Shown piece after piece: positions 1 to 36,973 of a DNA stretch of 36,973 nucleotides (the first letter of the stretch is position 1; each line of letters begins with the position of its first letter). The notes below the pieces were generated by a model. It was not told the DNA's origin. It did no database searches and saw nothing but the letters and a program-made list of their open reading frames with translations. Source of the stretch: Deltaproteobacteria bacterium (GTDB lineage: Bacteria > Desulfobacterota > DSM-4660 > Desulfatiglandales > Desulfatiglandaceae); NCBI GenBank assembly GCA_019307945.1, contig JAFDIS010000027.1, positions 10,684 through 47,656 of the forward strand. The letters are read 5' to 3'. The translations under genes and the position numbers were made by a program.

Positions 1-205
1 ATCAAAATTTGAAACCCTCCGGGATTTCCGATTTTGCAGCATCTTTGGTGTTGCCTGCCTGTGCGTGTCCCGCACGCAGACAGGCGCTTCGGATCCAGTC
101 GCTGCGACGTACTTGAAGTACGTCTCACTCCTGAATCCTCGCGCGCCTTGCACCTGCCTGCCGCAGGCAGGTCTGCCGCAAACTCGAAAATCGCTCAATT
201 TGGGT
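1..205. repeat. Structured intergenic repeat, copy A
   Basis: A non-coding stretch with several palindromes. Positions 1-36 recur in inverted orientation at 4697-4732 with one mismatch. The 14-mer CGCTCAATTTGGGT at 192-205 recurs directly at 4852-4865. In between lie a hairpin at 57-85 (11 bp with a 2-nt bulge), a perfect 9-1-9 palindrome at 106-124 and a perfect 9-3-9 palindrome at 152-172. This is read directly from the sequence. The element resembles dispersed non-coding repeats of the REP/MITE kind, but no transposase is nearby. The left end may lie outside the window. Confidence 0.7.
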
Positions 206-230
206 AGAAGGAACAAGGAGGGACCATACT

Positions 231-449
231 ATGAGCACACAATGGACCGAAATGTGGAAGGGGTTGGGCCTGGATTTGGCAGCTCACGACGCACTCTTGG
301 AGGCATTGAGCAAGGGGTACCAGGACATTTTCCTCTCCCAAGAGAAGCGACCCGAGGGAATGGAATATTTCAACTTTGTCATGAGCGAGGTTCACGGGCT
401 GCGCATCAAGGAACTGCTGGACGAAAAGGCAGGTGGACTCGGGCTTTGA
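231..449 (+). pseudogene. N-terminal remnant of a double-cubane (HgdB-like) reductase
   Basis: The first ~65 residues look like the start of a 2-hydroxyacyl-CoA dehydratase/double-cubane-cluster anaerobic reductase (HgdB/DCCP family), including the stretch FVMSEVHGLRIKELLDEKAG. Full-length members are roughly 350-430 residues and carry cysteines that bind iron-sulfur clusters; none of those remain. The start is well supported by AAGGAGG upstream of ATG 231. After about position 430 the reading passes straight into the middle of an activase gene in another frame and hits TGA at 447. The remnant is therefore a truncated gene, probably from one deletion joining reductase and activase. It is not expected to be functional. 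Family assignment is from memory of the family, not from a search. Confidence 0.6.
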
Positions 450-1119
450 TCCCATGGCCCAGGCCGGGAGCTTGCTTCGTGGTTTGTCCTTTGACCGGAT
501 CATGGCCACGGGCTACGGCCGGCATCTTTTCGAGATTTCCTTCGAAGCGCCCACGGTAACCGAGATCAAGGCCCATGCCGCGAGCGCCCGGTTCCTGTGC
601 CCTGAAGCGGGGACCGTCCTGGACATCGGGGGGCAGGATTCCAAGGCCATCGCCCTGAGTGACCAGGGAAAGATCATCAAGTTTGAAATGAATGATCGGT
701 GCGCGGCCGGGACGGGGAAATTTCTGGAGATCATGGCCCAGAGGCTCGGCTACAGCCTCGATCAATTTGGAGAGGAGGCCCTCAGGGCTCGAAAGGACAT
801 CCAGGTCAGCAGCATGTGCACGGTCTTTGCCGAATCGGAGGTCACGTCCCTCTTGGCCAAAGGCGAAGACCGCAGGGATATCGCCCTTGGGCTCCATCGC
901 TCGGTTGTGCGCCGCGCCGCCGGCATGCTCAAAAGGGTGAGTATCAGGCCGCCTGTCTTTTTTGCAGGAGGCGTGGCCCGGAATCCCTGCATCGTGGAAA
1001 TTCTGAAACAGGCAACGGGCACAGAGATCCTGGTGCCCGCAGAGCCTCAAATGGCAGGGGCCCTGGGGGCCGCACTCCTAGGATCGGAATGGGAGAAAGG
1101 GGAGGGCGGGGTTCCGTGA
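433..1119 (+). pseudogene. Acyl-CoA dehydratase activase (HgdC/BadF type), 5' truncated
   Basis: The product matches the ATP-dependent activator family (BadF/BadG/BcrA/BcrD; HgdC) that injects an electron into HgdB/DCCP-type reductases using a [4Fe-4S] cluster at a dimer interface. Visible family features are DIGGQDSKAI, the NDRCAAGTGKFLE cluster-ligand region, VSSMCTVFAESE with the second cysteine, and FAGGVARN. The normal N-terminus is missing: intact members start ~50-60 residues earlier with a DIGS-type phosphate loop essential for ATP binding. The only start is GTG 433, with no convincing ribosome-binding site. The frame joins the upstream reductase remnant at about 425-435. Inference: a deletion removed most of the reductase and the activase N-terminus, leaving both inactive. 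An assembly error would look the same. Confidence 0.7.
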
Positions 1120-1120
1120 A

Positions 1121-1609
1121 ATGGCGGTCTTTGTTTATCGCGAACCACAGTTCCAGAAACTCCTGGACAGCCTCCGCAAGACCGGCCGAAGGAGCGCCCA
1201 AGCCGCCAAACAGGCCGAGGAGATCATGGATAGGGTCGCTGCAAGGAATAGATTTCTCCCTAACCATGAGCACAAGCTCATCAAGTATGGTGAGGGGAGA
1301 ATCGGTGGATGCCGCAAGTTCGATCTCGGTGGGGGATACAGGCTTGTTTACCTCAAGAAGGGTGGACATATCTTCTTCCTGCATGTGGGGACCCATGATG
1401 ACTGTGACCTGTGGATCAAGAATCACCGCGGGGTCGAGACGGAAATCGATGTGAGGTCCTGCCAGGTCGTTTTCAGGGAGAAAGGGAAGGGGGGGCGCAG
1501 GACCGAGGAACAGGAACCGGAGCCTGACTATGACGAACTTCTCATGGAAAAGATCGACGAACGTCTCCTCAGAAAGGTCTTCCATGGGCTGTGCGGACCA
1601 CCGAAGTGA
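1121..1609 (+). CDS. RelE/ParE-like protein, orphan
   Basis: A 162-residue protein whose first ~105 residues look like the small beta-sheet fold of RelE/ParE/HigB toxins: an N-terminal helical pair (QFQKLLDSLRK to EEIMDRV), then GYRLVYLKKGGHIFFLHVGTHDDCDLW near residues 70-98, the typical core strands. Known members cleave mRNA or poison gyrase, but many solitary chromosomal members have unknown roles. The C-terminal ~55 residues are charged and extend past the usual toxin length. ATG 1121 lies 1 nt after the activase stop, so it may have been translationally coupled. No antitoxin-like small gene is adjacent. Function is not assigned with confidence. Confidence 0.55.
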   Translation: MAVFVYREPQFQKLLDSLRKTGRRSAQAAKQAEEIMDRVAARNRFLPNHEHKLIKYGEGRIGGCRKFDLGGGYRLVYLKKGGHIFFLHVGTHDDCDLWIKNHRGVETEIDVRSCQVVFREKGKGGRRTEEQEPEPDYDELLMEKIDERLLRKVFHGLCGPPK

Positions 1610-1941
1610 ACGCATCACCGAGATGGACGGCCGAGGTAGGCAACCGGGGGGGGCACGGTGAAGGCACATCGGCCCATGCAAGGGGGCTCGCCCGCAGAAG
1701 GCCAGGACCTTGGAGGGGGATGAATGGGGTCCAGGGTGGGCGGGATGTCGAGCCCACGGGGTACGGCCGATCCCGAAGCAATCAGGGAACACCAAGGTTC
1801 CCGAGGGCTTTAGGGAGGTGATGCCCTTTTCCGGGCCTGCCGGGGCTTCCCGGATCAGGTTTGGTTTCCGAATGAGAGGCGGGCATGATGATGTGGGTAC
1901 ATCATGAAACGTGAAGGTCTGCAAGGGAAAAGGAGGGGGAA
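1610..1941. other. 332-bp intergenic region before yedE
   Basis: No convincing gene is seen here. The region is GC-rich and contains the 18-bp palindrome at 1888-1905. AGGAGG just before ATG 1942 serves yedE. I see no clear -35/-10 pair. The yedE operon promoter probably lies here, because the upstream genes are damaged and separated from it by this gap. Confidence 0.5.
1888..1905. promoter_or_regulatory. Candidate operator upstream of yedE (ATGA-N10-TCAT)
   Basis: ATGATGTGGGTACATCAT forms a perfect 7-bp inverted repeat around a GGGT centre, 36 bp before the yedE start. The same outer form ATGA-N10-TCAT occurs at 21809-21826 between selD and dsrE. Size and dyad symmetry suit a dimeric regulator such as the LysR protein encoded at 24508-25452. 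Regulator and binding are inferred. Confidence 0.35.
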
Positions 1942-3036
1942 ATGGGGCAGTTCAAGAATATCTTCGCAACAAAATGGGGGATTGTCGGGGTAGGAGCGTT
2001 TATCGGGGTATTTGCGGCCCTACTCCAGAAGTGGGGCAATCCAGGGAATATGGGCATTTGCGTGGCCTGCTTTGAGAGGGATATCTCGGGCGCCCTCGGC
2101 CTGCACAGAGCGGCCGTGGTCCAGTACATCAGGCCCGAAATCATCGGATTTGTGCTCGGATCGCTCATCGCCGCTTATATTTTCAGGGAGTTTCGTCCAA
2201 GGGTGGGATCAGCGCCCATTGTTCGATTTGTCCTCGGTGCCTTTGCCATGATCGGGGCGCTGGTCTTTCTTGGATGCCCCTGGCGGGCGCTCTTGCGTCT
2301 TGCGGGCGGTGACGGAAACGCTATATTGGGACTGGCTGGTCTTATATTCGGCATCTGGATCGGGACCTTGTTTCTTAAAGGGGGTTACAACCTGGGGCGC
2401 ACAGAAAAAACCTACACGTCCGTGGGGTGGTTGCTCCCCCTCATCATGCTGGGTTTCCTGGTCCTGAGGATCATGTTCCCGCCGGCAGAGGGACAGGCGC
2501 AAAGCGGGGTCTTGTTTTACAGCCTCAAGGGTCCCGGCGCCATGCATGCTCCCCTGGCCATTTCCCTCATCATCGGGTTGGCCATCGGTTTCCTGGCCCA
2601 GCGCAGTCGGTTTTGCACCATGGGCGCCCTGAGGGATCTGATCCTTTTTCGCCAGACCCATCTGTTCATGGGATTCATCACCCTTGTCGTGTTGGCTTTT
2701 CTCACGAACCTGATCCTGAAGCAGTTTCATCCGGGCTTTGCCAATCAACCGGTAGCCCACACAATGCATGTATGGAACTTCGGAGGTATGGTTCTGGCAG
2801 GTCTGGCCTTTGCCCTGGCAGGGGGATGCCCAGGACGGCAGCTTTTCCTGGCAGGTGAAGGGGATGGGGATGCGGCGGTTTTCGTCTTGGGGATGATCGT
2901 CGGAGCGGGCTTTGCCCATAATTTCGGCCTGGCGAGTTCACCCAAGGGTGTCGGTCCCCATGGGGTCGCCGCCGTGATCATCGGGCTGCTGGTTTGCCTG
3001 TTCATCGGTTTCACCATGAGAAAGAAGAGCGCATGA
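1942..3036 (+). CDS. yedE: YedE-type selenium/sulfur-compound membrane transporter
   Basis: A 364-residue polytopic membrane protein of the YeeE/YedE family, closest in feel to the selenium-metabolism subgroup that co-occurs with YedF and SelD. It is proposed to import a selenium or sulfur species. Visible features: the signature GNMGICVACFERD at residues 36-47 (Cys40, Cys43), then the paired half-repeat motifs GCPWR (Cys112) and GGCPGR (Cys296), and RSRFCTMGALRD (Cys225). The two GCP motifs reflect the internal duplication of this family, and the cysteines probably relay the ligand through the channel. About ten hydrophobic segments are present. AGGAGG precedes ATG 1942. It heads an operon with a TusA-like protein 6 nt downstream. 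The substrate is inferred from context. Confidence 0.85.
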   Translation: MGQFKNIFATKWGIVGVGAFIGVFAALLQKWGNPGNMGICVACFERDISGALGLHRAAVVQYIRPEIIGFVLGSLIAAYIFREFRPRVGSAPIVRFVLGAFAMIGALVFLGCPWRALLRLAGGDGNAILGLAGLIFGIWIGTLFLKGGYNLGRTEKTYTSVGWLLPLIMLGFLVLRIMFPPAEGQAQSGVLFYSLKGPGAMHAPLAISLIIGLAIGFLAQRSRFCTMGALRDLILFRQTHLFMGFITLVVLAFLTNLILKQFHPGFANQPVAHTMHVWNFGGMVLAGLAFALAGGCPGRQLFLAGEGDGDAAVFVLGMIVGAGFAHNFGLASSPKGVGPHGVAAVIIGLLVCLFIGFTMRKKSA

Positions 3037-3042
3037 GGAGGT

Positions 3043-3267
3043 GTGATCATGAGTGCCGTTGTCGATGCCAGGGGCCTGAGCTGTCCGCAGCCCGTCCTCA
3101 TGACCCTGGAGGAAATCAAGAAGCTGGGTAAGGGAGAGATTGAAGTCCTCGTGGACACGGACACGTCCAAGGAAAACGTGAGTCGTGCCGCCCAAAGCCA
3201 GAAATGGCTTGTCCAGGAAATTTGGAAAGAAGGGGAAGGGTACCGGATCAAGATCAAGAAGGATTGA
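3043..3267 (+). CDS. TusA/SirA-like sulfur (selenium) carrier
   Basis: A 74-residue TusA-family protein. The conserved motif is ARGLSCPQPVL, with the carrier cysteine at residue 12 in the CPxP context that forms a per- or selenosulfide in this family. TusA proteins hand sulfur from desulfurases to acceptors. YedE-linked members are thought to accept sulfur or selenium delivered by the membrane partner. The start is supported by a near-perfect Shine-Dalgarno stretch (GAGGAGGTGTGATC) directly before ATG 3049-context translation start at 3043-3051; it lies 6 nt after the yedE stop, so it is co-transcribed. The residue at position 12 is cysteine here, not selenocysteine. Confidence 0.85.
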   Translation: MIMSAVVDARGLSCPQPVLMTLEEIKKLGKGEIEVLVDTDTSKENVSRAAQSQKWLVQEIWKEGEGYRIKIKKD

Positions 3268-3275
3268 GGCTGAAG

Positions 3276-3827
3276 GTGGTTGCGTTTTTCGGGAATAAGA
3301 GACGCCGTGGCCCAGCTCGGTTGGAGAACCAGGATCGGGGGATACTGGTCTTCGAAAATACGAGCGAGGTAATCAGGGCGGAAAACAGTCTGAAGTCAAG
3401 GGGATGGAAGGTGCGGGTCATGGGTCCGCCCCCGGAAATCAGGAGCGGCTGCGACCTGGTCATCGAGTTTCCCCTTATTGAGGAATTGAATATCCTGAGG
3501 ACCCTTCGGGAGGTCGATGTATGTCCTCTTCAAGTGGTGCCGGTGACCAGTCCCTTGCTCCAGCCTGTGGATCTTTTCCAGGCCAAGGACTTCGGCCGCT
3601 ATCTCATGGTCAGGGCCGCCAACATGAAACTGACCGTTGACAAGGAGACACAACGAATCGTCAATATTTCGGGGGGAGGGTGCCCTGATGTTCCCTATCT
3701 CGCCCGGGAGATGGTGGGAAGATCCCTGGATGAAACCCCAAGCCCGGCACAGATCGGCCATACCCTCTGCGGGTATGCCCTTCAACTGGCCTACGAGGAA
3801 ATGAAGCGCCGATGCTCGCAGTGGTAG
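3276..3827 (+). CDS. DUF3343 Se/S-carrier-like protein
   Basis: A ~183-residue protein. The N-terminal ~75 residues match the DUF3343 (putative Se/S carrier) pattern: GILVFENTSEVIRAENSLKSRGWKV-like sequence, then a PPPEIRSGCDLVIEF stretch containing the conserved cysteine. The C-terminal half (VDKETQRIVNISGGGCPDVPYLA, then a helical end) is an extra domain with Cys-Pro. DUF3343 is repeatedly found beside selenium genes, but its biochemistry is not established. The start is uncertain: GTG 3276 has GAGG 6 nt upstream, whereas TTG 3264 overlaps the tusA stop with no spacer from AAGAAGGA. The 3' end overlaps the next gene by 16 nt, indicating translational coupling. Confidence 0.7.
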   Translation: MVAFFGNKRRRGPARLENQDRGILVFENTSEVIRAENSLKSRGWKVRVMGPPPEIRSGCDLVIEFPLIEELNILRTLREVDVCPLQVVPVTSPLLQPVDLFQAKDFGRYLMVRAANMKLTVDKETQRIVNISGGGCPDVPYLAREMVGRSLDETPSPAQIGHTLCGYALQLAYEEMKRRCSQW

Positions 3828-4675
3828 GGACCGTTCCGGAAAGAAATTTTCCCCTCGTGGCCGGGGAAGTGCTCCTCAAAGGAGAGCGCATCGAGGTCAG
3901 GGAACAGGTGGTGCCGGTAAACCGCGGCACGCCGGCCCTGCTGGCAGCGGCCGTCAAGGCAGGAGAGGTCTTAGGCCTTTCCCCACCTTTTGCCTATCTG
4001 GTGGGCGACATCGGTCTCGGGGATGGGAGCAGACGCCTGTACGAGCACCTTGTGCAGGACTTGCCCCGCTCCCACTGCTCGTTCATTGCCTTCCATTATC
4101 TCCAGCCTGATGTGGACTGGCACAGCAAGGTGCTCTTTTCCGTGGAAGCGATGAACCCGCGCCCCGTTCTGATTGCCGATGCCGGGTTCATGTATGCAGC
4201 CAAGATGAGCGGACAGGCGGAGGCCTATGAGCTTTTCACGCCGGACGCGGGGGAACTGGCCTTTTTGGCGGACGAGGAGGCCCCTCACCCGTTTTACACC
4301 CGTGGGTTCATCCTTCACGAAGAACACCGTGTGTCTGACCTGATTGCGCGGGCCTATGAGCACAAGAATGCCTCGCGGTATCTCCTGGTGAAGGGGAGCA
4401 AAGATCACGTGGCCTCCCGGGGGGGCATCCATGCGGTGATCCACAGCCCAGTGGATGAAGCACTTGAGGCGGTGGGCGGCACGGGCGACACCCTCACAGG
4501 GATTGTCTCTGTCCTCATGGCTTCAGGGATGGAGACCCTGGAGGCGGCGGTCCTGGCACTGCGGATCAACAGGCTCGCCGGGCATTATGCCAAACCCAGC
4601 CCTGCTTCCCATGTGATGGAGTTGATAGCGCATATCCCGAGGGCGATGGAGGAGATTCTGAAAGAAAAGGCATGA
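3812..4675 (+). CDS. Ribokinase-fold protein, NAD(P)H-hydrate dehydratase-like
   Basis: A 287-residue protein with the ribokinase/YjeF-C-terminal fold signature. TPDAGELAFLADE lies at residues 143-155, and the anion-hole/catalytic GGTGDTLTG motif at 222-230 places Asp226 as the base. In NAD(P)H-hydrate dehydratases (CARKD/NnrD) this fold phosphorylates and dehydrates damaged NAD(P)HX. Here the protein is shorter and divergent in its N-terminal half and lacks the NnrE epimerase partner. It overlaps the DUF3343 gene by 16 nt and closes the yedE operon, so a role tied to selenium/sulfur metabolism is plausible, but its substrate is unknown. ATG 3812 is chosen because it begins inside the previous gene's last codons, as is usual for coupled genes. 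Confidence 0.65.
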   Translation: MLAVVGTVPERNFPLVAGEVLLKGERIEVREQVVPVNRGTPALLAAAVKAGEVLGLSPPFAYLVGDIGLGDGSRRLYEHLVQDLPRSHCSFIAFHYLQPDVDWHSKVLFSVEAMNPRPVLIADAGFMYAAKMSGQAEAYELFTPDAGELAFLADEEAPHPFYTRGFILHEEHRVSDLIARAYEHKNASRYLLVKGSKDHVASRGGIHAVIHSPVDEALEAVGGTGDTLTGIVSVLMASGMETLEAAVLALRINRLAGHYAKPSPASHVMELIAHIPRAMEEILKEKA

Positions 4676-4696
4676 GCCAAAACACAGCAGATGCTT

Positions 4697-4865
4697 CAAA
4701 ATCGGAAATCCCGGAGGATTTCAAATTTTGATGATCGAACGAAGACCCACGCTCCGCTGAGGCCAACCCCCTTGGGTGGTGATTCAGACAGCCTCATTGC
4801 AAGCGATCTCCCTAAAAACAATGAGGAACAGTTCCTTATCAAAATTTGAAACGCTCAATTTGGGT
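4697..4865. repeat. Structured intergenic repeat, copy B
   Basis: Positions 4697-4732 are the reverse complement of 1-36 with one mismatch. Positions 4838-4851 repeat the first 14 nt of copy A in direct orientation and run straight into the CGCTCAATTTGGGT 14-mer (4852-4865), also found at 192-205. The two copies bracket the operon at 231-4675. The middle (4733-4837) shows no palindromes like those of copy A. The homology is read directly; mobility is inference. Confidence 0.65.
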
Positions 4866-4988
4866 GAGACCAACCTTCGGATCTTCGAAGCCCTGTGGCG
4901 CGAGGCCGTAGCCCTGGGTGTCCTGCCCTTGAAAGACCCCCTGGAGGGCATGGAGGTGGACATCCGGATCGCGAGGACCCTGAACCTT
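4866..4988 (+). pseudogene. Fragment of a small conserved hypothetical protein
   Basis: In this frame the sequence reads TNLRIFEALWREAVALGVLP, then PLKDPLEGMEVDIRIARTLN. It has the codon pattern of a real gene and resembles the C-terminal half of short (~60-90 residue) hypothetical proteins that I associate with Desulfobacterota. The 5' side is occupied by the repeat ending at 4865. On the 3' side the frame runs without a proper stop into the antisense of the SDR gene. It therefore looks like an internal fragment left at a junction. No function is known. Resemblance is from memory and should be treated as tentative. Confidence 0.45.
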
Positions 4989-5012
4989 GTTTGGGCCCCC
5001 GCCTCGGAGCCG

Positions 5013-5789
5013 TCACGAACTCCAGGCAGCCTCCGGGTTTTGCACGCAGAACTTGCCGCCCGAAATTTCCACGCAGGTACCCGTGAAATAGGAGGCCTTG
5101 TCCGAGGCCATGAAGAGCACGGCGTAGGCCACGTCCTCGCAGCGGCCGATTCGCTTGAGCGCGATCTGACTCTCCAAAGTCTCTTTCTTGGCCTGGATGA
5201 TTCCGGCCGTCATTTCCGTTTCGATGATTCCGGGGATGTAGCTGAAGACCCGGATGTTGAGGGGGGCAAGTTCCGCTGCCAGCACTCGTGTCATACTGTG
5301 GATGGCCGCCTTTGACACGGAGTAGGCCCCCATGCCCACCGAGGGCATGAGCGTGGTGAAGGATGCGGCGTTGATCAGGACGCCCCCGCCCCTTTTCGGA
5401 AACTTGTCCCGTGCTATGAGCCCCCCGTAATAGACCGATTTCAGGTTGACGTCCATGACCTGCTCGAAGACCTCTTCGGGCGTATCGACGAGTTTGTAAA
5501 GGGGGCAGATTCCGGCGTTGCTCACCCAGATGTCGATCCCGCCGAAGCGTTCCTCCACCCGGTCCGCGAAGGCGAAAAGCTCCGGCCCGCGGGAGACGTC
5601 GACGGCCTGTCCAAAGGCGGCAACACCTTGCTTTTCCAGGGCCCGAACGCTATCTCGAACCCTGGACTCCTTCCTGCTGCATACGGCGACACGGCTTCCC
5701 GCCGCGCCGAACACCTCAGCGATCTTGAGACCGATTCCCGCTGTTCCCCCCGTGACCACAGTGACCTTCCCGTCGAGCCTGATTTCCAT
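5013..5789 (-). CDS. Short-chain dehydrogenase/reductase (SDR)
   Basis: A 258-residue classical SDR with a Rossmann fold. The cofactor motif TGGTAGIG is near residues 14-21, SNAG near 88-91, the catalytic serine is in the INAAS segment, and the YSVSK catalytic Tyr/Lys pair is near 155-159. Such enzymes oxidise or reduce alcohol/carbonyl groups with NAD(P)(H). ARG-rich CSRKESRV after beta-2 would favour NADP(H), but this is weak evidence. The substrate cannot be told; FabG-like or secondary-alcohol enzymes share this layout. The start is well supported by AGGAGGAGAG upstream of ATG 5789. It is not obviously in an operon. Its 3' end abuts the gene fragment at 4866-4988. Confidence 0.85.
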   Translation of the reverse strand: MEIRLDGKVTVVTGGTAGIGLKIAEVFGAAGSRVAVCSRKESRVRDSVRALEKQGVAAFGQAVDVSRGPELFAFADRVEERFGGIDIWVSNAGICPLYKLVDTPEEVFEQVMDVNLKSVYYGGLIARDKFPKRGGGVLINAASFTTLMPSVGMGAYSVSKAAIHSMTRVLAAELAPLNIRVFSYIPGIIETEMTAGIIQAKKETLESQIALKRIGRCEDVAYAVLFMASDKASYFTGTCVEISGGKFCVQNPEAAWSS

Positions 5790-6020
5790 CTCCTCTCCTC
5801 CTGAAAAGCCGTCGTTTCAGGTCGCGAAGGAGGCTGTTTTTTCAAATGATCCGCCTCCCACGACCGCCATACTTGGTGGGCAACCTCCTTCGGTCTCTCG
5901 TTTACTACACGGGATCGGGTATTGCAAGGGAAGGCTGAAGTTCGTCTAAAACTCCCGGGGATGTTCGAGGGAATGAGGACGGGGGTTTTCGTCATCACCG
6001 AAGTCGCGGGGAGCCCGACC

Positions 6021-7136
6021 CTACACCGGCTCCCCGTGCTCGTTGTAATAGATGGTTCCACCGTGGGCCAGTGAAATCCGGCGATCCGGGATCCCCTGGA
6101 TTTCCAGTTCCCGGGCCAGATCCAGGGGCGGGAAGTGGACCGGCTCATCTCCTAGCCTGAAGGTCCCCCAGTGAACGATCATCAGCTTTTTTGCACCCAG
6201 CTCCCGAAAGGCCCTGACCGCTTCTTTCTGGTTCATATGGCTGCCCTTCATGAACCACCGGGGTTCATAGGCCCCAAGGCAGAGGATCGCCAGGTCGATA
6301 TCAAAGGTCTTCCCGATTTCCCGGAATCCCTCGAAATAGGCCGTGTCTCCGGAGATGAAGATGGTAGGACCACAGACCGTTTTCACGAGGTAGGACCCCC
6401 ACAGGGCACGGTTGGGTCCCACGAAAGGGTTTCTCATGGTCCAGTGGTTGGCCGGGAGCAGGGTGACGCACAGCCCGTCTTCGTCGAAGGCGTCGAACCA
6501 GTCCAGGGAGGTCCGGCGGAAAAGGCCTGCATCAGTGAAAACGTCGTCGTAGCCCAGAGGGCTGATTATGTGAGTTTCCGGTTCCAGGGCCTTCAAGGAC
6601 CGCACGTCGAGGTGATCGTAATGGCCATGGGTGATCAGGACATGGTGGGGGTGAGGCATGGCCTTTATTGGGAAAGACAGGGGTGTGTGATCCTCGATGA
6701 ACCAGAAAAGATCGAAGAAGACCGGATCCACCAGGATGGTGCGCTTACGGTCCCGGATCAGGACCGAGGCGTGTTTGAGAAAGGTGACGGAGAGCCCCCT
6801 GTGACGCTTTACGGCCTCCCAATCCACCGTGACGTGGTTTACGGGTTCTTCCGGGTAATGCGCCTTGAAGCGGTTTTCGGAGAAAAACTTCCAGCGCATG
6901 AGCCGCCAGAGGTTGCCGTGTACGGTTCGTCCGAAAGGATTCAGAAATCGTCCGTCTCCGTGGTGGATCTTACGATCGGCGAGTTCCCGGAGCGACAGAG
7001 TCGTCCCGGTCGAATGGTCCTGGTTTACGGAACGGGCATCGAATCCCATGGCATCCTTTTTCCCGGCCAGAAAGCCCAAAACCGATGCCCCCTTGATCCA
7101 GGTGAGCATCTTGTGTATGAATATGCGTCGCGTCAT
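6021..7136 (-). CDS. Metallo-beta-lactamase-fold hydrolase with Tat-like signal (NAPE-PLD/UlaG-like)
   Basis: A 371-residue MBL-fold protein. The zinc motif THGHYDHLD (HxHxDH) lies in the middle, followed by the LPANHW, ISGDTAYFEGF and VHWGTF motifs that supply the remaining metal ligands. The layout resembles N-acyl-phosphatidylethanolamine phospholipase D-like or UlaG-like lactonases. The N-terminus TRRIFIHKMLTWIKGASVLG has a twin arginine, the RRxF--K pattern and a hydrophobic stretch, so it is probably exported by Tat to the periplasm or membrane-anchored. ATG 7136 was chosen over longer frames because upstream residues are compositionally unlike protein. The chosen ATG overlaps a TAA (TAATG), so reinitiation after a tiny upstream frame is possible. 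Substrate unknown. Confidence 0.75.
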   Translation of the reverse strand: MTRRIFIHKMLTWIKGASVLGFLAGKKDAMGFDARSVNQDHSTGTTLSLRELADRKIHHGDGRFLNPFGRTVHGNLWRLMRWKFFSENRFKAHYPEEPVNHVTVDWEAVKRHRGLSVTFLKHASVLIRDRKRTILVDPVFFDLFWFIEDHTPLSFPIKAMPHPHHVLITHGHYDHLDVRSLKALEPETHIISPLGYDDVFTDAGLFRRTSLDWFDAFDEDGLCVTLLPANHWTMRNPFVGPNRALWGSYLVKTVCGPTIFISGDTAYFEGFREIGKTFDIDLAILCLGAYEPRWFMKGSHMNQKEAVRAFRELGAKKLMIVHWGTFRLGDEPVHFPPLDLARELEIQGIPDRRISLAHGGTIYYNEHGEPV

Positions 7137-7437
7137 TACCCGGTGAGCATCCTTCCGCCCGGTACGACAGGGTAGGGGAGCCGGAGGGGTCTTCCCCGGG
7201 ACTCCGGGGGAGGCAGCGGGATGCCTCCCAATCGTTCCCCGTTGCCGTTCACGAGACCCTTTTTTGCCATAAGGATAACATATGGGGAGTTGCCTGCAAG
7301 ATGATTGAGTCGCATCTGCCGATCGGGGCAGGCGATGCGGACCTCGACCCCGATGCGTGGTCGGCGACGCGCCGGGGTGAGGATCCGGAGCGGGAGCGGA
7401 GGCATGGGCGGCGAAAACCCCAAGCGGAGGTAGAGAT

Positions 7438-7896
7438 ATGTTCGTTCGCAAAGAGGAGCAGGAACAGATGGAGGTCCTCCTCCGGGACTGGCGGGAACAG
7501 CGGGGGAATCTGGTGCCGGTTTTCGTGAGGCTCCACGAAATCCTGGGCAAGGACGGTGAAACGGTTTTCTCTTTCAAGGCCAGACCCGGGGTGAGCTATT
7601 CCCTGCGAGCGGCCTATCGAAGCGCTTCAGATACTTCAGATATCGGGTCCCTTTTCGCGCTGGTGGATATCATCGACGATGACCCCTCCGCCCGATGGCT
7701 TTCCGTGTGCTTTTATGCGGAGTCAGTGACCGATCCCGAAGAGCGGGGAAATTTGATCCCTGGAGGCCTCCTCGGGGAGGATGGATACTGTTTCGATATT
7801 TTTGAAGAGGATGAAGGCCTCATGGCGTACCTGGAGGCGCGGGCGGAGGAAGCTCGGGAAAGATCCCATCACTCCGGCTCCCCCGGGTTGCCCTGA
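7438..7896 (+). CDS. Conserved hypothetical protein, 152 aa
   Basis: I do not recognise this protein. It is acidic and soluble, with no signal peptide. It starts with a charged helix (KEEQEQMEVLLRDWREQ), followed by alternating strands and a central FALVDIIDDDPSARWLSVCFY segment. The start is well supported by GGAGG before ATG 7438. It is convergent with the MinD-like gene and their 3' ends overlap by 28 nt (7869-7896), so mutual interference in transcription is possible. Coding is supported by the strong ribosome-binding site and ordinary amino-acid composition. No function is proposed. Confidence 0.65.
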   Translation: MFVRKEEQEQMEVLLRDWREQRGNLVPVFVRLHEILGKDGETVFSFKARPGVSYSLRAAYRSASDTSDIGSLFALVDIIDDDPSARWLSVCFYAESVTDPEERGNLIPGGLLGEDGYCFDIFEEDEGLMAYLEARAEEARERSHHSGSPGLP

Positions 7897-9146
7897 GGGT
7901 CTTCTCGGGATGAGTCCATGGGCTCGAAGGTGGCCTCGACGCGGGGTGCGGCCGAAAGCTCGAAGCGGAGAGTCAGTCTTCCATTCCCGTTGAAGGCCTT
8001 CCTCAGGAGGTTCAGCTCTTTGGAAAGGGCCGAGATGCTCTCCACCAGCTTTTCCATCAAGGGGACCAGGGCCGGGTCCAAGGGCGTGTGCGCTTCCGGG
8101 ACCTGGGCATCGGCGAGCGGCGCCCGTTTCCAGACGCGCCCCTCCTCTTCCTTCTTGAACCATCCCCCTGAGCGGGGAGACTCGATGTCCGGTTCCTCTG
8201 TTTCGGTGTCCATGATCACGGTGGGAGGTTCTTCATGGCCGAGCGGGGCACTCGGCTCCGAAGGCTCACGGTCCACTTCGGGGGCCGGGGCTTCCGGTTC
8301 AAGGGTCTCCGGCCGTTCCCCTTCCTTGAGTTCCCCTGAGGCAGGGCTGTTCACCAGTTCGAGACAGCCCTTCCAAAAGGCAAACACGTCGAAACTCTCC
8401 ATGTGGTCCGGGCGGTTTCGAATCAATCTTTCCCCGATGCCCCGGATGCATCGTGCCGCCCTGGATTCGGGGAACAGGGACACGAATGCCTCTCGCCTGC
8501 GTGCGGCCTCCGGCACATGGTCGTCTTCGAATATCAGGCCCAACGGCGTCACGGAAATACGGAGGTATTTTTCCACGCTGGTCTTGAATTTCTTGAAGGC
8601 TACCTTGGCCAGTCCTAGGGATCGGCTCCGGTTGACTACGATCCGGACCTCCCCTTCGAATCCCCCTTCCACGAGATCTTTGAGAAATCCCACCGCCGCG
8701 GTGAGAGACGCGGGCTTCGGCGCCATGACCACGATGATTTCGGGCGAGGCCTGACAAAAGGAGAACACATGCTTGAGGCTGCCCCCGCGCGTATCGATCA
8801 GTACATAGTCGTAACGCACGATGTCGAAAAAGGACTCGATCATGCGGTTCATGCGAGAGGCTTCCAGCACGGGCATTTCTTCCACGCCGCAACCCCCGGG
8901 CAGGATGAGGACTCCGGCGGGGTCCTCGACGATTATGTCCTGAAGATTCCGGCCGTCAAGGACCGTGTCCCTCAGGTCGAAACCGGGAGTGATGCCAAGC
9001 AGGGCAGGCAGGGCGGAGGGGCCGGTATCGGCATCCACCACACAGACCTTGGCCCCTTTGCCCGCCAAGTGGCGTGCAAGGTTCAGGCACAGTGTGGTCT
9101 TTCCCACTGATTCCGGGCCGCTGACGACGGTGATGGTTCTGGCCAT
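7869..9146 (-). CDS. MinD/FlhG-like P-loop ATPase with acidic C-terminal extension
   Basis: A 425-residue protein. Residues 1-~260 form a ParA/MinD-superfamily ATPase: Walker A SGPESVGKTT (residues 9-18), the FlhG-like DADTGPSALPALLGI, ILPGGCGVEEM, and VLIDTRGG as the switch-II region. Such ATPases position flagella, chemoreceptors or other cargo by ATP-driven dimerisation. Residue 11, normally the signature lysine of KGGxGKT, is proline here. Residues ~265-350 are rich in Glu/Pro and probably disordered, followed by a helical and strand-rich tail. The chemoreceptor gene lies upstream on the same strand, but no flagellar genes are visible. The ribosome-binding site is weak and a strong hairpin sits just upstream of the ATG. 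Confidence 0.75.
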   Translation of the reverse strand: MARTITVVSGPESVGKTTLCLNLARHLAGKGAKVCVVDADTGPSALPALLGITPGFDLRDTVLDGRNLQDIIVEDPAGVLILPGGCGVEEMPVLEASRMNRMIESFFDIVRYDYVLIDTRGGSLKHVFSFCQASPEIIVVMAPKPASLTAAVGFLKDLVEGGFEGEVRIVVNRSRSLGLAKVAFKKFKTSVEKYLRISVTPLGLIFEDDHVPEAARRREAFVSLFPESRAARCIRGIGERLIRNRPDHMESFDVFAFWKGCLELVNSPASGELKEGERPETLEPEAPAPEVDREPSEPSAPLGHEEPPTVIMDTETEEPDIESPRSGGWFKKEEEGRVWKRAPLADAQVPEAHTPLDPALVPLMEKLVESISALSKELNLLRKAFNGNGRLTLRFELSAAPRVEATFEPMDSSREDPQGNPGEPE

Positions 9147-9159
9147 TTAGGCATCCCGC

Positions 9160-9198
9160 GAGGCGGCCCGCCGGGCCGCCTCACCGCGTTTTTGTTTT
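9160..9198 (+). terminator. Strong hairpin with T-tract, upstream of the MinD-like gene
   Basis: A perfect 10-bp stem (9160-9169 with 9173-9182, loop GCC) is followed on the + strand by a T-rich tract (TTTTTGTTTT, 9189-9198): a textbook intrinsic terminator in the + direction. Read on the - strand it lies in the 5' leader, 14 nt before the ATG of the MinD-like gene, where it could hinder ribosome access. No + strand gene ends nearby except 7438-7896, so it may stop antisense transcripts. Confidence 0.6.
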
Positions 9199-9432
9199 CA
9201 TCCCGCCCGCAGAAAACCCCGGACTTCAACCGCGCACGAGTGCGATTGGATCCGGATGTCTTACCGCTCAGGTCCCCCATGCGGTTGCCGGGGGCGCGAA
9301 GGTAACGGCGAGGGGTTCATTATCCGCGCCTTTCCTCGCCTCATGTGAATACATCGGAAGAGAGGCTCTTCATCTTTAAGAGGATTAATAAAGACTAGGG
9401 ACGGGGGCGTCTTTCTGTCAAGGCAAAAGGAC

Positions 9433-9473
9433 GGCCCCCGGTCGCGCAATGTGCTTTTGCGCGCCCGGGGGCC
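9433..9473 (-). terminator. Hairpin terminator after the chemoreceptor gene
   Basis: A long inverted repeat: 9433-9441 pairs with 9465-9473 and, after a T-C mismatch, 9443-9449 pairs with 9457-9463, around a 7-nt loop. It lies 32 nt beyond the stop of the chemoreceptor gene. The tract after the stem on the - strand (GTCCTTTTGCC) is only moderately T-rich. Termination efficiency is inferred. Confidence 0.6.
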
Positions 9474-9504
9474 TATGGAAATTGAATGGATGTTTTCTTG
9501 AGAC

Positions 9505-11778
9505 TCAGACCTTGAACCGGACGACCAGATCTCGTAGTTCCTGGGCAAGGGCCGAGAGTTCCTCTGCGCTCGAACTCAATACGGCGCCGCTGTTGGAGAT
9601 CTCCGTGGAGGCCTGATTGAGGTCCGCAATATCCTGAGTGATTTCCCCCGAAACCCTGGAACTCTGTACCACGTTTTCACTGACCTCGCCGATTACCTTG
9701 GAGGCCTGGCCCACATTTTGTGCTATTTCACGGGTGGTGGCCGATTGTTCCTCAACGGCCGTGGCAATGGTGGCGACGATCTGGTCGATGTCCGCGATCA
9801 CCGTGGAGATCTGACGGATCTCATCCACCGTGGCCTGGGTGGAAGATTGGATGCCGTCGATCTTCTCGCGGATTTCGTCGGTGGCATCAGCCGTTTGCCT
9901 TGCCAGTTCCTTGATTTCGTTGGCCACCACTGCGAACCCTTTCCCCGATTCGCCCGCCCTGGCGGCCTCGATGGTGGCATTGAGGGCCAGGAGGTTGGTC
10001 TGCTCGGAGATCTCCGTGATGGTTTCCGTGACCTTGTCGATCTCCTGAGCCGCTTTGCCCAGGGCCTCCATGCCTGCCGTGGCCCGCTCCGCCTGTGCCA
10101 CCGCATTGCTCGTAATACCGCGGGCGCGCTCCGAACTCTGGGCGATCTCGTTGATGGTGGAGGTCATCTCCTCGGCGGATGTGGCCACTATGGTCACATT
10201 GGTGGAAGACTCTTCCATGGCCGCCGCAACGGAGGTCATATTTGCGTTCATCTCCTCGGCCGCCGCCGCCACCGTGTCGCTCTTGGCGGACATCTGCTCG
10301 GCGGAAGAGGAAAGGTGTTCCGATACGCTCGTGAGGTTCGTGGAAGATGCGTTGAGGGTCTCGGCCTTGGAGACGATTTCGCGCACCACTCCCTGGATTT
10401 TTTCAATGAAGGTATTGAACCACCTGGCCATTTCCCCGATTTCATCCCGTGAATCGGTTTGCAGGCGGTTCGTGAGATCACCCTCTCCTTCGGCGATGTC
10501 CTTGAGCATGTCCACGGACTGCCGGATCGGTTTGACCATGAATCGCTGGCTCATGAAGAGGGAGACGAGGACCGCCAGGGCCACCACCCCGATCATGATT
10601 CCCAGCATGACGATGATCTCCTTGCGCACCAACCGGCTGAGGTTCTTCTCTTTCTGCACGATGGCCCCTTGAACATCCGTGAGGTCGACACCCGTGCCGA
10701 TGATCCAATTCCAGGGTTTGTACATGCGCACATAGGAAAGCTTGGGTATCCAGCGGGACTTGTTCTTCGGGTCGGGCCAGCGGTACGTTACGAATCCGCC
10801 CGCCTCGGGCGAAGAGGTGCAGACACGGACCATTTCCTGAAAGAAAGGCGTTTTCGTCCCTTCGGCTACGACCACCTTGCCATCCTTGGAAAAATTGGAA
10901 AGGTCCTTCCCCTCGAGCTCCGGTATGATGGGATGCATGATCATGCGGGGGCGGGTGTCGTTGATCCAGAAGTGGCCCTTTTCTCCATACCGCATGCTGC
11001 CCACCATGACCTTGGCCTTTTCTTGGGCGTCCCGGATAAGTCCTTCGATATAGAAGCCAGCGCCCACAATCCAGTTCCACGGCTTGAAAAGCCTCACGTA
11101 GGACAGCTTGAGGAGCCAGCGGGATTTGTCCTTCGGGTCGGGCCAGCGATACCCCACGAAGCCGTCACCAGTGGGCGAATTTTTGCAAACCCGGACCATC
11201 TCCTGGAAAAAGGGTCTGTTGGTGCCTTCGGCCAGGACCACCTTTCCGTCCTTGGAAAAATTGGTGAGGTCCTTCCCCTCCAGTTTGGGAACGATGGGAT
11301 GCATGACCATGCGGGGGTGGGTGTCGTTGATCCAGAAATAGCCTCTCTCACCGAACCGCATGGCTCGAATGGCCTGCACCGCGTTTTGTTGCGCCCCCCG
11401 TATAAAGGATTGCTTGATGTCTTCTGTTGCCGCGAGGCTCAAGTCCAATTTTCCGTGTTCACGCACCATTACTGAAAAAGGGATGTCTACCTGGGACTTG
11501 AGGTACTTCCCATAGGTCTTCTTTATGGCGTCCATGGTTGCCGCCAACCGGTGGTTTTTTTCCACCACCGTGTAGGCCGAGTTGACCAGATCCCGGAGGT
11601 GTCCCCGTATACGTCGCATCTCGTCCTTTTCGAACGCCCGGATTTCCTGCCTGCTGTTCGAGATTGTCTCCCGAATGAAAAATCCTCCCAGGACGGCGGT
11701 GGAAGTCACGATTCCAGTGGTCACGATTAGGAGGATCTTCCCTCGGATCTTCCAGTTGCTGACGGACAACCATTTCAT
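9505..11778 (-). CDS. Methyl-accepting chemotaxis protein with two tandem Cache domains
   Basis: A 757-residue transmembrane chemoreceptor. TM1 spans ~14-36. Two near-identical sensor repeats lie at ~139-247 and ~261-369, each with [46 protein letters not shown] and KPWNWI. These match the single-Cache (sCache_2) family, whose members bind small ligands such as organic acids. TM2 spans ~388-410, HAMP ~411-465, and the signalling domain runs to the end with tip [19 protein letters not shown]. The two repeats are so alike that they must come from a recent intragenic duplication. GGAGG precedes ATG 11778. Ligand unknown. CheA/CheW partners are outside the window. Confidence 0.92.
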
Positions 11779-12198
11779 TGCGGGTTCCTCCTTTTCCCCT
11801 GTAAAATGGGCCCTTTGTAAGGGCTGTGAGGGTGCAGATCAGGTAACATTGTCAGGCACGGCTCATGATCGGGAGAGCCCGGAATCGAATCGTAGGAGTC
11901 GAACCGGGAAAAGAGCGTCAGCGGTCGGTTTCACGCGGGCTTTTCTGTCAAAGATTACACAAGCAATTTTCATACCATTTTACTTTCCGTTGCTCCGGTG
12001 GATATAATTTATTGAATATACTAAAATATTTAATCCTAAACACCGGCCGGGAGAAAAATGCGTGCAGGTAACATGAGGGCCCCTCCGTCAATTTTCCGAC
12101 CCCTGCATTGACACGGTGTCGGGTTTGCTCTATAGTCCCGGAGAAAGCACTTCAAGCATCCCTTCCCACCCACCCCACACAGGACAGATGGCGGGATC
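11779..12198. other. 420-bp divergent intergenic region
   Basis: No gene is seen. It holds the leader of the - strand chemoreceptor, including a hairpin at 11878-11908, an AT-rich island at about 11955-12045, and the sigma70 promoter for the + strand outer-membrane gene (separate entry). No clear sigma28 chemotaxis-type promoter was found for the chemoreceptor. Confidence 0.5.
12108..12136 (+). promoter_or_regulatory. Sigma70 promoter for the outer-membrane protein gene
   Basis: TTGACA (12108-12113, consensus), a 17-nt spacer, then TATAGT (12131-12136, 5 of 6). A 5-1-5 palindrome GACACGGTGTC (12110-12120) overlaps the -35 and could be an operator. Predicted start of transcription is ~12143, ~55 nt before the GTG start. 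Confidence 0.7.
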
Positions 12199-13176
12199 GT
12201 GAGAAAAGTTTGGCTCCTATTCGTCGCCCTGCTGATCTTGCCGGCCCCTTTCCCGGCCGCCCGCTTGAATGCCGCGGACACGGGCAAGCGGGCCATGCCC
12301 TCGGGTGCGGCAAAGAACGGCGCGTCCCAATCCAAGGGCGTCCGGTTTGAACTGGACTTTGATCTGGACGCCTATTACACCAGCGTGGACCTCATAGGAA
12401 GCCTTACGGACAAGCCCATCCCGTATGTGGGCGAGAAGAAGGAATTCGAGATCTACCGCGACCTGTTGTTCAGCTCCTACCTACCCCGCTTTTTCCTACT
12501 GGAAGCCAGCATCAACCCCATGCCCTGCCTCGGTGTGGTGGTTAAAAAGAACTTCCGCGACACCTATGAAGACGCGGATATGGGAGAGGATTTCAACTGG
12601 GTGAAGGTCATCACCGCCGGATTCCAGGAGCCCTGGGCCGCGAGTTTTTTCCTGGGTGACGTTGTCAGTTTCTCCAGGGCCGGCCAAAAAAAGGAATGCT
12701 GGAACAAGGGGTTCATGGGATATCTCCTGAGCGTGGGAAATTACCATATCAAGGACAATGAGCTGATTCGGGATGACTGGTATGAGGTGGAGTGGAAGAT
12801 CAAGGGCGACCGAGAATCTCCCACCCAGAAGCTCCACTGGAGTTTCCGGATCGGCGGCAAGTTCCACGCCAACCCGGACGTCACGGATGTCCTGTATGTC
12901 TCATTGCGGCGAAGCCGTCTGGATTTTCTTGCCTCCGAGACCTCGTTTCTGAAGAACAGTGGTTTCGAGTACACGGTGGACGTTTCGTCGCACTCCCTGC
13001 AGTTCGTGCGGCATTATTTCAAGGTGGATAAGAAGTGGCCCGTGAAAGACAAGAGATTCGCCGTGACCCTGGCGCTGGGTGTGATCTGGGAATCGGACAA
13101 ACGGTATCATGGCCGACTCAGGGACGAGGGCGTGGACAACCTGCAGTTCCTTCTTCAGCCCAACATTGAATTTTGA
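12199..13176 (+). CDS. Predicted exported (outer-membrane beta-barrel-like) protein
   Basis: A 325-residue protein with a clear Sec signal peptide (KVWLLFVALLILPAPFPAA, cleavage near residue 26 after an LNAAD-type site). The mature part has alternating aromatic/polar residues typical of amphipathic beta-strands (FELDFDLDAYYTSVDLIG, LHWSFRIGGKFHAN, VTLALGVIWES) and ends in phenylalanine (NIEF), the usual C-terminal residue of BAM substrates. It is therefore probably a 12-16-strand outer-membrane barrel. No specific family is recognised. It starts at GTG 12199 with a modest GCGGGAT upstream and has its own sigma70 promoter. It stands alone and converges on the adenylate cyclase gene. Confidence 0.65.
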   Translation: MRKVWLLFVALLILPAPFPAARLNAADTGKRAMPSGAAKNGASQSKGVRFELDFDLDAYYTSVDLIGSLTDKPIPYVGEKKEFEIYRDLLFSSYLPRFFLLEASINPMPCLGVVVKKNFRDTYEDADMGEDFNWVKVITAGFQEPWAASFFLGDVVSFSRAGQKKECWNKGFMGYLLSVGNYHIKDNELIRDDWYEVEWKIKGDRESPTQKLHWSFRIGGKFHANPDVTDVLYVSLRRSRLDFLASETSFLKNSGFEYTVDVSSHSLQFVRHYFKVDKKWPVKDKRFAVTLALGVIWESDKRYHGRLRDEGVDNLQFLLQPNIEF

Positions 13177-13247
13177 GACGCCCGAAGAGTCCCCTCGCGT
13201 CGATCCCCGGACCGTCTGTCCCGGGCCCCCTCCGTGCAACCTGAAGG

Positions 13248-14534
13248 TCAGCAAAGATCCGTCTCCACCCGGAAGACGTCGATGGCCCTTTCCCGACCTT
13301 TCACTTTTTGGGCGGGCAGGGGGGTCAAGGCCTTGAGACCATCGACCTCCTCCATTTTTCCAGCCAGGGCGTCCCGGACCGTGCGTGTAACGAGGATTTC
13401 GTTGCCCCGGGCGATGGACTGCAGGCGCTGTGCCACGTTCACCGCATCTCCTATCACGGTGTAGTTGAGATGATCCTCGGATCCGATATAGCCGGCCACC
13501 ACTTCTCCCGCGTTGATGCCGATGGAGACCTCGAGGGGCTGCTGATTCCGTCTGCCTTGCGTTTCATTGAAATCGCGCAGTGCGGAGAGCATCTGCACCG
13601 CTGTCCGAACCGCCCGGACGGGGTCGTCGTCGTGGGTGATGGGAGCTCCGAAAAAGGCCAGGATTCCGTCTCCCATGAGCTTGTCCAGGGTGCCGTCGTT
13701 CTTGAAAATGATGGGCGTCATGCAGGAAAAGTAGCCGTTGAGGATCTCCACCACCTGTTCCTGGTCCAGCTCTTCCGACATTGAGGTGAACCCCCTCAGG
13801 TCCGCGAACATGATGCTTACGGTTTTTCTTTCCCCCCCCAGCCGCAGATTTCCCCCGCTTCCAAAAATCTTTTCCGTGACGGATCTGGAGAAAAAGCGTG
13901 TGAGGAGGAAGCGCTGTTTTTCCTCCTTGAGCATCTGGTGGTAGAGTCTGAACAGAATGGCCGAAGTGGTGATCTGGTCCGCAACAAGGCTGTAGAATCT
14001 GACATCGTTCTGATCGAATCCGTTCGTCTTCGCCTGGTGGAGCCCAAGGACCCCGATGGCGCGTCTCTTGTGCAGGATGGGCATACAGAGAAGAGAACCC
14101 TTGCGTGGCGCCGCGCTCATTCTTCCCATTTCCGATCTCAGGTCGTTGATTACCACGGGGGTTTTTTCGGAAAAGGCGCGGCCCTCCGGGCCCTCCCTGG
14201 CGTCGGAAAAGGCCGTATGAGTCAGGGGACCGGGGTCGCTGCTCCTGGCCACGAGTTCCAGGACCTGGTATTGTTCGTTCAGAAGCAGGAGGCTAATATC
14301 GTCCATTGGTTTGTATTTGTTGATGATTTTCAACTGATTCCAGAAAAAGACATTGCGGTCCTGAAATGTGGTGGAGCGAAGGGTGCTGCCCAGTTCCTTG
14401 ATGATGGAAAGCTCTGTGATCTTTTTTTCGTAACTCTGCTGGATCTTCAGGAAATGGGCCTTGAAAAGGTCCCGTTCCCGCTCGATCCAGAGGGTCCGGC
14501 TGTCCGTGTCATGAGGTTGTTGAGTGGTCATCAT
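13248..14534 (-). CDS. GAF-domain class III adenylate cyclase
   Basis: A 428-residue soluble protein. A short coiled coil (residues ~15-50) is followed by a GAF sensor domain (~50-195, with PVVINDLRSE and CMPILHKRRAIGVLGLHQ), then a class III nucleotidyl cyclase domain (~235-425). Catalytic residues are visible: metal-binding Asp245 (FADLRGF) and Asp289 (MGDG), purine-selecting Lys285 and Thr359, transition-state Asn366 and Arg370. The Lys-Thr pair marks the class IIIb adenylate cyclases, several of which respond to bicarbonate, so cAMP is the expected product. Its ATG overlaps the stop of the HDOD gene (TGATG), so the two are co-translated. The GAF ligand is unknown. Confidence 0.88.
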   Translation of the reverse strand: MMTTQQPHDTDSRTLWIERERDLFKAHFLKIQQSYEKKITELSIIKELGSTLRSTTFQDRNVFFWNQLKIINKYKPMDDISLLLLNEQYQVLELVARSSDPGPLTHTAFSDAREGPEGRAFSEKTPVVINDLRSEMGRMSAAPRKGSLLCMPILHKRRAIGVLGLHQAKTNGFDQNDVRFYSLVADQITTSAILFRLYHQMLKEEKQRFLLTRFFSRSVTEKIFGSGGNLRLGGERKTVSIMFADLRGFTSMSEELDQEQVVEILNGYFSCMTPIIFKNDGTLDKLMGDGILAFFGAPITHDDDPVRAVRTAVQMLSALRDFNETQGRRNQQPLEVSIGINAGEVVAGYIGSEDHLNYTVIGDAVNVAQRLQSIARGNEILVTRTVRDALAGKMEEVDGLKALTPLPAQKVKGRERAIDVFRVETDLC

Positions 14535-16432
14535 CAGCTTTCCGTTTCAAAAGTTTTAAAGAGTGTTTGGTTTTCGTTGATGACGGTGGCGGCTTCCCTG
14601 CACATCAGGACGAGCCTTTCCTCATCCAGGTCTCCCAGGAGCCCCGTCAGGATGCGCCCGTGCCCGAAGGTCAGCTCCGGGGGTCGGCTGGGGGATGGTT
14701 CGACAAACACTTCCGGTGCCTGGACGCAGTGGGCGAGGTAGTCGGCCAAACCGACCAGTGCGGCCAGTTCCGGGTGGCCGGGGGCGTCGTGGGGGCGGTG
14801 GTGAAAAGCGATTGCCTGCACGAGTCCGGCCGGAAGGTTCCACTTCGCGGCCAGGACTTCTCCGATGGCCGCATGGCTCAAGCCGAATTTTTCTTCTTCC
14901 AGCTCATAGAACGGCAGATCCTGACCGGTAATGTCTTTGTAAATTTTCCCGTACAGTTCCGGGAAGTTTTCCATGAGAAAGATCTTGCCCATGTCGTGCA
15001 GGAGCCCCGCGGTAAAAATCCCCTGCTTACGGAATTCGGGAAACTCTGCGCACAGGTGTTGAGCCAGAAGGGCCGTACACAATGAATGGAGCCATAGATT
15101 CTTGGGGCCGTAAGAATGCTTCCACCCCAGTTCGTCAAAGACCTTGGAGGCAACCAGCCCGAAAGAGAGGTTTACGATTTCTTCGGTTCCCAGAATCACC
15201 ACGGCCTGCCGGACGGTCCCGATCTTCTGGGGAAAACCGTAAAAGGCCGAGTTCACCACCTTGAGGAGCTTACCGGTGAGCGGAGGGTCATTGGCGATGA
15301 CCGTAGTCAGATCGGCTGCCGAGGAATTGGGGTCCGAGGCGATGTTGAAGACCTGGCTGGCTACCGAGGGGAGAGTGGGCAGGGATTCAGCACGACGCAT
15401 CCTGGACAGGACGACCTCTCGGGTCCTCTTTCTGTCCTCGAGGCCTGCTTGCATGTCCATCTGGTGGATCATGGCCTCGAAATATTGCTCCGCCTCCCGG
15501 TCGGAACCTATGGTGGGCTGAGTACGGATCATCTGTTCGAGGACCGGCCCCAGCGGAGCGCCCAGCGGTATTCTGGCCAGGAAATCTTCCTGCCTGCTCT
15601 GGGGGAGTTGGGACAGCCCCATCCATAGGGTTTCGGGGTCCATTTCCAGAAGCCGCTTGAAGATCTTGCCGCGCGCTTTGGTAAAGCAGATCTGGAGCGG
15701 ATTTTCAGGAGATTCACGTGTGAGGATCGCCGGGGCGCCCGAAGATTCGGGCAGACATCGGTCTGGCTTGGGTTGCGAAACTTCGGGTCCGGCCTCCTGC
15801 CTCTTTTTTTCTGCGAGATGAACCAGTTCGGAGATGCTTCTCCCCTCTTCCGGGAAGAGCGCCCATCCCATGGACACCACGATATCCGTGTCCAGTACAT
15901 TTCTCAGGGACTGCCTTATTTTTCTTTCCAGGGGTTCGACGCCCTCTTTTCCGGTGGCAAATCCCAATACCAGCGCCCGGTGGTCGTCCACTCCTACGAC
16001 GGTATCGCTCTCTCTGAAATGTTCTGCAAACTCCGTTTCCGCCGGTCCGATCAGGGAGGGTATGGATTTGCGTTCCGCGCCGGGTTCAACGTGAACGATG
16101 AAAACAAGCATGCTGGATCGGCATCGGATGATTTTGCTCAGTTCCCGCTTGATGAGTTTATGGTGCCTTTCGGGCATGACGAAGGGGTATGCACCGTTGG
16201 AAAGAACGGGCTCCAGGCTGGTCCTGCAGCCCAACTTCTTGAGGGCTGTGAGACTGGCCAGAGCCTCCTTGTGCGGGGCTGCCTCCCACAAAACCCGCGG
16301 GGGCGTCGTGAGCAGGCTGCCGATCCGGTTGTTGTCAAGCCCCAACTCCTTGTGGAAAAAGACCACCAGCTTTTCCAGCTTGGCCTTCTCTTCGAGGCCT
16401 TCGAAAAGGAGTCGGAAGTAGATTTCTTCCAT
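14534..16432 (-). CDS. HDOD-domain signalling protein with degenerate GGDEF-like domain
   Basis: A 632-residue protein. The N-terminal ~80 residues form a small alpha/beta region. Residues ~105-215 resemble a GGDEF domain in layout (FRESDTVVGVDDHRALVLGF, VSMGWALFPEEG, HLAEKKRQ) but lack GGDEF and the RxxD site, so it cannot make c-di-GMP. An HDOD domain occupies ~345-545 (LPTLPSVASQVFNIASDP, VNSAFYG, LLHDMGKI with His479-Asp480, AFHHRP). HDOD proteins act in regulatory complexes rather than as clear hydrolases; the retained HD residues leave some enzymatic potential. It is directly upstream of, and overlapping, the adenylate cyclase gene, which points to a shared signalling pathway. The ribosome-binding site before ATG 16432 is poor. 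Confidence 0.85.
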   Translation of the reverse strand: MEEIYFRLLFEGLEEKAKLEKLVVFFHKELGLDNNRIGSLLTTPPRVLWEAAPHKEALASLTALKKLGCRTSLEPVLSNGAYPFVMPERHHKLIKRELSKIIRCRSSMLVFIVHVEPGAERKSIPSLIGPAETEFAEHFRESDTVVGVDDHRALVLGFATGKEGVEPLERKIRQSLRNVLDTDIVVSMGWALFPEEGRSISELVHLAEKKRQEAGPEVSQPKPDRCLPESSGAPAILTRESPENPLQICFTKARGKIFKRLLEMDPETLWMGLSQLPQSRQEDFLARIPLGAPLGPVLEQMIRTQPTIGSDREAEQYFEAMIHQMDMQAGLEDRKRTREVVLSRMRRAESLPTLPSVASQVFNIASDPNSSAADLTTVIANDPPLTGKLLKVVNSAFYGFPQKIGTVRQAVVILGTEEIVNLSFGLVASKVFDELGWKHSYGPKNLWLHSLCTALLAQHLCAEFPEFRKQGIFTAGLLHDMGKIFLMENFPELYGKIYKDITGQDLPFYELEEEKFGLSHAAIGEVLAAKWNLPAGLVQAIAFHHRPHDAPGHPELAALVGLADYLAHCVQAPEVFVEPSPSRPPELTFGHGRILTGLLGDLDEERLVLMCREAATVINENQTLFKTFETES

Positions 16433-16774
16433 GGATCAACCAGGTGCGGGGAGACGTATTTTCATTGCACCCATCCGACGCAGGGCGTCCGGGGGCCCTT
16501 TACCGAATTCACCCTGAATCAGCGGGTTTCCTAAAGTGTCCATCGTCTGATTCCGCGGTTTTCTTTAGCGTTTCAACATAATGGGAGGTCGGCAGGGGTC
16601 GGGACCCGCTCAATGATCCGGGAGACCTGGCGAGGGAATCCCGGGCGTACGCGAAGGGCGTAAGGACCCTCGTGCGGCGGCTTGGCAAGACTCGAGGCCC
16701 TCCCCCCCCCCCGGTCTCCCCGGGGGAAATCCTGGCACAAAGCTCCCGTAGAGACGCTTATCAGGACCGGGTTT
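16433..16774. other. 342-bp intergenic region
   Basis: No convincing gene is seen on either strand. It contains the leader of the HDOD gene and, near the TraB-like 3' end, a 7-bp hairpin (CCCCCGG/CCGGGGG at about 16707-16725) without a T-tract. A run of ten C lies at its left arm, which may be error-prone in sequencing. Confidence 0.45.
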
Positions 16775-17938
16775 TCAGGAAAAGGCGCGCACCATGAGGG
16801 GGATGGCAACGAAGGTACCGAGGGAACTGCCGATATTGGTGAAGACCACGACCAGCAGGATGCGCGTGATCTTGTTGGTCCAAAAGCCTTTCACGGAGAC
16901 TATATCCTCGGGCAAGGATTCGAAATCCCTGACTTTAGGTTTGCTGATAAAGGCCTGAACCAGGCCCGAGACCCAGCCGGCGGCGATCATCGGATTGAGG
17001 GATGTGAGCGGTGCGGCGCACACGGCCGACAGTATGGTGAAAGGGTGGGCCAGGGCCACCGCGGCCCCTAGGCCGGCCAGGACGGCGTTGGCCAGGACCC
17101 ACCAGGTGATCATGGCCGTCCCGGCCGAGATCCCGGCCCTGTAAAAGCCTGCGGCGATGAGGAGCAGGATGGCCGCGGGGATGCCCCATTTTAGGATCCG
17201 GAAGATGCGCCCTCCGGCAGGTCTCTGTTCCAGGGCATTCATGTCCACCGGCTGATCCCAGTGTGCCTTGATCCCCGGGACGTGTCCCATGCCCACCACC
17301 GCTACGATCTTCTCCCCCGGGGCGGTGCGGATTTTTTCGGCGAGATACTGGTCCCGTTCGTCGATCAGCACGCGCCGCACCCCGGGAAGATTCTTGCCGA
17401 TTTCAGACAGGAGGGCCTCGAGGACATCCATCTTTTTCATCTCCTCGATGTCGGCCTCCGTGATTTCCTCGCCGCTTCCCAGGGACAGGATGAGTTGGAA
17501 GAAGAGCTTGATCTTGCTCCAGAACCCCATGAGGCCCCAGGTCCTGGCCAGTGTGGTACGGATGTCACGGTCAGCCAGGTGGACGGTTGCGCCGATCTGC
17601 TCGGCGGCGCGGACCGCACTCAGAATTTCCTCCCCGGGCTTGATGCCCAGTTTTTCACCTATACGCTTCTGAAAAGAGGCCAGCATGAGGTTGAGGAGCA
17701 ACAGGAAGGCCTTTTTCTCGCGGATGACCTTGATCAGATCGGTATTCATCCAGGTCTTCTTCCGGGTTAGAGTCTCGTAGCGGGCGGGGCAGAGTTCCAC
17801 GCATACCGTATCAGGTTTTACGGTTGCGATTACCTCCTCGACGAGCTCAACGCTCTTGCGGGATATGTGGGCCGTACCCAGCAGGACTATTTCCCTGCCC
17901 TCGGCCTTGAGGTTGTATACCGGAATGTTTTCGTCCAC
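16775..17938 (-). CDS. TraB/PrgY-family membrane protein
   Basis: A 387-residue member of the TraB family. Conserved motifs are LLGTAHIS near the N-terminus, CVELCPARY, and VVGMGHVPGI before the membrane part, the family's probable metal/peptidase-like signature. The C-terminal ~130 residues hold four hydrophobic segments, with SLNPMIAAGW between the second and third. PrgY in enterococci lowers peptide pheromone activity, but the role of most bacterial TraB proteins is unknown. GTG 17938 is preferred over the longer frame from 18052 because GAGAGG lies 6 nt upstream and the preceding 38 residues look non-native (Arg/Pro rich). It lies upstream of and divergent from the serine hydrolase. Confidence 0.82.
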   Translation of the reverse strand: MDENIPVYNLKAEGREIVLLGTAHISRKSVELVEEVIATVKPDTVCVELCPARYETLTRKKTWMNTDLIKVIREKKAFLLLLNLMLASFQKRIGEKLGIKPGEEILSAVRAAEQIGATVHLADRDIRTTLARTWGLMGFWSKIKLFFQLILSLGSGEEITEADIEEMKKMDVLEALLSEIGKNLPGVRRVLIDERDQYLAEKIRTAPGEKIVAVVGMGHVPGIKAHWDQPVDMNALEQRPAGGRIFRILKWGIPAAILLLIAAGFYRAGISAGTAMITWWVLANAVLAGLGAAVALAHPFTILSAVCAAPLTSLNPMIAAGWVSGLVQAFISKPKVRDFESLPEDIVSVKGFWTNKITRILLVVVFTNIGSSLGTFVAIPLMVRAFS

Positions 17939-18218
17939 CGAGCGCCTCTCGAGAGTCTTGCCCGCCTTGCGGTCCCGCGGCTTGCAGCTCGTCAGGGAGC
18001 GACCCGCACCGGGGGGCACGACGGGTGTTGGGAGTGTTGTTCCATACCACAACCGTCATTCCATTCCAAGGCCTTTCCAATGCTGCAGAACGACTCGACG
18101 GTCAGGGCCCACGGCAGGGGGCCTTGAAATAGGGCACCGGGGCCGTTACAATCATCGGATGGTGTGAGGGGTTTCAAAAGGGTGAAATGGGCCCCGGTGG
18201 CGGGCAACGGGAGATCAG

Positions 18219-19325
18219 GTGCAAAGAACCGCAAGACTGCTTGAAGAGGGGGTTCGCAAGGGTGTCTTCCCCGGGGCGGTGCTCATTGCGGCCTACAAGG
18301 GAGAAGTCCGGTTTTTGAAAGCCGTGGGAAATCGTGCCCTCTTCCCCCAACAGGAGCCCATGGCCCCGGACACGATCTTCGATTTGGCCTCCCTGACAAA
18401 GCCCCTGGCCACCTCAGTCGCCCTCATGAAACTCGTGGACAAGGAAGAGCTCGACCTGGACGAACCTCTGGAACATATCCTGGAGGGAGAAGGACTGGGA
18501 GATAAGGCCCCCCTGACCCCGAGGCTCCTGCTCTGCCACCGCTCCGGGCTCCCCGACTGGCGGCCTTATTTTCAGGAAATCAGGGAGGCCCGGCCCGGTG
18601 ACCCAAAGCGTTTCTTCCGGAAGCGAATCCTTTCCGAGCGCCTCGTGTGCGAGCCGGGGGCACAGGCCCTTTACAGCGACCTGGGTTTCATGCTGCTCGA
18701 GTGGGTGGTGGAGAAAAGATCCGGCAAGCCCCTTGACACGTTTCTCCATGAAAACATCTACGGCCCCCAGGGATTAAAGGACATGTTCCTTTACCGGCGC
18801 GAGACGAAATCACCTCAGCGCCCCCCTGATCGGTTCGCGGCCACGGAACGTTGCCCGTGGCGGGGAGAGGTCCTATGCGGGGTGGTCCACGACGAAAACG
18901 CCTATGCCGCCGGCGGCTACAGCGGGCATGCTGGACTCTTCGGGACGGCCCGGGAGGTGTACGTCCTGGCGGACTTGCTGGCGGACCACTACCGGGGCGT
19001 AAGGGAAGACCAATTCCGTCCTGACACGGTCCGGACATTCCTGAGCCCGCCGCATGATCAAGATGGGGCCGCGTGGGCCCTGGGCTGGGACACCCCTTCG
19101 GGGGAAGATTCGAGCGCGGGCAGGTTTTTTTCCCGGGAAAGCGTGGGACACCTGGGGTTCACAGGGACCTCCCTGTGGATGGACCTCCAGCGGGAGGTCA
19201 TCGTGGTGTTCTTGACCAACAGGGTTCATCCGAGCCGGCAAAACGAGGCGATCCGCTCCTTCAGGCCCCGGATACACGACTCGGTAATGCTGGATTTGTT
19301 CTCAGGAGACGGGCGGAGGCCGTAA
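18219..19325 (+). CDS. Serine hydrolase, beta-lactamase class C/PBP-like
   Basis: A 368-residue member of the Beta-lactamase (class C/AmpC-like) hydrolase family. The nucleophile motif is SLTK (Ser58, Lys61) in FDLASLTKPLA. The second motif is YSD in place of YxN in LYSDLGFMLLEW, and the third box is HLGFTGTS near the C-terminus. Family members include carboxypeptidases, esterases and amidases; true beta-lactamase activity should not be assumed. No signal peptide is evident, so it is probably cytoplasmic. GTG 18219 has GGGAG upstream. A 170-residue conserved hypothetical follows 43 nt downstream on the same strand. Confidence 0.82.
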   Translation: MQRTARLLEEGVRKGVFPGAVLIAAYKGEVRFLKAVGNRALFPQQEPMAPDTIFDLASLTKPLATSVALMKLVDKEELDLDEPLEHILEGEGLGDKAPLTPRLLLCHRSGLPDWRPYFQEIREARPGDPKRFFRKRILSERLVCEPGAQALYSDLGFMLLEWVVEKRSGKPLDTFLHENIYGPQGLKDMFLYRRETKSPQRPPDRFAATERCPWRGEVLCGVVHDENAYAAGGYSGHAGLFGTAREVYVLADLLADHYRGVREDQFRPDTVRTFLSPPHDQDGAAWALGWDTPSGEDSSAGRFFSRESVGHLGFTGTSLWMDLQREVIVVFLTNRVHPSRQNEAIRSFRPRIHDSVMLDLFSGDGRRP

Positions 19326-19368
19326 AAAAATCTCCGCTTTTATATGATGCATCTTCAGGAGGGACACC

Positions 19369-19881
19369 ATGGCGGAAATCAAGAGTACCATGGACATCAT
19401 CATGGAAAAGACCAAGGGGCTAACCCTGACCGAAGAGGAACGCCGAAAGATCGGCGAGGAGGAGACCAGGCGAAAGGTGAACGGGCTGGTGCAGCGCTAC
19501 CTGGACGGAGGGATCGACACGGCCAAGGTGACCGAAGAGGTCGGGTCGGTGCCTGAGGTCCGTCGTGAATTCTTTCTCCAAGAGATGAAACGTAATCTCC
19601 TCGAGAGAATCGATCCGGCCCTGGACCACGGCCCCATTTTATCCCTCCTGGCCTCGTTGCCGGGCGTGGATGTGGGGGCCCTTCAGCGTGAGATCGAACG
19701 CTTTCGGACCGAGACTCGAGAGCGGAGACGCCTGCAAGAAAAGGCTCTCCTGGACGAGCTCGAAGAAAGGGGAATCCGGGGAGATGCCGTCGTGCCCAAC
19801 GTGGATGCGGATCCCCGCTGGCAGGGATATCTCAAAGAGGCCAAGGCCCGGTTCGGGGAGCGGGTGGGGAGAATGGGCTGA
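19369..19881 (+). CDS. Conserved hypothetical protein, 170 aa, helical
   Basis: A soluble, highly charged protein without signal or membrane segments. It is dominated by helices with coiled-coil character (LTEEERRKIGEEETRRKVNG and ERFRTETRERRRLQEKALL). A short GVDVGALQREI linker separates two helical halves, and the C-terminus NVDADPRWQGYLKEAKARFG is distinctive. No domain of known function is recognised. AGGAGG 8 nt before ATG 19369 supports the start. Its stop directly abuts the ATG of the metallophosphoesterase remnant (TGAATG), suggesting that the two once formed an operon. Confidence 0.7.
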   Translation: MAEIKSTMDIIMEKTKGLTLTEEERRKIGEEETRRKVNGLVQRYLDGGIDTAKVTEEVGSVPEVRREFFLQEMKRNLLERIDPALDHGPILSLLASLPGVDVGALQREIERFRTETRERRRLQEKALLDELEERGIRGDAVVPNVDADPRWQGYLKEAKARFGERVGRMG

Positions 19882-19995
19882 ATGATTCGAAAACCACTGC
19901 GGCTGATTTTCGCAACGGATATTCACCATGCCTTCAAGTCCGTAGACGACCTCATGGCCCAGGAAGGCTCGGATATGAATATCGGGGCTATCTCC
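19882..19995 (+). pseudogene. N-terminal fragment of a metallophosphoesterase
   Basis: The reading from ATG 19882 begins KPLRLIFATDIHHAFKSVDD, which fits the first strand and D-x-H metal motif (TDIHH) of calcineurin-like phosphoesterases. The next expected motif, GD(L/I), is replaced by unrelated sequence (MNIGAISGEGV). From ~20000 the frame runs through the antisense of yedF. Intact enzymes are >220 residues, so this is a remnant cut off at the edge of the selenium locus. Its ATG directly follows the stop of the preceding gene, as in a former operon. The assignment rests on ~25 residues and is tentative. Confidence 0.5.
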
Positions 19996-20012
19996 GGTGA
20001 GGGTGTTCGCCA

Positions 20013-20618
20013 TCAAAGAGTGATCACCGAGTCTGACAACTGCATGGCCGTCACGATGTCCAGCATGTTGGTGGTCTCACCCACCTTCTTCTCGTTCAGC
20101 AGGTCGTAGTGTGTAAGACATGTGCCGCATACCAGGATCGTGACGCCGGCCTCCTCCAGGTCCTTGAGATCGTCCAGGACCCGCGAGTCGGATATGCTCA
20201 GCTTCACGCCGCTGTTGATTAAGACCAGGCGCCAGAGTTCTTCTCCCATCTCCTTGAGAGTTTTGATGAAACTGTCCATGAGCTTAGCACCCAGTTCATC
20301 GTCCCCTTGCCCCATTCGATCCGTTGCCACGAGGACCATGATCTTCTTGTGGTGCGCTTCCTTATCAGGTTCTTCCGGCACCGGACTTTTCGGGCCGCCC
20401 GATCTCAAAACTCCCCTGACGTGAAAGAGGCTTCCGGCCTCCTCCACGTAGACTTCGAAACCCTGGGATGCCAGAAAGCGGGATACATTTTGCTTGCCCG
20501 CTTCGTTGTCTACCGTGACCCGGATTTCGTCCGGGTGTTCTTGTTCGATCCGCTCCTTTGTCTGAAGCACCGGGGCCGGGCAGGCCAGCCCGCGGCAGTC
20601 CAGTTCAGTTGCCCCCAT
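20013..20618 (-). CDS. yedF: YedF, selenium-metabolism sulfurtransferase-like protein
   Basis: A 201-residue protein with two parts. Residues 1-~75 are TusA/SirA-like with DCRGLACPAPVL (Cys13 in CPxP). Residues ~110-200 are DsrE-like with GTCLTHYDLLNEKKVG near the C-terminus. This two-domain form is the YedF family found in selenium-utilising bacteria, usually beside selD and yedE; a role in selenium trafficking is suspected, not proven. ATG 20618 was chosen over an upstream frame start because AAGGAGG sits 10 nt before it and the TusA domain begins there. It is 67 nt downstream of selD and probably in one transcript. Confidence 0.88.
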   Translation of the reverse strand: MGATELDCRGLACPAPVLQTKERIEQEHPDEIRVTVDNEAGKQNVSRFLASQGFEVYVEEAGSLFHVRGVLRSGGPKSPVPEEPDKEAHHKKIMVLVATDRMGQGDDELGAKLMDSFIKTLKEMGEELWRLVLINSGVKLSISDSRVLDDLKDLEEAGVTILVCGTCLTHYDLLNEKKVGETTNMLDIVTAMQLSDSVITL

Positions 20619-20685
20619 GATCGGGTCCTCCTTGGCTTTTTCCTCCTCTACACGAAAGGCCCACGTTGCCGCGCGCCCCGTGGGC

Positions 20686-21735
20686 CTAGGATACGTCGAT
20701 CCTGCCCTTTGGTTCCTCGGAGACCTCACCGATGATTGAGGCTTGACGTACCCCCCGCTTCAGTAGGGCCGACAGCAGGTCTTCGGCGGCCCTGGAGGCA
20801 ACGCAAATAAGCAAGCCTCCCGAGGTCTGGGGATCGAAAAGAAGATCCCGCAAAACGCCGTCCACGGAGATTCCGAAGTCCACCATGCCCTCTCGAAATT
20901 CCCTGTTCTTGAATGCGCCTGCCGGAAAGAGGCCCATCCTCCCGTATTCCGCGGCGCCGGGCAGCAAGGGAATGTCCCGTGTGCGGAGCCTTACTCCGAG
21001 GCCTGTGCCCTCGACCATCTCGGCCAGGTGGCCCAGAAGCCCGAAGCCGGTCACGTCCGTACAGGCGTGGACCGGATAGGCCGCCATGACCTCCGCAGCG
21101 GTTCGGTTCAATTCCGCCATCAGGCGGACGGCCCCTTCGGCATTTTCGCCCGAGGCAATGCCGCCCTTGACCGCTGTGTTGATGACCCCGGTTCCCAGGG
21201 GCTTTGTGAGGATGAGGCAATCGCCCAGGCGAAGATCCTTTTTGGTGAGGATGCGGTCCGGATGGACCAGCCCCGTAACGGAGAGTCCGTACTTGAGTTC
21301 GTCGTCTTCCACGCTGTGGCCCCCCACCAGCACCACGTCGGCCTCCTTCAGCTTTTCAAGACCCCCTTGAATGATCCGCCTCAAGACCTCCAGGGGCATC
21401 TTGCCCAGAGGGAAGGCCACGAGGTTCATGGCGGTCTTGGGGACCCCACCCATGGCGTAAACATCGCTCAGGGCGTTGGCCGCAGCGATTTGTCCGAACC
21501 GGAAGGGGTCGTCCACCACGGGCGTGAAAAAATCCACTGTCTGGATAAGGGCGAGGTCCTCCGTCACCCGATAAACCCCCGCGTCGTCGGCACGATCCAG
21601 GCCAACGAGGAGGTTCGGGTCAGAGGGAAATTCCAGCCCGCAAAGCGCCCGGTCCAGGTCCCCTGGAGGCAGCTTCGAGGCTCAGCCCGCCCCTTTCACC
21701 GTTTCCGTCAATCGCCTTCCGTTCATTTTGTCCAT
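20686..21735 (-). CDS. selD: Selenide, water dikinase containing selenocysteine (Sec18)
   Basis: SelD makes selenophosphate from selenide and ATP for Sec and selenouridine synthesis. A standard ORF starts only at GTG 21567, but the frame continues upstream through one TGA (21684-21682). Upstream of it comes the family's N-terminus: TETVKGAG-U-ASKLPPGDLD, then DPNLLVGLDRADDAGVYRV. The UGA sits at residue 18, exactly where the catalytic Cys/Sec of SelD belongs, three residues before Lys21. ATG 21735 with GAGGGAG upstream gives 349 residues, normal for SelD. Downstream motifs include VDFFTPVVDDP, ANALSDVYAMGG and GGHSVEDDE. It is divergent from the DsrE-like gene and upstream of yedF. Confidence 0.93.
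21653..21684 (-). promoter_or_regulatory. Sec UGA and candidate bacterial SECIS of selD
   Basis: After the UGA (21684-21682) the mRNA can form a 6-bp stem TCCAGG/CCTGGA (21667-21662 with 21658-21653) with loop GGA. The loop begins about 20 nt after the UGA, inside the distance range known for bacterial SECIS elements, and starts with G as the SelB-binding model requires. The stem is short. The hairpin is seen; its function is inferred. Confidence 0.6.
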
Positions 21736-21797
21736 ATCCGTTCTCTCCCTCTTATCAAGATTTTATAGGCTAAAGCAGTGTGGCGTGATTTACAAAC

Positions 21798-21826
21798 AGG
21801 AAATTCCTATGACAAAAACGTGTCAT
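21798..21826. promoter_or_regulatory. Adjacent palindromes between selD and dsrE
   Basis: AGGAAATTCCT (21798-21808, 5-1-5) lies directly beside ATGACAAAAACGTGTCAT (21809-21826, 6-6-6). The latter has the ATGA-N10-TCAT form also seen upstream of yedE. They sit in the divergent promoter region and are candidate operators, possibly for the LysR protein at 24508-25452. Confidence 0.4.
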
Positions 21827-21901
21827 TTAGGGAAAACCTATGGTAAATAAGTCGGGTCGCGGCGGCAGCCCCCGGACTGGGAGAGTTTCGGGGCTCGTCG
21901 G

Positions 21902-21917
21902 TTAGGATTCATCCTAA
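21902..21917 (+). promoter_or_regulatory. Perfect 7-2-7 palindrome before the DsrE-like gene
   Basis: TTAGGATTCATCCTAA ends 25 bp upstream of the ATG at 21943. A perfect 16-bp dyad at this distance could be an operator or a leader hairpin near the ribosome-binding site. Function inferred. Confidence 0.35.
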
Positions 21918-21942
21918 TATTCGGTAGATTGGAGGCGTCGAC

Positions 21943-22254
21943 ATGAAAGTCCTGATGATCATTTCCACTGACGACGGGGAGACCATCTATAACGCCATGC
22001 GTCTGGCCAATGTGGGCGTGGCCAAAGGGGACGAGGTAAGCGTCTTCATGCTGGGCAAAGGCGTGCTTTTCGAGCAAAGCGGGGACGAGGAATTCAATGT
22101 GATGGGAGAGATGGAACGGTTCGAAGGCGACTTTTATGTCTGAGGCGTCTGCATGAAATCCCACGGTCTCGCGGGATCAAGCACGTGCCCCATCGGTTGG
22201 ATGGACGATCTCTATGAACTGGCAAAGGAGGCGGACAAGGTCCTGACTTTCTGA
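21943..22254 (+). CDS. DsrE-like selenoprotein with in-frame UGA (Sec67)
   Basis: Without recoding the frame stops at 66 residues, but it continues in frame past TGA 22141-22143 to TGA 22252-22254, giving 103 residues. The N-terminal half (MKVLMIISTDDGETIYNAMR, then GDEVSVFMLGKGV) is DsrE/F-like. The joined region reads GDFYV-U-GVCMKSHG, followed by GSSTCPIGWMDDLYELAKEA and VLTF. Cysteine relatives have CGVC at this site, so Sec replaces the first cysteine of a CxxC redox pair (Sec67/Cys70). DsrE-fold proteins carry sulfur in relay reactions; the selenium version would be a more reactive redox or carrier site. TGGAGG 8 nt before the ATG supports the start. It is divergent from selD. Confidence 0.87.
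22158..22177 (+). promoter_or_regulatory. Candidate bacterial SECIS of the DsrE-like gene
   Basis: Downstream of UGA 22141-22143 the RNA forms ATCCC/GGGAT (22158-22162 with 22173-22177), an A-C mismatch, then CG/CG closing a GUCU loop at 22166-22169. The loop starts 22 nt after the UGA, begins with G and contains U, closely recalling the SelB-binding apex of known bacterial SECIS elements. Structure seen, function inferred. Confidence 0.7.
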
Positions 22255-22258
22255 AGAG

Positions 22259-22301
22259 GGGGCGGGTTGCGAGGCCCATTGTTGGAGTCCTTTCCCGCCC
22301 C
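22259..22301 (+). terminator. Probable terminator after the DsrE-like gene
   Basis: GGGGCGGG (22259-22266) pairs perfectly with CCCGCCCC (22294-22301), followed by TGGTTTTGTC. It sits 5 nt after the stop codon and before the convergent B12-binding gene. The 27-nt loop lowers confidence. Confidence 0.45.
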
Positions 22302-22309
22302 TGGTTTTG

Positions 22310-22711
22310 TCAACGGGGGTTTTGGGGGAAACACGCAGAAACGTACCGGACGATGCGCTCGAGGGGCGTTCCCGGACCGAAGACTTCGGCAATTCCGGCT
22401 TCTTTCAGGCGCGGTACATCCGGGGGAGGCACGGTACCGCCCAGGATCACGGTCCTGTGTCCGCCCCCTTTACTTCGAAGGGCGTTGACCACCCGTGGTG
22501 CGAGCTCCATGTGGTTTCCGGAGAGGCTGCTCAGGCCCACGACGTCGGCATCTTCCTGAAGAGCGGTCTCCGCGATGGTCTCCGGATCCTGGTTGCCCAC
22601 GTAGATCACTTCCATGCCCGCATCCCTGAGGGCGCGGGCCACCATGATGCTTCCCCGCCAGTGGGAATCGAGTCCCAGCCTCGCCATCACCACACGAATT
22701 TTTCTGGTCAT
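22310..22711 (-). CDS. B12-binding subunit of an acyl-CoA mutase
   Basis: A 133-residue cobalamin-binding (Rossmann-like) domain of the methylmalonyl-CoA mutase C-terminal type, encoded as a separate protein. The base-off/His-on motif DxHxxG is present as DSHWRG (His17 ligates cobalt); the usual form is DGHDRG. LSSLSGNH and GGTVPPPDV complete the pocket for the nucleotide tail. It lies 52 nt downstream of the large subunit, as in two-gene mutases (isobutyryl- and 2-hydroxyisobutyryl-CoA types), and must pair with it to form the adenosylcobalamin holoenzyme. The gene converges on the DsrE-like gene. Confidence 0.85.
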   Translation of the reverse strand: MTRKIRVVMARLGLDSHWRGSIMVARALRDAGMEVIYVGNQDPETIAETALQEDADVVGLSSLSGNHMELAPRVVNALRSKGGGHRTVILGGTVPPPDVPRLKEAGIAEVFGPGTPLERIVRYVSACFPQNPR

Positions 22712-22763
22712 GAGCTTTGGTATGTCCCTCGGTTTATGCTAAAGGGTTTACAGGGCCGTTATC

Positions 22764-24455
22764 TCAAAGGAGCGGCGCATTCCATGTGCCCAATGCCCTC
22801 TTGATGGCCCTGCTGACTTCGCCGATGGTGATTCCCCGGGTGACCCCTTCCATAAGCACGTCCATCAGGTTTTCGCCGGACGTCGCAGCATGCTCCACCG
22901 CCGAAAGGGCCTTTTGCACCTGTGCCTCGTCCCTTTCCCGCAGTACCTTACGGAGCCGCTTTTCCTGGACCGAAAGGGTCTCGGGGACCTGGAACAGGTC
23001 CATCGGGAGTTCCTCTTCTTCCATCCTGTGACAGTTGAGTCCCACTACGGGGATTTCTCCTGATTCCACTGCTTGTTGGTAGGCGTAGGCCGTCTCGTTG
23101 ATCGTGCGGTGGATCCATCCCGTCTCCACGGCCCGCACCATGCCTCCCTGATTTTCAATTTCCTCCAGGAGTTCCAGAATCTCTTCTTCGAGCCGGTTGG
23201 TCAGGGTTTCTACGTAATAGGATCCCCCCAGGGGATCGGCCGTGCGTGTGACGCCTGTTTCCAACAGGAGGATCTGGTTCGTTCGAAGGGCCGTGAGGGC
23301 GGATTGCTCCGTGGGGGTGCAAAGGGCCTCGTCGTAGGCGTCCACATGGAGAGACTGGGCGCCGCCCAGCACTGCCGCCATGGCGTGATAGGCCGCTCGC
23401 GCAATGTTGTTGAGGGGTTGTTGGGCGGTGAGGGCGGCCCCTGCGGTCTGCACGTGAAAGCGGAAACGAAGGGACCCGGGGTCACGAGCGGCGAATCGTT
23501 CCTTCATTACCCGATGCCAGATCCTGCGGGCCGCCCGGTACTTGGCGATTTCTTCGAAAAAATCATTGTGAGCGGAGAGGAAAAAGCTCAGGCGCGGGGC
23601 GAACCGGTCCACCTCGAGGCCCCTGCGTACCAGTTCTTCGCTGCATGCAACGGCGTTCGCCACCACAAAGGCGACCTCCTGGACCGCATTGCATCCCGCT
23701 TCCCGGTAGTTGTAACCTGTGAAACTCACCGGATTCCACCGCGGGGCGCGACGTGCGCAGAATTCTATGGCATCGCAGCAGAGCCTGAAGGAGTGGGCCG
23801 GCGGCAGGGATTCAGGAGCCGTGGTGATGGCCGTCTCCATCAGAAAGTCGTTCTGGCTCGTGCCGCGCAGTTTTTCCAGGGGGATGCCGCGCTCCAGGGC
23901 GTTTGCGAAATACATGGACTGCAGGGTGACATTGGAAACAGGGTTGCAGGTCACAAGTGAGGTGCTGACCTCGTGGATGGGGATTCCGTCGAAAAGAATG
24001 CGCATGTCCTCCAGGGTGTCAACAGCGACTCCGCCCCGTCCCACGTCCGCGCGGGCCACGGGATCCGTGGAGTCGTATCCTCGCAGGGTGGGGTAGTCGA
24101 AAACCCCGTTGATGCCCGTGGCACCCTCCTTGAGGAGGAGTTTGTAGCGGCGGTTGGTCTCCTCCGGCGGGCCGAAGCCCGCAAGTTGCCTCACGGTCCA
24201 GGATCTGCCGCGATACATGCTGGAATAGGCTCCCCGGACGTAGGGTTCGGACCCCGGAAAGCCCAGGTCGCGAAGATAGTCCAGGGAGGCCGTGTCCAGG
24301 GGGGTGTAGAGGGGTTTCACAGGAACGCCCGAGCGGGTGGAGTCTTCGGACCAGAGGTCCTCACGCTCCAGGGCCCGGCGCCATTCCTCAAACGCCTGCC
24401 TGATGATTTCCCGGGGGTTGTGGCCATCTTCCCCGGAACGGCTTTTCTCTGACAC
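22764..24455 (-). CDS. Adenosylcobalamin-dependent acyl-CoA mutase, large subunit, unusual specificity
   Basis: A 563-residue TIM-barrel subunit of the methylmalonyl-CoA mutase (MCM) family. It keeps the family frame (YVRGAYSSMYRGRSWTVRQ, GTSQND with Gln201, DPLGGSYYVE). Set against Propionibacterium MCM numbering, key residues differ: Tyr89 becomes Leu91, carboxylate-binding Arg207 becomes Thr211, and catalytic His244 becomes Asn249 (TGYNYREAG instead of SGYHxxEAG). It should therefore not be called methylmalonyl-CoA mutase. The substrate probably lacks the free carboxylate, or binds it differently. The B12 domain is encoded next door. No clear ribosome-binding site dispute; the start is at ATG 24455. 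No MeaB/G-chaperone is adjacent. Confidence 0.85.
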   Translation of the reverse strand: MSEKSRSGEDGHNPREIIRQAFEEWRRALEREDLWSEDSTRSGVPVKPLYTPLDTASLDYLRDLGFPGSEPYVRGAYSSMYRGRSWTVRQLAGFGPPEETNRRYKLLLKEGATGINGVFDYPTLRGYDSTDPVARADVGRGGVAVDTLEDMRILFDGIPIHEVSTSLVTCNPVSNVTLQSMYFANALERGIPLEKLRGTSQNDFLMETAITTAPESLPPAHSFRLCCDAIEFCARRAPRWNPVSFTGYNYREAGCNAVQEVAFVVANAVACSEELVRRGLEVDRFAPRLSFFLSAHNDFFEEIAKYRAARRIWHRVMKERFAARDPGSLRFRFHVQTAGAALTAQQPLNNIARAAYHAMAAVLGGAQSLHVDAYDEALCTPTEQSALTALRTNQILLLETGVTRTADPLGGSYYVETLTNRLEEEILELLEEIENQGGMVRAVETGWIHRTINETAYAYQQAVESGEIPVVGLNCHRMEEEELPMDLFQVPETLSVQEKRLRKVLRERDEAQVQKALSAVEHAATSGENLMDVLMEGVTRGITIGEVSRAIKRALGTWNAPLL

Positions 24456-24507
24456 AACGGCCCTCCAATACGTTCAAGGGTTTGACGTCTGACGATTGAC
24501 CGCCGTC

Positions 24508-25452
24508 CTACCGCTCTTTCTCCGCCGAGGCCAGGAGAAAATCCAGCAAGGCCCGGCAGAGGGGTGAAGCGATCCTCCGGCGGTCGCGGACAAGGTGGAA
24601 ACTCCGGACCAGGCGCAGGCCCCGGATGCGAAGCGCCTTGAGCATGCCCGTCTTGAGTTCCGTGTCAAGGGCCCGGGCGGAAAGGATGGAAATGCCGAGC
24701 CCCGCCTTTATGCCCTCTTTCACGGCCGTGGAAGTGCCCAGTTCGGCCACCCGATTCAGGGACTCCAGGCCGAATGAACCGTCTCTCTTCAGGAATTCCT
24801 CCAGGATCTTGAATGTCCCCGAGCCTTCCTCGCGAAAGATGAAAGGTTGTGTGGGCAACTCTGCCAGATCCACCTCTGCTCGAGAGGCCCAGGGGTGTTC
24901 GGCTGGTATCGCCAGGACCAGTTCGTCTTTCCAGAGTTCATTGGAGATCAGGGAGCGGTGGCGGGCAGGCGAGCCCACCACACCCAGTTCAAGGGCGCCT
25001 TCCAGGACCGAGGTACGAATTTGTTCCGAGTCCGAAATGGAAAGAGTGACGGACACTGAGGGGTATTTCTCCCTGAATTCGCCGATGAGGCGAGGCAGGA
25101 TGTATTCACCCGGGATAGTGCTGCCCCCCAGGCTCACACGACCCTTCCTCGTCCCCAGGAATTCCTGCATCTCGAGGCAGGCGGTCTCTTTCATTTCCAG
25201 CAGCAATACTGCATGCTTGTAAAGGATTTCTCCCGCCTTTGTGGGGATCACCCGCCTCCCCATCCGATCCAGGAGACGGGTTCCCACCATGGTTTCGAGG
25301 GTGGCTATTCGTTCGCTTACCGATGGCTGGGCCAGGTACACTGCCTTGGCGGCCTTGGAGAAGCTGGAGAGTTCCACCACCTTGCGAAAGATCTCCAGTT
25401 GCCTGAGATCGAAATCCACGCTGGGGAAAGGCGGGCGTTTGGATTGGGCCAT
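24508..25452 (-). CDS. LysR-type regulator, selenium-metabolism-associated type
   Basis: A 314-residue LysR regulator. The N-terminal winged helix-turn-helix is clear (LRQLEIFRKVVELSSFSKAA, then AQPSVSERIATLE and GTRLLDRMGRR). The effector domain follows from ~95 (GSTIPGEYILPRLIGEF, REEGSGTF, GLGISILS). It resembles the LysR subgroup that accompanies selenium genes in Desulfobacterota and clostridia; the neighbours selD and yedF agree. ATG 25452 is chosen over the frame start at 25503 because AAGGA precedes it and the HTH begins soon after. The likely targets are the palindromes at 1888-1905 and 21809-21826. The effector is unknown. Confidence 0.85.
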   Translation of the reverse strand: MAQSKRPPFPSVDFDLRQLEIFRKVVELSSFSKAAKAVYLAQPSVSERIATLETMVGTRLLDRMGRRVIPTKAGEILYKHAVLLLEMKETACLEMQEFLGTRKGRVSLGGSTIPGEYILPRLIGEFREKYPSVSVTLSISDSEQIRTSVLEGALELGVVGSPARHRSLISNELWKDELVLAIPAEHPWASRAEVDLAELPTQPFIFREEGSGTFKILEEFLKRDGSFGLESLNRVAELGTSTAVKEGIKAGLGISILSARALDTELKTGMLKALRIRGLRLVRSFHLVRDRRRIASPLCRALLDFLLASAEKER

Positions 25453-25512
25453 GGGTCGGTCCTTGCCGTATCGGGTGAGCGGAGGGCACATCCTCCGCGG
25501 CACAAGTGGTGG

Positions 25513-26172
25513 TTACAAATAGGCGAACCAGGTACGCTCGATGTCGGAAAAGTTGGCCCTCACTTCATGGGCTCCCACGACGATGTCGCCGTGACCCGGC
25601 AGCAGTATCTCCACATCCAGTGCAGCGATTCTCTTGATGCTCTCCTTGAGTTGAGCCCCGTCTCCGCCGGGCAGGTCCGTACGGCCCACGCCCCGGAGGA
25701 AGACTACGTCCCCGGTGAAAAGGACTCTCTCTTGCGGCCAGTACAAACAAATGGACCCGGGGCTATGGCCTGGTGTTAGGAGGACCTCCAACCGTACATC
25801 CCCCACGTGAAGCTCTCCTTCCCGCAGGAGCAAGTGAGGTCCAAATCCCGAAAGGCCCAGCGCTTCGCCGTAGTGGGACGCCACCTTATTTACAAGGTCC
25901 ATTTCCACCTGGGACAGGGCCACCAGGGTGTCACTTTGGGCGAAACGGCGTATACCTTCCAGGTGATCCGGATGTGCGTGCGTGACGATGACAAGATCCA
26001 TGTCCTCAGGCCGCAACGAGAGCCTTGCGAGTCCTTCCCTCACGTGTTCGAAAAGATGATGGTGCCCCGGGTCGATGAGGATCCTTTTCTCCCCGTCGAT
26101 GAAGTAGGTGTTGCAATTATTGGCGGTGGGGTTCGTCCAGATGAACCCATAGAGATTATTCAGGATTTTCAT
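25513..26172 (-). CDS. MBL-fold hydrolase (glyoxalase II-like)
   Basis: A 219-residue metallo-beta-lactamase-fold protein. Zinc ligands lie in THAHPDHLEG (HxHxDH), TPGHSPGS, FTGDVVF and LPGHGD, the usual set for glyoxalase II-like/persulfide dioxygenase-like hydrolases. The N-terminus (NLYGFIWTNPTANNCNTYFI) is short and strand-rich, with no signal peptide, so it is cytoplasmic. ATG 26172 is preferred to the frame start at 26256 because the conserved NCNTYFI strand begins soon after; AGGGAG lies ~13 nt upstream, which is rather far. It precedes the LysR gene by 60 nt on the same strand, so co-transcription is likely. Substrate not known; a thioester or sulfur compound is only a guess. Confidence 0.75.
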   Translation of the reverse strand: MKILNNLYGFIWTNPTANNCNTYFIDGEKRILIDPGHHHLFEHVREGLARLSLRPEDMDLVIVTHAHPDHLEGIRRFAQSDTLVALSQVEMDLVNKVASHYGEALGLSGFGPHLLLREGELHVGDVRLEVLLTPGHSPGSICLYWPQERVLFTGDVVFLRGVGRTDLPGGDGAQLKESIKRIAALDVEILLPGHGDIVVGAHEVRANFSDIERTWFAYL

Positions 26173-26436
26173 GGTGGTCAGCGATCTCCCTGCGGACCAG
26201 AATGTCCGAATCCGGCCAAGGACCGAAACCGCACACCCCTCTCCCGGCTGGAACAATGGACGGTGGTGCGATTTCGGCCGCAGTGGGTGGAGTGTAGAAA
26301 AGGGTTCGGAGCCCTGTCAAGGCCTATTGAGCGGTGCGCCTCCGGCCGCGTATTGATTGACAAGGGGAACCTCTATGGTAATCATTTAGATATGGCGCGC
26401 TTGGCCGGAGGGCACAGTCCGGGAAAGGAGCTGACC

Positions 26437-26757
26437 ATGAAGGACCATAAGGACTTTCTCAAAACCATTGATTCCCCTACCGCATGTCCGGGAGGAATCG
26501 AGATACCCACACGGAAAGAGCAGGCCGTCCTGGCCGAGATGCGCAGGGTCAAAGATCGCGTCCGAAAGATCAAATCGGAACTGGAAGGTTTGGAAGCGGG
26601 TGTGCCCCAAGACTCGAATTTTCGTGGAGCGGCCCTGAAACAAGAGCTGAGTCGCCTCAGGTCCCTCTGGGACGACCTGGAGAGCCGAAGAAAATCGGCC
26701 GCCAGGGAACGAATGGTCCTTCTGGGCCATGAAAATCCCGACGGAAGCCTGCCCTGA
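26437..26757 (+). CDS. Small coiled-coil protein, 106 aa
   Basis: A short protein read from ATG 26437, with AAGGAG 6 nt upstream, an excellent start. It begins with a polar segment containing one Cys (DSPTACPGGIEIPTRKEQ), followed by a long amphipathic helix (LAEMRRVKDRVRKIKSELEG, then LKQELSRLRSLWDDLESRRK) with heptad leucines typical of a coiled coil. A longer frame exists upstream but its early part is antisense to the MBL gene. No family is recognised. It is divergent from the MBL gene and convergent with the protease gene. Function unknown. Confidence 0.65.
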   Translation: MKDHKDFLKTIDSPTACPGGIEIPTRKEQAVLAEMRRVKDRVRKIKSELEGLEAGVPQDSNFRGAALKQELSRLRSLWDDLESRRKSAARERMVLLGHENPDGSLP

Positions 26758-26813
26758 AATGGAGAGCGTGCCGGTGCATTCCCCGTACAGGGCCCAAGGG
26801 GAAATGTCCGGAG

Positions 26814-26838
26814 CGCCCCCTGTACCTCGCCGGGGGCG
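26814..26838. terminator. Candidate hairpin between convergent genes
   Basis: CGCCCCC (26814-26820) pairs with GGGGGCG (26832-26838), 11-nt loop, between the small coiled-coil gene (+) and the protease gene (-). A weak T-rich tract (GGTTTTCTTCC) follows on the + strand. Termination is plausible for the + transcript only. Confidence 0.35.
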
Positions 26839-26874
26839 ATGCCGGGTTTTCTTCCAACAGGCGGTAGGCAGGCT

Positions 26875-28026
26875 TTAGGGTCTTTCAGCCAAAAGGACCT
26901 TCAACTCCAGTGGCCTTCCCTCCCGAAGGACCTTCAATACCACCTCCTGGCCCACCCGAAGCCGGTCCAGGAGTCTTACCAGTGCTTTCATCCCCTTGAT
27001 CTCACGACCGTCGATGGCCGTGATCACGTCTCCTCCCAGGGGGAGACGGACGCCGCCCACGATCACTTCCCTTCTCCCCCCCCGAAGGCCGGCCTCGTAA
27101 GCCGGGCTTGCAGGCACCACTTCCACCACGAGGATGCCGCTTGCCGTATCCAGGCCCAGTGTCTCGGCCAGCCCTGGGGTCAACGAGATGCCCGTGATGC
27201 CGAGCCACGGCCGGGCCACTTTGCCCGATGTTATGAGCTGTGAGGCCACGACCCTTGCCCGGTTGATGGGGATGGCGAATCCGATTCCCTGGTAACCACC
27301 GGAAAGGCTGAAAATGGCCGTGTTGATTCCGATTACTTCTCCATTGGAGTTGAGCAGGGGGCCTCCGGAGTTCCCCGGATTTATCGCCGCATCGGTCTGG
27401 ATGAGATCTTCGATCTGCCCTCCGTCCCGGGTCCGTATGCCGCGGTTGAGGGCACTGATGGTGCCGGTGGTGAACGTATGGCCGAGTCCGAATGGGTTGC
27501 CGATGGCGATGGCCTTCTGGCCCACCCGGAGATCGTCCGAGTCTCCCAGCCTGGCCACGGCGCGAACGCTACCGGGTGAGATCCTGATAACGGCCAGATC
27601 CGAGGTCGGGTCCCGGCCCACCAGTGCGGCCGGGATCTTTCTTCCGTCGGCCATGGTGACGGTGATTTTCTGGGCCTTGGCCACCACGTGGTTATTGGTG
27701 AGGATGTAGCCCTTTCTGTCGATGATGAACCCGGAACCCTGGCCCTCCCTCGGGATCAATTCCAGCCAGAAGTTCATGCTGAGGGTGGTGGTTGCGATAT
27801 TGACCACCGCGGGGTGGACCTTTTGGAAGACCTCCATGTTGATTTTCTCGTCCGCAGACATGACCACGGGCCGGGGTTGGGTGTTTGCCATGGGCTTGTT
27901 GAAATCCAGGGAACCGGCGTCGGGACGAGAGCGGGTCAAAAGGGAGTTGTTATCCGTCTTCAACCAGTAAGCCGCCGCCAGGATTGCCAGCGCCACCAGG
28001 AGAAGTTTGGGGAGCTTCTGGGACAT
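26875..28026 (-). CDS. DegQ/HtrA-family serine protease
   Basis: A 383-residue trypsin-like protease with one PDZ domain. The N-terminus has an uncleaved-looking membrane anchor (residues 7-22, LLLVALAILAAAYW), so it faces the periplasm. The catalytic triad is His113 (TNNHVV), Asp143 (SDLAV) and Ser220 (GNSGG). The PDZ domain covers ~275-375. One PDZ and an anchor make it DegS-like in layout, while its sequence is of the general Do/DegQ type; both act in envelope protein quality control. AGGAAGGAG precedes ATG 28026. A good promoter lies upstream at 28123-28152. It is divergent from the tolC-like gene. Confidence 0.9.
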   Translation of the reverse strand: MSQKLPKLLLVALAILAAAYWLKTDNNSLLTRSRPDAGSLDFNKPMANTQPRPVVMSADEKINMEVFQKVHPAVVNIATTTLSMNFWLELIPREGQGSGFIIDRKGYILTNNHVVAKAQKITVTMADGRKIPAALVGRDPTSDLAVIRISPGSVRAVARLGDSDDLRVGQKAIAIGNPFGLGHTFTTGTISALNRGIRTRDGGQIEDLIQTDAAINPGNSGGPLLNSNGEVIGINTAIFSLSGGYQGIGFAIPINRARVVASQLITSGKVARPWLGITGISLTPGLAETLGLDTASGILVVEVVPASPAYEAGLRGGRREVIVGGVRLPLGGDVITAIDGREIKGMKALVRLLDRLRVGQEVVLKVLREGRPLELKVLLAERP

Positions 28027-28122
28027 GGATCGGCAGGTCTCCTTCCTTATTAGGTTTGTATTACGCCGGGCGGCACGGGGAGGGAGGAGGAACCTGCCCT
28101 GATGTCGTCCGAGTATTTCGTC

Positions 28123-28152
28123 ACTCTATTCCAAGGATTCGCACACTGTCAA
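28123..28152 (-). promoter_or_regulatory. Sigma70-like promoter of the DegQ/HtrA gene
   Basis: On the - strand: TTGACA (28152-28147), an 18-nt spacer, TAGAGT (28128-28123; 4 of 6). It lies ~97 nt upstream of ATG 28026. Confidence 0.5.
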
Positions 28153-28195
28153 GAAAGCCCGCGCAGATCCATGGGTTCCAACGGGGAAGTTGCCA

Positions 28196-28224
28196 TTGAC
28201 ATCCACGGGGCGGTGGTTTAATGG
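28196..28224 (+). promoter_or_regulatory. Possible promoter for the tolC-ftsEX operon
   Basis: TTGACA at 28196-28201, with either TTTAAT (spacer 15) or TAATGG (spacer 17) as -10. It sits ~107 nt before the tolC-like start. The -35 is perfect but the -10 is imperfect. The leader beyond it has a hairpin-prone GGAGACACGGTCTCC at about 28261-28275. Confidence 0.4.
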
Positions 28225-28330
28225 TTAGCCAGGATTGAGCCGGAGCACGACCCTCAAGGAGGCGGAGACACGGTCTCCCAGACCTGGAGATATGCCCTCA
28301 AGACCCCGTAATAAGGGAGGTCCGATTGCC

Positions 28331-29680
28331 ATGCGCCTTTTGCGATTCCTTCTCACCACGGTTTGTATTTTTGCCCTGTTCGCGCTCCCGGCCGGGGCGA
28401 AAGATCTCAAGTCGTTCTACACCCTCGATGAAAGCATTAGAGAGGCTATCGCCAACAATTGGTCCTTGAAGGCCAAGGAAGAGAAGGTGGCGCAGGCCCT
28501 ATATGCCAAAAAGCAAGCCCGGGCCGATTTTCTCCCCAAGCTCGCTTTGACCTATGGTTACACCCGCCTGGACGAGCAGAAGAAGAGCGATCCCGTTTCC
28601 CTCGGGGCGGGACTCACCATTCCGGGCAAGGAACTCAACTCCCGGGACAATTACCAGTTGAAGCTCACCGTCACTCAGCCCGTCTTCACGGGTTTTGCCC
28701 TCATGAGTTCCTATGAACTTGCACGTCTAGGGATCGATCGCTCGAAACTCGAGGTGGCCCAGGAGAAGCTGGACCTGGCTCGCAGGGTCAAGGAGGCCTA
28801 TTTCGGGGTCCTCAAGGCGGACAAGGCACTGGAGGTGGCGAAGAGGGCGGTCGAATCCCTGGAGTCCAATGTCAAGGTGGCCCAGAGCTTCTACAAGGTG
28901 GGAATGATCCCGGTTAACGATCTGCTGAAGGCGGAAGTGGAGTTGGCCAACGCCAGACAGAACCAGGTCAAGGCCGCAAATGCGGCCAGACTCGCCCGCT
29001 CCACTTTCAATATCGTCCTTTCCAGGCCCATCGACGCGCCGGTGGACGTGGAAGACGTGTTGGGCTATCTGCCCGAACGGGGCGAGTTTGAAGCGTATCT
29101 GCAACAGGCCCTGGAGAGGCGTCCGGAGATCCAGGCCATTGACGTGAGTATCCGGCAGGTGGATCAACAGGTTCGACTGGCCCGAAGCAAGAATTTCCCC
29201 GAGATAGCGCTGACCTACAACTATATCAGGGAAGGGGACGATCCGGATGTCTCGGGCAGCGAGTTTCACGACAGATCCCGGTGGGAGGCCATGGCCGTGC
29301 TTTCCTGGGAACTGTGGTCCTGGGGCAAGACGCACTACTCGGTCCGGGAAAAAGAGACTCTCAGGCGCGAATTATTCCGGACCCGATCCGCCCTGGTGGA
29401 CGGCATCCGGCTGGAGCTGAAGGACGCATTGCTTGCCCTGGATGAGGCCGAAAAAAACATACCCACCACCAAAATGGCAGTGGAGCAGGGAGAAGAGAAT
29501 CTCCGGGTAAACGAGGAACGGTACAAGGCCCAGGTCACCACCATCACGGAGGTCCTGGATGCGCAGACCCTCCTGACCCAGGCCAGGACCAACTATTACA
29601 ACTCACTCTACGACCACCACCTGGCCCGGGCCAGGCTGGAAAGAGCCTTGGGAATCCTGCCGCACCGGGGCATGCGCTGA
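28331..29680 (+). CDS. TolC-family outer-membrane efflux protein
   Basis: A 449-residue protein with a Sec signal (MRLLRFLLTTVCIFALFALP, cleavage after PAGA). It has two OEP repeats with long helices typical of the TolC trimeric channel (LDLARRVKEAYFGVLKADKA, then VGMIPVNDLLKAEVELANAR; YKAQVTTITEVLDAQTLLTQ near the end). TolC proteins form the outer-membrane exit duct for type I secretion or efflux pumps. No inner-membrane pump partner is adjacent; instead it leads the ftsEX genes with a 6-nt gap. ATG 28331 is chosen over the frame start at 28235 since the signal peptide begins there and GGGAGG precedes it. Confidence 0.9.
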   Translation: MRLLRFLLTTVCIFALFALPAGAKDLKSFYTLDESIREAIANNWSLKAKEEKVAQALYAKKQARADFLPKLALTYGYTRLDEQKKSDPVSLGAGLTIPGKELNSRDNYQLKLTVTQPVFTGFALMSSYELARLGIDRSKLEVAQEKLDLARRVKEAYFGVLKADKALEVAKRAVESLESNVKVAQSFYKVGMIPVNDLLKAEVELANARQNQVKAANAARLARSTFNIVLSRPIDAPVDVEDVLGYLPERGEFEAYLQQALERRPEIQAIDVSIRQVDQQVRLARSKNFPEIALTYNYIREGDDPDVSGSEFHDRSRWEAMAVLSWELWSWGKTHYSVREKETLRRELFRTRSALVDGIRLELKDALLALDEAEKNIPTTKMAVEQGEENLRVNEERYKAQVTTITEVLDAQTLLTQARTNYYNSLYDHHLARARLERALGILPHRGMR

Positions 29681-29686
29681 GTTCCG

Positions 29687-30343
29687 ATGATCCAGCTCTT
29701 TCACGTCTACAAGAGTTTTGACGCCAATGTGGCGTTGAAAGATGTCAATCTCAAGGTTCGGGAAGGTGAGTTTGTGTTCGTCACCGGTCCAAGCGGAGCG
29801 GGAAAGACCACCCTTCTTCGGCTTATCTTCGGCGCTGAAAAACCCACGAGCGGTTATATCCTCATCAGCGGAATCAATCTGAATCGAATACGAAGGCTAC
29901 AACTGGACCTGCTCCGCCGGAAGGTGGGCTTCGTGTTCCAGGATTTCAAGCTGCTGCCCTCCAAGACGGTGTTCGAAAACGTGGCCCTCGCCCTGGAGGT
30001 GAGCGGGCACAAACCATCATTTGTCAGAAAGAAGACCCGCCAGGCCCTCAAAGCGGTGGGGCTGGCGGGGAAGGAAGAGGTCTACCCCCTGCAACTGAGC
30101 GGCGGTGAGCAGCAACGGGTGGCCATCGCAAGGGCGGTGGTCAAGGATCCCATTCTCCTGCTGGCGGATGAACCCACCGGCAATCTGGATCCCGAACTGA
30201 CCCAGGAGATCATGGTCCTGTTCAGAAGCATTCATTTGAGCGGTACGACGGTGGTTGTGGCCACCCACGCGCGGGAATTGCTCGAGGATACGGCCCAGCG
30301 GACCATATTCCTGGAAAAGGGCCAGGTGGTGGGGGAAAAATGA
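29687..30343 (+). CDS. ftsE: Cell-division ATPase FtsE
   Basis: A 218-residue ABC ATPase. Walker [10 protein letters not shown] (34-42), the Q-loop in [12 protein letters not shown], signature [14 protein letters not shown] and Walker [12 protein letters not shown] are all intact. With FtsX it forms the ATP-driven complex that transmits conformational change across the membrane to activate septal peptidoglycan hydrolases. Its stop overlaps the ftsX start by 4 nt (ATGA), the normal coupling of this pair. It follows the tolC-like gene by 6 nt. LolD and MacB ATPases look similar, but the ftsX partner settles the name. Confidence 0.93.
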
Positions 30344-31233
30344 AGATCAGGCTCCTGGTATATTTTTTCAGGCAGGCGATCCAGAGCCTGGTACGAAACG
30401 GGATGGTGCATGCGGTAGGCCTGGGTACCATGGTGGTGTCCCTTCTCATTTTCGGGAGCTTTCTTCTACTTTTCGTAAACCTGAGCGACTGGGTGGAGGG
30501 CTGGGGAGAAAACCTAACCATGTCCGTGTACCTCGAAGACGGTCTCGACGAAAAGATGAAACAGGCCATCATGAGACACATCCAAGGTCTGGAGGGGGCC
30601 AGCGTCAAGGAATACATTTCCAAGGAGCGGGCGTTGGAGCACCTCAGGGCGGCCCTGGGGGAGCGATCGGACTTGCTGGAAAGCCTTTCCAGGAATCCGC
30701 TCCCCGCATCTATCGAGGTCATTATCCGAAGGCACAATCCACGAAGGACAGACCCAGCGGCCATCGTGAAGGGCATCGCCGCCCTGCCGGGGGTCAGTGA
30801 CGTACAATACAGTGAGGAGTGGGTGAACCGCTTCAGGAACATACTGGAAGTGGTGCGGCTCACCGGTTTCATCATTGGTGGGCTCCTGGGCGCGGGGGTC
30901 ATCTTCATCGTAACGAATACCATCAAGCTCGGTCTGTACGCGAGACAGGACGAGATAGAAATTTTGAAACTCGTGGGTGCAACCGACTGGTTCGTGAAGA
31001 TCCCCTTTCTAATGGAGGGGATTCTGCAGGGCCTCTTGAGCGGGTTCCTGGCAAACGCAATCCTGTTCGTGGGCTACTTGATCCTGGCGGCGAGGAAGAC
31101 CTTTTTTCTGGGAGTAGCCCCCATCCATTTCACATTCATCCCTTTCGACTACGCCTTGGTCATTCTGGCCGTAAGCGCTATTTTGGGACTTATCGGAAGT
31201 TTCATCGCGCTGGGACGATTCTTCAATTTGTGA
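30340..31233 (+). CDS. ftsX: Cell-division permease-like protein FtsX
   Basis: A 297-residue membrane protein with the FtsX layout. TM1 spans ~25-47, the extracytoplasmic domain with LTMSVYLEDGLDEKMKQAIM and VKEYISKERAL spans ~55-165, then three TM segments (~168-192, 220-242, 265-290). The large outer loop is the docking site for the EnvC-type activator. The start overlaps ftsE and the stop overlaps the envC-like start (TGATG), so the three are co-translated. It has no transport activity expected. Confidence 0.93.
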   Translation: MKIRLLVYFFRQAIQSLVRNGMVHAVGLGTMVVSLLIFGSFLLLFVNLSDWVEGWGENLTMSVYLEDGLDEKMKQAIMRHIQGLEGASVKEYISKERALEHLRAALGERSDLLESLSRNPLPASIEVIIRRHNPRRTDPAAIVKGIAALPGVSDVQYSEEWVNRFRNILEVVRLTGFIIGGLLGAGVIFIVTNTIKLGLYARQDEIEILKLVGATDWFVKIPFLMEGILQGLLSGFLANAILFVGYLILAARKTFFLGVAPIHFTFIPFDYALVILAVSAILGLIGSFIALGRFFNL

Positions 31234-32402
31234 TGGGACGTCGAACCTCAAAGATCACCCGCAATGCCTTCGTGGCGTTCATGGTGTGGGTGTTTACAGC
31301 GGGATTTTCGGGAGCCTGGTCGGGGACTCATGAGGCAGCGCAGGATCAGGTGCGGCAGCTCGAAAAAGCCCTGATGCAGGAAAAGGAGAAATACCGGACG
31401 CTTCACAAGAAGGAAAAAGGACTGCTGGAGGAGATCTCCGACCTGGAGCGTGTTGTCCGGGACAGAAGGCGGGCCCTCGACCGCTTGAGAAAGAAGGCCG
31501 GCCTCATCAGGGCCGAAGAAAAGGACCTCAACAAGCGCCTCGGGCGCTTGAAGGAGACCCTGGCGGGAATCGAGCGCCGCCTGGAGAAACAGGCCGTGGT
31601 CATGTACAAGTTCCTTCGGTTGAAATACATGAGGATTCTGGCGACGGCCGATGACCTGGATCAGTTCAGGAAGCGGGTGAAGTACATTCGCATGCTTATT
31701 GCGCAGGATGTGTCCAGAATGGAAGGCGTATTGCGGGAAAAGTTACGCCGCCAACGCCTCGTGCGGGAAATGAGACAGCGGGTCGAGGCCGTACGTCTTA
31801 AGGAGGAGGAGGTTCGAAATCGCCTGCGTCGGTTGAAGGAAGAATTGGAGTCGGACGTCTTTCGGCTAGTCAACATCCGCAAAGAGAAGAAATTCTATGA
31901 GACCGCGGTCAAGGAACTCCAGGCGGGGGCCCGGGATCTCAGACGCACGTTACGAGGACTGGAGGTTGCGCCCGTCCGAAGGGCGTCCGCTGCGGAGCAT
32001 TTCGCTCAATGGAAAGGGAGGCTTCCCTATCCCATGAAAGGCAGAGCGGTGAGAGGGGATCGTTTCCTGAAGAGGGCCGCGGAGCATTTCGGCAAAGGGG
32101 TACTGATCGTCAGCCGCAAGGTTGTGCCCGTCCGGGCGGTGGGGCCGGGGCGGGTCGATTTTTCGGGCAAGGTGAAGGGCTATGGAAACGTGACCATCAT
32201 CAACCACGGTGAGAGGTATTTCACCCTGTATGGAAATCTATCGCGGGTCGATAAGAAGAAAGGGGCCAGAGTCTCTGCGGGGGAGATCATCGGAAAGCCG
32301 GGAACGGATCTCGGGGCCGGCCGATACTGGATCTATTTCGAGATCAGGAAGAGAGGGCAGAGTCTGAATCCTCTGAAGTGGTTCGGTAAAGGGAAGGGGT
32401 AA
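31233..32402 (+). CDS. envC: EnvC-like murein hydrolase activator (degenerate LytM domain)
   Basis: A 389-residue periplasmic protein. A hydrophobic signal segment (NAFVAFMVWVFTAGFSGAWS, residues ~11-30) is followed by a very charged coiled coil (~35-250), then a LytM/M23-like domain. All expected zinc ligands are replaced: the first HxGxD site is GKGVLI, YxHL is YGNL, and HLHFE is WIYFE. This is how EnvC works: a catalytically dead LytM that activates amidases (AmiA/B type) when FtsEX releases it. ATG 31233 is coupled to the ftsX stop. Direct linkage to ftsEX strongly supports the name. Confidence 0.88.
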   Translation: MGRRTSKITRNAFVAFMVWVFTAGFSGAWSGTHEAAQDQVRQLEKALMQEKEKYRTLHKKEKGLLEEISDLERVVRDRRRALDRLRKKAGLIRAEEKDLNKRLGRLKETLAGIERRLEKQAVVMYKFLRLKYMRILATADDLDQFRKRVKYIRMLIAQDVSRMEGVLREKLRRQRLVREMRQRVEAVRLKEEEVRNRLRRLKEELESDVFRLVNIRKEKKFYETAVKELQAGARDLRRTLRGLEVAPVRRASAAEHFAQWKGRLPYPMKGRAVRGDRFLKRAAEHFGKGVLIVSRKVVPVRAVGPGRVDFSGKVKGYGNVTIINHGERYFTLYGNLSRVDKKKGARVSAGEIIGKPGTDLGAGRYWIYFEIRKRGQSLNPLKWFGKGKG

Positions 32403-32617
32403 CGGGAATCCGGTATATGGCCGGCGGCCGAACATGATCGGGCCCGAGGCTCCTTGTATCGACCGATCTTTTTTGTGGTTGTCATCTAAGGGGAAATCAT
32501 CTAAGAATCTTTTGTGGGCTTGCTCGACTAAATCCGTGGTGCGGCCCCCGCGGGCGGGGCGGAAGGGAGGACCATCGCCTCTTCCAGGCCCCGGGATTTT
32601 ATTTCCAGGAGTATGCA

Positions 32618-33946
32618 ATGCGGACGTCCAAGGGAAAATTGATTTTATGCGCCTTCCTCATCGGTTCTTGTCTGGCCGGGGCCCTCTTTTTAGCCGTCGG
32701 CGGCAGGTCGGTCCATGCGGACACGGATACCGAGTACAAGAACATCGAACTCCTAATGGAGGTCCTCAGGCGCATCGAAGAGGACTACGTGGAGCCTAAA
32801 GATCCGCAAAAACTGATCTATGGGGCGATCAAGGGGATGGTCCGCAGTCTCGATGCCCATTCCTCTTTCATGACGCGGGAAGAGCATCAGGAATTGATGA
32901 TGGAGACCAAGGGCCGTTTTTCGGGCGTGGGCATCGAAATCACGGTCAAGGACAATCTGTTGACCGTGGTATCACCCATCGAGGGAACGCCCGCCCACAA
33001 GGCAGGGATCAAGGCGGGGGACAAGATCATCAAGATCGAAGGGAAGTCCACGAAAGATATGTCACTCCTCGAGGCGGTCAAGATGATCCGCGGTAAGAAG
33101 GGGACCAAGGTGCACTTAACCGTTTTTCGAAAGGGGGAACAAAAGCCGCTGGAATTCGTGATCACCAGGGACGTGATTCCCCTGGTGAGCGTCAGGCACC
33201 TTTTGTTGACCCCGGAAATCGGATACGTACGGGTCATGCATTTTCGTACCAACACATCCTCGGATCTGCGCAAGGCACTGGAGGAGATCGAAAAGGGAAG
33301 ACAGGTCAAGGGTCTGGTCCTCGATCTCCGGAACAATCCGGGAGGACTCCTCATGCAGGCGGCCGAGGTGGCGGACCTGTTCCTGGACGCAGGCCTCATC
33401 GTGAGCACCCGCGGGCGGAAGTCGGGACAGAACCTGACGCTTTCGGCGCATAAAGACCTCAAGGAGAGAACATATCCTATCATAGTGCTGGTCAACGGCG
33501 GCAGCGCCAGCGCCTCGGAGATCGTGGCCGGTGCCCTCCAGGACAACAAGCGTGCGCTGATCCTGGGCACCCGGACCTTTGGTAAGGGCTCGGTGCAGAC
33601 GATCCTGCCATTGTCCGACGGCTCGGGCCTGCGACTGACCACGGCCCGCTACTACACGCCTAACGGGACATCCATACAATTGAGCGGTATCACCCCGGAT
33701 ATAGAACTGGCCTTCCAGCCCGTGGAAGAGGACAAGGCGGAAAAGGAAGAAAAGCGACGTCGCTTCTTGAGGGAAGAAGATTTGGCCCGCCACATGGAGG
33801 GAGAAAAGAACGGGAAACAAGAAAAGGGGGAGTCAAAGAAGGACACTAAGGTCAAGCGACTGTTGGAGCGGGACAACCAGGTCCGTTACGCCCTGGAGTT
33901 GCTGAAGACATGGAACCTCTTCTCAAGAATACAAAACGGCTCGTAG
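32618..33946 (+). CDS. ctp: S41-family C-terminal processing protease
   Basis: A 442-residue protease with a Sec signal/anchor (LILCAFLIGSCLAGALFLAV). A PDZ domain spans ~100-185 (FSGVGIEITV, PAHKAGIKAGDKIIKIEG). The S41 catalytic core has NGGSASASEI (Ser298) and FGKGSVQT (Lys323), the Ser/Lys dyad. The C-terminal ~70 residues are very charged. CtpA/Prc proteases trim periplasmic proteins, including murein hydrolases in several bacteria, so the position after ftsEX-envC is sensible. CAGGAG precedes ATG 32618. A 215-nt gap after envC may hold a promoter, but none is clear. Confidence 0.92.
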   Translation: MRTSKGKLILCAFLIGSCLAGALFLAVGGRSVHADTDTEYKNIELLMEVLRRIEEDYVEPKDPQKLIYGAIKGMVRSLDAHSSFMTREEHQELMMETKGRFSGVGIEITVKDNLLTVVSPIEGTPAHKAGIKAGDKIIKIEGKSTKDMSLLEAVKMIRGKKGTKVHLTVFRKGEQKPLEFVITRDVIPLVSVRHLLLTPEIGYVRVMHFRTNTSSDLRKALEEIEKGRQVKGLVLDLRNNPGGLLMQAAEVADLFLDAGLIVSTRGRKSGQNLTLSAHKDLKERTYPIIVLVNGGSASASEIVAGALQDNKRALILGTRTFGKGSVQTILPLSDGSGLRLTTARYYTPNGTSIQLSGITPDIELAFQPVEEDKAEKEEKRRRFLREEDLARHMEGEKNGKQEKGESKKDTKVKRLLERDNQVRYALELLKTWNLFSRIQNGS

Positions 33947-33987
33947 CGGGCTTATAGCAAGAAGTCTGCGCAGGACCGACGACCGGG

Positions 33988-35178
33988 GTGGCCGGGTGGT
34001 GGTGGACGGTGAGGAGGAATCTGTTCATTTTGGGATTGGCCGTGGTTTTATTAGCCACGGCCGCATTTCTTTACGGCCTTGTTTCAAAGGGTTGTACCAA
34101 ACCCAAAGTCCTCCCTCCTTACGAGGAGATCAGGAGACCCACCTCGACTCTGCAGGCATGTCTGAAGGAGGTGGATCGCACACTCTACGATGCGTTGTAC
34201 AGGAACGGGACCCGGGAAAGGGACGTTTTCTTCTCAAGGGTGGAACCCAGAAGGACGGCGGGGGAGGATTGGGAATTCACCGAAATGCTGGTGCGGTGCA
34301 AGGATCGCCGCAGGGCTCGCCGGCTCGCGGAGCTCATTCGCAAGGCCCTTCTGGAAATCGGAAAACCGCCCGTGTTGGAGATGAGGCCCCGTGCCCCTCA
34401 CCGCATCCTGTTGGGCATTCGTACGCAGGGCATGCTGACTCATAGTATCATCCTGGATTTCGGGATGGGATCACTGAGCCCCGGCGGCGGCGTGCGGCCG
34501 CGAGTTGCCATTGTGATCGACGATCTGGGCTATGATCCGGTTTTGGCGCGCGGATTCATGGAACTGAACTTGCCCTTGGCGCTCTCCATACTGCCCAGGG
34601 CGCCCTTTACCCGTGAAGTGGCGCAGGAGGCGGTCCGCAGGGGCATTCCTTTGATGCTCCATCTGCCCATGGAACCCAGGAACTATCCGGAGACGCGCCC
34701 CGGGCCGGGCGCGCTCCTCCTCTGCATGAGCAGGGAGGAGATCCTGAAAGTGGTGGACGAAGATCTAGCGCGAGTGCCCGGAGCGGTGGGCGTGAACAAC
34801 CACATGGGCTCTTTGTTCACGGAAGACCGGGAGAAAATGGGTATCGTTCTGGGGGAGTTGAAAAGAAGGAATCTGTTTTTCGTGGATAGTCGTACCACGA
34901 AACGGTCCGTGGCCTACACGCTCGCCAAAGAGATGGGATTGCCCGCGCTTCAGCGGCAGGTGTTTCTGGATAATCGGGCGTCCAAATCGGAAGTGAGGAT
35001 CCAACTTGATCGTTTGCGGAGTATCGCCGGCCGTTCAGGCCGAGCTCTGGGAATCGGTCATCCACACAAGGAGACGCTGGAAACGCTTGAAGAAGATGCC
35101 GCATGGCTGCAAAAAGCTGCGCAGGTGGTGCCCGTGGAAGCTCTCCTGGGAGAGGCGGCCAAGGGTGTTCGGAGGTGA
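33988..35178 (+). CDS. Divergent polysaccharide deacetylase family protein
   Basis: A 396-residue protein with a TM anchor (NLFILGLAVVLLATAAFLYG, residues ~11-30). The family core begins with RVAIVIDDLGYD near 170, where Asp binds metal, and continues with LPLALSILP, MLHLPMEP, GVNNHMGS (NHxGS-type metal motif) and FFVDSRT. This is the divergent polysaccharide deacetylase family (PF04748, YibQ type), commonly found next to envC and ctp genes; a sugar-modifying or peptidoglycan role is suspected. The start is not settled: GTG 33988 or GTG 34009, neither with a convincing ribosome-binding site; the former is used because it includes the whole anchor. Confidence 0.85.
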   Translation: MAGWWWTVRRNLFILGLAVVLLATAAFLYGLVSKGCTKPKVLPPYEEIRRPTSTLQACLKEVDRTLYDALYRNGTRERDVFFSRVEPRRTAGEDWEFTEMLVRCKDRRRARRLAELIRKALLEIGKPPVLEMRPRAPHRILLGIRTQGMLTHSIILDFGMGSLSPGGGVRPRVAIVIDDLGYDPVLARGFMELNLPLALSILPRAPFTREVAQEAVRRGIPLMLHLPMEPRNYPETRPGPGALLLCMSREEILKVVDEDLARVPGAVGVNNHMGSLFTEDREKMGIVLGELKRRNLFFVDSRTTKRSVAYTLAKEMGLPALQRQVFLDNRASKSEVRIQLDRLRSIAGRSGRALGIGHPHKETLETLEEDAAWLQKAAQVVPVEALLGEAAKGVRR

Positions 35179-35181
35179 TCT

Positions 35182-36348
35182 TTGAGAGTACCTTTATTGG
35201 ATCTGGAACCGGAATATCGGGAAGTGGAGGCGGAAGTACTGGAGGCGGTCCGGGACGTGGTCGGGTCACGTCGTTTCATTCTGGGACCCAGGGTGGAAGA
35301 GCTGGAGGAGCGCATCGCACAGTACTGCGGCTGCAGCTACGCCGTTGCAGTCTCCTCCGGGACGGATGCATTGTTGCTGAGCCTCATGGCCTTGGGTGTG
35401 GGCCCGGGTGATTTTGTGGTGACCACCCCGTTTACCTTTTTCGCAACGGCGGGGGCCATTGCCAGGACCGGCGCCAGGCCGCTCTTCGTGGATATAGAGG
35501 CCGAATCCTACAACATGGATCCCCAGGCACTCAAGCGGCTTGTGCACGATATGGACGGTGAGCGGAAGACGCGGATAAAGGCCGTCGTTCCTGTGCACCT
35601 CTACGGCCGTTGTGCGGACATGGATGCCATAGCCGAGGTCACGGAATCGCTGGATATCGGGCTGGTGGAAGACGCGGCCCAGGCAATCGGTGCGGAATAC
35701 AGGGGATCGCAAGGCCGGACCCGGCGCGCCGGAGCTCTGGGCAATTTGGGATGCTTTTCCTTCTATCCTACCAAGAACCTGGGGGGGGCGGGCGAGGGCG
35801 GTATGGTGACCACCGACGATCATGAGCTTTATGAAAGGTTGAGGATCTTGAGAAATCATGGTGACGTTAGCCGATATCACCATGAATACATCGGGGGGAA
35901 TTTTCGCATGGACGCCTTCCAGGGGGCCGTCCTGCTGGTCAAGATGAAGTACCTGGAACGGTGGATAAGAAAACGTCGTGCCCATGCAGCGCTCTACGAG
36001 CGGTTGATCGCTGACAGGGGGGTGGCCCGAGTGCGCACACCCGATCACGGCCCGGGACGGCACGTATATCACCAGTTCGTGGTGGACGCGGGAGAGGCCA
36101 GGGACGCACTTCGAGCTTACCTGTCGGAGGGCGGGGTGGGCACGGAGATCTACTACCCGATTCCTCTCCACCTGCAACCTTGCTTCTCCTACCTTGGATA
36201 CGGTCCAAAAGATTTTCCTGTGGCGGAGCGTGCGGCCAAAAGCACCCTGGCCGTGCCCATGTATCCGGGTCTGGTCCATGATCAGATAAGTTATGTAGTT
36301 GATTTAATGGCTAAATTTTTCGAGGAGAGGCACCACGAAAAAAAGTGA
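35182..36348 (+). CDS. DegT/DnrJ/EryC1-type sugar aminotransferase
   Basis: A 388-residue PLP-dependent aminotransferase of the DegT family that aminates nucleotide-linked keto-sugars for surface polysaccharides. Substrate-site patterns SSGTDALLLSLMALG (~58-72) and VEDAAQAIGAEY (~162-173) are present, and PLP-binding Lys198 lies in FYPTKNLGG. It starts with TTG 35182, supported by GGAGGTGATC (35171-35180), a perfect complement to the anti-Shine-Dalgarno. Without that signal the first ATG is far inside the fold. It is 3 nt after the deacetylase gene, so co-transcribed. The rrn promoters follow it. Confidence 0.9.
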   Translation: MRVPLLDLEPEYREVEAEVLEAVRDVVGSRRFILGPRVEELEERIAQYCGCSYAVAVSSGTDALLLSLMALGVGPGDFVVTTPFTFFATAGAIARTGARPLFVDIEAESYNMDPQALKRLVHDMDGERKTRIKAVVPVHLYGRCADMDAIAEVTESLDIGLVEDAAQAIGAEYRGSQGRTRRAGALGNLGCFSFYPTKNLGGAGEGGMVTTDDHELYERLRILRNHGDVSRYHHEYIGGNFRMDAFQGAVLLVKMKYLERWIRKRRAHAALYERLIADRGVARVRTPDHGPGRHVYHQFVVDAGEARDALRAYLSEGGVGTEIYYPIPLHLQPCFSYLGYGPKDFPVAERAAKSTLAVPMYPGLVHDQISYVVDLMAKFFEERHHEKK

Positions 36349-36367
36349 AAAATCTGCCAAAAAACCG

Positions 36368-36396
36368 CTTGACTTTCCGGATCTTCTCACCTATAA
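36368..36396 (+). promoter_or_regulatory. rrn promoter P1
   Basis: TTGACT (36368-36373), a 17-nt spacer, TATAAG (36391-36396). Matches sigma70 well. A 14-bp palindrome GACCCGGTCGGGTC lies between this and P2, at about 36417-36430. Confidence 0.75.
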
Positions 36397-36447
36397 GGAG
36401 GGTTCCTTTTCGGGACGACCCGGTCGGGTCGACACAAGCACAATGTC

Positions 36448-36476
36448 TTGACTTCTCGTCCCGGATGCATTAGAAT
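36448..36476 (+). promoter_or_regulatory. rrn promoter P2
   Basis: TTGACT (36448-36453), a 17-nt spacer, TAGAAT (36471-36476). The same -35 as P1, 80 bp apart: the tandem arrangement usual for rRNA operons. Confidence 0.75.
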
Positions 36477-36488
36477 TTTTAGTATCTT

Positions 36489-36503
36489 TGTTCTTTGAAA
36501 ACT
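36489..36503 (+). promoter_or_regulatory. boxA-like antitermination element of the rrn leader
   Basis: TGTTCTTTGAAAACT resembles rRNA boxA (core TCTTTGAAAA in many bacteria) and lies between P2 and the 16S gene. It would bind NusB/S10. A small hairpin GGGAT-TAAA-ATCCC (36546-36559) follows just before the 16S 5' end. Confidence 0.6.
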
Positions 36504-36563
36504 AAATAGTGATGCCGCTTCAGGCCCTTTTATTTTTTCGATACGGGATTAAAATCCCATGAA

Positions 36564-36973
<410 letters not shown>

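Follow-up and report, generated by a model that had tools for sequence, protein, structure and literature searches.

Does the TGA codon within a short DsrE-like reading frame mark a broken gene, an altered code or a selenocysteine (Sec), and, if the last, what does the product do? These questions are raised by positions 21943–22254 (+ strand) of the window, the stretch of 36,973 nucleotides analysed here. The gene opens with ATG at 21943 and closes with TGA at 22252–22254, spanning 103 codons, with a further TGA at codon 67 (22141–22143); these coordinates, frame and codons are as a first-pass annotation had given them. Under translation table 11 the region yields only a 66-aa ORF (21943–22143), so that ordinary gene calling cuts the gene at 66 residues, as had been anticipated. 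Read through, the product is 103 aa long and has the form MKVLMIISTDDGETIYNAMRLANVGV...GDFYV-U-GVCMKSHGLAGSSTCPIGWMDDLYELAKEADKVLTF, with Sec67 leading a UGVC (UxxC) motif. Pfam model PF02635 (DsrE) spans residues 1–103 of this product (E = 1.1e-10; 42.1 bits against a cut-off of 22.7), bearing out the earlier DsrE-like assignment along the whole read-through sequence, and no NCBIfam model matched the 103-aa product at E 1e-3. A putative ribosome-binding site, GGAGG, could be read from the sequence directly 5′ of the start codon (21928–21942, + strand), and purine-rich boxes also lie upstream of the gene in most relatives.

Scanning 84,980 species genomes, we found 80 relatives with 61–87% identity, nearly all of them named Desulfobacterota or Deltaproteobacteria. 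Cultured carriers of the gene include Desulfosarcina widdelii PP31 (L060) and Desulfoferrobacter suflitae (L030). TGA occupied codon 67 in 79 of the 80; the sole exception (locus L093) carried TGG there plus another in-frame stop, and looks like a decayed or misread copy. Sampling the phylum (297 drawn genomes) and the family yielded further TGA-bearing orthologues. The first-pass annotation had set beforehand that a Cys homologue should align a cysteine to residue 67 across the UGA, and this was found: distant homologues without an in-frame stop had TGC or TGT exactly at codon 67 in all seven distinct cases. Codons 84–103, which lie 3′ of both the TGA and the hairpin described below, showed a pN/pS of 0.10, indicating strong selection on the protein, and translation must therefore pass the TGA. 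A nonsense mutation or sequencing error, leaving either a DsrE pseudogene in decay or a pair of separate short ORFs, would account for the stop at codon 67 under table 11, and L093 shows that single decayed or misread copies exist; this explanation is nevertheless refuted by retention of the codon in 79 of 80 independent assemblies across genera and families, is further opposed by the downstream selection and by the presence of Sec machinery, and retains a negligible probability.

The genome, 98.5% complete, encodes the Sec machinery that the same annotation had proposed to look for: selA (612 bits), selB (383.5 bits) and a tRNA-Sec (73 bits, with anticodon tca according to ARAGORN). It also has selD, which lies in the window at 20686–21735 (− strand; TIGR00476, 379 bits) and is itself a Sec-SelD gene with an in-frame TGA at 21682–21684 (GAG[U]ASK), a point missed in the first pass; the plain ORF list starts selD late, at 21567. 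We spotted this TGA by eye and not with the window-wide filter for TGA read-through candidates, which produced 149 unvetted matches. Two further selenium-associated genes are found nearby on the − strand, namely yedF, encoding TusA and DsrE domains (20013–20618; TIGR03527, 216.7 bits), and a selenium metabolism-associated LysR regulator gene (24508–25503; NF040786, 277 bits against a cut-off of 250), the latter located beyond the methylmalonyl-CoA mutase genes. Together, selD, yedF and the LysR gene form a selenium cluster around the DsrE selenoprotein gene. If TGA encoded Trp or some other standard amino acid in this host, the TGG of one relative would make sense, but the terminal stop of the very same gene is TGA, which refutes reassignment; the aligned residue is Cys and not Trp in all Cys homologues, the gene has a SECIS hairpin and the genome has selABCD, so we give this reading virtually no chance. 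On comparative sequence evidence, the in-frame TGA at 22141–22143 almost certainly specifies Sec, and the earlier reading of a UxxC selenoprotein is supported by the relatives, the Cys homologues and the Sec machinery alike.

The recoding signal lies inside the coding region. A bacterial SECIS-type hairpin, AUCCCaCGGUCUCGcGGGAU (22158–22177, + strand), starts 14 nt 3′ of the UGA, and its G-rich apical loop begins approximately 22 nt past that codon, which is where a hairpin had originally been noted. Folded singly it reached −9.0 kcal/mol (z = −2.3), a modest stability on its own. Neither an Rfam scan of window positions 21500–22400 nor RNAalifold on the orthologue alignment gave a match or a consensus structure, the RNAalifold result, a weak point of the case, probably because the stem is short and has one mismatch; after it, we counted pairs on the named hairpin structure instead. 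Across 37 sequences, 87% of cells paired, a share that none of 500 shuffles reached, and one stem pair showed a two-sided compensatory change from U-A to G-C or G-U in eight sequences. Synonymous variation was depressed over the same codons: among 75 full-length orthologues the synonymous entropy ratio was 0.34 in codons 72–79 versus 0.91 before and 0.92 after them (Mann–Whitney p = 1.5e-5), and pS fell to 0.23 in these codons versus 0.83–0.90 outside. Genes with the Sec codon folded with a mean MFE of −8.8 in the main branch and −12.2 in the other TGA-bearing homologues, while Cys homologues lacked the hairpin (mean MFE −3.7, z = 0.06). Comparison across orthologues thus places the hairpin far beyond chance, and synonymous constraint together with absence from Cys homologues confirms it as real. 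Taking these lines together, we consider it very likely that 21943–22254 is a genuine selenoprotein gene with a DsrE/YchN-type fold, a judgement that concerns gene and fold and leaves the substrate aside.

An AlphaFold2 model built from 37 window and locus sequences had a pLDDT of 94.6. Its structural matches were DsrE-like 3mc3 (VIA Z 15.6), YchN 1jx7 (14.8), 3pnx (13.7) and TusBCD (12.9), with TusBCD and DsrEFH subunits at approximately 13, and the predicted fold is DsrE/YchN/TusD-like. Searching the PDB by sequence returned zero matches with a narrow profile, and YchN (E 7e-8) with a broader family profile. In the profile alignment residue 67 falls on the first Cys of the CKTC motif of YchN, and in the predicted fold Sec67 sits at the junction of a strand (63–67) and a helix (68–73); Cys82 is also conserved in the DsrE selenoprotein. 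A. vinosum DsrE binds sulfur at Cys78 and passes it on, and its authors propose this cysteine as the superfamily's active site (PMC3397948); in the type II DsrEFH of sulfate reducers Cys67 has the same sulfur-carrying role (PMC13293266). From the YchN alignment and the predicted fold, we infer that Sec67 occupies the sulfur-carrying cysteine position of the superfamily.

DsrE-like selenoproteins are a known kind, since UxxC members of pfam02635 were reported from the Sargasso Sea in 2005 (PMC1088965) and from Desulfovibrio vulgaris in 2006 (PMC1794560) and, including WP_014524487.1, also appear in reviews; any surprise is accordingly moderate. Compared by description only, the protein resembles these in its PF02635 domain, in having Sec first in UxxC and in a bacterial SECIS downstream, although the published proteins may lie in another group, as our tree contains at least two Sec groups. 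E. coli YchN shares the fold, and its CKTC aligns on UGVC, but it has Cys instead of Sec and only 22% identity in the structural alignment. Likewise, the DsrEFH/TusBCD complexes and type II DsrEFH (PMC13293266) have the same fold and probably the same position of the sulfur-carrying residue, whereas the gene described here stands alone, without F and H (or B and C) partners, and has Sec for Cys within a UxxC motif. It is also distinct from YedF, as the 103-aa product has no TIGR03527 match and the true YedF is encoded nearby (20013–20618). TsoX HSGNPxU (NF045809) is a small UxxC selenoprotein too, but of another family.

In the tree, Sec rows fell into two well-supported groups set apart by Cys rows, forcing at least two changes: the clade containing the window sequence (support 100/99) and another (99/97) that includes one Cys row. 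The groups also differ in motif, one having UGVC with the third Cys and the other UGKC or UGKL without it. The same genome harbours a second, distant DsrE gene on another contig (C40), with TGA at the aligned position in a UIPC motif (L151:1445–1447), and this TGA is kept in four relatives with 78–84% identity. On these sequence data, the sulfur residue of the superfamily seems to have been recoded to Sec repeatedly in these bacteria. What is new here is a branch, widespread among relatives of sulfate reducers, in which Sec is almost universal, which no NCBIfam model covers and whose gene lies directly 3′ of tsoX in 12 relatives; with no such model, standard annotation likely calls a 66-aa fragment or misses the gene. 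Elsewhere among the loci, one genome has DsrE-like genes of both types, Sec and Cys, next to each other (L128:2662–3332, − strand; L128 and L121), and L142 has two nearby DsrE-like frames (40–348 and 501–803, − strand) with TGA at the aligned position in both, in ULTC and UGAC motifs.

The immediate neighbours in the window are the divergent selD, whose orientation had been described correctly, and the convergent methylmalonyl-CoA mutase genes; neither dsrF nor dsrH was found beside the gene there. Since selD was near the gene in only three of 100 relative loci, two of which represent one contig, its adjacency is not evidence of function, and we dropped the linkage as a functional clue. In 12 relatives a TsoX-type selenoprotein gene (NF045809, 145 bits) lies directly upstream; the two genes are 14–22 nt apart except in L062, where the gap is 195 nt. 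Pairs such as those at L032:3733–3984 and L050:3732–3986 place two selenoprotein genes side by side; in L147 only a fragment of TsoX reads through, and the TsoX of L053 has an extra stop. A search of the host genome for TsoX gave zero matches, as did the control in the same search. ArsR-type regulator genes occurred within 1.5 kb in 20 of the 100 loci and ArsP-type permease genes near five, while TrmO, CoA-disulfide-reductase-like oxidoreductase, thioredoxin reductase and TauE genes were nearby in a few. Given this diversity, gene neighbourhoods lend weak support to any one biochemical role.

Gene structure, selection, SECIS, Sec machinery and fold come from computation, and from here on substrate, partner and reaction are inferred. 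In the mechanism we propose, SelB and tRNA-Sec would decode UGA codon 67 as Sec under direction of the in-frame SECIS hairpin, and Sec67 would replace the sulfur-carrying cysteine of a single-domain DsrE/YchN-fold protein. Sec67 would take up sulfane sulfur, or else sulfur or selenium in an oxidised form; Cys70 may act as the resolving partner of the UxxC motif, closing a Se–S bond with Sec67, with Cys82 perhaps serving as a third redox residue, and the thioredoxin system would then recycle the protein. We see about an even chance that the protein is a small cytoplasmic sulfur/selenium carrier or reductase working through Sec67 and Cys70. DsrC and DsrA are encoded in the same genome, which fits a role in sulfur transfer without proving one.

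Two other assignments accept UGA as Sec and differ in the job given to the protein. It could handle metals or metalloids, with Sec67, Cys70 and Cys82 binding a soft metal in place of sulfur transfer; the ArsR-type and ArsP-type neighbours point this way, and a 2026 review implicates several selenoproteins in Hg and As resistance (PMC13188914), but most loci have neither neighbour, the window places the gene among selD, yedF and methylmalonyl-CoA mutase genes, and the fold is that of a sulfur carrier, making this role unlikely. Alternatively, it could serve selenium metabolism, either by bringing reduced Se to SelD as a carrier or by protecting SelD. Its position divergent from Sec-selD, with yedF and the Se-linked LysR gene near, would suit such a function, as would the DsrE-like domain found in YedF, a protein linked to Se metabolism (PMC5322559); with selD near in so few relatives the link is not general, and we hold this to be quite improbable. 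Returning to the sulfur/selenium carrier, a broader picture can be put forward tentatively, and we think it somewhat more apt to fail than to hold: that a near-obligate Sec branch of DsrE is widespread in Desulfobacterota, was recoded more than once (UGVC, UGKC and UIPC, two of these types in one genome), and functions as a selenopersulfide-type S/Se carrier together with the thioredoxin-like TsoX. For 20 years, lists of selenoproteins have included DsrE-like members with no function assigned to them. The pairing with TsoX, combined with Sec at the residue aligned with the CxxC cysteine of the superfamily, turns this into a testable question, namely whether selenium takes part in cytoplasmic sulfur transfer in relatives of sulfate reducers.

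Finally, a perfect palindrome, TTAGGATTCATCCTAA (21902–21917), lies 41 nt 5′ of the start codon. It was sought in the relatives and is not common to them; judged from its sequence, it is a possible operator.
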